From an uncultured Tateyamaria sp. (lineage in GTDB: Bacteria; Pseudomonadota; Alphaproteobacteria; Rhodobacterales; Rhodobacteraceae), in the NCBI RefSeq assembly GCF_947503415.1, contig NZ_CANNDS010000001.1, positions 1,956,501 through 2,020,500 on the forward strand: DNA of 64,000 nt, given 5' to 3'. The notes under the pieces were generated by a model, which ran no database searches, was not told the DNA's origin, and saw nothing but the letters and a program-made list of their open reading frames with translations. Below, in pieces: positions 1 to 64,000 of the stretch (its first letter is position 1; each line of letters begins with the position of its first letter). A program made the translations under genes and the position numbers.

Positions 1-203
1 TTCATTCCTTTGGCAATTATGCGGGCCGTGGTTGTCTTGCCCGTTCCGCGAATGCCAGTCATCACAAAGGCTTGGGCGATCCGGTCGGCTTCGAACGCAT
101 TTTTCAGCGTGCGCACCATCGCGTCCTGACCCACAAGGTCGACAAAGGTTTCAGGCCGGTATTTCCGGGCCAATACCTGATATTTCTGGGTCTCGTCTGA
201 CAT
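1..203 (-). CDS. dnaX: DNA polymerase III subunit gamma/tau, N-terminal fragment
   Basis: Only the first 67 codons lie in the window; the gene runs off the left edge. The reading frame on the minus strand starts at an ATG at 203 and gives the family's usual opening (YQVLARKYRPETF near residues 8-20, then LVGQD), followed by a Walker A loop GIRGTGKTT near residues 50-58. This is the AAA+ clamp-loader ATPase that loads the beta clamp at the replication fork. The SRP RNA gene about 3 kb away on the same strand fits a common alphaproteobacterial neighbourhood. The identification is firm for the part seen; the full length and any tau-specific C terminus cannot be judged. Confidence 0.9.
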   Translation of the reverse strand, partial: MSDETQKYQVLARKYRPETFVDLVGQDAMVRTLKNAFEADRIAQAFVMTGIRGTGKTTTARIIAKGM

Positions 204-285
204 GGGTATTTCCGGGGGCCTTCGCGCGGATTCGGAGTGACCTGTGGACACTACGGGGCAGGGCGGGCGGCGTCCACCACTGCCG

Positions 286-648
286 TCAGATCAGCCACAG
301 GATCACGGCAGTTGCAATCGTGCCGGACGTCATCGCGATGGCGATCATGGTGAAGTTGGTGCTGCTTTGGGTCTTGGCATCGCGTTCGCTGAGGCGGGAA
401 TGGGATGCACATGCCTGCTGCCGGGCAGCCCAGAACATGAACAACGCTGCCGCCAGAAAAATCGTGGCAACAGACTTGGCCAACCAGGTTGGATCAGTTG
501 CACCGAACACAGCCTTCAATCCGATCGCCACGCCCACGGACGCCATACCTGTCCGCATCCATCCTGCAAATGTCCGTTCATTGGCGAGGCTTGTACGGTC
601 TTCGGCCCAGTCCGTGCGGTTTTCGGCGAGTTCATTTTTGTCAGACAT
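286..648 (-). CDS. DUF202 (YidH-type) small membrane protein
   Basis: This 120-residue protein has the DUF202 signature: a charged N terminus, then DRTSLANERTFAGWMRTG near residues 17-34, followed by three hydrophobic segments (about 35-50, 56-75 and 98-120). Proteins of this family are inner-membrane proteins of unknown biochemical role. It is divergent from the metallopeptidase gene that starts at 699, with about 50 bases between them. The family call is good and no function should be assumed. Confidence 0.8.
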   Translation of the reverse strand: MSDKNELAENRTDWAEDRTSLANERTFAGWMRTGMASVGVAIGLKAVFGATDPTWLAKSVATIFLAAALFMFWAARQQACASHSRLSERDAKTQSSTNFTMIAIAMTSGTIATAVILWLI

Positions 649-698
649 GAACCTATTGTGGGGTGAATGCGTTCACTTGCAAGTGAGGGAGGGACATC

Positions 699-1535
699 AT
701 GCGCCTGCGTGGGATCACGAGAAGCCGAAACATCGAAGATCGTCGGGGCCGAGGGCGTGGTCGTGCCGCCGGAGGGCTGGGCATCGGCGGTATCCTTTTA
801 TTGCTTGTGATCGGCTGGGTGACGGGCATTGATGTGATGCCCCTGATCTCGGGCGGTCAGGCCCCGGCAACAGTCAGCCGACCCGTAACCGAGGCGGACC
901 AGCGCGAAGGCGAGTTTGCTGCCCGTGTCCTTGCAACCACCGAACAGGTCTGGTCGCGCGAGTTTCCTGAACAGGTTGGCCGTCCTTATGACCCTCCTGT
1001 GATGGTCCTGTTTTCCGGCGTCACGCAAAGCCCCTGTGGCGGCGCATCTGGTGCAACCGGACCGTTCTACTGCCCTGCTGATGAGAAGGCGTATCTCGAC
1101 ACTTCTTTCTTCACGACAATGCGGGATCGACTGGGGGCGGGTGGGGATTTTGCTGCTGCCTACGTCATCGCGCATGAAGTTGCGCATCATATTCAGAACG
1201 AACTCGGCATACTTGATCAGCTTCAGCAGGCTCGTCGAAACGCCAGCCAAGCCGAGTCCAACGCGCTAACGGTTCGGTCCGAACTGATGGCGGATTGTCT
1301 GTCCGGCATCTGGGCGCGCAACGTGGGTGATCTGATGGAGCGCGGTGATCTACAGGAGGCTTTGAACGCAGCCCGCATGATTGGCGATGATCACCTGCAA
1401 CGTCAGGCGGGGCGCACACCGCAGCCGCACACGTTCACGCATGGGACATCGGAACAACGCGCACGCTGGTTCCAGCGTGGGTACGATTCGGGCATGATGT
1501 CGGAATGCGATACGTTTGCTGTTCAGCAACTCTAA
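699..1535 (+). CDS. ypfJ: YpfJ-type neutral zinc metallopeptidase
   Basis: This 278-residue protein has a basic, Arg/Gly-rich N terminus and one membrane segment (about residues 25-43). A large external or periplasmic domain follows, with a zinc-binding motif HEVAHH at residues 159-164 (HExxH) and a preceding YVIA strand. This is the layout of the YpfJ/PF04228 putative metallopeptidase family, whose substrates are not known. A further acidic segment LMADCLSGIWA (about residues 193-203) supplies the likely third ligand region. Its stop codon overlaps the stop of the convergent TetR gene by four bases (CTAA at 1532-1535). Confidence 0.85.
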   Translation: MRLRGITRSRNIEDRRGRGRGRAAGGLGIGGILLLLVIGWVTGIDVMPLISGGQAPATVSRPVTEADQREGEFAARVLATTEQVWSREFPEQVGRPYDPPVMVLFSGVTQSPCGGASGATGPFYCPADEKAYLDTSFFTTMRDRLGAGGDFAAAYVIAHEVAHHIQNELGILDQLQQARRNASQAESNALTVRSELMADCLSGIWARNVGDLMERGDLQEALNAARMIGDDHLQRQAGRTPQPHTFTHGTSEQRARWFQRGYDSGMMSECDTFAVQQL

Positions 1536-2080
1536 AGGCGATCTGTCATTTGCCTGATCACATCTGAACTGCGCCGCGCGCGGGCCAGTGCCCAGCCCCC
1601 CTGGATCAGCATGAACAGGTGTTCGGACTTGGCCTGCGCGTCGTTGTCGGACATGCCCAGACGTACCGCGTGATCGTGAACTTCCTTGATCCACCCTTCG
1701 TAGATATGGCTGGCGTGTGATCTGAAGTCTTCGTTGTCGGGGCCTTCGAACAGCGTGGCTGCGATGGGGCAGGTATCCCAACCCGTGATGTTGAACAGTT
1801 TTGCCAATTTGAAACAAAGCGTTGTGGCCCCATCCTTGAAGGTGTCGGACCCATCGAAACTGGCTGCGATGAGGCGTAGCATCTCGTCTGATGCCCATGT
1901 TGCAGCGGCCATCGCCAAGTCCGACTTGCCGTTCGGGAAATGGTGATACAGCGATCCTTTGGGCGCTTTGGCTTCGGCCAAAAGATCCGCGAGACCCACA
2001 CCGTGATACCCGCGCGTGCGGAACAGTGTTGCCGCCGACAGGATCAGTCGGTCTTTGGTCGGAAGAGGGCGGTCGCTCAT
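1532..2080 (-). CDS. TetR/AcrR-family transcriptional repressor
   Basis: This 182-residue regulator has an N-terminal TetR helix-turn-helix at about residues 8-55 (KDRLILSAATLF, then GVGLADLLAEA and KGSLYHHFPNGK). The divergent ligand-binding half resembles the LmrA/YxaF-type subgroup. The gene is divergent from the alpha/beta hydrolase gene at 2165, and the 84-bp gap holds two matching palindromes that are good operator candidates. It therefore probably represses itself and the hydrolase. The inducing ligand is unknown. Confidence 0.88.
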   Translation of the reverse strand: MSDRPLPTKDRLILSAATLFRTRGYHGVGLADLLAEAKAPKGSLYHHFPNGKSDLAMAAATWASDEMLRLIAASFDGSDTFKDGATTLCFKLAKLFNITGWDTCPIAATLFEGPDNEDFRSHASHIYEGWIKEVHDHAVRLGMSDNDAQAKSEHLFMLIQGGWALARARRSSDVIRQMTDRL

Positions 2081-2099
2081 TCTTTGATCTTGACAGGAT

Positions 2100-2141
2100 T
2101 AGACCGATTGGTCCAGCGTGTGAATTAGACCGAGTGGTCTA
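2100..2141. promoter_or_regulatory. Two TetR-type operator palindromes
   Basis: Two copies of a 16-bp palindrome lie between the divergent TetR and hydrolase genes: TAGACCGATTGGTCCA at 2100-2115 and TAGACCGAGTGGTCTA at 2126-2141. The arms TAGACC and GGTCTA are perfectly inverted in the second copy and have one change in the first. The repeats start 26 bp apart. Binding by the adjacent TetR protein is inferred from position and symmetry, not shown. Confidence 0.7.
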
Positions 2142-2164
2142 GTCTTGATGCAAGGAGGCATCCG

Positions 2165-3028
2165 ATGCTTGATGCAAGCGTGGTGCAAGGCGAGGTGACG
2201 GAACGGTCGCTGGCGTTCAAAACCGAAGATGGTGCTGAACTGGTGGGTCGTCTCTATCGCCCCGAAAGGCGTCCCTTTGCTGCCGTTGTGCTGAACAGTG
2301 CCACAGGCGTGCCGCAGACCTTCTACACTCACTTCGCACGGTGGCTCGCGGCTGAGCGCCGGATGGCGGTGTTGACCTACGACTATCGCGGTCTGGGTCG
2401 CTCGCATGCGGGGCCCATGCGAAAGGTGCAAGCTGACATGACGGATTGGGGCATCCGCGACCAAGTCGCCGCCCGCCGTGCCATTCGGCGCGAGGTGCCG
2501 GGGGCACCGCTTTGGATCGTGGGACATTCCCTCGGGGCCATGCTGCTGCCCAATCAGCCGGAACTTGAGGACGTGGTGCGCGTGATCGGTGTCGCGTCGG
2601 GTATGGTTCATCACAACGATCATCCCTGGCCCTACCGTGCTGTCGCGCTGAACTTCTGGTTCACCCTTGGTCCGTTGGCGACGTTGCTGTGCGGATACCT
2701 ACCCGGAAAGCGTCTGCGGTTCGGAGAGGACCTGCCCGCAGGCGTCTTCTGGCAATGGCGCAAATGGTGCACGTCGCGTGCGTTTTACGACAACGACTTG
2801 GGCCCGCGTTTGCCCGCGCCGAACTGGGACAGCGATGCGGTTGTGCGCCTTCATGCGTTTGCGGATGATGATCTGATTCCACCTGCGCAGGTGGAAAAAC
2901 TGGCCAAGGTCTATGGTGCCGACCCGGTGCTGATCGATCCCAAGGACTACGACCTGATCAAAGTCGGGCATCTTGGCGCGTTTTCACGCAAGAACAGAGC
3001 AATCTGGCCGATATTGCTGGAGGAGTAA
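2165..3028 (+). CDS. Alpha/beta hydrolase (predicted esterase or peptidase fold)
   Basis: This 287-residue protein shows the hydrolase nucleophile elbow GHSLGAMLL near residues 119-127 and an early strand-loop AVVLNSATGVPQ. An acid residue is likely in HAFADDDLIPP (about residues 231-241), and a late histidine lies in KVGHLGAFS (about residues 266-274). The overall pattern resembles COG4757-type predicted hydrolases. An AGGAGG ribosome-binding site at 2153-2158 precedes the ATG. It sits behind the two TetR operators, so it is probably induced by the ligand of that regulator. The substrate is not predictable. Confidence 0.75.
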   Translation: MLDASVVQGEVTERSLAFKTEDGAELVGRLYRPERRPFAAVVLNSATGVPQTFYTHFARWLAAERRMAVLTYDYRGLGRSHAGPMRKVQADMTDWGIRDQVAARRAIRREVPGAPLWIVGHSLGAMLLPNQPELEDVVRVIGVASGMVHHNDHPWPYRAVALNFWFTLGPLATLLCGYLPGKRLRFGEDLPAGVFWQWRKWCTSRAFYDNDLGPRLPAPNWDSDAVVRLHAFADDDLIPPAQVEKLAKVYGADPVLIDPKDYDLIKVGHLGAFSRKNRAIWPILLEE

Positions 3029-3103
3029 GGGTTTGGCCGTCTCGCGCATCTATGATGCGCTGCCGGGCTGACGCGTATCGTGCTGCGCCCGCTACGCTGA
3101 GGT

Positions 3104-3196
3104 GAGAGATTGACAACGACCCAAGCGGGGCTCGTTACGGCTGCTTCCTTCCGGATCTGACCGGGTTGGCGAGGCGCTCGCCCGCGCCAACCTCTC
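3104..3196 (-). ncRNA. ffs: Signal recognition particle RNA (4.5S type)
   Basis: Read on the minus strand, the segment contains the universally conserved SRP RNA tip GGTCAGATCCGGAAGGAAGC with the symmetrical internal loop. The ends pair as GAGAGGTTG with CAATCTCTC, which sets the boundaries at about 93 nt. This length fits the short bacterial 4.5S RNA lacking the Alu domain. It binds Ffh and directs membrane and secreted proteins to the translocon. It lies between the hydrolase gene and the cpdB-like gene with no overlapping protein gene. Confidence 0.93.
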
Positions 3197-3244
3197 AGTG
3201 AGAGATATAAAGCGGCGCATGGGGCGACGCAAGGGGGCGTTCCG

Positions 3245-5062
3245 CTAGATTGAAACTTCGATGTGCAGAAAACCATCCTTGCCGACACCCAAGACGCGCG
3301 GCTCAAAAGCGGCAATGTCGGCCAAATACTGCTCTGCTGCGGGTGACGTACGAACCACCCGCCGGGTGTCGCCCCATGTCGCGAAACGCCATGGCGGCGC
3401 GTTTCTCATTGGTTGGACGGACGTGGCCTGCATCACCACGTTGCGCAGTGCTTCGCGGACTTCGACATCGGTTCGGACCGTTCGGCTTTCCGGCCCCAAA
3501 CCAGGAAAATTGCCGCCACCCGCACCCCGGTAACTTGTCATTGCCATAACGAAGCGTTCCTGTGGTTGCACGTCACGTCCTGCGTGGGTCAGACGGCGCA
3601 CACGGGTGGCACCTTGGGCCACCCTATGTCCATTCGCGTCGAAAGCCGTGGGCGCGAAAGGGTCAATCTCTGCCTCAATCCCGTGTACCGCATCGAAGTT
3701 GAAGGCGGGCGCGTGGGCATTGACCAAATCGGCCCCATCGGCGCCCAGTGGCGCAAAAAATGCCAGGCTGCGGTCAATCCATTCCCAAACCTGCGCCCCG
3801 GTCAAAACGGTGCCCCACACGGTGTTGGGATATGGGCTGAGCATGGCAAGGTGACGTTCGCGCACCGGACCCGGAGGGATGTCGACAAAGTTAAATGGCC
3901 CCGCCCGACCACCCAGCGCCGCAGGCGCGACACTCGCCAACAGCGGCAGGCTCTCCAGCTCCGTTCCTGCCACAGCTTCGGCCACGGTATGGGACAGAGT
4001 GCGCGCCATCAGGTCTTCGGCGCGCGAGGGGCGCAACATGGAAAACCATGTGTGTAGATGCTCGGTCGTTGTGGCGATTGGCGTGTTCAGGTGGGTTTGC
4101 GCGGCTTCGACCACGGGGCGCGTGATGTGAACGATCGACGCGTCTGGCGCATCATTCGCACCTATGCCGCGCCGTCGCACATGGTGTGTCGCGACAGCCC
4201 AACCCTTCGGACCGTGGTCAAGTGTCAGGTCGATGACGCCCAGTTCATGTCCCGCGTGTCCCGGCATAACCATCGGGACCGTATGCAGTGTACCGGTTGC
4301 ATTATCGACCCCGTCAAACCCAGCATGATCGGGTCCGGGAAACCGCAGATGGGTGTGGCCAAGGACCATCGCATCTATGCCCTGCACCTCCGCCGCAATG
4401 GCCGCGCCAAAGTTTTCTCCGGTCGGGTCCAGACCGTCCGTCATGCCGCTATGACACAGCACGATCACAAGATCCGCGCCCGCATGCTGGAGGGTAGCAA
4501 CCGACTGGCGTACTGCATGTACGCCCCCCTCGAACCGCACGGACCCATCCAGGCAACGCCTGTTCCAGACCGCGGTTTGTGGCGGCAATACGGACGTCAG
4601 ACCGATGCGCAAGGATCGGTCCGTCCCGTCTGAACAGGGAATAGAGGGCTCTATCAGAGAAACGGGTGCGATACCTTTGATCGCACCCCCGACCGCGTTG
4701 GCACATAAGACCGCACAATTGGCCTGCGCCATGACGTGCTCAAGAAAGGGAAGGCCAAAATCGAAATCATGATTGCCCAAGCCGACGGCGTCATAGTCCA
4801 GCGCATTCAGAATTGCGGGCCACGGATGGTCGTCCGGCATCTGCGTGCAGAAGTCACCCAAAGGAGTGCCTTGCAACGCGTCGCCATTGTCCACGAGCAC
4901 AAAGCCACCACGTGCGCGGCTCCGCTCGTCCCGGATCAGCGTGGCGAGGCGATCAATGCCGTTATGCGCCAACGGCGTGTCTCGCAGTGCATCCCAACCG
5001 GTCAGATGCATGTGCACGTCGGTGGTTGCGGCGATGCGCAAATGGGCCGTGAACGAAGTCAT
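3245..5062 (-). CDS. 5'-nucleotidase / 2',3'-cyclic phosphodiesterase family protein (CpdB-like), no signal peptide
   Basis: This 605-residue protein has the metallophosphatase core: TTDVHMHL (about residues 13-20), VDNGDALQGT (57-66), GNHDFDFG (96-103), CHSG (203-206) and GHTHLRFPG (235-243). A C-terminal nucleotidase domain follows, with YRGAGGGNFPG as the nucleoside-binding loop. CpdB homologues are usually periplasmic and hydrolyse 2',3'-cyclic nucleotides and 3'-nucleotides. Here the protein starts directly with the catalytic domain. An in-frame TAG lies five codons before the ATG, so no signal peptide can be added upstream. It is either cytoplasmic or exported by an unrecognised route. 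Confidence 0.85.
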   Translation of the reverse strand: MTSFTAHLRIAATTDVHMHLTGWDALRDTPLAHNGIDRLATLIRDERSRARGGFVLVDNGDALQGTPLGDFCTQMPDDHPWPAILNALDYDAVGLGNHDFDFGLPFLEHVMAQANCAVLCANAVGGAIKGIAPVSLIEPSIPCSDGTDRSLRIGLTSVLPPQTAVWNRRCLDGSVRFEGGVHAVRQSVATLQHAGADLVIVLCHSGMTDGLDPTGENFGAAIAAEVQGIDAMVLGHTHLRFPGPDHAGFDGVDNATGTLHTVPMVMPGHAGHELGVIDLTLDHGPKGWAVATHHVRRRGIGANDAPDASIVHITRPVVEAAQTHLNTPIATTTEHLHTWFSMLRPSRAEDLMARTLSHTVAEAVAGTELESLPLLASVAPAALGGRAGPFNFVDIPPGPVRERHLAMLSPYPNTVWGTVLTGAQVWEWIDRSLAFFAPLGADGADLVNAHAPAFNFDAVHGIEAEIDPFAPTAFDANGHRVAQGATRVRRLTHAGRDVQPQERFVMAMTSYRGAGGGNFPGLGPESRTVRTDVEVREALRNVVMQATSVQPMRNAPPWRFATWGDTRRVVRTSPAAEQYLADIAAFEPRVLGVGKDGFLHIEVSI

Positions 5063-5213
5063 AGTCCCATTTGCACCCTAAGGTTGAGTGAGACGCAAGA
5101 AAAATCAGTAATTCACATGGGTTTGTCCGCACGGGCACCATACGCTGTCCCATTGCGTCACCGAACGGCCCGTGCCAATCACGTGGACGAACAAAAGGAA
5201 CGAGTGAGCAGGC

Positions 5214-6185
5214 ATGAGACATGCGGAAACCGTGACATTCGGGGGATCGGCGCTCGACCGTGCAGCAGAAATGCGCGGCGACGCCCAAGCGATTGAAGCG
5301 GCCATGGAAGAAGCGACTGCGCGTGCCATCCTGATCTGGCGCGGCAAACCGCTGATCGCGCGAACGCGTCCTGCCGAATTGATGCGTGTGGCATTGACAC
5401 ACCCGGTTTGCAGGGACGCAGATCTGGACACAGCTGTGTTCTTGGGACGCGAAGACGGCGCCGCGCGCTTTGCTCTCGATCTGTCGAAATGGGAGCCAGC
5501 AGACCTTGATCCCAGCCAGCTGGGTGGTTTTCTGGACCCGACGGAGCAGCACCATCCGGCCTTTGCGGAAGACGAGGTATTTGCCGAGTTGCGCAGGGTT
5601 ATGACCTGGCTCACACCCCGCGACGCAGAGCTTGCGGCCACGGCAAAAGCCATCTTCGGCTGGCACGACTCGCACCGGTTCTGCGCAAAGTGCGGCACGG
5701 CATCCGACATGACACAAGCGGGCTGGCAACGGATCTGCCCATCCTGTGGTGCGCATCACTTTCCACGCACCGATCCCGTTGTCATCATGCTGATCACACA
5801 CGGCAATTCGGTCCTGATGGGCCGTTCGCCCGGTTGGCCGGACGGGATGTATTCCCTGATCGCTGGGTTCGTGGAGCCTGGCGAAACGCTTGAAGCGGCA
5901 GTGCGACGCGAAGTGTTCGAAGAGGCGGGCATCCGGGTTGGGGCGGTCGAATATCTGTCCAGTCAGCCCTGGCCCTTTCCTGCGTCACTGATGTTCGGAT
6001 GCAAAGGCACAGCCACGAGCCGTGACATCACCATCGACCCGGCGGAAATCGAGGACGCCATTTGGGTTAGCCGCGAAGAAATGCTGGCGATCTTTGCAGG
6101 AGAGCACGCAAACATCCTGCCAGCACGCAAAGGCGCCATTGCACACTTTTTACTTGAAAACTGGCTTGCAGATACACTGGATTGA
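5214..6185 (+). CDS. nudC: NAD(+)/NADH pyrophosphatase (Nudix)
   Basis: This 323-residue protein has the three diagnostic parts of NudC. These are a zinc ribbon CAKC...CPSC at about residues 156-178, a Nudix box GFVEPGETLEAAVRREVFEE (about residues 220-239), and the NudC signature SQPWPFPASLM near residues 252-262. It hydrolyses NADH or NAD to NMN(H) and AMP, and in enterobacteria also removes NAD caps from RNA. The start was taken at ATG 5214 after a GAGCAGG motif. It is divergent from the cpdB-like gene, another nucleotide hydrolase. Confidence 0.93.
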   Translation: MRHAETVTFGGSALDRAAEMRGDAQAIEAAMEEATARAILIWRGKPLIARTRPAELMRVALTHPVCRDADLDTAVFLGREDGAARFALDLSKWEPADLDPSQLGGFLDPTEQHHPAFAEDEVFAELRRVMTWLTPRDAELAATAKAIFGWHDSHRFCAKCGTASDMTQAGWQRICPSCGAHHFPRTDPVVIMLITHGNSVLMGRSPGWPDGMYSLIAGFVEPGETLEAAVRREVFEEAGIRVGAVEYLSSQPWPFPASLMFGCKGTATSRDITIDPAEIEDAIWVSREEMLAIFAGEHANILPARKGAIAHFLLENWLADTLD

Positions 6186-6224
6186 GGGGAGACTGGGGCC
6201 TGAAAAAAACTGCAGGCAACTGGC

Positions 6225-6692
6225 ATGAAATTCTCGGCGCGGGAAGACGTTGCGGCTCCTATCGACAAGGTGTTTGCCGCTCTCAACGACTTTGAAGGAT
6301 TTGAACGACAGGCCATGCGTCGTGGGGCCGAAGTGCAGCGGGTGGACCCGCTGACGCAGGCCGGTGTTGGCATGCGGTGGAAGATTTACTTCAAGATGCG
6401 CGGTCGTCGTCGAGAACTTGATCTGGAACTCAGCCGCTACGATGCCCCCAATGAAATGGTGTTTGATGTGGCGTCGCCCGGCATGACCGGCACCTTCACT
6501 GTTGAGCTGCTGGCGTTGTCGCGCAGTCGAACGCGGATGGCGTTGGCGTTGCATATCGCACCTTTGACGCTGTCGACGCGGCTCTTCGTACAATCGCTGA
6601 AACTTGCGAAATCGTCGTTGACCAAGCGATTCAAGCTGCGTGTTGCCGATTATGCAAAAACGCTGGAAGACCGGTTGCAGCGCAGCGCTTGA
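6225..6692 (+). CDS. SRPBCC-fold protein (polyketide cyclase/dehydrase-like)
   Basis: This 155-residue protein opens with MKFSAREDVAAPIDKVFAAL and continues with alternating strands and a C-terminal amphipathic helix. This is the pattern of the START/SRPBCC superfamily of small hydrophobic-ligand binding proteins. No catalytic residue set is visible. It follows nudC by 40 bases on the same strand and may be co-transcribed. The fold call is moderate and the function is unknown. Confidence 0.65.
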   Translation: MKFSAREDVAAPIDKVFAALNDFEGFERQAMRRGAEVQRVDPLTQAGVGMRWKIYFKMRGRRRELDLELSRYDAPNEMVFDVASPGMTGTFTVELLALSRSRTRMALALHIAPLTLSTRLFVQSLKLAKSSLTKRFKLRVADYAKTLEDRLQRSA

Positions 6693-6761
6693 TCGGGCCT
6701 GTCGGGCGGCTCTGTTTGTCCCTTAACGGGCCAAATGCGCCCACCCGCCGACCCGGTTCCA

Positions 6762-7592
6762 TCAATCGCGACCGGGTGCGGCCGGGTATACGCCCAAGAT
6801 ATCCAAGCGATGGGTGAAGTAATCCAGTTCCTCCAGCGCCCGTGCCAACGCAGGATCGTCCGGGTGTCCCTCGACATCCGCATAAAACTGCGTTGCGGTG
6901 AAGGCCCCACCAACCATGTAGCTTTCCAGCTTTGTCATGTTCACGCCATTGGTCGCGAAACCGCCCATGGCTTTGTAGAGAGCGGCGGGAATGTTGCGCA
7001 CTTCAAAAACGAAGGTGGTGATCATCGTGTCGCCCCGGCGCGTGGTGTCGTCGTCAGGCGACATCAGCAAAAAACGTGTCGTGTTGTGGCCCTGATCTTC
7101 GATATCGCGGGCCAGCACGGTCAACCCGTAAATCTCTGCGGCGACGGATGATGCCAGCGCCCCGACACCCAGTTCCTGCGCTTGGGCAATTGCGGCAGCC
7201 GCACCAGCGCTGTCGGGCGCGGCTTCTGCCGCTATGTTGCGCGCATCAAGATAGGCACGCGCCTGTGGGATCAAGACCGGGTGAGCGCGGACCAGCGAAA
7301 TGTCGTCCAGGCTTTGGCCGGGCATTGCCATCAACGCAATGCGCACGCGGACAAACGCCTCGTCGACGATGTGCAGGCCGCTTTGCGGTAGCAACCTGTG
7401 AATGTCCGCCACGCGGCCATAGGTGGTGTTTTCGACGGGCAGCATGGCCATATCGGCAGCGCCTTCGCGCACGGCGGCGATGACATCTTCAAAGGCATGA
7501 CAGGGCACAGGCGTGGCATCAGGTCGGGCTTTCAGCACGGCCTCGTGGCCGTAAGCGCCCAAATCTCCTTGGAACGCAATCCGTGTCGACAT
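6762..7592 (-). CDS. pheA: Prephenate dehydratase
   Basis: This 276-residue monofunctional enzyme converts prephenate to phenylpyruvate in phenylalanine synthesis. The catalytic domain (about residues 1-180) begins IAFQGDLGAYGHEA and contains MLPVENTTYGRV and the family's TTRFLLMSP stretch. The C-terminal ACT domain (about residues 193-268) carries NGVNMTKLESYM, the phenylalanine-sensing region, so feedback inhibition is expected. No chorismate mutase domain is fused. It is divergent from cycM with about 140 bp between them. Confidence 0.93.
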   Translation of the reverse strand: MSTRIAFQGDLGAYGHEAVLKARPDATPVPCHAFEDVIAAVREGAADMAMLPVENTTYGRVADIHRLLPQSGLHIVDEAFVRVRIALMAMPGQSLDDISLVRAHPVLIPQARAYLDARNIAAEAAPDSAGAAAAIAQAQELGVGALASSVAAEIYGLTVLARDIEDQGHNTTRFLLMSPDDDTTRRGDTMITTFVFEVRNIPAALYKAMGGFATNGVNMTKLESYMVGGAFTATQFYADVEGHPDDPALARALEELDYFTHRLDILGVYPAAPGRD

Positions 7593-7732
7593 CGTTTGTC
7601 CTTTGCTGCCGGGCCGCTACCTCGTGGTCGGGCAGGGCGATTGGTCGCGGTTTCTATACCTTGCCAGTGCCAAGGGGAAGCCGTAGATACCCGCCGGAAC
7701 GACGACAACAAAGCCACGGAATCGGAAGCCAA

Positions 7733-8236
7733 ATGTTCGACACCATGACCTTTACCAAGATTGCGGCCAGCCTGTGTGGCGCGCTGCTGGTTCTTTTGCT
7801 GGGCAAGTGGGCCGCGGACGAACTGTATCATGTCAATGGTCACGGTGATCAGGCCTATGTCATCGACACAGGGGCTGACGAATCTGCAGAAGAGGTGGTC
7901 GAAGTGGCCTTTGCCGACGTGTTTGCCGCGGCCGACGCAGGCGCAGGTGCCCGCGTGTTCCGTCAGTGCAGCGCATGCCACAAGCTTGAGGAAGGCGAAC
8001 ATGCTGTTGGACCATCCCTTTATGGCGTTGTCGGACGTGAAGTCGACGGGACGGATTACGGTTCCTATTCCGGCGCGCTTGAGGAAGTGGCTGATGTCTG
8101 GACGCCTGAGCACCTGAACGGATTTCTGGAAAACCCACGCGGCTACGCGCCGGGCACATCCATGGGTTACAACGGTCTGCGTGACGTCGAAGACCGGGCA
8201 AACCTGATTGCCTATCTCCAAAGCGTCGTCAACTGA
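7733..8236 (+). CDS. cycM: Membrane-anchored cytochrome c552 (cytochrome c-y type)
   Basis: This 167-residue protein has one N-terminal membrane anchor (about residues 9-27), an acidic Glu-rich linker, and a class I cytochrome c domain. The heme motif is CSACH at residues 79-83 and the Met ligand is M144 in GTSMGYN. It carries electrons from the bc1 complex to terminal oxidases and, in phototrophic relatives, to the reaction centre. The ATG at 7733 was chosen because upstream in-frame codons do not look like protein. A strong terminator follows the stop codon. Confidence 0.9.
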   Translation: MFDTMTFTKIAASLCGALLVLLLGKWAADELYHVNGHGDQAYVIDTGADESAEEVVEVAFADVFAAADAGAGARVFRQCSACHKLEEGEHAVGPSLYGVVGREVDGTDYGSYSGALEEVADVWTPEHLNGFLENPRGYAPGTSMGYNGLRDVEDRANLIAYLQSVVN

Positions 8237-8259
8237 TCCGCTTCAAAACCAACAATCGA

Positions 8260-8290
8260 AGCCGCGCGCGTCTCGCCCGCGGCTTTTTTT
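8260..8290 (+). terminator. Rho-independent terminator after cycM
   Basis: A stem AGCCGCG (8260-8266) pairs with CGCGGCT (8278-8284) around a GC-rich loop and runs directly into seven T residues (8284-8290). It lies 24 bases after the cycM stop codon on the + strand. Confidence 0.85.
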
Positions 8291-8423
8291 GTGCCAAATG
8301 TTACAGTCCTCTCACATGGCAGGGATCGGATCACGGATTCTCAAGTTGCATATTGGCGTGGCGCGTATTTAGCTTATTTCCAATGACAAGACGGCCCTGA
8401 ATGCCACTGACCGGAGGAATTCC

Positions 8424-10388
8424 ATGCGACCCAACCCCAATCGCGCTCAAAAGCAGGCCCATGTGACATCGCGTGTGACAGCAGCACGGAACAAACACAT
8501 CCTGTGGGGCGGACTTGGGGTTTTCGGTCTTTTGATCACGATGGCAGTGTCAGGAGTGGCCCGCGCAGATGGTCATGAGAACGTAACATCGGCCCACGGT
8601 TATTCCTTCTACGGCGACCTCACCTATCCCGAGGACTTTCCGCACTTTGATTATGTGAACCCGGACGCCCCCAAGGGTGGTGAAATATCGTTGGGCACGG
8701 TCGGCACCTTTGATTCCCTGAACCCCTACACGCGCAAAGGCCGCGGTGCGGCTCTGTCGAGTGTGATGTTCGAGAGCTTGCTGGGCGAGGGTGTGAATGC
8801 CGCGCCCGCACCAGCAGATGTTTACGCTGAATACTATGGCCTTTTGGCGGAACGCCTCGAATATGACGAAGGCAAGAACTGGGTTATCTTTTACATGCGT
8901 CCCGAGGCGAAGTTTTCCGATGGCTCCCCAGTGACGGCCCATGACATTGAGTTCAGCCACAATCTGCTGCTTGACCAAGGCCTGAAATCTTATGCCGACG
9001 CGGTGCGCAAACGCATCCCCAAGGTGGAAGTGTTGGACGATCACACGATCAAATTCCACTTCGCAGAAGGAATTTCTCGCCGGTCGCTGATCGATCAGGT
9101 GGGCTTTGTCCCGGCATGGTCAAAGAAGTGGTACGAGGAAACAGGTGCGCGGCTGGACGAGGCACGGCTTGAAATCTCGCCCGGCTCGGGTCCCTACATG
9201 CTCGACAGTTTCGATGTGAACCGGCGCGTCGTTTACAAACGCAATCCCGATTATTGGGGCAACGATCTGCCCTTCAACGTCGGACGCAATAATTTTGACA
9301 GCATCCGCATCGAATACTTTGGTGACGCAGAGGCGGCCTTTCAGGGCTTCCTTGCCGGTGAGTTTACCTTCCGCACCGAAAATGATTCCAAGAAGTGGGC
9401 GACGGGTTACAACACTCCCAAGGTCAACAACGGCTCCATCGTCAAGAAAGAGCTGCCAAACGGGTCGCCCCCCACACCGTCGGGCATCGTGTTCAACCTG
9501 AACTCGCCTGTCTTCGAAGATAAACGCGTGCGCGAAGCGGTGGCCTTGGCCTTCAACTTCGAGTGGACCAATGCGTCGCTGCAATACGGCCTGTTCAAAC
9601 AGCGTGCATCGTTCAGTCAGGACACACCCGTGATGGCGAAGGCCAAGCCGGAAGGGGCGGAGCTGGAATTGCTGCAAAGTCTGGGCGATCTGGTTCCGCC
9701 AGACATGCTGACCGAAGACGTGCGTCAACCCCACACCTCAAGCGAAGCACGGTTGTTTGACCGGCGCAACGCGCGCAAGGCAATGGCATTGTTGGATGAG
9801 GCCGGTTGGGCCGTCGGCGATGATGGCGTCCGCCGCAACGCCAATGGTGACACGCTGAAAATCAATTACCTGTTTAACTCATCGTCGCCGGACACGCTGT
9901 CGGGCGCGATGGAGAATTTCGTTTCGAACGTCGAGAAGCTGGGGGTCGACATCTCTTTCGAGAAGGTCGATCCCTCGCAATACACATCTCGAGAGCGGGA
10001 CCGGGATTACGATCTGGTCTATGATGCCTACGCCGCCTTTCTTGGTACGGGCACCGGCTTGCGCCAACGCTTCGGATCCGAAGCCGCCGAATTTTCATTG
10101 TTCAACCCTGCCGGACTGGCCAGCCCACTGGTTGATGCGATCATCGACGCATCTCTCACCGCGGAAACACGTGAGGAAGAAGTGGCTGCCGTTATGGCGC
10201 TCGACCGGGCACTGCGCTACGAATTCATAATGATCCCTGTGTGGTACAACCCCAGCTTCTGGGTCGCTTACTACGACATGTTCGAGCACCCGGAGACGAT
10301 TCCACCCTATGCGCTGGGCCAGTTGGATTTCTGGTGGTTCAACGAAGAAAAGGCCGCAGCACTTCGGTCCTCCGGCGCACTGAGATAA
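8424..10388 (+). CDS. yejA: Oligopeptide/microcin C-type ABC transporter, substrate-binding protein
   Basis: This 654-residue periplasmic binding protein is of the SBP_bac_5 family, YejA branch. It has a long basic N-region, then a hydrophobic signal (about residues 28-45, ending GVARADG), followed by the YejA hallmark [21 protein letters not shown] strong GGAGGAATT ribosome-binding site precedes ATG 8424. It is the first gene of a four-gene importer with the permeases and ATPase directly downstream, spaced by 4 bases or overlapping. YejABEF systems import peptides, including microcin C-like peptide-nucleotides. Confidence 0.9.
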
Positions 10389-10392
10389 TCGG

Positions 10393-11484
10393 ATGGCCCC
10401 CTATATCCTGCGACGGTTGCTGTTGGTCATCCCGACCCTTCTTGGCATCCTTCTGGTCAACTTCACACTGACCCAATTCGTGCCTGGCGGCCCTGTGGAA
10501 CAAGCCATCGCAAGGGCCCAAGGGGGCGGTGACGTCTTTGGTGGGTTCGCGGGAGGCAACAATGACGCGGGCGCGGATGAGCTGAACACGGCTTCCGACA
10601 GCACCTATGTCGGCGCACGGGGCCTGCCGCCCGAGTTCATCGAGGAGTTAGAGCGCGAGTTCGGCTTTGACAAACCACCGATCCAACGCTTTCTCAACAT
10701 GATCTGGAACTACGCCCGCTTTGATTTCGGCGAAAGTTACTTTCGATCTATCAGCGTCATAGACCTTGTCATCGAAAAGCTGCCCGTATCAATCACGCTT
10801 GGCCTGTGGTCCACGGTCATTGCCTATCTCGTGTCGATCCCGTTGGGCATTCGCAAGGCGGTCAAGGACGGCACCCCCTTTGACACATGGACGTCGGGGG
10901 CGATCATCGCCGCCTACGCCATCCCCGGTTTTCTCTTCGCGATCTTATTGCTCGTTCTTTTTGCGGGGGGCAGTTACTACCAGATCTTTCCGCTGCGCGG
11001 TCTGACATCTGACAACTTCGAAGACCTCAGTACGATCGGCAAAGTGCTCGATTATTTCTGGCACATCACCTTGCCCGTTCTCGCAGGCACCATCGGTGCT
11101 TTCGCAACGCTCACGCTGTTGACCAAGAACAGCTTTCTCGACGAGATCAAGAAACTTTACGTCATGACGGCCCGTGCAAAGGGCCTGTCAGAACGACGCG
11201 TGCTCTATGGCCACGTATTCCGCAACGCCATGCTGATCGTGATTGCAGGCTTCCCGGCAGTGTTCATCGGTGTTTTCTTCGGCGGCTCGCTCATCATCGA
11301 AACCATCTTCTCGCTCGATGGTTTGGGCCGCTTGGGGTTCGAAGCGGCGGTCGCGCGGGACTATCCGATTGTTTTCGGAACGCTCTATATCTTTGGTTTG
11401 ATGGGCCTTTTGGTTGGTATCATCTCGGACCTTATGTACGTGCTTGTCGACCCCCGCATTGATTTTGAGCGGAGGGAAGGCTGA
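10393..11484 (+). CDS. yejB: Peptide ABC transporter permease
   Basis: This 363-residue inner-membrane permease starts [20 protein letters not shown], the usual DppB/YejB opening. The BPD_transp_1 core includes the EAA-loop region [20 protein letters not shown] (about residues 258-277), which contacts the ATPase. The insertion between helix 1 and the core, rich in Gly/Ala/Asp, is typical of YejB. Its stop overlaps the start of yejE (TGATG), which suggests translational coupling. Confidence 0.92.
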
Positions 11485-12662
11485 TGGCGCTGCCCGAAAC
11501 CGAAATCGACGTGGCACCGGCACCGGCGGTGGTACCAGCGCCGCGACGCCCGTTCTTTTCCCTGTCGCCGCTGAACCAACGCCGCTGGCGAAATTTCAAG
11601 AAAAACCGGAGGGCTTACTGGTCGCTCTGGATATTCTCGATCCTTTTCGGCCTCTCGCTCTGCGCGGAATTCATCGCCTACGACAAGCCGATCCTCGTGC
11701 GGTATCAAGGCCAGTTCTACACGCCCATCTGGAACTTCTATTCCGAAACAGATTTCGGCGGCGACTTTCGAACCGAGGCGAGCTACCGCGATCCGGAGGT
11801 CGAATGTCTGATTGTCTCGGGCGGTCTGATCGACTGTTTTGACGACCCCGAAGGTATCATTGCAGATGCGCAGGATGGCGAAGTTGATGGCGTCGAGATC
11901 CAGAAGGGTTGGACCATCTGGCCCCTGATCCCCTACAGCTTCGACACCGCCGTGGACCGGCCCGGTGCAGCCCCGCTGCCCCCCAATGGCGAGAACCTGC
12001 TGGGTACGGATGGCACCAAGCGCGACGTGATGGCACGCGTCATCCATGGCTTCCGCCTGTCGGTGCTGTTCACGCTTGTAGTGACAGGTGCCTCCGCCAT
12101 CATCGGCATTATCGCGGGCGCCGTGCAGGGATATTTCGGCGGACGAACAGACCTCATCTTCCAACGCATCATCGAGATTTGGTCGTCCACGCCCAGCCTT
12201 TACGTGATCATCATCATGTTCGCGATCCTGGGGCGAAGTTTCTGGCTGCTTGTGTTCCTGCTGGTCCTTTTTGGCTGGACCGGTCTTGTGGGTGTGGTCC
12301 GCGCCGAATTCCTGCGTGCGCGCAACCTCGAATACGTGCGTGCCGCACGGGCGCTGGGCGTCGGAAACCTGACGATCATGTTCCGCCACATGCTGCCCAA
12401 TGCGATGGTGGCGACACTGACGATGCTGCCGTTCATCATCACCGGCACCATCTCTTCCCTCGCGGTCCTCGACTTCCTTGGTTTTGGCCTGCCGTCATCG
12501 GCCCCGTCGCTGGGGGAGCTGACGTTGCAAGCCAAGCAGAACCTGCAAGCGCCGTGGCTGGCCTTCACTGCCTTTACCGTGTTCGCGATCATGCTCAGCC
12601 TTCTGATCTTTATCTTCGAAGGCATCCGAGACGCATTCGACCCAAGAAAGACATTCTCCTGA
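11484..12662 (+). CDS. yejE: Peptide ABC transporter permease
   Basis: This 392-residue permease has a Pro/Ala-rich cytoplasmic N terminus and a long periplasmic insertion after the first helix. The C-terminal permease core carries the ATPase-contact loop RAARALGVGNLTIMFRHMLP (about residues 285-304). It pairs with YejB to form the channel. Its stop overlaps the yejF start by one base. The presence of all four components in order makes the assignment firm. Confidence 0.92.
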   Translation: MALPETEIDVAPAPAVVPAPRRPFFSLSPLNQRRWRNFKKNRRAYWSLWIFSILFGLSLCAEFIAYDKPILVRYQGQFYTPIWNFYSETDFGGDFRTEASYRDPEVECLIVSGGLIDCFDDPEGIIADAQDGEVDGVEIQKGWTIWPLIPYSFDTAVDRPGAAPLPPNGENLLGTDGTKRDVMARVIHGFRLSVLFTLVVTGASAIIGIIAGAVQGYFGGRTDLIFQRIIEIWSSTPSLYVIIIMFAILGRSFWLLVFLLVLFGWTGLVGVVRAEFLRARNLEYVRAARALGVGNLTIMFRHMLPNAMVATLTMLPFIITGTISSLAVLDFLGFGLPSSAPSLGELTLQAKQNLQAPWLAFTAFTVFAIMLSLLIFIFEGIRDAFDPRKTFS

Positions 12663-14239
12663 TGGCGCTTCTCCAAGTAAATGACCTGCGCGTTGGTTTC
12701 CGGCAGGATGGTCAGCTGACTGAGGCGGTCAAAGGCGTGTCCTTCCATGTCGACCGGGGTGAAACTGTCGCACTCGTGGGCGAATCCGGGTCTGGCAAAT
12801 CGGTATCCGCGCTTTCCACCGTCTCGCTCTTGGGCGACAGCGCAGAGGTGTCGGGATCGGTCACTTATGACGGGCAGGAAATGATCGATGCCGACGAACG
12901 CCTGTTGCGCAAAGTGCGCGGCAACGACATCTCGTTCATTTTCCAAGAGCCGATGACATCCCTGAACCCGCTGCACACGATCTACAAGCAGCTCGCGGAA
13001 AGCCTTGCGTTGCATCAGGGGATTGCTGGCGATGCTGCCCGTAGCCGCATCCTCGAACTGATGGACAAGGTGGGCATCCGCGATGCGGAGAGCCGCCTTG
13101 GCGCCTATCCTCACCAATTGTCTGGCGGTCAGCGTCAACGCGTCATGATCGCAATGGCTCTTGCCAACCAGCCTGATGTCCTGATCGCGGACGAGCCAAC
13201 GACCGCACTCGACGTCACCATCCAGGCTCAAATCCTCGACCTGCTGGCGGACCTGAAAGAAAAGGAGGGTATGGGCCTTTTGTTCATCACCCATGACCTT
13301 GGCATCGTGCGCCGCATTGCAGACCGCGTCTGTGTCATGCAGCACGGCGAAATCGTGGAAACCGGTCCCACAAAGGACATCTTCGACAACCCGAAGCACC
13401 CCTATACGCAGAAATTGCTCAGCGCCGAACCCACCGGACAACCGGCCCCCGTTCCCGAAAGCGCCGAACTGGTGGCCGAGACGGAACACCTCAAGGTCTG
13501 GTTCCCCATCACGGCAGGCTTGTTGCGCAAGACTGTTGGACATGTGAAGGCGGTAAACGACGCCACCATCCAAGTGCATGCGGGCGAAACAGTCGGCATT
13601 GTCGGCGAATCCGGGTCAGGCAAGACCACTCTTGCACTGGCCATCATGCGGCTGATCTCGTCAGAGGGCAGCATCGTCTACATGGGGCAGGACATCCGGT
13701 CATGGTCGGTCCGCGAACTCCGGCGCCTGCGCAAAGACATGCAGATCGTGTTTCAGGACCCGTTTGGGTCGCTCAGCCCGCGTATGACAGCAATGCAGAT
13801 CATTGCCGAGGGACTTGGCGTGCACGGCATCGACGACGGACGCAGCGCGCGCGAGGTGGTTGCAGAGGTAATGGCCGAAGTGGGCCTCGACCCCCTGACG
13901 ATGGATCGCTACCCGCACGAGTTCTCGGGTGGTCAACGGCAGCGTATTGCCATCGCGCGGGCCATGGTGTTGCGACCCAAGCTGGTGGTGCTGGACGAAC
14001 CGACCTCCGCCCTCGACATGACAGTACAGGTGCAAATCGTGGAATTGCTGCGCGGGCTTCAGCAGAAATACGGGCTGGCGTTCCTGTTTATTTCCCATGA
14101 TCTCAAGGTCGTGCGCGCAATGAGCCACAAGGTCATGGTGATGAAACAGGGCGACGTGGTCGAACAAGGCGATGCGGACGACCTGTTTGAACGGCCACAA
14201 ACCGACTACACGCGCCTTCTTCTGCAAGCCACGCACTAG
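12662..14239 (+). CDS. yejF: Peptide ABC transporter, double ATP-binding protein
   Basis: This 525-residue protein consists of two fused ABC ATPase domains. The first Walker A GESGSGKS is at residues 40-47 and its signature LSGGQRQR is near 152. The second Walker A GESGSGKT is near 313 and its signature FSGGQRQR is near 421. Each domain ends with a DEPT Walker B and an oligopeptide-type C-terminal extension. It powers the YejABEF importer. The ATG at 12662 overlaps the yejE stop. The reading frame stays open far upstream, but that part is only the shadow of yejE. Confidence 0.92.
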
Positions 14240-14270
14240 GCCAAACGGTTCCGTGCGCTAGGTCCACGGC

Positions 14271-15239
14271 ATGCATCGTTCACTGTACCGCTATATCCTT
14301 GCCCACTCGCGGCGCCAGCAAATCGGTCTTGCCGGGCTGACGCTGATCTTGGCGCTGCTACAACCTGTGCCGCTTGAGTTGCAACGCCGGGCATTGGACG
14401 ATGCCGTCGCGAACAGCGATCTCGATCTGCTGACACTTCTATGCGGTCTTTATCTGGTGGCAATCTTCGGGGCGGCCGCTGTCAAATTCGGCGTGCGTCT
14501 CTGGCGCGATTACATCTCGGCCCATGTGACGCGCAGTCTGCGGGATGACACCTATCGGAACATCTATACCGAGCACTGTCCGCCCCAATACCGCAAGGAT
14601 GACGGCGATTCTGTCGATGATGGCGCCGTGGTGTCGATCCTGTCGAACGAGGTCGAAAAGCTGGGCGGGTTTGCGGGCGATGCAATCTCCGCACCGTTGT
14701 TGCAGGCGGGCACGCTCATTGCGGTTTTGGGCTACATGCTGGCGGTCGAGCCGGTGATCGCGGCCATTGCCATCGGACTCTACCTGCCGCAATTCGTGAT
14801 CGTTCCCATCGCGCAGGCCCGGATGAACCGGTTGGCCAAGGCCAAGGCAGAAGAGACGCGCGATCTGGGTGACTTCATGGTGGATGAACCAGACGACAGC
14901 CTGTTCAACCACGACCCGCCGGACAAGTTCAACAGCATGTCGGATCGCATCCGTGATCTGCGCAAAAGCTTTGTTCTGACCAAGCACACGATGAAAACGA
15001 TCAACAACCTGTTGATCGCACTCGGGCCGTTCGGGGTCATCGCCTATGGCGGCTACCTTGCCATTCAGGGCGAGGTACAGGTGGGTGTGATTGTTGCGTT
15101 CATCTCTGGATTGGAGCGGATCGGGGACCCGATCCGGGATCTGATCGGGTCCTACCGGGGCATCGCTGACGCGCGGATGCGCTATGGCCTGCTGCGCGAC
15201 AGCTTTGAGGGGGGAGAGGTTTCAGGCCCCGGCAGCTAG
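14271..15239 (+). CDS. ABC-transporter membrane domain without an ATPase domain
   Basis: This 322-residue protein resembles the six-helix ABC exporter transmembrane domain (about residues 15-305). It includes the intracellular loop region around RDYISAHVTRSLRDDTYRNI and a coupling segment ending YRGIADARMRYGLL. The open reading frame stops where the nucleotide-binding domain would normally begin. No separate matching ATPase gene follows; the next genes are on the other strand. It starts 31 bases after yejF. It could be a partner for an ATPase encoded elsewhere, or a truncated exporter. Confidence 0.7.
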   Translation: MHRSLYRYILAHSRRQQIGLAGLTLILALLQPVPLELQRRALDDAVANSDLDLLTLLCGLYLVAIFGAAAVKFGVRLWRDYISAHVTRSLRDDTYRNIYTEHCPPQYRKDDGDSVDDGAVVSILSNEVEKLGGFAGDAISAPLLQAGTLIAVLGYMLAVEPVIAAIAIGLYLPQFVIVPIAQARMNRLAKAKAEETRDLGDFMVDEPDDSLFNHDPPDKFNSMSDRIRDLRKSFVLTKHTMKTINNLLIALGPFGVIAYGGYLAIQGEVQVGVIVAFISGLERIGDPIRDLIGSYRGIADARMRYGLLRDSFEGGEVSGPGS

Positions 15240-15461
15240 CCCCACCATCATGGCAGCCAGCGCCACGATATGGATCAGCATGATCGCCCGATCATTCCAG
15301 CGCCAGCCCACAACGAACCAGCCCAGAATACCCACCAGGAAGAAGTACAGATTGGCAGGTGTTGCACCCATGGCTGTCGCGCCATAGCCCATGATTTGAA
15401 CGAGGGACGCTGCCCATTTGATCGTGTCCGTGTCGACGGACCGCCGAAGAACAGCAATCAC
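15222..15461 (-). CDS. DUF6552-type small membrane protein
   Basis: A 79-residue protein is obtained if translation starts at the GTG at 15461, which overlaps the stop of the preceding tiny gene by four bases (GTGA). Two or three hydrophobic segments follow an N-terminal TIKWAASLVQIMGYGATA, with NDRAIMLIH near residues 57-65. This combination is typical of a small membrane protein family in Rhodobacteraceae that I recognise as DUF6552. Its 3' end overlaps the convergent ABC membrane gene by 18 bp. The function is unknown. Confidence 0.65.
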   Translation of the reverse strand: MIAVLRRSVDTDTIKWAASLVQIMGYGATAMGATPANLYFFLVGILGWFVVGWRWNDRAIMLIHIVALAAMMVGLAAGA

Positions 15462-15586
15462 AGCTTGTCCAGATCGATGCATTTGGTGCGCTTGCCTTGC
15501 CACCAGCGGGTCTTGGGCAATGTCACACGGGTACAGGGGCGATTGCGCGTCGCGGTCATGAAAGTTTGTGCGTAGATATCCAGCAT
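15458..15586 (-). CDS. 42-residue basic protein upstream of the DUF6552 gene
   Basis: This ATG-initiated frame encodes 42 residues that open MLDIYAQTF, carry a basic centre (TRNRPCTRVTLPKTRWWQGK) and end CIDLDKL. It contains two cysteines (about residues 18 and 36) and no membrane segment. A 4-nt overlap (GTGA) links it to the DUF6552 gene, so the two are probably translated together. I do not recognise the family. Support comes from the overlap geometry and the clean small frame, so confidence is moderate. Confidence 0.5.
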   Translation of the reverse strand: MLDIYAQTFMTATRNRPCTRVTLPKTRWWQGKRTKCIDLDKL

Positions 15587-15686
15587 GGTGCACCTCTTGG
15601 GGAAAGAAGGAATATGCACCTATATTGACGAATAAGGCTGATCATGCGACTCAAATGGAATGCACACATGTAAGCTGAAATAACAT

Positions 15687-16562
15687 ATGGAATGGCGTGA
15701 CCTTCCCCCATTGGCCGCACTCCGCGCCTTTGCAGCTTTTGTCGACACCGGCAGCGTTGTGGCGGCGGGACACGCCTTGTCCGTCAGCCATGCGGCGGTC
15801 AGCCAGCAACTCCGCGCGCTGGAAACGCATCTTGGTGTCAGCCTGTTCGACCGCTCGGGCCGGGCCATGCGCCTCACCGACGATGGGGAATTGCTGGCGC
15901 AGGGCTGCGCTGACGGTTTCGCCAGCATTGCCCGCGCTTTGGCGATGGTCACCGGAGCGGAGGCCGCGCGCCCACTGCATATCTCGCCTACACCCAGCTT
16001 TGCGGCCGCGTGGCTCATGCCGCGCCTGTCAGAGTTCCGCGCGCAGCATCCCGGCATCAATCTGGTGCTCAACCCCACTGCTGAACTGGTCACGCTCACC
16101 CCCGGCGGTGTGGACGTGTCGATCCGCTATGGCACGGGCGGATGGGAGGGGTTGGACAACGAACTACTGGTGCCCACCTCCATGGTCGTGGTCGCAGCCC
16201 CTGACCTGATCGAAGGGCGCGATATCTCCGATCCCTCGCGCCTTGGCGCGCTGCCTTGGCTGGAAGAGGTCGGTACCACCGAAAGCTCTCAGTGGCTTGC
16301 CCTGCGCGGTGGCGCAGGCATGCCACGCGGGCCCGTCACCCAAGTGCCCGGCAATCTGATGCTCGACGGCGCACGGGACGGGCAGGGGGTCGCCGTGACC
16401 GTTCGCACCTTTGTCGAGGCGGATATTCAGGCGCGCCGCTTATGTGTTCTGCACGAGGACGTAACGGAGGGCGCAGGCTATCACCTTGTCACGCGCCCCG
16501 GCATTCAGCGCCCCCCGCTGCGCGACTTCATCCGCTGGATCAGAAAGGCCGCCAAGACATGA
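15687..16562 (+). CDS. LysR-family regulator (GcvA-like)
   Basis: This 291-residue regulator has an N-terminal winged helix-turn-helix at about residues 6-65 (LPPLAALRAFAAFVDTGSV, then HAAVSQQLRALE), followed by a substrate-binding domain. The L-x-x-L-x-A-L-R-A-F-x-A opening is typical of the GcvA/AmpR branch. The next gene, mtfA-like, overlaps its stop, so the two are co-expressed. Its target is unclear; LysR proteins usually act on adjacent divergent genes, here the small DUF6552 pair. Confidence 0.88.
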   Translation: MEWRDLPPLAALRAFAAFVDTGSVVAAGHALSVSHAAVSQQLRALETHLGVSLFDRSGRAMRLTDDGELLAQGCADGFASIARALAMVTGAEAARPLHISPTPSFAAAWLMPRLSEFRAQHPGINLVLNPTAELVTLTPGGVDVSIRYGTGGWEGLDNELLVPTSMVVVAAPDLIEGRDISDPSRLGALPWLEEVGTTESSQWLALRGGAGMPRGPVTQVPGNLMLDGARDGQGVAVTVRTFVEADIQARRLCVLHEDVTEGAGYHLVTRPGIQRPPLRDFIRWIRKAAKT

Positions 16563-17368
16563 TTTACTTCTTTGGCCTTCTTACCCTGATCGGCCTTGCG
16601 TTGGCCTACCGCACATGGCGCAAACGCCAATGGCAACAAGAGGTGCTCGCATCCCGTCTCACGGACGAGGAATGGCGCATCATCCGGGCGCAGATGCCGC
16701 TTATTCGCAAGCTGCCGCCGGACCTCAAAGCACCGTTCGAAGGCAAGGTCGCCCTGCTTCTGAACCAGGCAGACCTGGTGGGGTGCAATGGGCTTGAGGT
16801 CACGGATGAAATGGCGCTCAGCATTGCGGCTCAGGCGGCTTTGCTCGTGGTAAACACCGATGCCTGGTACAAGCATTTGACCACCGTTTTGATCTATCCC
16901 GGCGCTTTCAAATCCAAGCAGACCACACAGGATGGCTATGTCGTGACCGAGCAGGACGTCGTGCGGCTTGGGGAAAGCTGGTCACGCGGGCCAGTTGTTC
17001 TGTCATGGCAGGACGCCCAGCAGGGTGGGTTGAACGACAATGACGGTCTGAACGTGGTCCTGCATGAGTTTGCGCACCAGCTTGATGACCTGTCCGGCCA
17101 GACCGATGGTGCGCCGCCCATGGCTGCGGGTCAAAGCTTTGCCACGTGGCGCGCTGTGATTGTCGAGGCTTTTGACCGGCACGTCGCCAGTATTAACGCC
17201 GGACGCCGCACGGTTATCGATCCCTATGGCGCCACAAATCATGAAGAGTTCTTTGCGGTCGCGGTCGAAGCCTTTTTCGAACGACCCCAAGCCCTCAAAC
17301 GCGCGGAACCGGATGTTTATGACCAGATCGCCATTCTGCTGAACGTGGACCCGGCCAGCTGGTCCTAG
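16559..17368 (+). CDS. mtfA: MtfA-like zinc metallopeptidase (M90)
   Basis: This 269-residue protein has an N-terminal membrane segment (about residues 2-17) and the catalytic motif HEFAH at residues 169-173. A second acidic motif NHEEFFAVAVEAFFE (about residues 225-239) supplies the third zinc ligand. In E. coli MtfA binds the glucose regulator Mlc. The start ATG overlaps the LysR stop codon (ATGA). The stop codon TAG is shared with the convergent D,D-carboxypeptidase stop on the tetramer CTAG at 17365-17368. Confidence 0.85.
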   Translation: MIYFFGLLTLIGLALAYRTWRKRQWQQEVLASRLTDEEWRIIRAQMPLIRKLPPDLKAPFEGKVALLLNQADLVGCNGLEVTDEMALSIAAQAALLVVNTDAWYKHLTTVLIYPGAFKSKQTTQDGYVVTEQDVVRLGESWSRGPVVLSWQDAQQGGLNDNDGLNVVLHEFAHQLDDLSGQTDGAPPMAAGQSFATWRAVIVEAFDRHVASINAGRRTVIDPYGATNHEEFFAVAVEAFFERPQALKRAEPDVYDQIAILLNVDPASWS

Positions 17369-18810
17369 GATTTCGGCCCGATCATGAAGCAGGTGACGTT
17401 GCGCGACTGCAGACGACGACAAGCGAGGTCCGCTCCATCACGAGTCATACCCATGAAGTTGGCGTCAAATCCGGTAGGGCGTCGCACAACCTTGCGCAGG
17501 CTGCCGTCCAGTGATGACATTTCGGCCAGCGCGGTCTGCAACAGGACCTTTTCGGCTTTGTAGCGGCTGCCATAGCGGCCCACGTTCACACCCCAGTGTC
17601 GTCCGCCGGACGTAGACACACGGGTCACGACCTCAGGCTCTTGCGTCAATGCCACCTGCGTCGGACGCGCCTCAGGACGGACGGTGGGCACCAAGGCGGC
17701 AGACACGGCAGTGGCTGCAGCCGCGGCCGTCGTCTCGGTGGTTTGGGCCGCGACAAGCGCTGTCTGGATGTCATCCGGCAACACGGTGGGAACCACCGGG
17801 GTTTCGGCCACCAGCACGGGGGCGGCACTGCCTGGACGCATCTTGGGTCGGTAGCTGGTTTTCACCGCACCGCTCAGGCGGATGATCTTGCCCGCACCTT
17901 TTGGCGCATCCTGATTGCCGGCAACGATGACGGGCTCGTCACCCGGCACGTATCCCGGCTTTTGCGGCTTGCGCAGCGGCGCACGGCTGGGTGCGCGACG
18001 AAAGCCCAAATCCAGCAGTTCAGCCACCTTGGCGTTCCGCGATGCGGTCGATTTGCCGCCAAAGACCGTGGCGATGATGCGTTCATTTCCGCGTTCTGCG
18101 GACGCCACAAGGTTGAAGCCCGCGGCCCGTGTGTACCCGGTCTTGATCCCGTCCGCGCCTTTGTAATTGGCCAGCATCCGACGGTTGGTGTTGTTCACAC
18201 TCTTGATGCCTGCATCTGTCGAGGTGCGCGAAAACAGGTTATAATACTGCGGGTAATCATACAGCAGATGGCGGCCCAGGATCGACATGTCGCGGGCCGT
18301 GGACATATGCCCGCTTTCTGTCAGGCCGTGCGCGTTCTTGAAGGTGGTGCGGGTCATGCCCAATGACTTCGCAGTGCGGTTCATCCGGCGGGCAAATGCT
18401 GCTTCGGACCCGGAAATCGCTTCGGCAATGGTTGTGGCGGCATCATTGGCCGACTTCACGGCAGAGGCACGCACCAGATAGCGCAGCTTGATGCTTGAGC
18501 CAGCGCGCAGGCCCAGCTTCGATGGCACCTCGGCGGCGGCCTTCTTGGATACCTTCACCTTGGTGTCCATGGTGATCTCGCCCCGCTCGACCGCCTGAAA
18601 GACGACGTAGAGGGTCATCATCTTGGTCAGCGATGCCGGGTGCAGTCGCGTGTCCGCGTTGCGGGAATGCAGCACTTCGCCTGTGCGCGCATCCATAACG
18701 AATGCGGCATAAGGCGCTGCCATGACGGAGGCGGGCAAAATTACCACCATCCACAAAATTGCAAAAAGAATGAGCCCAATACGGGCCGACTGCGCGCGTC
18801 GAACCTTCAC
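17365..18810 (-). CDS. D-alanyl-D-alanine carboxypeptidase with C-terminal SPOR domain
   Basis: This 481-residue penicillin-binding protein of the DacA/DacF type has a signal peptide ending near VMAAP (residues 29-33). The catalytic serine is in SLTK at 60-63, SAN is at 120-122 and KTG is at 223-225. A low-complexity Ala/Thr/Pro linker (about 330-400) leads to a C-terminal SPOR-like domain (about 405-481) that should bind denuded septal glycan. It trims pentapeptides in the periplasm, probably at the division site. Its stop codon overlaps that of mtfA. Confidence 0.9.
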   Translation of the reverse strand: MKVRRAQSARIGLILFAILWMVVILPASVMAAPYAAFVMDARTGEVLHSRNADTRLHPASLTKMMTLYVVFQAVERGEITMDTKVKVSKKAAAEVPSKLGLRAGSSIKLRYLVRASAVKSANDAATTIAEAISGSEAAFARRMNRTAKSLGMTRTTFKNAHGLTESGHMSTARDMSILGRHLLYDYPQYYNLFSRTSTDAGIKSVNNTNRRMLANYKGADGIKTGYTRAAGFNLVASAERGNERIIATVFGGKSTASRNAKVAELLDLGFRRAPSRAPLRKPQKPGYVPGDEPVIVAGNQDAPKGAGKIIRLSGAVKTSYRPKMRPGSAAPVLVAETPVVPTVLPDDIQTALVAAQTTETTAAAAATAVSAALVPTVRPEARPTQVALTQEPEVVTRVSTSGGRHWGVNVGRYGSRYKAEKVLLQTALAEMSSLDGSLRKVVRRPTGFDANFMGMTRDGADLACRRLQSRNVTCFMIGPKS

Positions 18811-19017
18811 GGTAAACCTGCCTTATGACTGCCTCTGGCCGCCGATTATTCGACTGACCTTTTTATTTATTGGCGCAAAGCTAGCACAGGTCGCATTTTC
18901 GATAAAGTCTTGATGCCACTCACGTTTCCGTTTTTCTGCACCTGCATCTCTCAACATGTTGCGGATGCGGTCCCGAATGGCCCCATTTGGGCGATTGTGG
19001 CAGGATTGTGGCGGCGC

Positions 19018-19716
19018 TCAATCGCGCATGCGCAGAAAATCCGGCAGCGCGCCCAAGTCAGGCAAGGCCGCGTAACGCGGGTGCCCGTCCGGGGCGTCTG
19101 CCGCTTCCAGGTCCCATGCGAGATCGTGAGGCACAAAGACGCCGAAGCCGCCCGCATCGATCATCGGTCGCACATCCGATTTCATCGAATTACCGATCAT
19201 CATGCCGCGATCCGGCCCGCCAAATTCGGCAAAAATGCGGGCGTAAACGGAAGGCGTCTTGTCCGACACGATCTCGACCCCGTCGAATAAATCCCCCAGC
19301 CCCGACTGCGCCAGCTTGCGCTCCTGATCCAACAAATCGCCCTTGGTTATGAGCAGCACAGGGCCACGGTCCTTGGCGACAGCCACCGCGTCTTTGGCAA
19401 AGGGCAGCAGGTCTATGGGATGCGACAGCATCTCTTGCCCTGCCGCGATCAAGTCGCCGATCACCGCACCGGGCACCCTGTTCTCAGTCACTTCCAGCGC
19501 CGTCTCGATCATCGACAGCACAAAGCCTTTTACACCAAAGCCATAATGCCCGATGTTGCGCCTCTCTGCCGACAGCAGTTGCGCATCCAGATCAGGCACA
19601 TCCGCGTGCGGGGCCAGCAGTTCTGCAAATCGGTCCTGCGTCAGCTTGAACACCCGTTCATTGTGCCAAAGTGTGTCGTCCGCATCGAACGCAATACATC
19701 TGGTTTCGAAGACCAT
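19018..19716 (-). CDS. HAD-superfamily hydrolase
   Basis: This 232-residue phosphatase-type protein has motif I FDADDTLW (about residues 8-15), motif II LLITKGD (about 119-125) and motif III/IV MIGNSMKSDV (about 173-182). The cap insertion between motifs I and II is helical. The start was moved to ATG 19716, just before motif I, because the 11 upstream codons add nothing typical. The substrate is unknown. It is divergent from clpS. Confidence 0.8.
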   Translation of the reverse strand: MVFETRCIAFDADDTLWHNERVFKLTQDRFAELLAPHADVPDLDAQLLSAERRNIGHYGFGVKGFVLSMIETALEVTENRVPGAVIGDLIAAGQEMLSHPIDLLPFAKDAVAVAKDRGPVLLITKGDLLDQERKLAQSGLGDLFDGVEIVSDKTPSVYARIFAEFGGPDRGMMIGNSMKSDVRPMIDAGGFGVFVPHDLAWDLEAADAPDGHPRYAALPDLGALPDFLRMRD

Positions 19717-19826
19717 CCCGTTGCCTGCGGCGCGACATTCCCGCACCACCCTCTTTTCTAAAGCGTCCCCTGCGTTATATAGGGTGATCCAAGCTCACCA
19801 AGAGATTCCCGCAAGCGAGGACGCGC

Positions 19827-20168
19827 ATGCAGTCTGACATGCACATGATGGCAGGACCGATGGACGACGATGGGGACACCAGCGTCGTCACTGAAACCAA
19901 GCCCAAGACCAAGCGCCCGCCTCTCTACAAGGTGCTGCTCTTAAATGACGACTACACGCCCATGGAGTTTGTGGTCCACGTGCTCGAACGGTTCTTTGGC
20001 CTCAACCACGCGCAGGCGTTCGAGATCATGCTGACGGTCCACAAAAAGGGCCTCGCCGTTGTGGGTGTCTTCAGCCACGAGATTGCCGAGACGAAAGTGG
20101 CGCAGGTCATGGACTTTGCCCGCCGGCATCAGCACCCGCTGCAATGCACAATGGAGAAAGAAGAGTAA
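19827..20168 (+). CDS. clpS: ATP-dependent Clp protease adaptor ClpS
   Basis: This 113-residue protein has a flexible acidic N terminus and the ClpS core: [20 protein letters not shown] (about residues 31-50), then [20 protein letters not shown]. It hands N-degron substrates to ClpA. The core contains the conserved Asn-Asp-Asp and Thr-Pro-Met residues that form the N-degron pocket. The downstream methyltransferase begins with GTG directly after the clpS TAA. Confidence 0.95.
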
Positions 20169-21152
20169 GTGATCGGTGATCGCTTGCCCTTGGCGCTCGA
20201 TGCGATGGACGCATTGGGCGATGGCCCCGTGGCCGTTCTGCATCCTGCCGAAGATGCCGACCTGTCCAGCTTGCCAAAGGACTGCGTGCACATCGTGTCG
20301 CCTTTGGTCACCGTCTGCACCCAATTCGAACAACGCGGCTATATCGTCTCGCCCGAGCTGCCCAAAGATACGCGCTTTGCCACCAGCATCGTCTGCCTGA
20401 CCCGCGCCCGCGCCGAAGCCCAAGCGCTTGTTGCAGCCGCCATGGCCCAAACCGACGGCCCGGTGATCGTGGACGGCCAAAAGACCGACGGCGCGGATTC
20501 CATGCTAAAGGCCTTGCGCAAAAGGGCCGAGGTCAGCGCCCCCATCTCCAAATCCCACGGCAAGATCTACTGGACCGCTGGCGGCGCCGACTTCGCGGAC
20601 TGGGCGCGTGGTCCTGAACTGCACGAGGGCGGCTTCTGGACCGCGCCCGGCGTGTTCTCCGCCGACGGCGTCGATCCGGCCTCCGCCCTTCTGGTCGAAG
20701 CGCTGCCCGAGGTGATGGTTGGCACCATCGCCGACCTTGGCGCAGGCTGGGGCTACCTGTCGGCCCACCTCCTGACCCGCGATGTCAAAGCCGTGCATCT
20801 GGTCGAGGCGCATGACATGGCGCTGCAATGCGCCCGCCACAACATCACCGATGACCGCGCCCTTTTCCACTGGGCCGATGCCACTTCGTGGACACCGCCC
20901 GAAAAGGTCGACGCCGTGGTGATGAACCCACCCTTCCACAAATCCCGCAGCGCCGACCCGTCACTGGGCCGCTCCTTTATCGCCAACGCTGCCCGCATCC
21001 TCAAGCCGCATGGCGCGCTTTGGATGGTCGCCAACCGGCACTTGCCTTACGAGGATGCCCTCGCGTCCCACTTCACCAAAGTGGTTGATCTCGATGGCGA
21101 TGCGCGGTTCAAGCTGGTGCGGGCCGAACGGCCCAAACGGTCAAAGAGGTAA
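20169..21152 (+). CDS. RsmC-like class I SAM-dependent methyltransferase
   Basis: This 327-residue protein has two halves, as in 16S rRNA m2G1207 methyltransferase RsmC: a degenerate N-terminal domain and a C-terminal catalytic domain. The catalytic domain carries the SAM loop DLGAGWGYLS (about residues 195-204) and the catalytic NPPFH motif (about 254-258), which fits N2-guanine methylation. GTG 20169 follows the clpS stop with no gap. The exact target nucleotide is not certain from sequence. Confidence 0.82.
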   Translation: MIGDRLPLALDAMDALGDGPVAVLHPAEDADLSSLPKDCVHIVSPLVTVCTQFEQRGYIVSPELPKDTRFATSIVCLTRARAEAQALVAAAMAQTDGPVIVDGQKTDGADSMLKALRKRAEVSAPISKSHGKIYWTAGGADFADWARGPELHEGGFWTAPGVFSADGVDPASALLVEALPEVMVGTIADLGAGWGYLSAHLLTRDVKAVHLVEAHDMALQCARHNITDDRALFHWADATSWTPPEKVDAVVMNPPFHKSRSADPSLGRSFIANAARILKPHGALWMVANRHLPYEDALASHFTKVVDLDGDARFKLVRAERPKRSKR

Positions 21153-21156
21153 CCCC

Positions 21157-21960
21157 ATGTCCTTTTCCATCAACGGCAAGACGGCCATCGTGACGGGGGC
21201 GGCCAACGGTATCGGCCTCGCCATCGCGCGGCATTTCGCGGATCGGGGTGCCAATGTCATGTGCGCCGACATGGACGAAAAACGGCTGCACGCGGAACTT
21301 GGCGATGTCGCGGAAGAGGGGAATATCCGCTACTTCGCCGGTGACCTCCGCCAGCGGCTGACCATCGCCAATCTCGTGTCGGCCACCATTGATGCCTTTG
21401 ATCAGGTCGACATCCTTGTGAACGCCTCGCGGCAAGTGATGGAGACGGACGCGCTCAATCCCGAGGATACCTCTGTCGAGATGTTGCTGGAGCAGAACCT
21501 GATGACGGCCTTGCGCCTCAGCCAACAGGTGGCGCGGCGGATGATCAAACAGTCCAAGGACGATACGGAATCGACCAGCATCGGCTCCATCGTCAACCTC
21601 TCCTCCATCGCTGCGCATCAGACGCGGCCCGAACTGCTGGGCTATTCCATCGCCTCGGCCGGACTGGAACAAATGACCCGCTCCATGGCGCTGGCCCTGG
21701 CACCCAACCGCATCCGCGTGAACGCTGTGGCGTTCGGGTCGGTCATGTCGGCTTCGCTCAAATCCTCCATCGGGGACAATCCGGACTGGCGCGATCAGAT
21801 CGAAAGCCACACGCCCCTGCACCGGATCGCCAGCCCGACGGAGCTGGTGGACGCCGTGCAATTCCTCGCCTCTGATGGCTCCGGCTTTGTCACAGGCGAT
21901 GTGATGACGGTGGATGGCGGGCGCAGCCTGCTTGATCCCGTGGATGCGCCCGCGCACTAG
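21157..21960 (+). CDS. Short-chain dehydrogenase/reductase with altered catalytic Lys
   Basis: This 267-residue classical SDR has the nucleotide loop TGAANGIG (about residues 14-21), the catalytic Ser region IVNLSSIAAH and the C-terminal GDVMTVDGG. The usual YxxxK site reads YSIAS (Tyr at about 165), so the active-site lysine is replaced by serine. The NNAG motif is also altered to VNASRQ. These changes suggest a weak, altered or non-catalytic protein. It follows the methyltransferase by 4 bases and precedes hemF. Confidence 0.8.
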   Translation: MSFSINGKTAIVTGAANGIGLAIARHFADRGANVMCADMDEKRLHAELGDVAEEGNIRYFAGDLRQRLTIANLVSATIDAFDQVDILVNASRQVMETDALNPEDTSVEMLLEQNLMTALRLSQQVARRMIKQSKDDTESTSIGSIVNLSSIAAHQTRPELLGYSIASAGLEQMTRSMALALAPNRIRVNAVAFGSVMSASLKSSIGDNPDWRDQIESHTPLHRIASPTELVDAVQFLASDGSGFVTGDVMTVDGGRSLLDPVDAPAH

Positions 21961-22030
21961 AGACGTTTTGTCCTTTGCCCCGCGTGGCACCCTGCGCTAA
22001 AAATCTGTCAACCAAACAGGACAGTGCGCG

Positions 22031-22924
22031 ATGACAGAACAATTCGACACCCAGAAAACACGGGCCTCCGCATGGTTCCGCCAGTTGCGTGATGACATCG
22101 TCGCGGCGTTCGAAGGGTTGGAAGACAGCCACGACACCGGGCCAATGTCGGACGCCGGGCCGGGCCGGTTCGAAGTGACGGACACCAAGCGCACCTCAGA
22201 CGATGGCTCTGACGCGGGCGGCGGGTTGATGAGCGTCATGCGCGGCGGTCGCGTGTTCGAAAAGGTCGGTGTGAACGTCTCGACCGTATACGGTACGTTG
22301 GGCGAACGGGCACAGATGGCGATGGCCGCACGCAAGGGCATTCCGGGGATGAAGGATGACCCACGCTTCTGGGCCTCCGGCATCTCTCTTGTTGCCCACA
22401 TGCAGAACCCGCATGCCCCTGCCGTTCACATGAACACGCGTATGTTCTGGACCCCGCACGCATGGTGGTTCGGCGGCGGGTCGGACCTGAACCCCTGCAT
22501 CGAATACGCCGAGGACACGGCGCACTTTCACGCCCAGCAAAAAGCGCATCTCGACCCGCACGGCGACGCGCACTACCCAAAGCTCAAGGCATGGGCGGAC
22601 GAGTATTTCTACATCCCGCACCGCCACCGCGCCCGCGGGGTTGGCGGCATCTTCATGGATGACCACTGCACCGGCGATTGGGAGGCGGACTTCGCCTTGA
22701 CCCAGGACATCGGCCGCGCGTTTTTACCAGCCTACGTTCCCCTGGTCGAAAAGCGCCGCGTGCAGGATTGGGATGACGCCGACAAGGACGCGCAACTGGT
22801 GCATCGTGGGCTCTATGCCGAGTACAATCTGGTCTATGACCGGGGCACGAAATTCGGGCTGGAAACCGGGCATGATGCGAATGCGGTGCTGATGTCGTTG
22901 CCACCTTTGGCGAAATGGGTGTGA
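22031..22924 (+). CDS. hemF: Oxygen-dependent coproporphyrinogen III oxidase
   Basis: This 297-residue enzyme converts coproporphyrinogen III to protoporphyrinogen IX with O2. Recognisable blocks are GGGLMSVMRGGRVFEKVGVN (about 58-77), HMNTRMFWT with the conserved His, WWFGGGSDLNP (about 146-156) and the C-terminal YNLVYDRGTKFGLETGH. Its presence near hemC and hemE forms a loose heme cluster on the chromosome. A 16-bp palindrome follows the stop codon. Confidence 0.95.
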   Translation: MTEQFDTQKTRASAWFRQLRDDIVAAFEGLEDSHDTGPMSDAGPGRFEVTDTKRTSDDGSDAGGGLMSVMRGGRVFEKVGVNVSTVYGTLGERAQMAMAARKGIPGMKDDPRFWASGISLVAHMQNPHAPAVHMNTRMFWTPHAWWFGGGSDLNPCIEYAEDTAHFHAQQKAHLDPHGDAHYPKLKAWADEYFYIPHRHRARGVGGIFMDDHCTGDWEADFALTQDIGRAFLPAYVPLVEKRRVQDWDDADKDAQLVHRGLYAEYNLVYDRGTKFGLETGHDANAVLMSLPPLAKWV

Positions 22925-22926
22925 TT

Positions 22927-22942
22927 TGTCCCCGCGGGGACA
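22927..22942. repeat. Perfect 16-bp palindrome after hemF; noncoding stretch to 23139
   Basis: TGTCCCCGCGGGGACA begins two bases after the hemF stop codon and can fold as TGTCCC/GGGACA with a CGCG loop. There is no run of T residues, so it is not a classical terminator. A near-identical copy with one change lies inside ridA at 54171-54186. The remaining noncoding DNA to 23139 contains three TTGCAA cores (22957-22966, 22982-22991 and about 22993-23001). I see no gene there. Confidence 0.5.
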
Positions 22943-23139
22943 CGGGTTTCGGTGGCTTTGCAATTTCTTAGCCGGTTTGTGATTTGCAAATGGTTGCAAA
23001 GGCTTATCCAGCGTGCGGTGCGGTTTCGTCAAATTAAACAGAGGTTTGGCACCATTGTGCCCAACGGGGCGCGGTCGCAGTTTTTGGCCGAGGCTGGTCT
23101 GTTTGCGCAGAGCGCAAAGACGCCCACCCGCCGGCCCTT

Positions 23140-24726
23140 TCAGCCATTGAAGCTTTGTACAATCGACCGGGCGTCGACGCCGGTGATGCTGCCAGCGATT
23201 TGACCTGACGGGGCAGTCAAACGGGTCCCGACAAACGCATCGGTGACGGCGCCCGGAGCGGTGCGGATCAGAACCGATCCGGCTAGCAGAAGAGCGGTGC
23301 GTTCAGCGAAAAGCCGTGCCTCGCCTTCGTCCGGCAGCTTGGACCAGCGCGCGCGGTGGTCTTTCAATGCCTGATCAAACCGTGGGTCACTTCCCGTGGC
23401 GGCATCCAACCGCGCGCGCAACGCCTCCAACGCATCTGTGTCGCGCGACAGGGTGCGCAGGATATCCAGACAAATAACGTTGCCGGACCCTTCCCAAATG
23501 CTGTTGAGCGGGGCCTCGCGGTAATACATGGGCATGGGCGTATCTTCGACATAGCCCATGCCACCAAGCGCCTCCATCGCCTCAAGCGTGACGCGCGGGC
23601 ACAGCTTGTTGTTCAGAAACTTTGCTAGTGCTACGCCGATCCGGGCAAAGGGCCGGGCATCTGGGTCATCAAATGCCATCGCGACATACAAGCCCAACCG
23701 CGTCGCCACCTGCCAATCAAGGATCAGGTCCGCCAGCACCGATTGCATCAGCGGCTGGTCGATCAACCTTTTCTGAAACACAGTCCGATGCTGCGCCCAA
23801 TGCATCGCATGGGTCAGCGCCCCGCGCATCAATCCGGCGGGGGCCATGGCCGTATCCAATCGCGTGTGATGGACCATCTCGATGATCGTCTGCACCCCAC
23901 GCCCTTCATCGCCGAGTTGGTGGGCGAGGGCATCGCGATACTCGATCTCTGACGAGGCGTTGGCCTTGTTGCCCATCTTGTCCTTCAGCCGCATCAGGTG
24001 GATCGCATTTCGGTCCCCATCAAGCCAGCGCGGGACAAGGAAGCAAGTGAGGCCATTGTCCGTCTGCGCCAGTGTCAAAAATCCATCGGACATCGGCGCA
24101 GAGCAGAACCATTTGTGCCCTGTCAGTCGCCAATTGTCGCCGTCACGCACTGCACGCGTGGTGTTGGCGCGCACGTCCGATCCGCCCTGTTTCTCGGTCA
24201 TCGCCATGCCCAACGTTGCGCTGTGCTTCTGCCCGATGGGCAGCGTGCGTGGGTCATAGTCGCGGGCGATCAATTTGGGCACCCACTGCGCGGCGATGTC
24301 GGTGTTCACCTGCAAGGCGGGCACGGCCGCATAGGTCATGGTCAGAGGGCAGCAATGTCCGGGCTCTACCTGGCTGGCGAGATATACCATCGCCGCATGC
24401 GCTACATGACTGCCCCCGTCCCATGCTGTTGCGGCATAGCCCGCCTCTTGGCTCAGCGTCATCATCTCGTGGTAGGCGGGGTGGAACGTGACCTCGTCCA
24501 AGCGTCGCCCGCCACTGTCAAAAAGCTGAAGCTCCGGCCCGTGCCGGTTGGCGGAACGCCCGGTGGCGCGCGTTTCTGACTGCCCGAGAGCTGCGCCATA
24601 GTCGGACAGGCTATCGGGTGCGGTGCTGCGCAAGATGGGGTCGGAAGCATAGAGGTTTAGATCACCCAGCGGGTCGGGCTGGTTTTCGACCTGGTGGGTG
24701 GGAAGATCGCTGCGTGGGTCGGACAT
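23140..24726 (-). CDS. AidB-like acyl-CoA dehydrogenase
   Basis: This 528-residue flavoprotein is of the acyl-CoA dehydrogenase superfamily and is longer than the usual 380-400 residues, which matches the AidB branch. Visible blocks are MAMTEKQGGSDVRANTT (FAD/substrate loop, about 173-189), TGHKWFCSAPMSDGF and the C-terminal EALGGMGYVEDTPMPMYYRE followed by GSGNVICLDILR. In E. coli AidB belongs to the adaptive response to alkylation damage. The ATG at 24726 was preferred over the longer frame because the upstream codons look random. Confidence 0.85.
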   Translation of the reverse strand: MSDPRSDLPTHQVENQPDPLGDLNLYASDPILRSTAPDSLSDYGAALGQSETRATGRSANRHGPELQLFDSGGRRLDEVTFHPAYHEMMTLSQEAGYAATAWDGGSHVAHAAMVYLASQVEPGHCCPLTMTYAAVPALQVNTDIAAQWVPKLIARDYDPRTLPIGQKHSATLGMAMTEKQGGSDVRANTTRAVRDGDNWRLTGHKWFCSAPMSDGFLTLAQTDNGLTCFLVPRWLDGDRNAIHLMRLKDKMGNKANASSEIEYRDALAHQLGDEGRGVQTIIEMVHHTRLDTAMAPAGLMRGALTHAMHWAQHRTVFQKRLIDQPLMQSVLADLILDWQVATRLGLYVAMAFDDPDARPFARIGVALAKFLNNKLCPRVTLEAMEALGGMGYVEDTPMPMYYREAPLNSIWEGSGNVICLDILRTLSRDTDALEALRARLDAATGSDPRFDQALKDHRARWSKLPDEGEARLFAERTALLLAGSVLIRTAPGAVTDAFVGTRLTAPSGQIAGSITGVDARSIVQSFNG

Positions 24727-24875
24727 ATGCCAATCGTGGGCGCACGGTCGTGAGTCGGTCAAGCGGCGACCGCGTGGATGACACGAGCGTGTTCGTCTTC
24801 GCTGTTTCAACAGCGCCTGACGGTCGGACCGTTGCGTATGCCAACAATTGGGGCTCTGCCCCCGGCCTGCGGCCT

Positions 24876-24903
24876 CCCCCGGAGTTTAACCGGCAAGATG
24901 AAA
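24876..24903 (+). repeat. Dispersed CCCCCGGAGTTTA repeat, copy 1
   Basis: The core CCCCCGGAGTTTA followed by GCAAGATGAA lies between the AidB-like gene and the 3' end of hemC. A second copy with five differences over 28 bases lies at 54685-54711, downstream of fahA. In both places a short C-rich or G-rich inverted stretch precedes the core and a minus-strand gene ends just beyond it. Confidence 0.55.
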
Positions 24904-24908
24904 GCGGA

Positions 24909-25865
24909 TCAGTGCCAGTCGAAAAAGCCTTTGCCTGCGGTTTTGAGCAGGTCCTGCCCGAGGTCTGTGCCCATGGCTTTGCCGTCGGCGATAGAACCCT
25001 GACGTGTGCCACTTATGGCGTCGGAGCCGTCGGGGCGGAGAACTTCGCCCGTGAGTGTCAACGTGTCGCCATCGAGAGTGGCGAGGCCGGCGATCGGTGT
25101 TTCGCAAGAGCCGTCGAGTGTGAACAGGAACTGCCGTTCGGCGGCGAGGCGGTGCCCGGTCGCGGCGTCGTGGATGGCGGCCAGCATTTGGGCCGTGTTG
25201 TCGTCATTCAGCCGCCGTTCAATGCCGATGGCGCCTTGGGCGATGGCGGGCAGCATGTCTGTTGTTTCGACCGGGGTGGCAGGCACATCTGTCATGTTCA
25301 GGCGGTTCAGGCCAGCGCAGGCAAGGAAGGTGCAATCGGCCACGCCGTCGGTCAGCTTTTGCAGCCGTGTTTGCACGTTGCCGCGAAACTCGACCACATT
25401 CAGGTCGGACCGCGTGTGCATGAGTTGCGCACGGCGGCGCAGGGACGAACTCCCGACAGTGGCTCCCTCGGGCAGGTCGGCGATGGCTTTGTACTTCGGG
25501 GATACAAACGCGTCGCGCACGTCTTCGCGCGGCAGGTATGTGTCGAGGATCAGGCCGTCCGGTTGGACCGTTGGCATATCCTTCATTGAATGGACGGCAA
25601 TGTCGATGCCGCCATCCAGCAGCGCCTCTTCGATCTCTCGGGTAAACAGACCCTTGTTGCCGATTTCCTTCAGGGGGCGGTCGGCGGCGATCATGGAACG
25701 GTCATCGCCTTGCACCTTGATCACGACGATCTCGAACGCCTCTTTGGGCAGATCGAACGCAGTGCTCAGACGCTGGCGCGTCTCGTGGGCTTGGGCAAGG
25801 GCGAGGGGCGATCCGCGGGTTCCGATCTTGAGCGGAGCGGCGGGAGAAGGTAGGCGCACAGTCAT
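24909..25865 (-). CDS. hemC: Hydroxymethylbilane synthase
   Basis: This 318-residue enzyme polymerises four porphobilinogens to hydroxymethylbilane. Family blocks are [20 protein letters not shown] (about 13-32), [20 protein letters not shown] (about 74-93), SSLRRRAQL and [10 protein letters not shown] with the cysteine that carries the dipyrromethane cofactor (about residue 248). ATG 25865 was chosen; an upstream in-frame TTG at 25889 would run into the palindromic regulatory site. It is divergent from hemE. Confidence 0.95.
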
Positions 25866-25883
25866 GGGTTTATCTTTTAGGTG

Positions 25884-25901
25884 TGTCAACTTATGTTGAC
25901 A
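25884..25901. promoter_or_regulatory. PpsR/CrtJ-type operator between hemC and hemE
   Basis: The sequence TGTCAACTTATGTTGACA is an inverted repeat with six-base arms. It matches the PpsR/CrtJ consensus TGT-N12-ACA and its stricter form TGTC-N10-GACA. It is centred between two divergent tetrapyrrole genes that are known PpsR/CrtJ targets in Rhodobacter. It overlaps TTGACA-like promoter elements in both directions, which fits oxygen-dependent repression. No regulator gene is present in this window, so the assignment rests on motif and location. Confidence 0.65.
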
Positions 25902-25930
25902 ACTGGAAACGAACGACAGGGATGTGCGCG

Positions 25931-26980
25931 ATGAAAGATGGTGGGTCGGCCAAGACGATTTTGCGGGCTTTGGCGGGTGAGGTTTTGCCCACGCCCCCCA
26001 TCTGGATGATGCGTCAGGCGGGGCGGTATTTGCCTGAATACAAGGCGACGCGTGCGCAGGCCGGGGATTTTTTGTCGCTGTGCTACAATCCTGAGCTGGC
26101 CGCCGAAGTGACGCTGCAGCCCATCCGTCGCTATGGCTTTGATGCGGCGATTTTGTTTGCCGATATCCTGTTGGTGCCGCAGGCTTTGGGTGCCGATTTG
26201 TGGTTTGTCACAGGCGAAGGCCCGCGGTTGTCGACCATCACGGATCAGGCGGGTGTGGATGCGTTGAAGCCTGTGGACGCGATTCACGAGACGTTGAACC
26301 CCATCTACGAGACGGTGAAGATCTTGCGGCGGGAATTGCCAGCCGAGACGACTTTGATCGGCTTTGCTGGCGCACCTTGGACCGTGGCCACCTACATGAT
26401 CGCGGGTCAGGGCACGCCGGATCAGGGGCCAGCCCACGCGATGCGCGAAGGCGCGCCGGAGGCGTTCGATGCGCTGATGGCGCGGATCACGGCGGCGACG
26501 ATTGAATATCTGGCAGCTCAGATCGATGCAGGCGCGGAGGTCGTGAAGATTTTTGACAGTTGGGCCGGGTCGCTGAAAGGCGACGCGTTTCAGAAATACG
26601 CTGTTGCACCCTGTGCCGAGATTACCGGGGCTTTGAAGGCGCGATATCCGCACATTCCCATCATCGGTTTCCCGCGTGAGGCGGGTGAGGGATACATTGG
26701 CTTCCATAAGGCCACAGGCGTCGATTGTGTCGCTTTGGACAACTCGGTTTCGCCCGATTGGGCAGCTGCCAATGTGCAGGTTGACGGGTGCGTACAGGGC
26801 AACCTTGCGTCGTCTCATATGGTGACCGGCGGGCAGGCTCTGGTGGATGAAACGCGCGCGATTGTGAAGGCGTTTTCCAAGGGGCCGCATATCTTCAATC
26901 TGGGCCACGGGATCACACCGGATGCAGACCCAGACAACGTGTCCTTGATGATCGAGACAGTGCGCAGCGCAAACACCTGA
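25931..26980 (+). CDS. hemE: Uroporphyrinogen decarboxylase
   Basis: This 349-residue enzyme decarboxylates uroporphyrinogen III to coproporphyrinogen III. It contains signature 1 [15 protein letters not shown] (about 20-34), [12 protein letters not shown] and signature 2 [16 protein letters not shown] (about 137-152), and ends with [14 protein letters not shown] 25931 is preferred over ATG 25922 because the AGGG ribosome-binding element is then at a normal distance. Divergent hemC and the shared palindrome suggest joint control by oxygen or light. Confidence 0.95.
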
Positions 26981-27027
26981 TTTCGCGCTTGACGACTCCA
27001 GAGGGCTGGCTTAGGTCACGCCCCCAT

Positions 27028-27104
27028 GGCGCGGTAGCTCAGCTGGTTAGAGCGCTCGACTCATAATCGAGAGGTCGGGAGTTCAAGTCTCCCCCACGCC
27101 ACCA
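27028..27104 (+). tRNA. tRNA with anticodon CAT (elongator Met or lysidine Ile2)
   Basis: A 77-nt cloverleaf with encoded CCA is present: acceptor GGCGCGG/CCACGCC, D-arm GCTC/GAGC, anticodon stem CTCGA/TCGAG with loop CTCATAA, and T-arm GGGAG/CTCCC with TTCAAGT. The anticodon is CAT. The initiator-type loop is absent, so it is elongator tRNA-Met or the tRNA-Ile2 modified by TilS; sequence alone does not decide. The acceptor stem has one C5-A68 mismatch, unusual for a functional tRNA. Confidence 0.9.
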
Positions 27105-27183
27105 CCTTACACATGTACCTTTGTTTGATAGGTTGCGCGCCGCGGATGGCCCGACTGACGCGCATCGCTTTGGGCGCTACGCT

Positions 27184-27217
27184 GAGGTCAGGAGTTCAAG
27201 TCTCTCCCAAGCCACCA
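27184..27217 (+). pseudogene. Duplicated 3' end of the CAT tRNA
   Basis: From GAGGTC onward this segment repeats the last 34 bases of the tRNA at 27028-27104, including the whole T-arm, 3' acceptor strand and CCA. There are three differences. No matching 5' half (acceptor strand, D-arm or anticodon arm) can be folded upstream, so it is not a second tRNA gene. A tRNA 3' fragment repeated in direct orientation is what remains when an element integrates at, or is lost from, a tRNA gene; that origin is inference. Confidence 0.7.
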
Positions 27218-27243
27218 TCAAATTCTGATTTGCGAAGCAATAC

Positions 27244-27267
27244 AATCGGTCCGGGGGGACCGATTTT
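27244..27267 (+). terminator. Hairpin terminator downstream of the tRNA region
   Basis: A 9-bp perfect stem AATCGGTCC (27244-27252) and GGACCGATT (27257-27265) closes a GGGG loop and is followed by TTTTA. A wider inverted repeat, TCAAATTC at 27218-27225 and GAATTTGA at 27270-27277, encloses it and begins right after the CCA of the tRNA fragment. Confidence 0.7.
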
Positions 27268-27277
27268 AGGAATTTGA

Positions 27278-27487
27278 TGCCCGAACGCCTGCGAGGGGAT
27301 TAACGTGACATGTGATCTGCAATGTCCGAAACTCCAGCGAGGGGCTTTGCGCAACTATGGGCGTCTCTGGCCCGTCTCGCGCATCGGCCTACGTCGATAC
27401 TCTGCCGAGGCGACGTGCGGCGCGCTGCACTGGGGCGTTTCCCCAGACCCCGTTGTATTTTTGTCAGAAGAAACAGTTTGCGCCATG
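27278..27487. other. Noncoding stretch between the tRNA region and the ACT-domain gene
   Basis: Between the tRNA fragment with its hairpin and the 3' end of the ACT-domain gene no reading frame shows a ribosome-binding site with a recognisable product. A frame from 27305 to 27907 on the + strand is mostly antisense to the ACT-domain gene. With the 27105-27183 spacer, this makes about 290 bases of apparently gene-free DNA, consistent with a scar of past integration. Confidence 0.5.
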
Positions 27488-27883
27488 CTATCTCGCGTCG
27501 CCCTGCACGTTGAGAAGTGCGGCATAGGCGATGCCGCCCTGCGTTTTCGGAACGAAGATGTGATCGTGGTGGTAGCCCGCGACGACGTTGCAGGGGATGT
27601 TCTGCGCTGTCAGAGCAGTGGCGACTGCGGCAGTGAGGCCAACGCCTTCGAGATCGGAATTCACCTGCAGGGTGATCTGTTGCATCACTGCACTGCTTTC
27701 ATAGCCGCCCGCCTTGGCCGTGGCTTCGGGCAGGATGAGGGTGGTGCCTTCGACCTCTTGAATAACGGCGAAAGCATCTGCTGGAATGGTACCCGTGCCT
27801 GTCACGGCGCAAAACACCCAATCGCCGGGTACCAGAACCGGTGTCATGCCTGCGATCATGGCTTGGGTGTCTTTGACGGTCAT
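27488..27883 (-). CDS. ACT-domain protein (COG3602 type)
   Basis: This 131-residue protein consists of two ACT-like halves. The N-terminal half has LVPGDWVFCAVTGTG (about 17-31). The C-terminal half carries ITLQVNSDLEGVGLTAAVAT and NIPCNVVAGYHHDHIFVP (about 100-117), the clearest signature of this family. ACT domains usually bind amino acids and regulate. ATG 27883 was chosen because the frame further upstream overlaps the MttB-like gene antiparallel to normal coding. It follows that gene by 10 bases and is probably co-transcribed. Confidence 0.8.
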   Translation of the reverse strand: MTVKDTQAMIAGMTPVLVPGDWVFCAVTGTGTIPADAFAVIQEVEGTTLILPEATAKAGGYESSAVMQQITLQVNSDLEGVGLTAAVATALTAQNIPCNVVAGYHHDHIFVPKTQGGIAYAALLNVQGDAR

Positions 27884-27893
27884 GGCGTGCCTC

Positions 27894-29435
27894 TCAGGGG
27901 TATCTGATGTCGAAGGCCGCGCGAATGGCGGCATCGGTTGCGTCATCGATATAGGACGGATGGTGATTGGCAAGGATATCGTCCACGCGGGCCGCGGCCC
28001 GGTCCCATGACGTGAGCGCGCCGGTGTCTTCCCATGTCTTTGGCGTGTCCCGGTCGGCGAGGCTGGGGTAGACATAGTCCCGCTCCATCACGGCGATGGT
28101 GGCTGGTCCGCCAAGGAAGTGACCCTCGCCCATCACCGCACCGCAGATGCCGTCATAGTCCAGCGTGTCGTCCGATACTTCGACGCCGCGCAGGATACGA
28201 TAGGTCAGGCCATGCATCTCGTCATCCAGCGCAAAGGCTTCGAAGCTGGCACCTAAAAGAGCGGCAGTCATGCCAGAACTTTCGTAGATTAGGTTGCCGC
28301 CTGCAAGGGCGGCAGCCAGCGACGTGAGCCCCTTTTCGGTGCCGTATTGCGCGTCCAGCGCTTTGGCGTCCGTCATGGAGGCCGCCACACCTGAGACGAG
28401 GCCAAGGTGGTTGATGATCTGGGCGGAGGCGGCGTTCATCACTGCGATCTCTCCGCCTCCGCCAGCAAAAGCGCCCGTGCGCAGGTCGATGACCAGGGGC
28501 CAGTTCGAAAACACCATCGGGTGGCCCGGCTTGATCGCGTGCACCATCACAAGGCTGGCCAGCGTCTCGGCCAGCGATTGAGCGAGGAACCCTGCAAGTG
28601 TGGCGGGTGCGGTGGCCCCTGCCTGAGCGGCGGTGATGCAACTGACGGGGATGTTGTGCGCGAGGCATTCGTAAACCGTGTCCATCGCATCCGCACCAAA
28701 GCGCATGGGCGAGATGACGGGGCTGATATGCGCCTTCACGAAAGGGCGCTTGGCAAAGGCACCGTCGCCCCCGGCCAGCATGTCGAACATGTGGACGATG
28801 GGGGCGACATGCTCCGCGAGTGTAAATGCCGTGGCGACGGGTTTGGTGGTGTTCCGGATCAGCGCGTAGGCGGTGTTGATGTCGAGCAGCCATTCGGTGC
28901 CCATGTCGCCTGCGATGCAGCAGCGGGTGAACCAGCTGACATTGGTAAGTGTGTCTTGGAGCCGGGTGAAGTCATGCAGGTCGGCGAGCGTGGACGGGCG
29001 GTAGAGCCGCGTCTGCCGATCGAGGGTTTGCACGGCTGCACCGCCGGTGCCGAAGTGGACCGCGTTGCCGCCAACCTCGATCGTGCGCGCGGGGTCGCGG
29101 CCATGCAGGGGGAAGGTTTTGGGCGCTTGGTCTATGGCCTCTTCTACCAGCGTTTTTGGCAGTGATATCCGCCCGTTGGACAGGCTGTGCGCGCCCGCAG
29201 TTTCGAGGGTTTGGCGTAATCGGCCCGGAACTTCGCCCATGCCCAGTTCGGACAGAAGGCGCAGGGCGGTGGCGTAAATGGCCTGAATGTCTGCGTCGGA
29301 CACAGGCCGGTATTGCCCGCCCATCTGGCCCGGTGGTGCGGGGTTCATTGGTGGCCCAGCGGCGCGGGCCTTTTTACGTGCGCTGCGTCCTTTGCGGATG
29401 GGTTTGGGGTCGGACATGGGATCAGGGGCGTTCAA
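27894..29435 (-). CDS. Trimethylamine methyltransferase (MttB)-family protein, non-pyrrolysine
   Basis: This 513-residue protein is of the MttB superfamily, which transfers methyl groups from quaternary or tertiary amines to a corrinoid protein. Blocks include GGQYRPVSDADIQAIYATAL (about 38-57), VHFGTGGAAVQTLD and the C-terminal HFLGGPATIAVMERDYVYP (about 447-465). The frame reads through without an internal TAG, so it is not a pyrrolysine enzyme. Non-pyrrolysine members include glycine betaine methyltransferase MtgB. A basic Arg/Lys-rich N terminus precedes the domain. No corrinoid protein gene is nearby. It is divergent from the dimethylglycine-dehydrogenase-like gene. Confidence 0.85.
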   Translation of the reverse strand: MNAPDPMSDPKPIRKGRSARKKARAAGPPMNPAPPGQMGGQYRPVSDADIQAIYATALRLLSELGMGEVPGRLRQTLETAGAHSLSNGRISLPKTLVEEAIDQAPKTFPLHGRDPARTIEVGGNAVHFGTGGAAVQTLDRQTRLYRPSTLADLHDFTRLQDTLTNVSWFTRCCIAGDMGTEWLLDINTAYALIRNTTKPVATAFTLAEHVAPIVHMFDMLAGGDGAFAKRPFVKAHISPVISPMRFGADAMDTVYECLAHNIPVSCITAAQAGATAPATLAGFLAQSLAETLASLVMVHAIKPGHPMVFSNWPLVIDLRTGAFAGGGGEIAVMNAASAQIINHLGLVSGVAASMTDAKALDAQYGTEKGLTSLAAALAGGNLIYESSGMTAALLGASFEAFALDDEMHGLTYRILRGVEVSDDTLDYDGICGAVMGEGHFLGGPATIAVMERDYVYPSLADRDTPKTWEDTGALTSWDRAAARVDDILANHHPSYIDDATDAAIRAAFDIRYP

Positions 29436-29579
29436 GTTTTCGGATCAGGCAAGCGTCGTGCTTTGGTTTTGGGGATGGCAAATGCAGGTTTTAAGAACGC
29501 TGAAGGTAAAATCTCCTGATTGACCGGACCTGCGCGCCCTTCGATGGTCCGCAAAACATACCGATCCGGAGCGTAGCCC

Positions 29580-31994
29580 ATGAAGACCCAGACCCGAGCC
29601 GTTGTGATTGGCGGTGGCATTGCTGGCTGTTCGACCCTGTATCATCTGACGCAGGAGGGGTGGACCGACGTGGTTTTGGTTGAACGGGACGAGTTGACCA
29701 GCGGAACCACTTGGCATTCGGCGGCACAGGTCACGAATTTCGGCATGAACCAGACGATGGTCGGCCTCAAGACGCATTCCATCAACCTCTATCAGGAACT
29801 GCGCGACGATCCGGATTATCCGGTGCAGTACAATCATGGCGACGGCGGCATTCGGCTGGCCAATACCGAAGCCCAGATGGACGGGTATCGCCATTTTGCC
29901 TCCATGGCGCGGGGCATGGGTGTGGAGTTCGAGGTGATTGATGCCGCCGAATGTGCGCTGCGGCATCCTCTGATCTCGACCGACAACCTGTTGGGGGGGC
30001 TTTGGGACGGCAATGACGGGGATATTGACCCGGCGAGCTTGTGTCAGGCGTTGGCGCGGCGCGCGCGCAACGCGGGGGCGGAAGTGTACCGTCAGACAAA
30101 TGTCACCGGGCTGACGCAGCTCAGGGACGACAGTTGGGTTGTCCATACAAACAAGGGTGATATTGCCTGCGAGGTTGTTGTGAACGCCTGTGGCTACCGG
30201 GTGAATGAGGTGGGCGCGATGATGGGGGTGCACCATCCCGTCACGTCGATGGAGCATCAGTATTTCGTCACCGACGAAATCCCGGGCATTGTAGAGGCGG
30301 GGCATCGGATGCCGCTGCTGCGCTGCCCGATCAGCGACTATTACTGTCGGCAAGAGAAGAATGGGCTGCTCTTGGGCTTCTACGAACAGGACTGCAAGAC
30401 CTGGGGCATGGACGGGATTTCGCCCGACTTTTCGAACGATCTGTGCCCGGATGATCTGGACCGGATCACGGATGTGCTGGAGGGTGCGTTTGAGCGGATG
30501 CCTGCGCTGATGGACGTCGGTATCAAGAACGTCGTGAACGGGCCGATCACCTACACCATAGACGGCGCGCCTTTGGTTGGGCCGATCCCCGGCAAGCGGA
30601 ATGCGTTTTGTATCATAGGCTTGCGCGCTGGGTTGGGCGAGGGCGGGGGCCATGGCTGGCTGCTGGCCCAACAGATCGTGCACGGCGAGGCGTGCTATGA
30701 CACGTGGTGTCTCGACCCTCGCAGGTTCACCGGGCATGGCAATGTGGAACTGACGGCGCTGAAGGCGATTGAAGACTATCAGAACGAGTTTCGGTTCCAC
30801 TTCCCGAACGAGCATCGCCCGGCTGGAAGGCCCATGAAAACCACGCCTTTGACGCCCGTGCTGGCGGCTGAGGGGGCGGAGTTTACCGTTGTGAATGGGT
30901 GGGAGCGGGCGGAGTATTTCAAGCCCACGCCTGACTTCGAGGTGACGCACGGGTTTGGCTTTGACGAAGCCTTTGACATAGTCGCGGAAGAGGTGAAGGC
31001 GGTTCAGACCGGAGTGGGTCTGGCCGAGGTGAACGGGTTCAACCGGATCGAGATCACCGGTCCGGACGCGCATGACTTTCTGGACCACGTGATGTGCGGG
31101 CGCGTGACGCGGAAGGGGGGCAAGGTTGGGCTTGGCTATTTGTTGAACGACCATGGCTGTGTGAAGGCTGAAGCGACCATCGCCAACATTCCCGACGGGC
31201 CGGTGTGGTATGGGTCGGCGGCGGCGGCGGAGTGGCACGACATGGATTGGCTGTGCGCGCACGCGGACGGGTTTGATGTGTCCTTTCAGTCGCTTACAAA
31301 TGACTACACGATCCTTGTCTTGGCGGGCCCAAAGGCGAGAGAGGTCCTGTCGGCTGCGTCACGCGGGGATTGGTCAAAGGCCGCATTCCCGTGGCTGTCG
31401 GTGCGTCGCGCCTTTGTCGGGATCGCACCTGCGGTGGTGATGTCGGTGAGTTTCTCGGGTGAGTTGGCCTATGAAATCCACGTGCCCAACAACCAGCTTT
31501 ATGCCGCCTATCTGGCGTTGCGCGCGGCGGGTGAGGGGCACGGGCTACACCTGTTTGGCGCGCGCGCGGTGGAGTCGATGCGGATGGAGAAGGGGTATCT
31601 GCATTGGAAGGCGGACCTGATCACCGAGTTCGATCCGTTCGAGACGGGGCTGGACCGGTTTGTGAAGATGGACAAGGATTTTGTGGGCAAGGCGGCGCTG
31701 GAGGCGCGGCAGGCCAAGGGCCTAACGGCGAAGCTGGTGAGCCTGGCGGTGGACAGCACAACATCGCATGCCCATCCGGGCGCATCGCTTATGCAGGACG
31801 GCAAAGTTGTGGGCACTGTGACCTCGGGCGATTGGGGGCACCGGGTGGGCATGAACCTTGCCTATGCTTTTGTGCCGCCTGATCTGGCCGCGCAAGGTAC
31901 TGAAATAACTGTGGATATGCTGGGTGCATTGGTGCCGGCCCGTGTCATTGCACCCGGCCCGTATGATCCTGATACTACCCAACCCCGCAGCTAG
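29580..31994 (+). CDS. Dimethylglycine/sarcosine dehydrogenase-like flavoprotein (DAO + GcvT)
   Basis: This 804-residue protein has an N-terminal FAD domain starting VVIGGGIAGCSTLYHL (about 8-23), then SGTTWHSAAQ with H46 in the position that binds FAD covalently in DMGDH relatives. An FAO_M bridge follows near 370-425. A GcvT-type tetrahydrofolate domain (about 430-690) and a GcvT C-terminal barrel (to about 790) complete it. Such enzymes oxidatively demethylate N-methyl amines and pass formaldehyde to tetrahydrofolate. With divergent MttB and a downstream TRAP transporter, the region suggests methylated-amine catabolism. Confidence 0.87.
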   Translation: MKTQTRAVVIGGGIAGCSTLYHLTQEGWTDVVLVERDELTSGTTWHSAAQVTNFGMNQTMVGLKTHSINLYQELRDDPDYPVQYNHGDGGIRLANTEAQMDGYRHFASMARGMGVEFEVIDAAECALRHPLISTDNLLGGLWDGNDGDIDPASLCQALARRARNAGAEVYRQTNVTGLTQLRDDSWVVHTNKGDIACEVVVNACGYRVNEVGAMMGVHHPVTSMEHQYFVTDEIPGIVEAGHRMPLLRCPISDYYCRQEKNGLLLGFYEQDCKTWGMDGISPDFSNDLCPDDLDRITDVLEGAFERMPALMDVGIKNVVNGPITYTIDGAPLVGPIPGKRNAFCIIGLRAGLGEGGGHGWLLAQQIVHGEACYDTWCLDPRRFTGHGNVELTALKAIEDYQNEFRFHFPNEHRPAGRPMKTTPLTPVLAAEGAEFTVVNGWERAEYFKPTPDFEVTHGFGFDEAFDIVAEEVKAVQTGVGLAEVNGFNRIEITGPDAHDFLDHVMCGRVTRKGGKVGLGYLLNDHGCVKAEATIANIPDGPVWYGSAAAAEWHDMDWLCAHADGFDVSFQSLTNDYTILVLAGPKAREVLSAASRGDWSKAAFPWLSVRRAFVGIAPAVVMSVSFSGELAYEIHVPNNQLYAAYLALRAAGEGHGLHLFGARAVESMRMEKGYLHWKADLITEFDPFETGLDRFVKMDKDFVGKAALEARQAKGLTAKLVSLAVDSTTSHAHPGASLMQDGKVVGTVTSGDWGHRVGMNLAYAFVPPDLAAQGTEITVDMLGALVPARVIAPGPYDPDTTQPRS

Positions 31995-32120
31995 ACCCCC
32001 TGCGCAGAAACCGGCGATATAGTTACAAAGGCGGGTGACAGAATTAGTTGCGTTGCATAACAATTCCCCCGGAAGAGCGAGTCAGGCCGTGGATGCCTGA
32101 CCAGATTAGGGAGGAAATAC

Positions 32121-33158
32121 ATGTCACTCACACGCAAATCATTCCTGAACATGGTGGGCGCTGCGGCCCTTGCCATCGGGTCGGGCACAGCCGCCTTTGC
32201 CCAAGAGGTCACGTTGAACCTGCACCAGTTCCTGCCTGCGCAGGCCAATGTGCCCAAGCTGGTTCTGGATGTCTGGGCCGACAATGTGGAAGAGGCCAGC
32301 GGTGGCCGGATCAAGGTGGATCGTTATCCGTCGATGCAACTGGGTGGGCGTCCGCCTGAGTTGATGGACCAGGCCATTGATGGGGTCGCTGATATCGTCT
32401 GGACCGTGGTGGGCTACACCCCCGGTCGGTATCCCAGCACCGAGGTGTTCGAACTGCCCTTCATGATGACAGACGCGCGCGCGATGTCGTCAGCCTACTG
32501 GCAAATGTTTGAAAAACATATGAAAGATACCGAATTCAAGGACGTGCATATCCTTGGCACATGGGTCCATGGCCCCGGCATGATCCACACCAAGGACGAG
32601 GTAAAGACGCCTGCCGATATGGAAGGGCTGAAGATCCGGGGCGGGTCGCGGACCGTCAATAACCTGCTGGAAAAGATGGGCGCCACACCTGTGGGCATGC
32701 CTGTGCCTGCCGTGCCTGAGGGCCTGAGCAAGGGGGTGATCGATGGCACCACGATCCCCTGGGAAGTCACTGGCGCGTTGAAGGTGCCGGAACTGGTGGG
32801 CAACCATACCGAGTTCGAGGGTAACGCCCTCTATACGCTCACCTTTGTGCTTGCGATGAACAAGGATCGTTATGACAGCCTGCCCGATGATCTGCGTCAG
32901 GTGATCGACGACAATTCGGGGCTGGAGTTCAGCATCTTTGCGGGTGGCACGCAGGCCGATTCCGATGGTCCGGCGCGTGAGTTTGCGGTGTCGAATGGCA
33001 ACAACATCGTGACTGTATCCGGCGCCGATCTGGACGCCTGGCGTGCAGCCGCGCAGCCCATCTATGACGAGTGGGTCGCGGACATGGAAAGCAAAGGCAT
33101 CGACGGGCAAGCCCTGATCGACGAGGCGCGCGCGCTGATGGACGCCTACGAAGGCTGA
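32121..33158 (+). CDS. dctP: TRAP transporter substrate-binding protein (DctP family)
   Basis: This 345-residue periplasmic protein has a signal peptide of about 27 residues (hydrophobic core AAALAIGSGTAAF, cleavage near AQE). The body has the DctP fold, with LHQFLPAQANVPKLVLDVWA and the substrate-ion-pair region GLKIRGGSRT (about 170-179), where the conserved arginine binds a carboxylate. The ligand is therefore an organic acid or a carboxylated amine. A GGGAGGAAAT ribosome-binding site precedes the ATG. It is followed by a hairpin and then by dctQ and dctM. Confidence 0.92.
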   Translation: MSLTRKSFLNMVGAAALAIGSGTAAFAQEVTLNLHQFLPAQANVPKLVLDVWADNVEEASGGRIKVDRYPSMQLGGRPPELMDQAIDGVADIVWTVVGYTPGRYPSTEVFELPFMMTDARAMSSAYWQMFEKHMKDTEFKDVHILGTWVHGPGMIHTKDEVKTPADMEGLKIRGGSRTVNNLLEKMGATPVGMPVPAVPEGLSKGVIDGTTIPWEVTGALKVPELVGNHTEFEGNALYTLTFVLAMNKDRYDSLPDDLRQVIDDNSGLEFSIFAGGTQADSDGPAREFAVSNGNNIVTVSGADLDAWRAAAQPIYDEWVADMESKGIDGQALIDEARALMDAYEG

Positions 33159-33180
33159 GCCGTTCACACTTTTGAAAGTC

Positions 33181-33213
33181 GGGCCGTGGCAGGAATGCTG
33201 CGGCCCTATTTTT
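33181..33213 (+). terminator. Hairpin between dctP and dctQ (attenuating terminator)
   Basis: The arms GGGCCG (33181-33186) and CGGCCC (33201-33206) enclose an inner CAG/CTG pair and are followed by TATTTTT. The position right after the binding-protein gene fits partial termination that keeps binding protein in excess over permease. Confidence 0.65.
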
Positions 33214-33232
33214 CCAATAATATGAGGCAGAT

Positions 33233-33790
33233 ATGTACGGGTTGGTGAAATGGCTGTCGCGGATGTCCGCGGTGATTGGGGGGATCGTTCTGGTCATCCT
33301 CATCCTGCTCACGACCCTGTCCATCATCGGGCGGGAGCTGTCGAAGCTGGGCCATTCGATGGGCGAAGGGTGGTTGGGGCAGATGCTGATCGCGTCCGGG
33401 GTGGACGAGATTCGGGGCACCTATGAGCTGACCGAAGCGGGTGTCGCCTTTGCCATTTTTGCGTTCTTTCCGGTCTGCCAATTCTATGGCCAACACGCGA
33501 CGGTCGATGTGTTCACGTCTGCCATGCCGCGCTGTCCTTTGGGCTGGCTGCGCGCGTTTTGGGAGGTCGTGCTGGCCGCTGTGATCGTATTCATCGGCCT
33601 GCGTCTTTATGACGGAATGCTGCGCTACATCGGCAATGGCGAGACGACGCTGTTCTTGCAATTTCCGGTCTGGTGGGCCTATGCCGCGAGTGTCGGAGCG
33701 GCGGCGATTGCGAGCCTCACGGCGGTCTATTGCGCCTGGGTCCGGGTGGTCGAAGCGGCCACCGGACGCCAAATCTTACCAGAGGGTTAA
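33233..33790 (+). CDS. dctQ: TRAP transporter small membrane subunit (DctQ)
   Basis: This 185-residue protein has four predicted membrane helices (about 12-36, 70-90, 105-125 and 150-170), the size and topology of DctQ. The segment FFPVCQFYGQHATVDVFTS (about 80-98) lies after the second helix. It bridges the binding protein and DctM. It lies 6 bases before the DctM gene. Confidence 0.88.
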   Translation: MYGLVKWLSRMSAVIGGIVLVILILLTTLSIIGRELSKLGHSMGEGWLGQMLIASGVDEIRGTYELTEAGVAFAIFAFFPVCQFYGQHATVDVFTSAMPRCPLGWLRAFWEVVLAAVIVFIGLRLYDGMLRYIGNGETTLFLQFPVWWAYAASVGAAAIASLTAVYCAWVRVVEAATGRQILPEG

Positions 33791-33796
33791 CGGCAC

Positions 33797-35149
33797 ATGG
33801 ACTGGATTCGCGAGATTGTCCAATTTCTGGGCCTGACCCGGCTGGAACTGGGGTTCTGGTCGTTCCCGATCCTGCTGGGCCTGATTTTTTTGCGCGCGCC
33901 GATTGGGCTGGCAATGTTCCTCATGGGGCTTCTGGGCTGGATATTCGCGATGAACGGCAACCCCACGCCGATCCTCGCCAAGCTGAAATCCGAGACATAC
34001 ACCACATTCTCTAACTACTCGTTAACCATCATCCCGATGTTCCTGCTGATGGGGCAATTCGCGACCCTGTCGGGCATGTCAACGGCGCTGTTCAAGGCAG
34101 CGGAGAGCTTTTTGGGGCACCGGCGTGGGGGCGTTGCGATGGCATCCGTGGGGGCCTGTGCGGGGTTCGGGGCGATCTGTGGATCGTCTTTGGCGACCGC
34201 GGCCACGATGAGCCGTGTGGCGCTGCCGGAGCTGAAAAGATATGGATATTCAGGGGGTTTCTCGACCGCCACCTTGGCTGCGGGGGGCACGCTGGGCATC
34301 CTGATCCCGCCGTCGGTAATCCTCGTGATCTATGCGATCATCACCGAGCAGAACATTGCCAAGCTGTTCCTAGCGGCGTTCATTCCCGGCATTCTGGCGG
34401 CGATTGGCTATGTGATCACCATTTCGATCTATGTGCGCCTGTACCCGGACAGCGCAGGCACCCGGGAGGCTGTGCCAATGGCCGAACGCTGGAAAGCGTT
34501 GGCCGAGACGTGGCCCGTGCTGGCAATCTTTGCACTGGTTGTCGGCGGTATTTATGCCGGTTGGTTCACGCCGACCGAGGGTGCTGCCATTGGTGCGGCG
34601 GGCACGGGGCTGGTGGCGTTGATAGGTGGCAACCTGACTTGGCGGGTGCTGGGGGAGGCGCTGATCGGGACGGCCAAGACGACGGCCATGATCTTTTTCA
34701 TCGTGCTGGGCGCGTCGCTTTACAACAACTTCCTGGCCCTGTCGGGCGCGCCGCAATGGCTGGCGGATTTCGTTCTGTCCCAAGGGTTTACGCCCATTCT
34801 GGTGCTGAGTGTGATCCTGCTGTTCTACCTTGTGTTCGGCTGTGTGATGGACAGCCTGTCGATGATCCTGCTGACGGTGCCGATCTTTTTCCCGGTCATC
34901 TCCGGCCTCGATTTTGGGATGACGCCCGAGCATGTGGCGATCTGGTTTGGCATTCTGGTGCTGATCGTGGTGGAGGTTGGATTGATCACGCCGCCGGTGG
35001 GCATGAACCTGTTTATCATCAACGCGATGGACCGGGAGACGCCGATGACCGAGACGTACAAGGCCGTGATGTTCTTTGTCGGGTCGGACATTTTCCGGGT
35101 GATTTTGCTGGTCGCGTTTCCGGCGATTACGCTGTTTTTGATCCCCTGA
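33797..35149 (+). CDS. dctM: TRAP transporter large membrane subunit (DctM)
   Basis: This 450-residue protein has about 12 membrane segments and is the ion-coupled transport subunit. Family blocks include GACAGFGAICGSSLATAATM (about 115-134), GTLGILIPPSVILVIYA (about 168-184) and the C-terminal VGLITPPVGMNLFIINA (about 393-409). Together with DctP and DctQ it forms a complete TRAP system. Position behind the DMGDH-like and MttB genes suggests a methylated-amine acid as substrate, which is inference. Confidence 0.93.
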   Translation: MDWIREIVQFLGLTRLELGFWSFPILLGLIFLRAPIGLAMFLMGLLGWIFAMNGNPTPILAKLKSETYTTFSNYSLTIIPMFLLMGQFATLSGMSTALFKAAESFLGHRRGGVAMASVGACAGFGAICGSSLATAATMSRVALPELKRYGYSGGFSTATLAAGGTLGILIPPSVILVIYAIITEQNIAKLFLAAFIPGILAAIGYVITISIYVRLYPDSAGTREAVPMAERWKALAETWPVLAIFALVVGGIYAGWFTPTEGAAIGAAGTGLVALIGGNLTWRVLGEALIGTAKTTAMIFFIVLGASLYNNFLALSGAPQWLADFVLSQGFTPILVLSVILLFYLVFGCVMDSLSMILLTVPIFFPVISGLDFGMTPEHVAIWFGILVLIVVEVGLITPPVGMNLFIINAMDRETPMTETYKAVMFFVGSDIFRVILLVAFPAITLFLIP

Positions 35150-35367
35150 CGCGCAACGTTCGGTGCCCTGTTTGGCACGGGGGCACGGGAATGCGGGTTA
35201 ACGGCAGGAAAACAAGGGGTTTGGGCGATGCACAACCCGTACACCCCCTGTGCACCCCCCGTACACCGCTTAAGCACTGGGATGCGGGTTAACGGTGCGG
35301 GCGGGGTGTTAACCTTAATGCCCGGTTAACGACGGGGGTTGCTGGAATCGGGGGCTCTGTGCTTGGG
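35150..35367. promoter_or_regulatory. Repeat-rich intergenic region with GTTAAC boxes and a CtrA-like site
   Basis: This gene-free stretch precedes the aromatic-acid cluster. ATGCGGGTTAACGG occurs twice (35191-35204 and 35282-35295). Further GTTAAC boxes lie at 35308-35313 and 35325-35330. CCCGTACACC occurs twice, 22 bp apart (35236-35245 and 35258-35267). TTAA-N7-TTAA, the full CtrA consensus, is at 35315-35329. Binding by any regulator is inference. Confidence 0.5.
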
Positions 35368-35386
35368 TAGTTATGAAATATAACTA
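35368..35386. promoter_or_regulatory. MarR-type operator before the hydroxycinnamate-like operon
   Basis: A perfect inverted repeat TAGTTAT-N5-ATAACTA ends 11 bases before the crotonase ATG, so a bound repressor would cover the translation start region or the promoter. The downstream MarR gene in the same operon is the natural candidate for the bound protein. The half-site TAGTT/AACTA recurs before the other MarR gene at 57905-57922. Confidence 0.7.
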
Positions 35387-35397
35387 ATGAGGTGCGC

Positions 35398-36159
35398 ATG
35401 CCGGATTTGTTGGTCGATGTGCAGGACAGGATCGCCGTTCTGACCCTGAACCGGGCCGAGAAGCGGAACGCCATGTCGGACGGGCTGCTGGCCGAGATTG
35501 ATGCGTTTTTCTCTGCCCCGCCCGAGGGGGTGCGGGTGGCGGTGATCACCGGTGACGGCGGGCATTATTGCGCGGGTCTGGACCTGAGTGAGCATGTGGC
35601 GCGGGATGCCGAAGGAACCTTGCACCATTCGCGTGGATGGCATGGCGTCATGGACAAGGTGCAGGGATCGGGCCTGCCGGTGGTGTCCGCCATGACCGGG
35701 GCTGTGATTGGCGGCGGGCTTGAGTTGGCCACGTCGACCCATGTGCGGATTGCCGAGCCTGATTGCATCTTTCAACTGCCCGAGGGGCGGCGGGGCATCT
35801 TTGTGGGCGGCGGGGCGACGGTGCGTGTGGGGCGCATTCTGGGGCCGGACCGTATGACCGAGATGATGCTGACCGGGCGGAAATATGGTACGGATGAGGC
35901 GGTGGCGTTGGGGCTGGCACATTACGCGGTTGGAACGGGGGAGGCTTTGCCCCGCGCGCTGGAGATTGCCGAACAGATTGCCGGGAACGCGCCGCTGTCG
36001 AATTACATGATGATCCAGGGGATTGCGCGGATTACGGATATGTCCCGGCAGGATGGGTTGTTTGTGGAGAGCATGGCGGCGGCCTTGGCCCAAACCTCGC
36101 CTGATGCGCATGAGGGGTTGGCGGCCTTTCTTGAGAAACGCGCCCCGAGGTTCCGGTGA
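35398..36159 (+). CDS. Enoyl-CoA hydratase/isomerase family protein (crotonase)
   Basis: This 253-residue crotonase opens LLVDVQDRIAVLTLNRAEKR and has the oxyanion-hole stretches GHYCAGLDLSEHV (about 55-67) and TGAVIGGGLELATST (about 99-113). A Glu in PEGRRGIFVGGG is in the catalytic position region. In this operon it could hydrate hydroxycinnamoyl-CoA thioesters, either as an Ech-type hydratase/aldolase or as a plain hydratase. ATG 35398 was preferred over GTG 35392 on ribosome-binding-site spacing. The stop overlaps the next gene start. Confidence 0.83.
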   Translation: MPDLLVDVQDRIAVLTLNRAEKRNAMSDGLLAEIDAFFSAPPEGVRVAVITGDGGHYCAGLDLSEHVARDAEGTLHHSRGWHGVMDKVQGSGLPVVSAMTGAVIGGGLELATSTHVRIAEPDCIFQLPEGRRGIFVGGGATVRVGRILGPDRMTEMMLTGRKYGTDEAVALGLAHYAVGTGEALPRALEIAEQIAGNAPLSNYMMIQGIARITDMSRQDGLFVESMAAALAQTSPDAHEGLAAFLEKRAPRFR

Positions 36160-36617
36160 TGGAGAAGCCCAAGGACAAGCCCGAGGTGGAGGTGTCGGAC
36201 GCGGCGCTGCGCGACCTTGTGGGCTACAACATGAAGCGGGCGTTCAACGTGGTGCAGGCCGATCTGGCGCGGACGCTGGAGCCGTTTGGCCTGCGGATGC
36301 TGACCTTTTCCGCGCTGTCGATGATTGTCGAGAACCCCGGGTTGCGGCCCAGCCAGTTGGCGGGGGCCTTGTCCGTCGAGCGGGCGAATGTGGTGGTTTA
36401 TGTGGACCAGTTGGAGGAGGCGGGTTGGGTCACGCGTGCGCCATCGGAAACGGATCGCCGGGCCTATGCGTTGCAGTGCACGCTGGCGGGGCGGCAGGTC
36501 TATGACAAGGCGCGGGCGGCGGTGCGGGCCCATGACCGGCGGATGCTGGATGGGTTGCGCGAGGTCGAGATTGCGGCGGTGAAGAAGGCGCTGATGCGCA
36601 TCGAGGGGCTGGGATGA
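36159..36617 (+). CDS. MarR-family regulator (CouR/FerR-like candidate)
   Basis: This 152-residue regulator has a winged helix-turn-helix in about residues 40-110: LTFSALSMIVENPGLRPSQL, VERANVVVYVDQLEEAGWV and the wing RAPSETDRRAYALQ. Its gene is embedded second in the crotonase/ligase/amidohydrolase operon, as is common for MarR repressors that respond to hydroxycinnamoyl-CoA. The likely operator is the palindrome at 35368-35386. The effector is inferred from gene company. Confidence 0.85.
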   Translation: MEKPKDKPEVEVSDAALRDLVGYNMKRAFNVVQADLARTLEPFGLRMLTFSALSMIVENPGLRPSQLAGALSVERANVVVYVDQLEEAGWVTRAPSETDRRAYALQCTLAGRQVYDKARAAVRAHDRRMLDGLREVEIAAVKKALMRIEGLG

Positions 36618-38386
36618 CCGACCATCTGGGCCTGCGTCCGCACAAGGTGGTGCGGGAGGATCGGCCGGATGGGTCGATTTTGCTGCGCTCGGGCTACGAG
36701 ATGTCGGCGGTGGATCTGTCGACGGGTGTTTGGCTGGATCGGTGGGCGACGCGGACGCCGGAGGCTGTGTTTCTGGCAGAGCGGTCTGGGGATGGCTGGC
36801 GTACGGTATCGTATGCCGAGGCGTTGCGCCGGGTGCGTGGGTTGGCGGCTGGGTTGCTGGCGCGGGGTCTGGACGGGCCGATCCTGATCCTGTCGGGCAA
36901 TTCGGTGGATCACGCCTTGCTGACATTGGCGGCGCAGTATGTGGGCTTAGTCACCGTCCCTGTGGCGGCGCAGTACAGTTTGATCCCGGAGGCGCGGGGG
37001 CGCCTGGACTACGTGCGCGAACTGGTGAAGCCTGCGCTAGTCTATGCGGCGGATGATGAGGCGTTTGGACCTGCGCTGGATCTGTTTGACTGTCCCAAGT
37101 TGGTGTCGCGTGTGGTGACTGGGCGTGCGTCTGCTTTGGACGGGGTGCGTGGGTCGGCGGATGTGGATGCGGCGCAGGCGGGCGTTGGGCCGGAGACCGT
37201 TGCCAAGCTGTTGCTGACGTCGGGGTCCACGTCTGATCCCAAGGCCGTGGTGACGACCCATGGCATGATGACCACCAATCAGGCGCAGATCCGCGATGGG
37301 TTGCCCTTTGTCGCGGCGCGTCCGCCGGTGCTGGTGGATTGGTTGCCGTGGAACCATGTGTTTGGCGGGTCACATAACTTCAATCTGGTGCTGGCCAATG
37401 GCGGGGCGCTCTATATCGACGATGGCGCGCCAATCCCCGCGAAGTTCGGGCGGACGGTTGAGAATTTGGGGCTGGTGCCCGGGACGATATCGTTCAACGT
37501 GCCGATTGGGTTTGCGCAATTGGTCGCGGCGATGGAGCAGGACGCGGCGCTGCGCGAGACGTATTTCCGCGACCTTGACATGATCTTTTATGCTGGCGCG
37601 TCGCTGCCGCAGGAGACGTGGACCGTACTAGAGCGTATGGCGCTGGAAGCGGCGGGGCGGATGCCGTTGATCACCTCAAGCTGGGGGCTGACCGAGACGG
37701 CGCCTGCGGCGCTGTTGCAGCATGTGCCGGCCAAGGGGGCGGGCATTGTCGGCGTGCCCATGACCGGTGTGACCGTGAAGCTGGTGGATGATGGCGCGGG
37801 CCGAATGGATGTGCGGGTGAAGGGGGATAATGTGTTCTCCGGGTATCATGACGCGCCTGAGAAAACAGCGGAAGCCTTTGATGATGAGGGGTTTTTCATC
37901 ACGGGCGATGCGATGCGCTTTGTTGATCCGGACGATATGGCCAAGGGGTTGCGCTTTGACGGGCGGTTGTCGGAGGACTTCAAGCTGAGCACAGGGACAT
38001 GGGTGCAGGCGGCGCAGATCCGGTTGGAGATGCTGGGTCTGTTGGGTCCGCTGGCGCAGGATGTTGTGATCTGTGGCGCGGGGCGCGACGAGGTCGGGAT
38101 GCTGATCGTGCCGGGGCCTGATGCGCGCGACGGAGATGGTGATGATGGAGCGCTGTTCTGCGCAGCATCAGAGGGCATACGTAAGAGTATGGTCAGGCGT
38201 GCTGGCGCTGTCACCGGGTCCGCCCGCGTTGTGGCGCGGGCGCTGGTTCTGGCCGACCCACCCGACATTGGGGCGGGGGAAGTGACCGCCAAGGGCAACA
38301 TCAATTTCGCCAAGCTGCTTGAGCGTCGGGCCCATCTGGTGGACCGGCTTTATGACGACAATGATCCTGCGAGTATTGTTCTATGA
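36614..38386 (+). CDS. Feruloyl-CoA synthase-like acyl-CoA ligase
   Basis: This 590-residue AMP-forming ligase has the P-loop LLLTSGSTSDPKAVVTTH (about 198-215), the motif SSWGLTETAPAALL (about 355-368) and, late, GDAMRFVDPDDMAKGLRFDG. The length and the C-terminal domain resemble feruloyl/p-coumaroyl-CoA synthases rather than short-chain ligases. It would activate a hydroxycinnamic acid to its CoA ester. Start and stop codons overlap those of both neighbours (ATGA), so translation is coupled through the operon. Confidence 0.82.
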   Translation: MTDHLGLRPHKVVREDRPDGSILLRSGYEMSAVDLSTGVWLDRWATRTPEAVFLAERSGDGWRTVSYAEALRRVRGLAAGLLARGLDGPILILSGNSVDHALLTLAAQYVGLVTVPVAAQYSLIPEARGRLDYVRELVKPALVYAADDEAFGPALDLFDCPKLVSRVVTGRASALDGVRGSADVDAAQAGVGPETVAKLLLTSGSTSDPKAVVTTHGMMTTNQAQIRDGLPFVAARPPVLVDWLPWNHVFGGSHNFNLVLANGGALYIDDGAPIPAKFGRTVENLGLVPGTISFNVPIGFAQLVAAMEQDAALRETYFRDLDMIFYAGASLPQETWTVLERMALEAAGRMPLITSSWGLTETAPAALLQHVPAKGAGIVGVPMTGVTVKLVDDGAGRMDVRVKGDNVFSGYHDAPEKTAEAFDDEGFFITGDAMRFVDPDDMAKGLRFDGRLSEDFKLSTGTWVQAAQIRLEMLGLLGPLAQDVVICGAGRDEVGMLIVPGPDARDGDGDDGALFCAASEGIRKSMVRRAGAVTGSARVVARALVLADPPDIGAGEVTAKGNINFAKLLERRAHLVDRLYDDNDPASIVL

Positions 38387-39255
38387 TTGATCTGGAAAAG
38401 ATCCGCGCCATCGACATTCACACCCACGCGGAGGAGCCGTGCGGGTGTCATGCGGATGATGGCTATGACGATTTGCAATCGACTATGGCGGAGTATTTCC
38501 GCGCGCCGTGGAAACATCCACCGACCGTGCCCGAGACCGCTGCGCATTACCGGGCGCAGAACATTGCCGCCGTGATTTTTCCCGTCGATGCGGAGCGGGA
38601 GACGGGCTATCGCCGCTATGCCAATGAGGAAGTGGCGGAGATTGCGGCGGAGAACAGCGATGTGTTGATCCCCTTTGCCAGTATCGATCCGTGGAAGGGC
38701 AAGATGGGCGTGCGCGAGGCGAAGCGGCTGATGCGCGAGTTCGGCATCAAGGGCTTCAAGTTCCACCCGACCATGCAGGGGTTTTTTGCGAACGACCGCA
38801 TGGCCTATGACCTTTATCGCGCGATCGAGGACGAGGGGGGCATTGCGCTGTTTCACACCGGGCAGACCGGGGTTGGGTCGGGGATGAAGGGTGGCAACGG
38901 GATGCGCCTGAAATATTCGAACCCGATGTATATGGACGATGTGGCGGTGGATTTTCCGGACCTCAAGATCATTCTGGCGCATCCCAGCTTTCCCTGGCAG
39001 GAGGAGGCGCTGGCCGTCGCGCAGCACAAGCCGAATGTCTACATCGACCTGTCCGGTTGGTCGCCGAAATATTTCCCGCCGATCCTTGTGCGCTACTGCA
39101 ATTCGATCCTGCGCAAGAAGATGCTGTTCGGGTCGGACTGGCCGATGATCGCGCCGGAGCGGTGGCTCAAGGATTTCGAGGGGATCGACATCAAGGACGA
39201 GGTGCGGCCCGGTATCCTGAAGGACAACGCAGCGCGGCTGCTCGGGTTGCAGTAA
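38383..39255 (+). CDS. Metal-dependent amidohydrolase-family hydrolase (CouO-like candidate)
   Basis: This 290-residue amidohydrolase-2 family protein has metal motifs DIHTHAEEP (HxH near residues 13-15), KGFKFHPTMQGF (about 124-135), ILAHPSFPW (about 197-205) and FGSDWPM with the late Asp (about 249-255). In Rhodococcus a member of this family, CouO, hydrolyses 4-hydroxyphenyl-beta-ketoacyl-CoA to 4-hydroxybenzoate and acetyl-CoA. Gene order with ligase, crotonase and MarR supports a similar step here. Other amidohydrolase-2 reactions, such as decarboxylation, remain possible. Confidence 0.72.
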   Translation: MIDLEKIRAIDIHTHAEEPCGCHADDGYDDLQSTMAEYFRAPWKHPPTVPETAAHYRAQNIAAVIFPVDAERETGYRRYANEEVAEIAAENSDVLIPFASIDPWKGKMGVREAKRLMREFGIKGFKFHPTMQGFFANDRMAYDLYRAIEDEGGIALFHTGQTGVGSGMKGGNGMRLKYSNPMYMDDVAVDFPDLKIILAHPSFPWQEEALAVAQHKPNVYIDLSGWSPKYFPPILVRYCNSILRKKMLFGSDWPMIAPERWLKDFEGIDIKDEVRPGILKDNAARLLGLQ

Positions 39256-39341
39256 ATTGCGCATGAGCGGCGCGCTGGTTGCGGCAGGCTGACGCAGGTT
39301 GCACGATAAAGCATCATCATGGACCTTTGGGAGGAGGGCAC

Positions 39342-40868
39342 ATGGCAAACGCGGCATCCTATTTCGTGGACCGGCATGTGGCCGAGGGGCGGGGCGACAA
39401 GGTCGCCTTTCGCGAGGTCGGCACGGGGCGTGAGCTGACCTATGGCGCGCTTGCCGCCGGGTCTGGACTGGCCGCGGCGGCCTATCACGCGGCGGATGTG
39501 CGGCGCGAGGAACGGGTGGCGATGCTGGTTTTGGACCAGATCGAGTTTCCGATCCTGTTCTGGGGTGCGCTGAAGGCGGGTGTGGTGCCGGTGCCGTTGA
39601 ACACGCTGTTGGCGACACCGGTTTACGACACCATTTTGAGGGACAGCCGTGCGACAATGCTGATGGTGTCGGAGGCGCTGTGGGATGTTGTGGCGCCCGT
39701 GCTGGCGGACAATCCGTACCTGCGGCACGTCGTGGTGATTGGCGCTGCGCGGGAGGGGGCGGAGACGTATGACGCGTTCATGGCCCGCGCGGAGGCGGCG
39801 ATTGAGCCGTTTGAGGCCAAGGACGATGAGACGGCGTTCTGGCTCTATTCCTCGGGCTCGACCGGGCAGCCGAAGGGGGTGCATCACATCCATTCCGCGT
39901 TGAAGGCGACGGCGGACACTTACGGCGCGCAAGTGTTGCAGGTGCGTGAGGATGATGTGGTGTTTTCCGCCGCCAAGTTCTTTTTCGCCTATGGCTTGGG
40001 CAATTCGATGACCTTTCCGATGTCCGTTGGCGCGACCGTGGTGATCTTTGGCGGCCGGCCAACGCCCGATGGGATGGTTCAGGTGATTGCAGACGAACAG
40101 CCCACTGTGTTCTGCGGGGTGCCCACGCTTTATGCCGCGATGGTGGCGCATATGGAGGCGGAGGGCGCGCCGGATGCGCCTTTGCGCACGTGCATTTCCG
40201 CTGGGGAGGCGTTGCCCGAAGATGTGGGCGTGCGGTGGGAGCGGCTGACCGGTGTGCCGATCCTGGATGGCGTCGGGTCGACCGAGATGTTGCATATCTT
40301 TTTGTCGAACGCGCCGGGGGATGTGGTCTATGGCACGTCCGGCGTGCCTGTGCCCGGCTATGACGTGCGGCTGGTGGACGAGCATGGCGTTGATGTAGGC
40401 GTCGGTGCGGTGGGCGAGTTGCTGGTCAATGGGGCCTCTGCTGCGGATGGGTATTGGAACCGGCGGGACAAAACGCGCGGTACATTCGAGGGCGTATGGA
40501 CGCGGACCGGAGACAAGTATGAGCGTCGGGACGACGGGCGGTATGTCTACTGCGGGCGGACCGATGACATGTTCAAGGTGTCCGGCATCTGGGTCAGCCC
40601 GTTCGAGGTGGAGCAGGCGATCACGTCTCATGCCTCGGTTCTGGAATGCGCTGTGGTGGCGATGCGGGATGAGGATGGATTGGAAAAGCCCAAGGCCTTT
40701 GTCGTGCCGCATGGCGCGCGGCCAGAGGGGTTGGAAGAGATGCTGAAAGAGCATGTGAAGGACCGCGTGGGCAAGTGGAAATATCCCCGCTGGGTCGAGT
40801 GTGTGGACAGCCTGCCGAAGACGGCGACGGGCAAGATCCAACGCTTCAAGCTGCGGGAGGGTGTGTGA
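39342..40868 (+). CDS. Benzoate-CoA ligase family protein
   Basis: This 508-residue AMP-forming ligase shows SSGSTGQPKGVHHIHSALKA (about 172-191), FFFAYGLGNSMTFPMSVGAT, typical of the benzoate/4-hydroxybenzoate branch, and the C-terminal KTATGKIQRFKLR with the catalytic Lys. It would start the box pathway by forming benzoyl-CoA; 4-hydroxybenzoate is an alternative substrate. A perfect GGGAGGAGGG ribosome-binding site precedes ATG 39342. The longer frame upstream is not supported. The 86-base gap upstream holds a TGCACGATAA motif that recurs in part before boxC. Confidence 0.88.
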   Translation: MANAASYFVDRHVAEGRGDKVAFREVGTGRELTYGALAAGSGLAAAAYHAADVRREERVAMLVLDQIEFPILFWGALKAGVVPVPLNTLLATPVYDTILRDSRATMLMVSEALWDVVAPVLADNPYLRHVVVIGAAREGAETYDAFMARAEAAIEPFEAKDDETAFWLYSSGSTGQPKGVHHIHSALKATADTYGAQVLQVREDDVVFSAAKFFFAYGLGNSMTFPMSVGATVVIFGGRPTPDGMVQVIADEQPTVFCGVPTLYAAMVAHMEAEGAPDAPLRTCISAGEALPEDVGVRWERLTGVPILDGVGSTEMLHIFLSNAPGDVVYGTSGVPVPGYDVRLVDEHGVDVGVGAVGELLVNGASAADGYWNRRDKTRGTFEGVWTRTGDKYERRDDGRYVYCGRTDDMFKVSGIWVSPFEVEQAITSHASVLECAVVAMRDEDGLEKPKAFVVPHGARPEGLEEMLKEHVKDRVGKWKYPRWVECVDSLPKTATGKIQRFKLREGV

Positions 40869-41677
40869 TGGAATGGGGTGTGGGCACGGTTTCGGTTGCG
40901 GGGCAGACTCTGGAATATGCGTGCTGGGGGCCTGCGCCAGGCGATGCGCCGACGCTGGTGATGCTGCATGAGGGTCTCGGGTCCGTTGGCCTGTGGCGCG
41001 ACTGGCCGGAGGCGTTGGCGAAGGCGACAGGCATGGGGGTGCTGGCCTATTCGCGGGCGGGCTATGGCCGGTCGTCTGCTGCGTCTTTGCCAAGGCCGCT
41101 CGATTACATGACGCGCGAAGCGGAGGATGTTTTGGGGCCTGTTCTGGATGCCGCCGGTATCGAACATGCCGTGTTGTTGGGCCATTCTGACGGGGCGACG
41201 ATTGCGGCGATCTATGCCGGGTCGGTGTCGGATATGCGGGTGCGCGGGTTGATCCTGATTGCGCCGCATTTCTTTGCCGAGCCGGAGGGGCTGGAGGCCA
41301 TTCGTGCGGCGAAAGGGGCGTATGAGGGCGGCGATTTGAAGCCGCGTTTGGCGCGGCACCACGATCACCCGGATGTGGCGTTTTACGGCTGGCATGACGC
41401 GTGGACTGATCCGGGATTTGCCGATTGGAATGTGGGTGACGCGATTGATCACTGGCGCATTCCGGCGATGGTTGTTCAGGGGGCAGAGGACCCGTATGGC
41501 ACGCTGGCGCAGGTGCGCGAGGTCGAGGACCGCGCCTATGCTCCGGTGGAGGCGTTGATTGTGGATGGGGCCGGGCACAGCCCACATCAGGGTGTGCCCG
41601 AGATCGTGACGCCCGCCGTTGCCGCGTTTTGCGAGACGTTGATGGCGTTGGAAGATGCGCCCTCGGAAGTGTACTAA
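40868..41677 (+). CDS. Alpha/beta hydrolase in the benzoate cluster
   Basis: This 269-residue protein has LHEGLGSVGLWRDWPEALA (oxyanion side, about 34-52) and the nucleophile elbow GHSDGATIAA (about 103-112). The acid lies in QGAEDPYGT and the His in GAGHSPHQG (about 238-246). It overlaps the ligase stop by one base (TGATG). It may cleave an ester or thioester of an aromatic acid or open a ring-cleavage product. Similar hydrolases accompany box genes in other bacteria, but the exact step is not established here. Confidence 0.72.
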   Translation: MEWGVGTVSVAGQTLEYACWGPAPGDAPTLVMLHEGLGSVGLWRDWPEALAKATGMGVLAYSRAGYGRSSAASLPRPLDYMTREAEDVLGPVLDAAGIEHAVLLGHSDGATIAAIYAGSVSDMRVRGLILIAPHFFAEPEGLEAIRAAKGAYEGGDLKPRLARHHDHPDVAFYGWHDAWTDPGFADWNVGDAIDHWRIPAMVVQGAEDPYGTLAQVREVEDRAYAPVEALIVDGAGHSPHQGVPEIVTPAVAAFCETLMALEDAPSEVY

Positions 41678-41679
41678 AG

Positions 41680-41745
41680 TGCAATAATTGGCGAATTATG
41701 GCGGTGTATTGTGCATCTTGGCCATGATCTGATGTAACATAATGC
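41680..41745. promoter_or_regulatory. Candidate BoxR-controlled promoter before boxC
   Basis: The 99-base gap holds an inverted repeat ATAATTGGCGAATTAT at 41684-41699. TGCA cores lie at 41680-41683 and 41712-41715, and an AT-rich TAACATAATGC (41735-41745) could serve as the -10 region. BoxR/BzdR proteins are known to bind TGCA-containing operators. The assignment to BoxR is inference from this and from the boxR gene downstream. Confidence 0.45.
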
Positions 41746-41776
41746 TACTTTTGACTCTGAAAGGCCTGTCTGATTC

Positions 41777-43435
41777 ATGACCCAGATCATCGACTTTCGT
41801 ACTGATCCAAGCCGCTACAGGCATTGGCGTGTGGATTATGACGGGCCGGTGGCGACGCTGTGGATGGATGTGGACGAGGATGGCGGGCTGTTTGACGGCT
41901 ATCAGTTGAAGCTGAATTCCTACGATCTGGGCGTTGATATCGAGTTGAACGATGTGGTCCAGCGGATGCGGTTCGAGCATCCGGAGGTGAAGGTGGTTGT
42001 CATGCGCTCGGCCAAGGACCGGGTGTTTTGTGCAGGGGCCAATATCCGGATGCTTGGTGGGGCTGCGCATTCGCACAAGGTCAACTTCTGCAAGTTCACG
42101 AATGAAACGCGCAATGCCTATGAGGCGGCGGAGGCCGAGAGTGGGCAGAAATATGTGGCGGCTATTCAAGGGGCCTGTGCGGGCGGTGGGTATGAGCTGG
42201 CGCTGGCGTGCAATCACATCATGCTGACGGATGACTCGACGTCTTCGGTGGCGTTGCCGGAAGTGCCTTTGCTGGCCGTGTTGCCGGGAACAGGTGGCCT
42301 GACGCGTGTGACCGACAAGCGGATGGTGCGGCGGGACCGGGCGGACGTGTTCTGTTCGACCGAAGAGGGTGTGAAGGGCAAGCGCGCCGTGCAGTGGAAG
42401 CTAGTGGACGAGGCTGTACCGAATGCCCGCTTTGATGACGTCGTCGCGGAGCGTGCGGCGGAGTTTGCGGATGTGTCTGCCAAGGCGGATGTCGCGCAGA
42501 GGATTGCGCTGGGGCTGATTGAGCGGACGATTTCTGACGATGGGTCAGTGTCTTACGGGCTGGTTGAAGTGACCGTGGACCGTGACGCGCGCCGGGCGGA
42601 GATTTTGATCAAAGGACCTGAGAACGACGCGCCTGCGGATGTGGAGGCGTTGGTGGAGGCGGGGGATCAAGCCTACATCCTGCGGCTGGCGCGTGAGTTG
42701 GAAGATGCGGTTTTGCATCTGCGTCTGAATGAGATGGAAGCCGGGCTTTGGGTGATCCGGTCACAGGGCGATCCGGAGGCTGTGCTGGCCCACGAGGCGC
42801 TGGTTCTGGAGAACCCGGATCACTGGCTGTGCAACGAAATCCGGCACTATTGGAAGCGGGTGTTGAAGCGAGTTGATGTGACCTCGCGCTCGCTTGTGGC
42901 TTTGGTGGAGCATGGCAGTTGTTTTGCAGGTGTGCTGGCGGAGCTGCTGTGGGCCGTGGACAGGTCCTACATGATGGAAGATGAGTTCGAAGGGGACAAT
43001 CGGCCCTTGGCCACCATCATGCTGAGCGACGGGAATTTCGGGGCCTATCCGATGGGCAATGACCTGACGCGGTTGCAGACGCGTTTTTATGGGTCCGATG
43101 ATGCTGAGGGGCTGCTCGATCAGATTGGTGAGGCGTTGGAGGCTGAGGAGGCGGATGACGCGGGGCTTGTGACCGAGATCCTGGATGACATCGATTGGGA
43201 GGATGAGATCCGCATCTTCCTTGAGGAGCGGGCGAGCTTCTCCCCCGATGCGATGACGGGGATGGAAGCGAACCTGCGCTTTGCGGGGCCCGAGACGATG
43301 GAGACGCGCATTTTTGGCCGTCTCACGGCGTGGCAGAACTGGATTTTCAACCGGCCCAATGCGGTTGGAGAGGATGGCGCATTGCAGCGGTACGGCACCG
43401 GTGTGCGTGGTGATTTCAATATGGAACGTGTGTAA
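41777..43435 (+). CDS. boxC: 2,3-epoxybenzoyl-CoA dihydrolase (benzoyl-CoA-dihydrodiol lyase)
   Basis: This 552-residue, extra-long crotonase-fold enzyme matches BoxC. The N-terminal half has VVMRSAKDRVFCAGANIRML (about 75-94) and AIQGACAGGGYELALACNHI (about 133-152), the oxyanion-hole strands. The C-terminal half has SRSLVALVEHGSCFAGVLAE. BoxC opens the ring of 2,3-epoxybenzoyl-CoA and releases formate. It is followed by boxB after a 53-base hairpin-containing gap. The pairing with boxB and boxR leaves little doubt. Confidence 0.94.
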   Translation: MTQIIDFRTDPSRYRHWRVDYDGPVATLWMDVDEDGGLFDGYQLKLNSYDLGVDIELNDVVQRMRFEHPEVKVVVMRSAKDRVFCAGANIRMLGGAAHSHKVNFCKFTNETRNAYEAAEAESGQKYVAAIQGACAGGGYELALACNHIMLTDDSTSSVALPEVPLLAVLPGTGGLTRVTDKRMVRRDRADVFCSTEEGVKGKRAVQWKLVDEAVPNARFDDVVAERAAEFADVSAKADVAQRIALGLIERTISDDGSVSYGLVEVTVDRDARRAEILIKGPENDAPADVEALVEAGDQAYILRLARELEDAVLHLRLNEMEAGLWVIRSQGDPEAVLAHEALVLENPDHWLCNEIRHYWKRVLKRVDVTSRSLVALVEHGSCFAGVLAELLWAVDRSYMMEDEFEGDNRPLATIMLSDGNFGAYPMGNDLTRLQTRFYGSDDAEGLLDQIGEALEAEEADDAGLVTEILDDIDWEDEIRIFLEERASFSPDAMTGMEANLRFAGPETMETRIFGRLTAWQNWIFNRPNAVGEDGALQRYGTGVRGDFNMERV

Positions 43436-43478
43436 CGGGCCCAGATTTTTCGTACGAAAAAACTCTGCCCCCGAGAGG
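43435..43478 (+). promoter_or_regulatory. Hairpin between boxC and boxB
   Basis: A perfect 16-bp palindrome TTTTTCGTACGAAAAA (43446-43461) is extended by CAGA/TCTG and GGGC/GCCC arms on both sides, giving a long imperfect stem between the boxC stop and the boxB ribosome-binding site. It could act in mRNA processing or stability, or be an operator. It lacks a T-run on the + strand directly after the stem, so it is not a clear terminator. Confidence 0.55.
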
Positions 43479-43488
43479 AGATGAAGAC

Positions 43489-44937
43489 ATGACTGTGATG
43501 AACGTCAGCTATGACACCCAAATCCCCAACAATGTGGGGCTGAGCCAGGACCGCAAGGTGCTGAAAGCGCTGGAGAAATGGCACCCCGGGTATATCAACT
43601 GGTGGAATGACCTAATCCCGCAGAACTTTCAGGAGAGCATGGTTTACCTGCGCACTGCCGTCAGTGTGGACCCCAAGGGATGGGCGAAGTTCGACTATGT
43701 GAAGATGCCGGAATATCGGTGGGGCGTGTTGCTGGCCCCGGCCGTTGAGGATCGCCGCATTCCGATGGGCGAACATAAGGGAGATCTGGCGTGGCAGGAG
43801 GTGCCGGGTGAGTATCGTAACATGCTCAAGCGCCTTATCGTGATCCAGGGCGATACCGAACCGGGATCGGTTGAACAGCAGAAGTTCCTCGGCCTGACCG
43901 CGCCGTCACTGTACGACATGCGGAACCTTTTTCAGGTGAATGTCGAAGAAGGGCGGCACCTGTGGGCGATGGTGTACTTGCTGCAGAAGTACTTCGGCAA
44001 GGATGGGCGCGAGGAAGCGGACGACATGCTGGTGCGGTCCTCGGGTTCGGAAGAGGCACCGCGGATGCTGGGGGCCTTCAATGAGGAGACGCCGGATTGG
44101 CTGTCTTTCTTCATGTTCACCTATTTCACCGACCGTGACGGGAAGATGCAGCTTGAGTCATTGGCGCAGTCGGGCTTTGACCCGCTGTCGCGCACGTGTC
44201 GCTTCATGCTGACCGAAGAAGCGCACCATATGTTCGTGGGTGAGACGGGCGTGACCCGGACCATTCAGGCGACCTTGGCCGCGATGCAGGAGAACGGGAT
44301 CGACGACCCTTATGACATCGGCAAAATCCGCGATCTGGGGGTCATCGACCTGCCGACGATCCAGAAGAAGCTGAACCTGCACTATACGCTGAGCCTTGAT
44401 CTGTTTGGGCAGGAGGTCAGCACCAATGCCGCCAACGCCTTCAACGCAGGCATCAAGGGCCGGTATATGGAGCAGCGGATTGACGACGATCACAAGCTGA
44501 CAGGCGACACCTATGCGGTGGCGAGCATCGTGGACGGCAAGATCGTGACACAGGATGTGCCCGCGTTGACGGCCATCAACATGCGCTTGCGCGATGATTA
44601 TGTGCGCGATGCCTCAGGTGGTTTGCGCCGCTGGAACAAGCAGATTTCGCGCACGGGGATTCAGTTTGAACTGAAGCTGCCGCATGAGGGGTTCCATCGG
44701 AAGATCGGGGTGTTCAAGGACCAGCCGATCACACCGGATGGGGAGTTCATTTCGCAGGCGGATTGGGATGCGCGCCAGACTGAATGGCTGCCGACGAAGG
44801 AAGATGGTGCCTTTATCCAGTCGTTGATGAAACCGTGCTACGAGCCCGGCAAATACGCCAGCTGGATCGCCCCGCCCAAGGTCGGGATCGACAACAAGCC
44901 GGGTGATTTTGAATATGTGAAACTGCACATGGCCTGA
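43489..44937 (+). CDS. boxB: Benzoyl-CoA 2,3-epoxidase, oxygenase subunit
   Basis: This 482-residue diiron oxygenase subunit adds one oxygen to benzoyl-CoA. Two ligand motifs are visible, EEGRH at residues 153-157 and EEAHH at 243-247, matching the ExxH pairs of the BoxB diiron centre. The full length agrees with the family. A GAGAGGAGATG ribosome-binding site precedes ATG 43489. The next two genes encode a Cys-rich microprotein and a flavodoxin instead of the usual BoxA reductase. Confidence 0.95.
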   Translation: MTVMNVSYDTQIPNNVGLSQDRKVLKALEKWHPGYINWWNDLIPQNFQESMVYLRTAVSVDPKGWAKFDYVKMPEYRWGVLLAPAVEDRRIPMGEHKGDLAWQEVPGEYRNMLKRLIVIQGDTEPGSVEQQKFLGLTAPSLYDMRNLFQVNVEEGRHLWAMVYLLQKYFGKDGREEADDMLVRSSGSEEAPRMLGAFNEETPDWLSFFMFTYFTDRDGKMQLESLAQSGFDPLSRTCRFMLTEEAHHMFVGETGVTRTIQATLAAMQENGIDDPYDIGKIRDLGVIDLPTIQKKLNLHYTLSLDLFGQEVSTNAANAFNAGIKGRYMEQRIDDDHKLTGDTYAVASIVDGKIVTQDVPALTAINMRLRDDYVRDASGGLRRWNKQISRTGIQFELKLPHEGFHRKIGVFKDQPITPDGEFISQADWDARQTEWLPTKEDGAFIQSLMKPCYEPGKYASWIAPPKVGIDNKPGDFEYVKLHMA

Positions 44938-44948
44938 GGGAGGCATCC

Positions 44949-45122
44949 ATGCAGATCGAAAGAACAGCCCTGACTGACGCCGCATCAAAGCGCCCCTTTT
45001 GCGCTTTGGAGTGTGATGGATGTACCGGAATGTGCCTCGCGCTCTACATGATGCTGAACCGGGACGAACAGGACGAGATGTGCCGCCGGTACAAAGCACG
45101 CACCGCACCACGCGTGCATTGA
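44949..45122 (+). CDS. 57-residue cysteine-rich protein between boxB and the flavodoxin
   Basis: This ATG frame has a good ribosome-binding site (GGGAGG, 44938-44943) and lies 11 bases after the boxB stop. The TGA stop at 45120-45122 lies 7 bases before the flavodoxin ATG. The product has five Cys: C18-x3-C22-x2-C25-x3-C29 and C45, within a short acidic/basic protein (core CALECDGCTGMC). Such spacing can bind zinc or an iron-sulfur cluster. I do not recognise a named family. Its position suggests a role in electron transfer or metal supply to BoxB. Confidence 0.65.
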   Translation: MQIERTALTDAASKRPFCALECDGCTGMCLALYMMLNRDEQDEMCRRYKARTAPRVH

Positions 45123-45129
45123 GGAGAAT

Positions 45130-45594
45130 ATGATGAAAGTTGGCATTTTTTACGGGTCCGAGACCGGCAATTCCGAGATGCTGTGCGAGGACATCGAGAC
45201 GGAGCTTGGTGATGGGTTCGAGTGCGATATCCAGAGCCTTGCGGATGTTGATCCGGCAGAGATGCAGAAGGACACATTCTACATCATTGTGACGTCGACC
45301 TATGGCAATGGCGATTTGCCTTCGACCGCGTTGCCGTTCGAAGAGGCGCTGACCGAAGGCAAGCCGGACCTCAAAGGCATCCGCTTTGCCATCTTTGGTC
45401 TGGGCGACATGGTGTTTGCCGAGACCTTCGCGCACGGGTCCATGAAGCTGGCCGAGATGATGAAGGCGCAAGGGGCAACCCAAGTGGGCGAGCGGGGCAT
45501 CCACGATGCGTCGGGCTTTGATATGCCCGAGGACATTGCCCTGCCGTGGGTGCAGGAGATCATGGGGCTGATGCAGGCGGACAAGGCCGCTTGA
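45130..45594 (+). CDS. Flavodoxin (MioC-like) in the box operon
   Basis: This 154-residue flavodoxin has the FMN phosphate loop GSETGNSE (residues 9-16), VTSTYGNGDLPST for the 50s/60s loop (about 56-68) and the FGLGD loop near residue 91. It is longer than E. coli MioC but of the same general type. It sits directly behind boxB and the Cys-rich protein, where an electron donor would be placed. The reductase that would reduce it is not in the window. ATG 45133 is an alternative start. Confidence 0.85.
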   Translation: MMKVGIFYGSETGNSEMLCEDIETELGDGFECDIQSLADVDPAEMQKDTFYIIVTSTYGNGDLPSTALPFEEALTEGKPDLKGIRFAIFGLGDMVFAETFAHGSMKLAEMMKAQGATQVGERGIHDASGFDMPEDIALPWVQEIMGLMQADKAA

Positions 45595-46013
45595 GCGACA
45601 AGTTTCGACATGAAATCCGGGTGACGTGGGGCGATTGCGACCCGGCCAAGATCGCCTATACCGCCCGTTTGCCGTGGTTTGCGCTGGATGCCATCAACGC
45701 GTGGTGGGAAGCGCATTTGGGCGGCGACGGATGGTATCAGCTGGAACTCGATCGCAATATTGGCACGCCCTTCGTTCATATGAGCATGGACTTTCGGTCA
45801 CCTGTGACGCCCTGCCATCGCCTGATCTGCGAGGTGTGGCCGAAACGGCTGGGCGACAAGTCCATCACTTTCCGCGTGGATGGGCGGCAGGATGGGATGC
45901 TGTGCTTTGAGGGGACATTCACTTGCGTCTTCATCATTGCCGACCAGTTCAAGAGCCAATCCGCACCCCCCGAACTGCGCGCCGTCATCGCGCCGCACAT
46001 CTGCGACATTTGA
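45591..46013 (+). CDS. 4-hydroxybenzoyl-CoA thioesterase-like hotdog protein
   Basis: This 140-residue hotdog-fold thioesterase has the motif WGDCDPAKIAY at about residues 13-23, with Asp17 in the catalytic position described for the Pseudomonas CBS3 enzyme. It probably hydrolyses aromatic CoA esters to free trapped CoA. The likely start is TTG 45591, which overlaps the flavodoxin stop (TTGA); the frame is open further upstream but that part is the flavodoxin shadow. Confidence 0.82.
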   Translation: MSDKFRHEIRVTWGDCDPAKIAYTARLPWFALDAINAWWEAHLGGDGWYQLELDRNIGTPFVHMSMDFRSPVTPCHRLICEVWPKRLGDKSITFRVDGRQDGMLCFEGTFTCVFIIADQFKSQSAPPELRAVIAPHICDI

Positions 46014-46071
46014 TCCGTTGAACCGGGGCGCTCGCGTCCTAAAACAACTGATAAGAAGAAGCTAAGTGCGC

Positions 46072-46962
46072 ATGACATCACCGAAACCCATACCAGACGG
46101 CGCAATCCCGATGATTGCACGCCTTGCCACCCGCGTCCGGGCCGCCCGCGAAGCGCTGGGCCTGCCGCGCCGCGAATTGTCGGAACGCTCGGGCGTGTCG
46201 CCGCGATATCTTGCGCAGCTTGAGGCGGGTGAGGGGAACATCTCTGTCATCTTGCTGGAGCGCGTGGCTACGGCGCTGAATGTCCGGATCGAGGAGTTGC
46301 TGTCCGAAAGCCCACCGATGGACGGCGATGTGACCCGCGTGGCGCGGCTGTATCAAGCGGCCCCTGCACAGGTACAGGGACGCGTGCGGGCACTGCTGGC
46401 CCCGCAGAACCCCGTGGCGCTCCGGGCGCAGCGCATTTGCCTTGTCGGATTGCGCGGTGCGGGCAAGTCCACACTGGGCCGACTGGCCGCGGACAAGCTG
46501 AAAATCCCCTTTGTCGAGTTGAACGGAGAGATCGAGGCCGAGGCGGGCATGCCTTTGTCCGAGGTCATGGCCCTGTACGGGCAGGACGGCTATCGCGCAT
46601 TGGAGGCGGAAGCCGTGTCGCGCATCGTGTCGCGCCACGACAAGCTGATCCTGGCTGTTGCGGGCGGGATCGTGACGGATGAGGCCGCTTACGACATGGT
46701 GCTCGAACGCTTCCATACGATTTGGGTCCGTACCAGTCCGGGTGAACATATGGCCCGCGTTCGCGCGCAGGGTGACTTGCGTCCGATGGAAGGCAATCCT
46801 GCTGCCATGGATCAGTTGAAGTCGCTTCTGGCGACCCGAGCCCCGGCCTATGAACGGTCTATGGCGCAGGTGGATACATCAACGAAGCCTGTGTCCACAT
46901 CGGTAAACGAATTGCTGGCCATCATCGCAAAACACCGCTTTCTCGAGGGGCTTGGTCCTTGA
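46072..46962 (+). CDS. boxR: Benzoyl-CoA-responsive repressor BoxR/BzdR
   Basis: This 296-residue protein fuses an N-terminal HTH-3 DNA-binding domain (about 15-75, with SERSGVSPRYLAQLEAGEGN) to a shikimate-kinase-like domain with Walker A GLRGAGKST near residues 126-134. In BzdR/BoxR this kinase-like domain senses benzoyl-CoA without catalysis. It closes the box operon and should repress it until benzoyl-CoA accumulates. ATG 46072 and GTG 46066 are both possible starts. Its stop overlaps the next gene start (TTGA). Confidence 0.93.
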   Translation: MTSPKPIPDGAIPMIARLATRVRAAREALGLPRRELSERSGVSPRYLAQLEAGEGNISVILLERVATALNVRIEELLSESPPMDGDVTRVARLYQAAPAQVQGRVRALLAPQNPVALRAQRICLVGLRGAGKSTLGRLAADKLKIPFVELNGEIEAEAGMPLSEVMALYGQDGYRALEAEAVSRIVSRHDKLILAVAGGIVTDEAAYDMVLERFHTIWVRTSPGEHMARVRAQGDLRPMEGNPAAMDQLKSLLATRAPAYERSMAQVDTSTKPVSTSVNELLAIIAKHRFLEGLGP

Positions 46963-47426
46963 CCATCCGCGTGGCGCCTTTGCAAACCGCATTCTGGCGC
47001 GCATGCGAGCGACTGTTGTACGTGCACACAACCCCGTGGGAGCTGGACGAGGCGCTGGTTGCTTGGGGCTATGGGATTGGCCCGTGCGAAGCGCAGGATC
47101 TGGTCGGATTGGATACGGTACTTGCCGCGCGGAGTGGCGGTGACGTCTCACCGATTTTGCCGCGCATGGTGGCTGAGGGGCGGTTGGGCAAGCGCTATGG
47201 TTGGGGATATTACCGGTATCCCGGCGGCGGTGGTGCGGTGATCGACCCGCTGATCGAGGATCTGATTTGCGAAGAGGCGTGGTTTGCCAAGGTTAAACGG
47301 CAAGAGTTGAGCGCCGAGGCTTTGGTCGCCCGTCTGCACGAGGATGTGCGCCAATTGTTGCAATCAGATGTTGAGGCCGCGGTGCGTTTGCTGCACTTCC
47401 CTGCCGATCAGATGGCCGCGATCTAG
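46959..47426 (+). CDS. Orphan C-terminal domain of 3-hydroxyacyl-CoA dehydrogenase
   Basis: This 155-residue protein aligns by eye only with the all-helical C-terminal (3HCDH) domain: TTPWELDEALVAWGYGIGPC (about 24-43), EAQDLVGLDTVLAAR and RMVAEGRLGKRYGWGYYRYP (about 69-88). The NAD-binding Rossmann domain is missing, and the upstream frame is boxR. TTG 46959 overlaps the boxR stop, so it is translated with boxR. Catalysis alone is unlikely. It may bind a CoA ester or partner with another dehydrogenase. The stop shares CTAG with the convergent gene. Confidence 0.7.
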   Translation: MTIRVAPLQTAFWRACERLLYVHTTPWELDEALVAWGYGIGPCEAQDLVGLDTVLAARSGGDVSPILPRMVAEGRLGKRYGWGYYRYPGGGGAVIDPLIEDLICEEAWFAKVKRQELSAEALVARLHEDVRQLLQSDVEAAVRLLHFPADQMAAI

Positions 47427-47908
47427 AGCGCAAGCAGGATCATCGTCGCGACACCCCATAGCGTCATTTGGTAATGCGTGTTTTGAGCCCCTTCGTGGCA
47501 GAACCAATAGCAGAAGTGGTTGCCCACGATCAGGAACCCGGCCCAGACGGCGGTGAACACCATGGTGCCCGCCATCGCTATGATCCGTCCGGTTTCTGCC
47601 TCTGCCATGCCCGCAAGTGCCATGATGAGCCCGATCACACCGGCCCAAAGCACCAGTGTTGCTATCAGCTCGGCACCGACAATGGCGCGAAACGCAAGCT
47701 GCTGCAGGGCGCGGTTGGTCACGGCGCGATGGGCGACATGGGCAAAGGCGTCGGGGTAGTCGGCCTTCATCCGCGTCATTTCCATCACCTCGGCGGTGTA
47801 GGTTTCGTTCACGGATGGATGCAGGATGTTGTCGCGCACGCCCAGCGTCAGCCATGCCGCGACAAGACCGGTGGCAAGGGCCTGCGCGGCGATCAGCATC
47901 TGGTCCAT
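47423..47908 (-). CDS. DUF2165-type small integral membrane protein
   Basis: This 161-residue protein has four hydrophobic segments (about 3-22, 70-95, 105-130 and 140-161) and the conserved HFCYWFCHEGAQNTHYQMTL near residues 131-150. I recognise this as the COG5477/DUF2165 family of predicted membrane proteins. The function is unknown. Its stop codon overlaps the convergent 3HCDH-domain gene on CTAG at 47423-47426. Confidence 0.7.
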   Translation of the reverse strand: MDQMLIAAQALATGLVAAWLTLGVRDNILHPSVNETYTAEVMEMTRMKADYPDAFAHVAHRAVTNRALQQLAFRAIVGAELIATLVLWAGVIGLIMALAGMAEAETGRIIAMAGTMVFTAVWAGFLIVGNHFCYWFCHEGAQNTHYQMTLWGVATMILLAL

Positions 47909-47939
47909 CCCGTGTCCTTTCGCGCTTTGGGGGCTTCAT

Positions 47940-47970
47940 AAAAAAGGGGCCGCGCAGTGGCGGCCCCTTT
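47940..47970 (-). terminator. Rho-independent terminator of the minus-strand SBP operon
   Basis: The arms AAAGGGGCCGC (47943-47953) and GCGGCCCCTTT (47960-47970) form an 11-bp perfect stem. On the minus strand the stem is followed by a run of six T. It ends transcription after the binding-protein gene at 47991-49655. Confidence 0.88.
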
Positions 47971-47990
47971 GAATTGATCGTGATCCTGGA

Positions 47991-49655
47991 TCAGGTCCAG
48001 GCGATTTGCTCGGGCCGGATTTCGAACGTGATGTGGTGTTCGCCACCCACCAGACCTTCTTTGGTGTGGTTGTACAGCGAGCGCCAGTAAGGCTGGATCG
48101 TCACGCCTTCGTCCTGCAGCAGCTTCTGACCGACAGCCATCAGCTCGCGGCGGGCATCGACATCCGGGGTTGCCAGCGCTTGCTCCAGCAGGCTGTCGAA
48201 CTCTTCGTTGGCAAAGCCAAACTCGTTCCACGCCTCGCCCGAGCGATAGGCCAGCGCCCAGATCTGCACACCCAGTGGCCGCGGGTTCCAGTTAGTCGAG
48301 CTGAACGGATACTGCGCCCAGTCGTTCCAGAAGGTCGAGCCGGGCAGGATCGTCCGTTTGACCTTGATGCCTGCATCACGCAGCTGGGCTGCCACCGCAT
48401 CGGTGGTGTCCTTGCGCCATGCGTCGTCGATCGAAGTCAGCTCGTGCTCGTAGTCGCCCATGCCGGCTTCGTCCATCAGGGCCTTGGCCGCTGCGGGATC
48501 AACCGTGCGCGGTTCGATTTCCGCGTATTCCGGGTGCATTGGACCGACATGGTGGTTTTCGGCCACGATGCCGCGCCCGGCATAGCCCAGTTCCAGAAGC
48601 ACCGCGTTGTCCACGGCCATGGAAATCGCTTTGCGCACCCGCACGTCTTCGTAAGGGCGCACGCCATCGACTTCGGCCAGCTGGTTCGGGCGGATCACGA
48701 TGGTCGCACCAGTTGCGATCTCGTTGCGCTGCCAACCGTCCAAGGTGTCCATGATGTCGATGAAGTCACCTTCGATCGAATAAAGCATGTCGACTTCTTC
48801 GGCTTCGGAGGCCGCAACCCACGCCGCAGGATCGGTGCCGTAGTCGATGAACTCGACGCGATCGAGGTACGGTCCACCAAACACTTCGGTGCCCCACCAT
48901 GTGTGGTCCTCGTTCTTGACCAGCACGGCTTTGACGCCAACTTCGAGCGATTCTGGCAGGTAAGGGCCGGTGCCGATGGGGCTGTCGATGTTGTCGACCG
49001 AGGTGTCGGGGTGGATGATCGCGGCCGGATAGTCAGCCATGCCAGCGATCAGGGTGATGTCCGGCGCAGGCAGGTTCAGTTTGACCGTTGTGGCATCGAC
49101 CACTTCGATTGCACCGACGATGGCCTTGTTCGTATCGCCGTCGATCAGCGTGGCAAAGCGGCCTGCCATCGAGTTGCCTTCGACGTCCTTGTCGCACCAT
49201 GCAGAGATGTTGCGTGCCACGTCTTCCGCAGTGAAGTCGTCGCCATTGTTCCACTTCACACCCGAACGGACGGTCAGTGTGTATTCTGTGGCATCGTCGT
49301 TGACTTCCCAGCTTTCCAGCAGGCGTGGCGTGAAGGTGCCGTCGTTCTCGAAATGCACGAGGTACTCTTGCCATCCGCGTGCGACGTTGGCGATCTGCGA
49401 CCAGTCATATGTGCGGGGATCCTTGAGGGCCCGGACCTCTTGCTGGATGCGGACCGTGCCACCTTGCGAGTGCGCTGCGGCTTGTGCTGCGGGCGCTGTC
49501 AGGCCCAGCATGCCGTAAGCGGTGGCAGCGGTGGCGCCGAACGCGCTGGCCGTGGCCAGAAACTCGCGGCGGTTGATCGGATCAGTGCCGACTTTGGCGG
49601 CCGAATCCACGATGGATTGCGGCAGCGGCTTGCCGGTACGGGTTACAAAGGTCAT
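47991..49655 (-). CDS. ABC-type oligopeptide-family substrate-binding protein (Tat signal)
   Basis: This 554-residue SBP_bac_5 protein has a twin-arginine signal: [14 protein letters not shown] (residues 27-40), then a hydrophobic stretch ending PAAQAAAHS. The body has the family blocks [20 protein letters not shown] (about 114-133) and [13 protein letters not shown]. It closes a minus-strand operon of catabolic genes and probably delivers their substrate. No permease or ATPase genes accompany it, so it must use transport parts encoded elsewhere. Confidence 0.87.
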
Positions 49656-49785
49656 GTTCTTCCTCTCTGTTGGCGTCGCAAACGTGCGTTCGCGCCCTTA
49701 TGTGGCCGGGGTGAGTGCCCGACCTTATCGGTGTTGCAGTTGACCTGCGTTTTTTCGCCTCCCCTTGATGGGGGACGCCCGGACT

Positions 49786-50658
49786 TCAAACGATCAGGCG
49801 CATGGCGTCAACCCCATCGTCGGGAGTTGCAGAGACACAAATACTCGACAAAACACGCGGTTCTTTGTGATTCCACGCCGTTCCCCGGTGCAAAACCGCC
49901 CTTTGGTCCCAGATGAGCACGTCACCGACCTGCCATTGATGGCTGTACACGTATTGACGCTGGGTGACGAAAGCGGTCAGTTCGTCGATCAGGGCCGCCC
50001 CTGTTTCGGCGTCCATCCCTTCGACCGCATAAGCGTGGCTTGCAATATAAAGCGCCTCACCCCCGTTGACCGGGTTGCGCCAGACCGCACGCCACAACCG
50101 GTCGGGCCATTTGTGGAACATGGGCAGCGCCGCCAGGTCCGGGCTGATCCGCGCGCGGCTGTGCGCGTAGCGGTGCCAGAAGCCGGTGTCTTGAACTTTG
50201 GCCTTCAGATGCTGTGGCATGTCCGCCCAGCCTGCGCGGGTAGACGCAAGTTCGGTTGCGCCGCCAGTCATCGTCACGACACGCGCTGTCAGAATGTTGG
50301 TGAGCGCAGGTACCGGCAAGAAGGTACTGTCGGCGTGCCACAACATGTTGGCTTTCAGGTGCAGTGTATGCAGGTCCATTTCATCGGTGGTGCTGCCATC
50401 CTCCCGCACGTTGCTGACCTGTGGAACGGTGAACGCCTCATCCTTGTCCCGTTCGTCGGCAAGCCGGTCTTCGATGGGACCAAAGAAGTTGGCAAGCCGA
50501 ATGTGGGCCGTGTCGCTCAGGTCTTGGCCGCGAAACAGCAGTGCGGAATGCTCTTCAAAAAGCGCGCGGATATGGGTGTAGCCGGTGTGTTCAAGCGTGC
50601 TTAGGTCCACACCGTGTATTTCCACGCCAAAGCGGTCGGTAAGGGGTGTCATGCGCAT
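49786..50658 (-). CDS. TauD/TfdA-family Fe(II)/2-oxoglutarate dioxygenase
   Basis: This 290-residue dioxygenase has the facial-triad motif WHADST (about residues 107-112, HxD) and the distal His in RAVLHRG (about 252-258), followed by Arg in KEPRVLSS, which binds 2-oxoglutarate. The opening FGVEIHGVDLS is typical of TauD/TfdA enzymes. It hydroxylates a small organic acid or an N- or S-containing compound. Its ATG follows the FAD-oxidase stop with no gap. The substrate is unknown. Confidence 0.88.
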   Translation of the reverse strand: MRMTPLTDRFGVEIHGVDLSTLEHTGYTHIRALFEEHSALLFRGQDLSDTAHIRLANFFGPIEDRLADERDKDEAFTVPQVSNVREDGSTTDEMDLHTLHLKANMLWHADSTFLPVPALTNILTARVVTMTGGATELASTRAGWADMPQHLKAKVQDTGFWHRYAHSRARISPDLAALPMFHKWPDRLWRAVWRNPVNGGEALYIASHAYAVEGMDAETGAALIDELTAFVTQRQYVYSHQWQVGDVLIWDQRAVLHRGTAWNHKEPRVLSSICVSATPDDGVDAMRLIV

Positions 50659-52062
50659 CTACTTGGCCCCCTTGGCTTCGATCTGTTCCGGTGTCAGGTC
50701 TTTCACCGCGTCCCAGAACCGCGATTTCGGGCTGTTGAGCAGACCCTTCGGATCCATCCGTTTTTTCCACGCCAGATGCGTGTAATCGGCTTTGAGCCCG
50801 GCCCCTTCGACGTTCCATGTATGGGCGTCATAGACCGGGAACCCGTTGGCTTCGTATGTGGCGTTGATCTCGGCCAGCCGCTCGGGCGTGGTGAACCAGA
50901 TAATGGGCAGATCGAAGGTCACGATCTCTCCGCCGACACGTGCGAACTCATGGTGCATCCAGACATCATCGCCCAGTTTTGGCCGCAGCGCCGCGATAGC
51001 CTGCGGATCGGGCGGGATCGGGCAGCCCACTTGTTGGTAGGTGGCCGAGCGATCCGCTTTCAGCACTTGCAGCGTTGTGTGGTTGTAGCTGAAGTCGAAG
51101 ACGTGGGGCAGGCCCATGTCCTGACGCGCAGCATCTGTCATCATCAGGTCCACGTGGCCGCCTTGGGCGGTGATCAGCCTGCGAAACGCGTCCTGATCCT
51201 CTGCCGGGATCATGGAGACGAGCAGGTGTTTGTCCTTGCGGATATGGCCGTCGAGCTTGGGGAAGTAGGCGCAAATGCGGGCATCGACCGTGGTGATCAG
51301 CTTGGCGGCAATGTTGCCTGCCTGTGCGATGGTATGGCCGGTGGCATAGGCGGTGTCGTAAGCATCGAACGTTGCCATGCAGCCGACCCAGTCGCGTTTC
51401 GGCACCGTGCGCAAGGTGACCTCGGTGATCACGCCGTTCAGGCCCCAGGCGTGGTGGATGTGCAGGGTGTCGATCCCTTCAAAGACGCGCGGTTGCGGTT
51501 CCGCCTCGACCGACAGCGCAGTGAGCGCCATCAGGTTGCCGGGGTCGCGCAACGCGCCATTGGCAACAGACCCGATGCCCGCACTTCCGCCCGCCACAAA
51601 GCCGCCCACGGTTGCAATGTCCTGCGTGGACGGGAACATCGCCATCTCTTGTCCACTGTCCGCGAGTGCCGCATTGATGTCGGCCATCAGTGCGCCTGCT
51701 TCGGCCCGCACAAAACCGTCGCCGACCTCAAGCACCTTGTTCATGGCGGTGGTGTCGATGATCAGCCCACCCGCCATGGGCACGGATTGGCCATAGTTGC
51801 CAGTCCCGCCGCCACGCAGCACGATGGGGGCGTTGTGGGCATGGGCAGTTGCAAGCACATGCGCCATCTCATCGGGTGATTTGGGCCGCGCCACCAGATC
51901 GCCAAAGCAGGTTTTCAGCTCGGCGTTCAGGATGGGTGAATACCAGAAGAAGTCGCGGCTGCGCTTTTTGACCAACACGGGTTCGGCGATGGTCTCGACC
52001 GGCGCGAGGGCGGCAGCAAAGGCGTTCCAGTCGATATCGGTCTTGCCGGAAATTGAGGTCAT
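50659..52062 (-). CDS. FAD-linked oxidase (PCMH/GlcD-like)
   Basis: This 467-residue flavoprotein has the PCMH FAD domain: PIVLRGGGTGNYGQSVPMAG (about 79-98), RAEAGALMADINAAL and TVGGFVAGGSAGIG (about 151-164). The C-terminal half is a vanillyl-alcohol-oxidase or GlcD-like substrate domain. It likely oxidises a hydroxy acid, alcohol or amine produced within this operon. The ATG overlaps the amidohydrolase stop (ATGA). Confidence 0.85.
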   Translation of the reverse strand: MTSISGKTDIDWNAFAAALAPVETIAEPVLVKKRSRDFFWYSPILNAELKTCFGDLVARPKSPDEMAHVLATAHAHNAPIVLRGGGTGNYGQSVPMAGGLIIDTTAMNKVLEVGDGFVRAEAGALMADINAALADSGQEMAMFPSTQDIATVGGFVAGGSAGIGSVANGALRDPGNLMALTALSVEAEPQPRVFEGIDTLHIHHAWGLNGVITEVTLRTVPKRDWVGCMATFDAYDTAYATGHTIAQAGNIAAKLITTVDARICAYFPKLDGHIRKDKHLLVSMIPAEDQDAFRRLITAQGGHVDLMMTDAARQDMGLPHVFDFSYNHTTLQVLKADRSATYQQVGCPIPPDPQAIAALRPKLGDDVWMHHEFARVGGEIVTFDLPIIWFTTPERLAEINATYEANGFPVYDAHTWNVEGAGLKADYTHLAWKKRMDPKGLLNSPKSRFWDAVKDLTPEQIEAKGAK

Positions 52063-53237
52063 ATGAGTGTCTCCGTCGCGGGGCGCAGTGGGGTGCGCCC
52101 GGATATCAGGTCTGCGGTGTGGGTCACGGCGCAGGTCAGCAGGTCGGTGAGGGCGGCCCCGTCTACCGTGATGGGCGCTGCGCCAAGTGCGCGTGCAGCA
52201 TCCGTGGTGATCGCGGGCAGCCAGTCGCCCAAGGGCGGGTCCAGATGGGCGGTCACGCAGGCCAGTGCCAGAGCGGCGCGTGGATCATGCGCGCCGATGG
52301 GGCAGAAGGCGTCAGCCACGTTGTCCGACCCCACAACCACCGGCACACCGGCCGCACGCAGCTCGCGCAGTCGGGTGATCCCACGTCGGTCAGGCGTGCC
52401 GTCCGTGCGCCCCTGTAGGTAGAGGTTCGTGATCGGCAACGTGCATACAGTGATCCCGGCCCGCGCCAGCTTGTCTGCGATGCGTTTCACATCGTCCGTG
52501 GTGCGGTCCATCAGGCTGACGCAATGACCGCAAAGGATGGGGCGGGCGAAACGGGTCTCAAGCGCGACATCCGCGATGGTTTCCAGCCCATTCAGGTCGC
52601 CCAGGCCTTCGTCAACGTGGAAATCCAGCATCAGACCGTGGTGGGCGGCAATCTGAAACAGGCTCCGCAACCCGGCCTCGGTGTGTCGGTGCCCATAGAT
52701 GAAAGCGCCCGCAACGCCGTCGGTCAGAGCAAGAATGTCGCCCACCTTCTGGGCAAACTCAGGCGCGCGCCATTGGTCGATGCCGGTAAGGACGGCGAGT
52801 TGCAGGCCGGGATTGTCCTCGGCCATCTCGACCAGTACCGACCACCCGAGTGGCGGGGCAGGGTCGTCGCCCCAATCCACGTGGCTGCGGATCAGGGTAC
52901 AGCCGTTTTGCTGTGCTTCCCGCAGACCCCGACTTGCACGGCTGCGCAAATCGTTTTCGTCCCAGTACTTTTTGTCCGCATGCTGGCTGGAGATTGCGTG
53001 ATGCAGATCGCCGCCCACTTGGCCGATGCGGTTGATCGTATGACATTTGTCGAGGTGACAATGCGGTTCCACAAGGGCAGGCATCACCATGAGATGGGCG
53101 GCATCTGATGGATTGGTGAGACCGACCAGTTTGCCATCTCGGATCACAGGGGCGCCGCGCAGGCAGTCCCCCTCGGGCACCCCGCCAAAGGTGTCCGGCT
53201 TTGCGATCAGCGCTGCGGGAACAAGGATGTCAATCAT
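52059..53237 (-). CDS. Cytosine-deaminase-like amidohydrolase
   Basis: This 392-residue protein is of the amidohydrolase superfamily, cytosine deaminase/AtzC branch. It has the metal motif EPHCHLDKC (about 57-65), SHVDWGDDP (about 110-118), DFHVDEG (about 193-199), GHCVSL (about 226-231) and the late Asp in GSDNVADAF (about 301-309). It would remove ammonia or an amine from a cyclic or substituted N-compound. The start ATG 53237 overlaps the amidotransferase stop (ATGA); the 14 codons further upstream are that gene's shadow. Confidence 0.83.
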   Translation of the reverse strand: MIDILVPAALIAKPDTFGGVPEGDCLRGAPVIRDGKLVGLTNPSDAAHLMVMPALVEPHCHLDKCHTINRIGQVGGDLHHAISSQHADKKYWDENDLRSRASRGLREAQQNGCTLIRSHVDWGDDPAPPLGWSVLVEMAEDNPGLQLAVLTGIDQWRAPEFAQKVGDILALTDGVAGAFIYGHRHTEAGLRSLFQIAAHHGLMLDFHVDEGLGDLNGLETIADVALETRFARPILCGHCVSLMDRTTDDVKRIADKLARAGITVCTLPITNLYLQGRTDGTPDRRGITRLRELRAAGVPVVVGSDNVADAFCPIGAHDPRAALALACVTAHLDPPLGDWLPAITTDAARALGAAPITVDGAALTDLLTCAVTHTADLISGRTPLRPATETLI

Positions 53238-53938
53238 GCACGCGCTGCAAAAAAGCCATCGAGGAAACTGCGCATCCATGCCCCTTGCGCAGCATCATGT
53301 TCCAGCATCAGGCGATTTTGCGTCTCCAGATTCTGAACGCCGGGTTCGGACCAGCGCCCCCACTCATCCGCCCTGACCTGCCAACGCTGAAACCCGGCCA
53401 TGGTTTGTTCGGGGTGGAACTGCACGCCGACAATCCTGTCGCCCACGCGGAATGCCTGATTTTCAAACAAGGAGCTGCGCGCCATATGGGTCGCCCCGTT
53501 CGGGATGTCGAAGGTGTGGAAATGCGATTGCACAAAATGCATTGGCGCGTTCAAAAAATCGCCCGCCTCGCCAGTCGGCGTCACCTCGTACCAGCCAAAT
53601 TCGTGATTGCCATGTGTCGGTGCGCCAGCCCAAGCGCCCATATGATGAGCGATCATCTGTGCGCCTTGGCAGATGCCAAGAAGCGGGATGCCGGCCGTCA
53701 TGGCAGCATCAATGATACGGTATTCGTCATTCAGGAACGGGTGCTTCCTGGTGTCATAGGCGTTGTAGATACCGCCATAGACGACGACGCCAATCACATC
53801 GTCGGTGATCTGGCCCGCGTCCTGCCCCTGCCATGCCCGCCGCGCATCGCAGCGGATCTGGTTGGCGCCACACCACGTGGTGATCCTGTCGTCCATTGGG
53901 CCATCGCCGTGGCGCAGGCAGAGCAATCGCTTGTCCAT
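53234..53938 (-). CDS. Class I glutamine amidotransferase-like protein
   Basis: This 234-residue protein has the nucleophile elbow GICQGAQ (Cys near residue 99) and the His-Glu pair in QFHPEQT (about 176-182), so the Cys-His-Glu triad is present. Stand-alone proteins of this kind act as glutaminase partners or gamma-glutamyl hydrolases. It is the first gene of the operon and overlaps the amidohydrolase gene. It may cleave a gamma-glutamyl intermediate, a logic known from the Puu putrescine pathway, but this is only a suggestion. Confidence 0.85.
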   Translation of the reverse strand: MDKRLLCLRHGDGPMDDRITTWCGANQIRCDARRAWQGQDAGQITDDVIGVVVYGGIYNAYDTRKHPFLNDEYRIIDAAMTAGIPLLGICQGAQMIAHHMGAWAGAPTHGNHEFGWYEVTPTGEAGDFLNAPMHFVQSHFHTFDIPNGATHMARSSLFENQAFRVGDRIVGVQFHPEQTMAGFQRWQVRADEWGRWSEPGVQNLETQNRLMLEHDAAQGAWMRSFLDGFFAARA

Positions 53939-54045
53939 GTCTTCCCCTTTTGGAAGTGGATGTCAGCGGCCCTAGAGATGTGAATCTGTGCCTGAGATGT
54001 GTGGCGAGGGTTTCAAATTTCGGTTCCGCGCGCAAGGGTGGGCCC

Positions 54046-54435
54046 ATGAAATCTCTTGCTCCGCCGTCGATTGCCCCGCCGTTCGCCCGATATTCCCATG
54101 GTGTGGAAGTGCCGCCCGATTGGCGTATTGTTCGGACATCCGGCCAGTTGGCCTTGGGATCGGAGGGGGTTGTCCCTGCGGGGACAGAGGATCAGGCAAC
54201 ACTATGCTTTGCCAATGTCGACGCGATTTTGGCGGAGGCGGGCATGGCGTCGTCGGATGTGTTTCATGTGAGTGCGTTTGTGACGGATCGCGCGCATATG
54301 GCGGGGTATATGGCGGCCCGCGATGCCTATTTTGCCGGGCGTGAGGTGTTGCCAAGTTCCACCCTGATGATCGTGTCTGGCTTTACCCGCCCCGAGTTCA
54401 CCGTGGAGGTGGAGGTATGGGCTGCCGCGCCCTAG
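54046..54435 (+). CDS. RidA-family enamine/imine deaminase
   Basis: This 129-residue RidA/YjgF protein has VRTSGQLALGSEGVVPAGTE (about 28-47), VDAILAEAGMASSDVFHVSA and SGFTRPEFTVEVEVWA (about 111-126). The arginine in this last stretch is in the place of the catalytic residue. It hydrolyses reactive enamines and imines released by amino-acid or amine catabolism. It is divergent from the amidotransferase operon, and shared regulation is plausible. The stop shares CTAG with the convergent small membrane gene. Confidence 0.85.
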   Translation: MKSLAPPSIAPPFARYSHGVEVPPDWRIVRTSGQLALGSEGVVPAGTEDQATLCFANVDAILAEAGMASSDVFHVSAFVTDRAHMAGYMAARDAYFAGREVLPSSTLMIVSGFTRPEFTVEVEVWAAAP

Positions 54436-54641
54436 CCGTGATCGTTCCGGAGCAGCTTGCGGATCGTCCAGACGAACGTGCCGCCGAAGAACAAGGTGGC
54501 GAGGCCAATCGCTTCCCAACCGGCGGGGCCTTGGGGGATGCCACGAAATATCAGCGCACCGGTCAGCATAGCAAGGCCCACCAGTGAGAACCAGAAGCGG
54601 AACATGAGATCGCCGCGTGTGGGTCCGTATTTGTCTGACAT
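54432..54641 (-). CDS. Small two-helix membrane protein, unknown
   Basis: This 69-residue protein has two hydrophobic segments (about 14-32 and 42-60) and a basic C terminus RKLLRNDHG. No family is recognised. It lies downstream of fahA on the same strand with a dispersed repeat in between. The stop overlaps that of ridA on CTAG at 54432-54435. Confidence 0.6.
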   Translation of the reverse strand: MSDKYGPTRGDLMFRFWFSLVGLAMLTGALIFRGIPQGPAGWEAIGLATLFFGGTFVWTIRKLLRNDHG

Positions 54642-54684
54642 GGGTTTTACTTTGCCGGTGTTGGACCGGGGGTCAACCCCCAGA

Positions 54685-54711
54685 CCCCCGGAGTTTATTT
54701 CGCAAGATGAA
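54685..54711 (+). repeat. Dispersed CCCCCGGAGTTTA repeat, copy 2
   Basis: The core CCCCCGGAGTTTA followed by CGCAAGATGA matches the copy at 24876-24903 with five differences. It lies nine bases beyond the 3' end of fahA and is preceded by CCGGGGGTCAACCCCC, which can form a hairpin. In minus-strand sense this could act in fahA transcript ending. Confidence 0.55.
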
Positions 54712-54719
54712 GATGGATT

Positions 54720-55976
54720 CTAGCGTTTGTAGGGATCCTCCAGGGCTGGCAGCATTGTACCTGTGCATGTGCCGAACCCAATGCGATAACCATCGCCCTT
54801 GGCGTGTCCTGCAAGCGTAAGTGTGTCACCGTCTTCAAGGAAAGTGCGCGTGTCGCCGGTGTCTAGGGTGAGAGGTTCTTTGCCACCCCAGCTGAGCTCC
54901 AGCAGGCTGCCGCGTTCCGGTTTTGTGGGGCCGGAAATGGTGCCAGAGCCCAATAGATCGCCCACATTCATCGGGCAGCCCGACGTGCTGTGATGCGCCA
55001 GTTGCTGGGCGGCGGAGTAGTACATTTCCCGATAGTTGGTTTCGGCGATGGTCGTCGCGTCCTTGCCATCCGGGGCCAGCGTCACGCTCAGGTCGATGTC
55101 GTAGAGCATGGGGCCGGTGTCTTTGAGGTGGTCGAGATGTTCGAATTCGCGCTCCGGTGTGGGCGTGCGGAACGGCTCAAGGGCTGCCTTGGTCACGATC
55201 CATGGGCTGATGGAGGTGGCTGTCGCCTTGGCCTGGAAGGGGCCAAGCGGTTGGTATTCCCATGCCTGAATGTCGCGCGCGGACCAGTCGTTCAGTAGGA
55301 CGTAGCCGAAGATGGCGGCGTCTGCCTCGTCCACGCTGATTGGGCCGTCCGAGGCCATGCCAACGATAGCGCCCATTTCCAGTTCAAGATCGAAGCGGCG
55401 GGAGGGCAGGAAGGCAGGCATGTCGTGGTCGGGGGATTTGAGTTGGCCCCATGGGCGGCGGATGTCGGTGCCAGAGACAACCACGGATGACGCGCGCCCG
55501 TTATAGCCGATGGGGATGTGCAGCCAGTTGGGCGGCAGCGCGTTTTCCGGGCCGCGGAACATGGTGCCCACATTGGTGGCGTGGTGGCGGCCCGCGTAGA
55601 AGTCTGTGAATTCGGACACGACCAGCGGCATGTGCACGGTTGCATCTTCCATCGGCACGAGCAGCGGTTCAACCAGTGCGCGGTCTTTTGATCCGTCTGC
55701 CAGCAAGTCCGTGAGGCGGTTGCGCAGGGCCGTCCAGACGGCGGGGCCTTGCTCCATCAATTCGTTCCAGAACGGAACATCGAAGAGCGGTTCGTCCGTG
55801 AGGTCGATGACACCCTGTTCTTCGGCCGCGTACATGTCGAGGATCATGTCTCCGATGGCCACGCCGCAGCGGGCATCAAGCGTATCGGTTGAGAAGACGC
55901 CGTAAGGCAGGTTGTTCAAGGGGAAGTCCGTGTCGGCGCTGTTGGCGCTGGTGACCCAGGAAGGGTTCAGAGGCAT
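54720..55976 (-). CDS. fahA: Fumarylacetoacetase
   Basis: This 418-residue enzyme is the last step of tyrosine/homogentisate breakdown, splitting fumarylacetoacetate into fumarate and acetoacetate. The N-terminal SH3-like domain begins FPLNNLPYGVF. The catalytic domain has TDFYAGRHHATNVG (about 125-138), ELEMGAIVG (about 199-207) with metal ligands, and LLNDWSARDIQAWEYQPLG (about 228-246). No maiA is present in the window. It follows hmgA on the same strand after three microprotein genes. Confidence 0.94.
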   Translation of the reverse strand: MPLNPSWVTSANSADTDFPLNNLPYGVFSTDTLDARCGVAIGDMILDMYAAEEQGVIDLTDEPLFDVPFWNELMEQGPAVWTALRNRLTDLLADGSKDRALVEPLLVPMEDATVHMPLVVSEFTDFYAGRHHATNVGTMFRGPENALPPNWLHIPIGYNGRASSVVVSGTDIRRPWGQLKSPDHDMPAFLPSRRFDLELEMGAIVGMASDGPISVDEADAAIFGYVLLNDWSARDIQAWEYQPLGPFQAKATATSISPWIVTKAALEPFRTPTPEREFEHLDHLKDTGPMLYDIDLSVTLAPDGKDATTIAETNYREMYYSAAQQLAHHSTSGCPMNVGDLLGSGTISGPTKPERGSLLELSWGGKEPLTLDTGDTRTFLEDGDTLTLAGHAKGDGYRIGFGTCTGTMLPALEDPYKR

Positions 55977-55997
55977 TGCATGGTCCTGTGTGAAAAA

Positions 55998-56177
55998 TCA
56001 GTCGTGAAATGAATCGATATCGTCGCGCACGCGACCATCGCGGGTGATCCTGTTGCGCGAGAGCCGGTCGCCAAATAGTGCCATCTTCAGGATGCTGGGC
56101 AAGTGCCAAAGCGTGAACAGGCCCAAAGCGATCAGCAACCAGCCGACCCACGATAGGGAAGACAGGAAGTCGATCAA
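55998..56177 (-). CDS. 59-residue single-helix membrane protein (third of three)
   Basis: The TTG start overlaps the stop of the previous small gene (TTGA). The product has one hydrophobic segment (about residues 7-30, WVGWLLIALGLFTLWHLPSI), a basic patch with RLSRNRITRDGRVRDD and an acidic end. No family is recognised. The gene ends 21 bases before the fahA start. The chained overlaps and the conserved single-helix pattern support it being real. Confidence 0.6.
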   Translation of the reverse strand: MIDFLSSLSWVGWLLIALGLFTLWHLPSILKMALFGDRLSRNRITRDGRVRDDIDSFHD

Positions 56178-56344
56178 TCCGTGCCGCCTCCACCGACATG
56201 GTCCGATCCGTCCAGGCGCCGCCCGGGCTGTGTCGGCGTGTGATCAAGAGGCGCAGTGGGAGTTGTCCTGGAGCGCCATGACCAGATGATTGCGATGACA
56301 AGGCCGACGAAAATTGCAATCGCGATGAGGCCGGGGTCAATCAC
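56174..56344 (-). CDS. 56-residue single-helix membrane protein (second of three)
   Basis: The GTG at 56344 overlaps the stop of the first small gene (GTGA). An ATG at 56365 would add seven residues. One strong hydrophobic segment (about 5-22, GLIAIAIFVGLVIAIIWS) is followed by a Pro/Thr-rich tail ending HVGGGGTD. The family is unrecognised. It is probably an inner-membrane protein with the tail in the cytoplasm (Arg follows the helix). Confidence 0.6.
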   Translation of the reverse strand: MIDPGLIAIAIFVGLVIAIIWSWRSRTTPTAPLDHTPTQPGRRLDGSDHVGGGGTD

Positions 56345-56517
56345 GTCTTGTCCGTTCGGTGCCATTGTCCGCGCTCTGCCCCGCGCAGGTCATGTCCGGG
56401 TCCTTTGCCGTAGCGGTCGGGCCGGTTGTTCACGAATTTCTGCCACCACGCCCAGAGGATGAAGCCCAGCACAAAGACGATGAACGCCGCCATGAGATAT
56501 CCAAGATACTCCATCAT
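56341..56517 (-). CDS. 58-residue single-helix membrane protein (first of three)
   Basis: The ATG at 56517 overlaps the hmgA stop (ATGA). The helix spans about residues 4-26 ([20 protein letters not shown]), followed by [18 protein letters not shown] and a charged tail. The layout resembles small accessory subunits such as CcoQ, but I cannot assign it. Together with the next two genes it forms a coupled cassette between hmgA and fahA. Confidence 0.62.
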
Positions 56518-57869
56518 TTCTTGCCCGGTGTCCCGTCGAATTTCTTCTCAATGTCTGACCAGCAGTCGATGTAGTCGTCCTGCAAGGGTGCCTCTTGGGC
56601 CGCGAACTTGGTCAGATGCTGCGGGAAGCGGGTTTCGAACATGAATGACATGGTGTTGTCCAGTTTATGAGGCTGCAGGTCGGCATTGCTGGCCCCTTCG
56701 AACGCGTTCTTGTCTGGTCCGTGCGGCAGCATCATGTTGTGCAGGGACATGCCACCGGGCACGAAGCCTTTGGGCTTCGCGTCGTACTGGCCGTAAATGT
56801 TGCCCATCAATTCCGACATGATGTTCTTATGATACCACGGCGGACGGAACGTGTCTTCGGCTACCATCCAGCGTTCGCGGAACAGGACGAAGTCGATATT
56901 GGCGACACCAGGTTGTCCCGAGGGCGCTGTCAGCACTGTAAATATGGACGGATCGGGGTGGTCGAACAGGATCGCGCCCACCGGGCAATAGGTCTTCAGG
57001 TCGTATTTCAGCGGCGCATAATTGCCGTGCCAAGCCACCACATCCAGCGGGGATTGGCCGATTTCCGTCTCGTGGAACTGTCCGCACCATTTGATGGTGA
57101 GGGTGGATGGCACCTGGCGGTCCTCAAACGCAGCCACCGGGGCCTTGAAGTCGCGCGGGTTGGCCATGCAGTTTGCGCCGATAGGTCCGCGCCCCGGCAG
57201 TTCGAATTTGGCCCCGTAGTTTTCGCAGACAAAGCCGCGTGCGGGGCCTTCCAGCACTTCGACGCGGTAGACAAGGCCGCGAGGCAGGATTGCGATCTCT
57301 TGTGGGGCGATGTCGATGATCCCAAGCTCGGTGCAAAAGCGCAGCCGTCCCTCTTGCGGGACCACCAGCAATTCGCTGTCGGCTGAGAGGAAATAGGCGT
57401 CCTGCATGGACGCTGTCACCAGATAGATATGGCTTGCCATGCCGACTTGGGTGTTCACGTCACCCGCGGTCGTCATGGTGCGCATGCCGGTGAGCCACGT
57501 AAGATCCTGATCGCTGTGCGGCACCGGGTCCCAGCGGTATTGACCAAGGCTGGTCACGTCCTGCGGGATATGGGGGGCGGAGTTCCAATAGGGCAGGTCG
57601 ATGCGGGTGTAGCGGCCAGAATGTTTGACCGAGGGCCGAATGCGGTAGCACCACGTGCGTTCAGGCCGCACATCGGTGAAGGCGGTGCCGCTCAGTTGTT
57701 CGCCGTAAAGACCGTAGTTGCATTTCTGTGGTGAATTCATGCCTTCGGGTAGCGCGCCGGGCAGGGCCTCTGTCTCGAAATCATTGCCGAAGCCGGGCAT
57801 GTACCCTTCGGTGATGCCTGCGCCTGACGGGGCCTGGATCATACTGTGCGGTGCGGATTGGCGGTTCAT
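56514..57869 (-). CDS. hmgA: Homogentisate 1,2-dioxygenase
   Basis: This 451-residue Fe(II) ring-cleavage enzyme is recognised by [20 protein letters not shown] (about 21-40), [23 protein letters not shown] and [20 protein letters not shown] with Fe ligands. It converts homogentisate to maleylacetoacetate. ATG 57869 follows a GGGAGC ribosome-binding site; the longer upstream frame would run through the MarR operator. It is divergent from a MarR gene. Confidence 0.95.
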
Positions 57870-57904
57870 CTCTTGCTCCCTTGCGGAATTGGTCGCAGAT
57901 GTAA

Positions 57905-57922
57905 TAGTTGTTTTTGTAACTA
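57905..57922. promoter_or_regulatory. MarR-type operator between hmgA and marR
   Basis: The inverted repeat TAGTT-N8-AACTA lies 9 bases before the MarR ATG and 35 bases before the hmgA ATG, a position suited to repression of both. The TAGTT/AACTA arms match the operator at 35368-35386. Confidence 0.65.
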
Positions 57923-57930
57923 ACAAGCGG

Positions 57931-58374
57931 ATGACAATGACAGGTCCAGCGGATTTCGATGTGCGGCAATTCCTGCCTTACCTGCTCAATCAGGCGGCTG
58001 AGGCGTCGAGCCTGGAGTTCCAGAAGGTCTATAAGGACAAGTATGGGATGCTGCGCAATGAATGGCGGGTGCTGTTCCACCTGGGTATCTACGGGCAAAT
58101 GACGGCCAGCGACATTGGCACGCGGGCGCAGATGCACAAGACCAAGATCAGCCGGGCTGTGCAGAGGTTGGCGGAACGGCGTTATCTGACCCGCACGCGG
58201 GCAGAGGATGACCGGCGGGTGGAGTATCTGGCCCTCACCGCGATGGGTCAGAAAGTGTATCAAGACCTCAAGAAGACTGCTGCCGACTATGACGCGGCGT
58301 TGGTCGATGGAATGTCGGAGAAAGATGCTGCGACCTTGAGGTCCTTGTTGGAACGCTTGGCACTCAGGCCGTAA
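57931..58374 (+). CDS. MarR-family regulator of the homogentisate genes
   Basis: This 147-residue MarR protein has a winged helix-turn-helix (about 30-105): [40 protein letters not shown] and the wing [14 protein letters not shown]. It is divergent from hmgA across a palindrome and is the likely repressor of the pathway. The effector could be homogentisate or a precursor. ATG 57937 is an alternative start. Confidence 0.87.
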
Positions 58375-58684
58375 CAGATTTGGCCAGTGAGAAGCTGTTC
58401 GCCTCAGCACGTTCCGGGGCTTGATCGGCGATTGCGGATTGAAGCTCGGATTGCCGTGGATGGCGGCGGAACCGATCGAACGCGGCTTTGTCCTGCCATT
58501 GGGCGTAGTTGATCACGTGGAGACCATCCTCGGACAGGTGAAAATTCGAGGACACAAAGCCGTCGCAGCGCCGGACCCAATCATCCAGATGGGCAAGGAT
58601 CGCCTGCATCAGCGGCTCGGCCTGTCCGTCTGCCACGCGAAAGCGCACGATCTGGATGAAAACATCTGGTGTGATCTGGGGCAT
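58364..58684 (-). CDS. Antibiotic-biosynthesis-monooxygenase (ABM) domain protein
   Basis: This 106-residue single-domain protein has the ferredoxin-like ABM pattern: FIQIVRFRVADGQAEPLMQA (about 9-28) and VSSNFHLSEDGLHVINYAQW (about 44-63), then DKAAFDRFRRHP. Such proteins act on small aromatic or quinone compounds or scavenge reactive aldehydes. ATG 58684 follows AAGGAG, which decides the start. It overlaps the MarR gene 3' end by 11 bp. Confidence 0.75.
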   Translation of the reverse strand: MPQITPDVFIQIVRFRVADGQAEPLMQAILAHLDDWVRRCDGFVSSNFHLSEDGLHVINYAQWQDKAAFDRFRRHPRQSELQSAIADQAPERAEANSFSLAKSVTA

Positions 58685-58728
58685 ATCCGGCTCCTTCATG
58701 GCGTGGAAGAAAACCTATGCCAGCTGCA

Positions 58729-59538
58729 TCAAAAGTCGACGTCGACCTCGGGCAGGTTCAGCGCTTTGATCAGGTCTCGCAGTTCCTGCCGGGCTGCCAC
58801 GTTCGAGATGTTGAGTTGTTTGACCCCGATGTCCTTGAGGTCCAGCAGGGTCAGGCCCCGCGGGAACAGCTCTCGGAAAATCACGCGCTCTGAAAATCCG
58901 GGCGCGATGCGGAAGCCGATGCGCTGGGCGAGCATCTTGATCGCGCGCTCCATCTTTTCCTTATTGACCATGCGTTGCGCGCCCATGCGGTTGCGCAACA
59001 CGATCCAGTCGATGGGTTTCAGGCCTGCCTGGGCCCGCAACTGGCGGGCGTTCCACACCATTTCGGAATAGACGGATGGGCCGAGAATCTTTTCGCCGGT
59101 GGGATCAATCCGGGCCAGCAAGTCGAAATCTACAAAGCTATCATTGAGTGGGGTGATCAGCGTGTCGGCCAGCGAATGGGCCACTTGGCTCAGGCGGGTA
59201 TGGGAGCCGGGGCAGTCGATCAGGATGAAGTCGTTGTCCGGCTCAAGCGTGGCAACCGCTGCACTCAGTCGGTGGTCATAGATGTTTTCACCGGGCTTCA
59301 GGTCGGCCGCGTCAATTTCCGGCAGGTCGTGCACGTCCGGAGAGGGAAGCTCCAATTCGGCAGAGGCAAGGAATGTTTTTCGGTTCTCAACGTACCGCCC
59401 GAACGTGCGCTGCCGCAGATCCAGATCCAGCGCACTGACTTTCTTGCCAGCCCGCGCCAGTGCTGTGGCCACATGCATTGATACAGTCGATTTGCCTGCA
59501 CCGCCCTTTTCATTGCCGACAACAATGATATGCGCCAT
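58729..59538 (-). CDS. mipZ: ParA-like division-site regulator MipZ
   Basis: This 269-residue ATPase has the deviant Walker A GNEKGGAGKST (about 8-18), switch II LIDCPGS (about 106-112) and the MipZ-specific blocks DLRQRTFGRYVENRKTF (about 40-56) and WIVLRNRMG. In alphaproteobacteria MipZ dimers spread from ParB at the pole and inhibit FtsZ, placing the division plane at midcell. It is divergent from edd. Confidence 0.92.
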   Translation of the reverse strand: MAHIIVVGNEKGGAGKSTVSMHVATALARAGKKVSALDLDLRQRTFGRYVENRKTFLASAELELPSPDVHDLPEIDAADLKPGENIYDHRLSAAVATLEPDNDFILIDCPGSHTRLSQVAHSLADTLITPLNDSFVDFDLLARIDPTGEKILGPSVYSEMVWNARQLRAQAGLKPIDWIVLRNRMGAQRMVNKEKMERAIKMLAQRIGFRIAPGFSERVIFRELFPRGLTLLDLKDIGVKQLNISNVAARQELRDLIKALNLPEVDVDF

Positions 59539-59664
59539 GTCTGTCCCCTACTCGAGCATCCGCTTTGCGAATTTTGGGCAACTATATGTTGTGTTGATGC
59601 CCTTTGAAAGCATGCATGGAAACTTTCCTGCGGCACCGTGGCGCGGTGATTGCAGTTGGATGTT

Positions 59665-59676
59665 GTTAGCGCTATC
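59665..59676. promoter_or_regulatory. LacI/GntR-type operator candidate before edd
   Basis: GTTAGCGCTATC contains the perfect core TAGCGCTA (59667-59674), the type recognised by LacI-family sugar regulators. It overlaps the place of a -35 element relative to TATAGT at 59690-59695. Repression of edd-eda in the absence of a sugar signal is a reasonable inference. Confidence 0.45.
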
Positions 59677-59730
59677 AGGCGCCGTGTGATATAGTAGCCA
59701 AGAACCGAGATCAGGAGATAGGAGAGCACG

Positions 59731-61545
59731 ATGCCCCTACACCCAACGATGAAGCGCGTGACCGAGCGCGTGATTGAGCGGAGCGCACCCAGTCGCCGCC
59801 GTTATCTGGACCGTATGGCTGCAGCCAAATCGCAGGGACCGGCACGGGCACACCTGTCGTGCAGCGGGCAGGCGCATGCCTTTGCCGCTGCGGGCGCGGA
59901 CCAGTCACGACTGGCCGAAGCGAGCGTGGGCAATCTTGGGATCGTGACTGCCTACAACGACATGCTGTCGGCGCACCAGCCGTTCGAGACCTACCCTACC
60001 CTGATCCGCGACGCGGTGCGTGCGGCGGGGGGGACGGCGCAGGTTGCGGGCGGCGTACCCGCCATGTGCGACGGCGTGACCCAAGGCGAGGCGGGCATGG
60101 AGTTGAGCCTGTTCTCCCGTGATGTGATCGCCATGGCTGCGGGCGTGGCCCTGTCACACAACACCTTCGATGCGGCAGTATTCCTGGGTGTGTGCGACAA
60201 GATCGTGCCGGGCCTGATCATCGCGGCGCAGTCCTTTGGTCATATGCCTGCAGTGTTCCTGCCTGCAGGTCCGATGACGTCGGGGCTGTCGAATGATGAT
60301 AAAGCCAAGGTGCGCCAGCGCTTCGCCGCGGGCGAAGCAACCCGTGAAGAGCTGCTCGCCTCGGAAATGGCGGCTTATCACGGCCCGGGCACCTGTACTT
60401 TCTACGGTACGGCCAACACAAACCAGATGCTGATGGAATTCATGGGGCTGCACCTGCCGGGGTCATCCTTTGTGAACCCGAACACGCCGTTGCGCGATGC
60501 GCTGACGGTCGAGGGCGCGAAGCGCGCGCTGTCGCTGTCTGCCTTGGGCAACAGCTATACACCTGTTTGCAATATTCTGGACGAGAAAGCCTATGTGAAC
60601 GGGATTGTGGGTCTGAACGCCACGGGCGGCTCTACCAATCTGCTCATCCACCTGATCGCGATGGCGCGGGCTGGCGGTATCATTCTGGATTGGGAAGATT
60701 TCTGTGACCTGTCCGAGATCACACCGCTGATTGCACGCGTCTATCCCAACGGGCTGGCGGACGTGAACCATTTCCATGCGGCTGGCGGTCTTGGCTACAT
60801 GATTGGCGAATTGCTCGGTGCGGGTCTGTTGCACGATGACACGCAGACGGTCGCGGGTGAAGGGCTTGAGAACTACACCCAAGAGCCCAAGCTGATCGAT
60901 GGTGCGCTGACATGGACACCGGGTGCGGGCACCAGCCTGAATGACAAGATCGTGCGGCCAGCCTCTGATCCGTTTCAGGAAACGGGTGGCCTGAGCCGAC
61001 TGGTCGGTAATCTGGGCACCGGCGTGATGAAAATCTCTGCCGTGGCATCAGAGCACCGTGTGGTCGAGGCCCAAGCGCGCGTGTTCCACGATCAGGATCA
61101 GGTGAAGGCGGCATTCAAAGCCGGTGAGTTCGCGACAGGTGACTTTGTCATCGTGGTCCGGTTCCAAGGGCCAAAGGCCAACGGGATGCCCGAACTGCAC
61201 AGCCTGACACCGATGCTGGGGATCATGCAGGGGCGTGGGCAGAAGGTGGCGCTGGTTACGGATGGCCGTATGTCTGGCGCGTCTGGCAAGGTACCATCGG
61301 CCATTCACGTCTGCCCAGAGGCTTTGGACGGCGGTGTCATCGCCCAAGTGCGGGATGGGGACATGATCCGTGTGGATGCCGAAGCTGGCCAGCTTGAGGT
61401 GCTCACCGAAGGTGTGCTTGACCGCCCGCACGCAACGGCTGATCTTTCGGACAATCATTGGGGGGCCGGGCGCGATATGTTCCATGCCTTCCGCAATACT
61501 GTCGGGTCTGCCAATACTGGCGCGACCGTTTTTGGAGACTTTTGA
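59731..61545 (+). CDS. edd: 6-phosphogluconate dehydratase
   Basis: This 604-residue iron-sulfur dehydratase (IlvD/Edd family) makes 2-keto-3-deoxy-6-phosphogluconate. It has [20 protein letters not shown] (about 111-130), GVCDKIVPG (about 152-160), [18 protein letters not shown] and [17 protein letters not shown] (about 296-312). The Cys residues in these blocks are cluster ligands. eda follows directly, so the two Entner-Doudoroff steps are co-expressed, as in most marine Rhodobacteraceae. Confidence 0.95.
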
Positions 61546-62190
61546 ATGCTGACCGCCAAAGCCGCCGCCGTGCGCGCCCGCGAAATCTGTGACCTTGCGC
61601 CGATTGTTCCTGTCCTTGTGGTGGATGACGTTGCACACGCGCAGCCTTTGGCTGAAGCGCTGGTGGCGGGCGGGCTACCAGCCCTTGAGGTGACACTGCG
61701 CACGCCTGCCGCATTGGACGTGATCGCAGCCATGGCGAAGGTACCGGGCGGTGTTGTCGGGGCAGGCACGCTTGTGACGCCCGATGACGTGAAAGCCGCC
61801 AAAGAGGCGGGCGCACAATTCGGCGTATCGCCCGGATCCACAGAAGCGCTCATTGCTGCGTGCGAGGCTGAAGGGTTGCCACTGCTGCCGGGTGCCGCCA
61901 CCGCGTCCGAGGCGATGGGGCTGTTTGAACGTGGCTATGACATGCTGAAATTCTTTCCGGCTGAGGCGTCGGGCGGGGCACCGGCCCTCAAGGCAATCGG
62001 CGCGCCGCTGCCGCAAATCTCTTTCTGCCCGACGGGTGGGGTGAGCATGGCCAATGCCGACAGCTACCTCAGCCTGCCGAATGTCGTCTGTGCGGGTGGC
62101 AGCTGGGTGGCCCCCAAGGACAAGGTGTTGGCTGGAGACTGGGCCGGGATCGAAGCACTGGCGCGGGAGGCGGCTGGCTTGGCGCGATAG
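61546..62190 (+). CDS. eda: 2-dehydro-3-deoxy-phosphogluconate aldolase
   Basis: This 214-residue class I aldolase cleaves KDPG to pyruvate and glyceraldehyde 3-phosphate. It has IVPVLVVDDVAHAQPLAEAL (about 20-39), VGAGTLVTPDDV (about 68-79) and the Schiff-base lysine in MLKFFPAE (about 131-138). It starts at the base after the edd stop. A hairpin follows the stop codon at 62205-62225. Confidence 0.95.
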   Translation: MLTAKAAAVRAREICDLAPIVPVLVVDDVAHAQPLAEALVAGGLPALEVTLRTPAALDVIAAMAKVPGGVVGAGTLVTPDDVKAAKEAGAQFGVSPGSTEALIAACEAEGLPLLPGAATASEAMGLFERGYDMLKFFPAEASGGAPALKAIGAPLPQISFCPTGGVSMANADSYLSLPNVVCAGGSWVAPKDKVLAGDWAGIEALAREAAGLAR

Positions 62191-62204
62191 GCGTTGCGGC
62201 GTTG

Positions 62205-62225
62205 AGAAAATTCGGCGAATTTTCT
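62205..62225. terminator. Inverted repeat after eda
   Basis: AGAAAATTC-GGC-GAATTTTCT is a perfect 9-bp inverted repeat 14 bases after the eda stop codon. With T residues in the second arm it may end the edd-eda transcript. Confidence 0.55.
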
Positions 62226-62236
62226 TGGTCGCTCAA

Positions 62237-62267
62237 TAAAAAAGGCCACCCGCACTGGGTGGCCTTT
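62237..62267 (-). terminator. Terminator of the rplS-rpmE transcript
   Basis: AAAGGCCACCC (62241-62251) and GGGTGGCCTTT (62257-62267) form an 11-bp stem with a 5-base loop. On the minus strand the stem is followed by a T-run. It lies 23 bases after rpmE. Confidence 0.88.
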
Positions 62268-62289
62268 GTCGTTTCTCTGGCAGATCGGT

Positions 62290-62511
62290 TTAGAAACCCA
62301 GACCTGCGTACTTGTTCTTGAACTTCGACACACGGCCGCCAGTGTCCATCAGGCGCGACGAACCACCCGTCCACGCAGGATGTACGGAGGGGTCGATGTC
62401 CAGCGACAGCTGGTCGCCTTCCTTGCCCCATGTCGATTTCATTTGAACCACTGTGCCGTCCGTCATCTTGACGTCGATGATGTGGTAGTCGGGATGCGTA
62501 TCGGCCTTCAT
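62290..62511 (-). CDS. rpmE: 50S ribosomal protein L31
   Basis: This 73-residue protein starts [20 protein letters not shown] and ends with [18 protein letters not shown], the L31 ends. It contains no cysteine, so it is the zinc-independent (C-minus) form. The ATG overlaps the rplS stop (ATGA), so the two ribosomal proteins are translated together. A strong terminator follows. Confidence 0.95.
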
Positions 62512-62894
62512 GCCTTGGCTCCTTCGGACTTGGGTTTGTAGTTGGTGACTTCCGCGATCCGGGCCGATTTGCCGCGGCGGGTGCGGAGGTAGTACAGTTT
62601 GGCGCGACGCACACGACCGCGGCGGACCACGGTGATGCTGTCGATGTTGGTCGAATAGAGGGGGAACACCCGCTCTACGCCTTCGCCAAAGGAAATCTTT
62701 CGAACGGTGAACGATCCGGCAATGCCGTGGCCGTTGTTGCGGGCGATGCAGACGCCTTCGTAGTTCTGGACACGGGTGCGCGTGCCTTCGGTCACCTTGT
62801 AGCCGACGCGGATGGTGTCACCGGCTTTGAAGTCGGGGATGTCTTTCCCCAGGGCGGCAATTTGCTCCGCCTCGATTTGTGCGATCAGGTCCAT
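62508..62894 (-). CDS. rplS: 50S ribosomal protein L19
   Basis: This 128-residue protein has the L19 core: [20 protein letters not shown] (about 19-38), [14 protein letters not shown] [13 protein letters not shown], and [20 protein letters not shown] (about 60-79). It has a slightly extended C terminus (usual length about 115). ATG 62894 follows GAGGAG at a good distance, which rules out the longer frame. Confidence 0.95.
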
Positions 62895-63130
62895 TGACCA
62901 TCTCCTCATGATGCTCGTGGTTTTTCCACGAAGGTTTGTCGCGCCTCAGAGCTCTGTATCTTCACCGGGTCCACCGCAGTGCCCGCCAGAGGTCAGGTCA
63001 TCATTTCTGTATGGATCTGGTGCGAGAGGTTCGTGCCGAAGAAGACACCACGCGCCAAATCGTCCGAATCCAGTAACCGGGTCCGAACAAGCGCCGTATA
63101 GGCGCAGGCTGGAAACGGGTCAAGGGGGCG
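62895..63130. other. Noncoding gap upstream of rplS
   Basis: Between the rplS start and the RTX gene 3' end I see no reading frame with a recognisable product and no RNA fold that I can name. It must hold the rplS promoter. A short GCGCCGTATAGGCGC inverted stretch at about 63091-63105 could end the RTX transcript or be part of that promoter region. Confidence 0.4.
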
Positions 63131-64000
63131 TCAGGCGGTCAGCGCGTCGTACTCGGCCTGATTTAGAAGGACGATGTCATTCACGGAAAACGACGTGTTG
63201 TCGATCTGGTGGTAATGCGCTCGGGGGATGTCATCGAAGTAAAGGTTGTCGGCTTCCCGTGCGCGCAATTCCTGCCAATCGTCATTGTCATACAGGTCTA
63301 TCCTGTTTGAGGGGAATTCCTCCGCAATCGCGCGATACGGCTGTTCAATTGTCACGCGCGCGACCACTTCATCGTCCACACGAACTTCGAATTGATATGC
63401 GGATGCCCATCCTGGATAGTAATTGTTCGCTTCTGCCGTGAGCGTGACCGTCGGTGTGCCTTCGCCCGTGTGCAAGATCGCCAGCGTGTCGGTATCCAAG
63501 TCGAAATCATGGATGGTGGCAGCGCTGTCTGACCATTGGTCTTCCTCTGCTGAGACAAGATCCTCGTTGTGCGACGAATGCGCGACGACGAACAGTTCCG
63601 AACCGTCTTCGTCATAGCCCTGGTCGTTGTCGGACAGCACGATTGTGTCGTTGCCAATCCCGCCATGCAGAATGTCCCGTGATGCGCCCTGGATGCCGTC
63701 CACTGGTCTGCCGATCTCCGCAGCAACCAAGACGTCATCACCCGCGCCGCCAAGAACGGTGTCCTCCCCCTCTCCGCCTATAACGGTGTCGTTGCCGTCG
63801 TCACCGAAGGTGGAATCGTCGCCATCCCCGCCTGAGACCCCATCATCTCCGGTCCCACCGCTGATGGTGTCGTCTCCTGCACCACCGCGGGCCAAATCGT
63901 CACCGCTGCCGCCGATGACGTTGTCGTTGCCGTCATTGCCCTTGAGAGTGTCGTTGCCGTCGCCACCGTCGACCGTGTCATCGCCGGCCTCTGCCTTGAG
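63131..64000 (-). CDS. RTX calcium-binding repeat protein, C-terminal part
   Basis: The frame is open to the right edge, so the N terminus is missing. The first 110 residues seen are glycine/aspartate nonapeptide repeats (GGxGxDxxx, such as GGAGDDTIS and GGEGEDTVL), which bind calcium as a beta-roll. A C-terminal region of about 180 residues follows, ending with a short aliphatic tail, a typical type I secretion signal position. It is probably a secreted adhesin or enzyme. Which type cannot be told without the N terminus. Confidence 0.85.
   Translation of the reverse strand, partial: LKAEAGDDTVDGGDGNDTLKGNDGNDNVIGGSGDDLARGGAGDDTISGGTGDDGVSGGDGDDSTFGDDGNDTVIGGEGEDTVLGGAGDDVLVAAEIGRPVDGIQGASRDILHGGIGNDTIVLSDNDQGYDEDGSELFVVAHSSHNEDLVSAEEDQWSDSAATIHDFDLDTDTLAILHTGEGTPTVTLTAEANNYYPGWASAYQFEVRVDDEVVARVTIEQPYRAIAEEFPSNRIDLYDNDDWQELRAREADNLYFDDIPRAHYHQIDNTSFSVNDIVLLNQAEYDALTA

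Follow-up and report, generated by a model that had tools for sequence, protein, structure and literature searches.

The electron supply of BoxB, the epoxidase of the aerobic benzoyl-CoA (box) pathway, is usually attributed to a dedicated partner: in the accessible parts of the two sources, BoxA has two 4Fe-4S clusters and is specific for NADPH and FAD (PMC4498308), and the proposed mechanism begins with BoxB being reduced by BoxA and NADPH (PMC5489048). The box operon described here lies in a 64,000-nucleotide stretch of DNA from an uncultured Tateyamaria sp. (the window) and has no boxA, which raises the question of what reduces its BoxB. A flavodoxin gene is found in the boxA position. From the sequence and its distribution among relatives, this flavodoxin has most likely taken over from BoxA in supplying electrons to BoxB, which suggests a ring-attacking enzyme powered by an electron carrier other than the textbook one. 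The box pathway is known; a flavodoxin in place of BoxA, as predicted here, is a new variant of it. No publication combining boxA, boxB, benzoyl-CoA, and a flavodoxin was found in the literature that could be searched, which excluded most subscription journals; publications on benzoyl-CoA that mention both boxB and a flavodoxin draw no connection between the two in their accessible parts. An earlier appearance in print is possible. The accessible parts of PMC9873259 and PMC11309472 contain nothing on the BoxB donor.

The host genome comprises 4.87 Mb in 18 contigs with an estimated completeness of 100%, and the closest relatives of its BoxB are found in Tateyamaria (Roseobacteraceae). Family models (Table 1) confirmed the gene order given in a preliminary description of this DNA (boxC, boxB, Cys-rich microprotein, flavodoxin, thioesterase, boxR), with the Cys-rich ORF matching none of them. 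The same description had remarked on tight spacing and good ribosome-binding sites behind boxB, and both were evident. The boxB stop codon is separated by 11 nt from the ATG of the Cys-rich gene, which is preceded by GGGAGG, and the stop codon of the latter is separated by 7 nt from the flavodoxin ATG, which is preceded by GGAGA. The likeliest start of the thioesterase is a TTG that overlaps the flavodoxin stop codon (TTGA). These short gaps, the purine-rich ribosome-binding sites, and the stop/start overlap are indicative of a tight operon. Further upstream, the ORF call placed the start of the benzoate-CoA ligase at TTG 39279, but ATG 39336 is likelier. The alpha/beta hydrolase gene adjoins the ligase gene in many box clusters.

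Table 1. Predicted genes of the box operon, with positions in the window and the family models supporting each assignment
Feature	Position	Strand	Support
Benzoate-CoA ligase	39336..40868	+	TIGR02262 727 bits, cut-off 375 (scored from 39279)
Alpha/beta hydrolase	40871..41677	+	PF00561 66 bits
boxC, 2,3-epoxybenzoyl-CoA dihydrolase	41777..43435	+	TIGR03222 949 bits, cut-off 712
boxB, diiron benzoyl-CoA 2,3-epoxidase	43489..44937	+	TIGR03225 896 bits, cut-off 499
Cys-rich microprotein, 57 aa, CX3CX2CX3C, putative accessory	44949..45122	+	no Pfam/NCBIfam match
Flavodoxin in the boxA slot, start at 45130 or 45133	45130..45594	+	PF00258 88 bits, cut-off 25
4HBT-type thioesterase	45591..46013	+	PF13279 43 bits
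boxR, HTH + shikimate-kinase-like regulator	46066..46962	+	NF006015 353 bits, cut-off 204

The predicted BoxB aligns with the BoxB structure in PDB entry 3per (E 5e-203). Residues E124, E154, H157, D215, E244, and H247, which we take to be the diiron ligands based on the numbering of the A. evansii structure (offset by 4), are invariant in the letter-bearing rows of a 145-row alignment. The operon has much in common with the canonical BoxA/BoxB system of Aromatoleum/Azoarcus evansii, including a BoxB with the diiron positions and a clustered BoxC, BoxR, and benzoate-CoA ligase. The difference is that BoxA is absent and a flavodoxin stands in the slot that boxA has in relatives.

A search for BoxA (TIGR03224) across all 18 contigs gave a best match of 22 bits, from a ferredoxin-like piece, against a cut-off of 459. 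Similar low-scoring matches were obtained in 13 of 14 control genomes and none of the 14 exceeded the cut-off; because shared domains generate such scores, BoxA matches were counted only above it. A hidden BoxA was rejected by this measure, and the earlier claim that BoxA is missing from the window holds for the whole genome. It is barely credible that a BoxA is present yet escaped the search. The assembly is fragmented, and a strongly divergent reductase might score low. Against this stand the completeness estimate and the size of the shortfall in score; the same search also passed the cut-off in 33 of the 37 boxB-containing genomes of the family, and no BoxA was found within the ~6-kb flanks of 22 more named-record loci that carry the flavodoxin in this position (L003-L026 minus L021 and L024).

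Those 37 genomes, identified with TIGR03225 among 149 Rhodobacteraceae, allowed the slot itself to be compared. In 32 of the 33 with BoxA, boxA is located on the same contig and strand as boxB and no more than 400 bp behind it; in the other (G080), it is on another contig. The four genomes lacking BoxA are the host of the window (G000), G056, G102, and G139. An orthologous flavodoxin lies directly behind boxB in G056 and G139, in the latter after a Cys-rich ORF. No flavodoxin was found in the G102 genome, in which the contig stops within 4 bases of the boxB match. The 33 boxA-bearing genomes yielded no PF00258 match at 15 kb or less from boxB on the same contig, giving a box-linked flavodoxin in 3/4 boxA-less versus 0/33 boxA-bearing genomes (Fisher p 5e-4). 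The flavodoxin occupies the slot that boxA holds in relatives, between boxB and the thioesterase gene. One boxA-bearing genome (G062) contains a PF00258 match of 50 bits, in a 249-aa frame, ~20 kb from boxB.

Genome contigs were also searched with the flavodoxin as the query, yielding 47 loci. Twenty-four of these (L003-L026) encode flavodoxins with 55-92% identity and originate from Tateyamaria, Roseicyclus, Pacificoceanicola, other Rhodobacterales, and two Rhizobiaceae-group MAGs. In 23 of these, the flavodoxin gene immediately follows boxB, and no BoxA was found in the fetched flanks of any of the 24. The conserved linkage of flavodoxin and boxB in boxA-less relatives, which the original proposal presupposed, was therefore found among these loci and in the surveyed genomes G056 and G139. 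L021 is the exception: its flavodoxin is orthologous, but the 6 kb to either side are free of box genes. Another five loci encode more distant flavodoxins (L027-L031; 30-35% identity), two of them in alphaproteobacterial and three in Acidobacteriota records, and here box genes are adjacent. L028 has only the ligase and hydrolase genes, and L031 has boxC, boxR, and the ligase gene but lacks boxB over the stretch retrieved. The remaining 18 loci gave no BoxB or BoxC.

The order ligase, hydrolase, boxC, boxB, flavodoxin, with or without the Cys-rich and thioesterase genes, is kept in records from Tateyamaria, Roseicyclus, Pacificoceanicola, and Rhizobiaceae. This conservation is pertinent to the possibility that the operon is decaying, incomplete, and non-functional. 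The accessible part of PMC10803450 regards BoxA as the pathway's reductase and scores some clusters without it as incomplete, suggesting an impediment. The maintained gene arrangement argues against such decay, as do the scores of BoxB and BoxC, far above the curated cut-offs, and the retention of the BoxB diiron positions; we consider it very improbable.

The flavodoxin is the sole PF00258 match in G000 (E ≤ 0.001). Its best match among solved structures is cindoxin (4oxx; E 3e-26), with MioC next. Of the NCBIfam models, MioC scored best (88 bits; cut-off 158) and the FldA subfamily gave 79 bits (cut-off 175); the protein falls below the cut-off of all 19 models listed and does not qualify as a MioC or FldA equivalog. 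It belongs to the same domain family as MioC, FldA, and CysJ but is distinguished from them by these scores and by its linkage to boxB. Residues G9, T12, S56, G59, G61, L91, G92, and D93, which we assign to the FMN loops, are invariant across 20 flavodoxin sequences. As a flavodoxin by family score and loop residues, the protein would bind FMN and carry single electrons.

A functional parallel is offered by cindoxin. As outlined in the accessible part of a review, electrons pass from NADPH to cindoxin reductase, then cindoxin, and finally P450cin (PMC9687028). The chain proposed for the window would likewise run from NADPH through a reductase and a flavodoxin to an oxygenase, and the flavodoxin gene neighbours that of the oxygenase, separated from boxB by 192 nt that hold the 57-aa gene. 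The systems differ in the acceptor, which is a P450 in one and a diiron epoxidase in the other, and in the location of the reductase gene. A dedicated NADPH reductase would be expected in the operon of a cindoxin-type system, but no FprA-like gene was found in any of the 25 in-slot flavodoxin loci, and the reductase serving the window operon would be encoded elsewhere. The preliminary description had suggested a general feeder enzyme, and a candidate exists: contig C4 of G000 encodes a ferredoxin/flavodoxin-NADP reductase (FPR) that, among solved structures, best matches the ferredoxin-NADP(H) reductase 2bgi/2vnh (E 5e-120), presumably the Rhodobacter capsulatus enzyme. In the route that we infer, NADPH would reduce this housekeeping FPR, FPR would reduce the FMN of the flavodoxin, and the flavodoxin would pass two electrons, one at a time, to the BoxB diiron site, provided that BoxB accepts them. 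Reduced BoxB would then activate O2 and epoxidise benzoyl-CoA, and BoxC would open the epoxide as usual.

The Cys-rich ORF had been considered alongside the flavodoxin as an accompaniment of boxA loss. It has 20 relatives of 54-61 aa in the database (E ≤ 1e-3), and C18, C22, C25, and C29 are invariant in an alignment of 21 microproteins (19 of the 20 database proteins and those of the window and L024). Given these relatives and the four invariant cysteines, the ORF is a real gene, beyond chance. However, tblastn located the microprotein in only 13 of the 25 in-slot loci; in the other 12, the flavodoxin gene follows boxB by 10-56 nt. The microprotein is therefore not essential and was rejected as a required component of the donor chain. 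Our guess is that the microprotein serves as a metal-binding accessory.

The survey was extended to 337 Alphaproteobacteria genomes, 64 of which have boxB over the cut-off; two of the 64 belong to the family set, and two matches below the cut-off (G459 and G474) were left out. Among the other 62 genomes, 11 have BoxA over the cut-off, G378 has a BoxA cut by a contig end, and 50 are without BoxA. A flavodoxin was considered box-linked if it was on the boxB contig within ~15 kb or directly beside boxR on another contig, and this applied to 21 of the 50 boxA-less genomes (G149, G155, G175, G192, G213, G227, G230, G241, G253, G255, G331, G332, G334, G338, G350, G424, G426, G428, G435, G442, and G454). 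The linkage is loose (8-15 kb) in G149, G253, G334, and G428. The flavodoxin is beside boxR on another contig in G155, G192, and G454, due to contig breaks, and in G241 and G255, where boxR forms a separate locus. No box-linked flavodoxin was found in the 12 class-survey genomes with BoxA. For the combined Alphaproteobacteria, box-linked flavodoxins are present in 24/54 boxA-less and 0/45 boxA-bearing boxB genomes (Fisher p 3e-8, a value that ignores shared descent); L208, a copy of L074, was excluded from these counts. Four supported independent pairs were available, and the flavodoxin followed the expected direction in an average of 2.3 of them and the opposite one in none; this is not significant, and four pairs are too few for the test to reach significance. 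At the level of individual loci, tblastn detected the box flavodoxin in 0/46 boxA loci, 27 of which (family loci within L050-L078) extend only ~1.5 kb past boxB, and BoxA in 0/40 flavodoxin loci. Several isolated matches were noted among the 12 class-survey genomes with BoxA. G218, which has BoxA, contains a PF00258 match of 43 bits and 209 aa located 6.7 kb from boxB that was missed by both box flavodoxins in tblastn. G344 and G437 possess BoxA and a box-type flavodoxin away from boxB (~66 kb distant in G344 and on another contig in G437), and G212 has a box-type flavodoxin on its own short contig.

A second, distant type of flavodoxin, only about 30% identical to the in-slot type, was encountered in other Alphaproteobacteria and in three Acidobacteriota records, with its gene divergent to boxR wherever the stretch includes both. 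Seven of the 15 loci of this type encode an FprA-like NADPH reductase (adrenodoxin-type) behind boxB, either directly (L027, L152, and L158), at 0.3 kb (L029), or at 0.6-2.1 kb (L121, L138, and L153). The L152 reductase matches adrenodoxin reductase with E 5e-69 and FprA with E 7.5e-55. With a single FprA query, no FprA-like gene was detected in the 130 other boxB loci (46 with boxA, 53 with neither gene, 25 with the in-slot flavodoxin, 4 with a far flavodoxin, and 2 with another reductase), although a more distant FprA would be missed at L050-L078 because those stretches are short. The variant is thus broader than originally claimed, with a related flavodoxin, partly with its own FprA, in other Alphaproteobacteria and the three Acidobacteriota records.

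Many boxB clusters have neither gene. No box-linked flavodoxin was found in 30 of the 54 boxA-less alphaproteobacterial boxB genomes, in a few cases owing to a contig end. In Acidobacteriota, boxB scored over the cut-off in 39 of 247 genomes and BoxA in 0 of 41 (38 from the survey and three via L029-L031). The 38 were not chosen for flavodoxin, and 36 of them lack a PF00258 match and two have an unlinked one; 20 of the 38 non-seed boxB loci were fetched. The idea that boxA absence is a rare event was rejected, as it is common outside Rhodobacteraceae. Since boxB genomes lacking both boxA and a flavodoxin are frequent, BoxB is evidently able to use unlinked donors; hence, in Acidobacteriota, either BoxB works without either gene nearby or the BoxB homologues there have another partner. 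In a scan of 78 loci for donor motifs (4Fe-4S, plant-type 2Fe-2S, and Rieske), the only proteins encoded directly behind boxB on the same strand were the reductase of L142 and L157 and the BoxA of L150. L189 and L190 contain ferredoxin-like ORFs, at distances behind boxB of ~2-3 kb and 6 kb, respectively, and a Cys-rich 88-aa ORF adjoins boxB on the opposite strand in L132.

The proposal of a flavodoxin-fed BoxB replacing BoxA thus gains from the lack of BoxA and the conserved linkage and loses from the frequency of boxA-less clusters without a linked flavodoxin. Such clusters would also fit a reading in which the electrons for BoxB come from a different cellular reductase (for example PaaE of the phenylacetate pathway, or FPR together with a ferredoxin), the flavodoxin being a bystander or a participant in another operon step. 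PaaE is a 2Fe-2S flavoprotein reductase, and G000 encodes a PaaE-like protein (PF00175 match at C1:1140527, locus L170; named from a reading of its sequence and not by family search). Furthermore, a PaaE/BenC-like 2Fe-2S flavoprotein reductase fills the boxA slot in G341 and G434. However, the G341 slot reductase shares only 24% identity with the G000 PaaE-like protein and is therefore a separate enzyme. A bystander role would also leave unexplained why the flavodoxin sits in the boxA slot and was never found there together with boxA, and why FprA accompanies 7 of the 15 divergent-type loci and no others. We regard this reading as unlikely and retain the flavodoxin as the probable donor.

Viewed across lineages, the comparisons tip modestly toward a modular donor slot for BoxB, in which BoxA is inessential and the slot may be filled, according to lineage, by one of several unrelated proteins: BoxA itself, a cindoxin-like flavodoxin (reduced by FPR or by a dedicated FprA), or a 2Fe-2S reductase of the PaaE/BenC-like kind. 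Two phyla would then use the flavodoxin version, which may also serve a PaaA-like epoxidase. According to the accessible part of PMC4498308, BoxB and PaaA are structural homologues. The phenylacetyl-CoA epoxidase system PaaABCE likewise epoxidises a CoA thioester using a separate reductase, whereas the window encodes a single-subunit BoxB and a flavodoxin. If the flavodoxin drives BoxB, the box clusters that many Alphaproteobacteria have without boxA can work, and boxA serves poorly as a marker of aerobic benzoyl-CoA degradation; the oxygenases known to use a flavodoxin would also gain a diiron epoxidase. A donor swap within one operon slot also means that what BoxB needs from its reductase is testable with few proteins.

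Phylogenetic trees were used to consider the number of swaps. The BoxB tree was built without L024 and L079 (copies of L112), L069 (a copy of L114), L076 (the window itself), L167 and L168 (second, divergent boxB copies), the boxA-centred loci L080-L109, and L021, L028, and L031, which lack boxB; for BoxB matches interrupted by a stop, the longest stop-free piece was taken. Two large groups were resolved, with in-slot loci nested among boxA loci in one and the divergent-flavodoxin loci in the other. On the 70-row tree, the in-slot label requires 6 changes (3-6 in bootstrap trees, with 0% of 200 giving one; 5-6 in the best trees), yet the AU test does not reject a single clade of the 25 in-slot rows (p-AU 0.21). 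BoxA may have been replaced repeatedly by the same flavodoxin, or boxB and the flavodoxin may have spread together, as a cassette, from lineage to lineage. One supported group of the flavodoxin tree unites the in-slot sequences with L021. Next to it are the Rhodobacteraceae flavodoxins of G044 and G092, each encoded beside an FprA-like gene, followed by the divergent type; the branch joining the in-slot and divergent types has 93/69 support and carries no star. The G044 flavodoxin gene is located ~8 kb from that of a Rieske oxygenase.

The boxA slot, the position directly behind boxB, is filled by another type of reductase in two loci from other genomes (L142 and L157), and the L157 protein is 88% identical to its L142 counterpart by tblastn (see table). 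BoxA and the flavodoxin were both absent from 20 fetched boxB/boxC clusters of Acidobacteriota (L174-L193), two of which (L189 and L190) contain ferredoxin-like ORFs 2-6 kb behind boxB.

Flavodoxins were also found in other contexts. An orthologue of the in-slot protein is encoded in L021, with no box gene within 6 kb. In L231 and L232, a flavodoxin is transcribed divergently from a phenylacetate-type cluster containing a single short PaaA/PaaC-like diiron protein; the L231 representative scored 78 bits with the PaaA model, against a cut-off of 280, and PaaI, 3-oxoadipyl-CoA thiolase, and PaaK from the same locus all exceeded the cut-offs of their family models. These clusters possibly encode a second CoA-ester epoxidase, which the flavodoxin would serve. 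The closest outgroup of the window flavodoxin comprises the proteins from L229 and L230, each adjoined by a gene resembling that for the adrenodoxin-type NADPH reductase FprA. The start and stop codons of the two genes overlap in L229, where a Rieske oxygenase is encoded approximately 8 kb from the pair.

Just upstream of the box operon, the window contains four tightly ordered ORFs, perhaps a hydroxycinnamate side-chain operon. The short protein encoded at the other end of the box operon is also found behind boxR in the Tateyamaria loci.

Features in the window and in loci from other genomes
Locus	Coordinates	Feature	Position	Basis
Window	35392-39255	Enoyl-CoA-hydratase-like ORF	First of four	Sequence reading only
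Window	35392-39255	MarR regulator	Second of four	Saro_0803 model, 75 bits (cut-off 200)
Window	35392-39255	Acyl-CoA synthetase, PRK12582-like	Third of four	587 bits (cut-off 777)
Window	35392-39255	Amidohydrolase-like ORF	Last of four	Sequence reading only
Window	46959-47426	Short protein with 3HCDH C-terminal domain	Overlaps boxR end	
L021	6001-6429	Orthologue of in-slot flavodoxin		
L142	8552-9514	PaaE/BenC-like 2Fe-2S flavoprotein reductase	boxA slot	Family models
L157	5815-6837	PaaE/BenC-like 2Fe-2S flavoprotein reductase	boxA slot	tblastn
L229	4225-5918	Flavodoxin and adjoining FprA-like gene		
L230	8238-8696	Flavodoxin	FprA-like gene adjoining	
L231	7045-14771	Phenylacetate-type cluster and flavodoxin		
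L232	7658-14482	Phenylacetate-type cluster and flavodoxin
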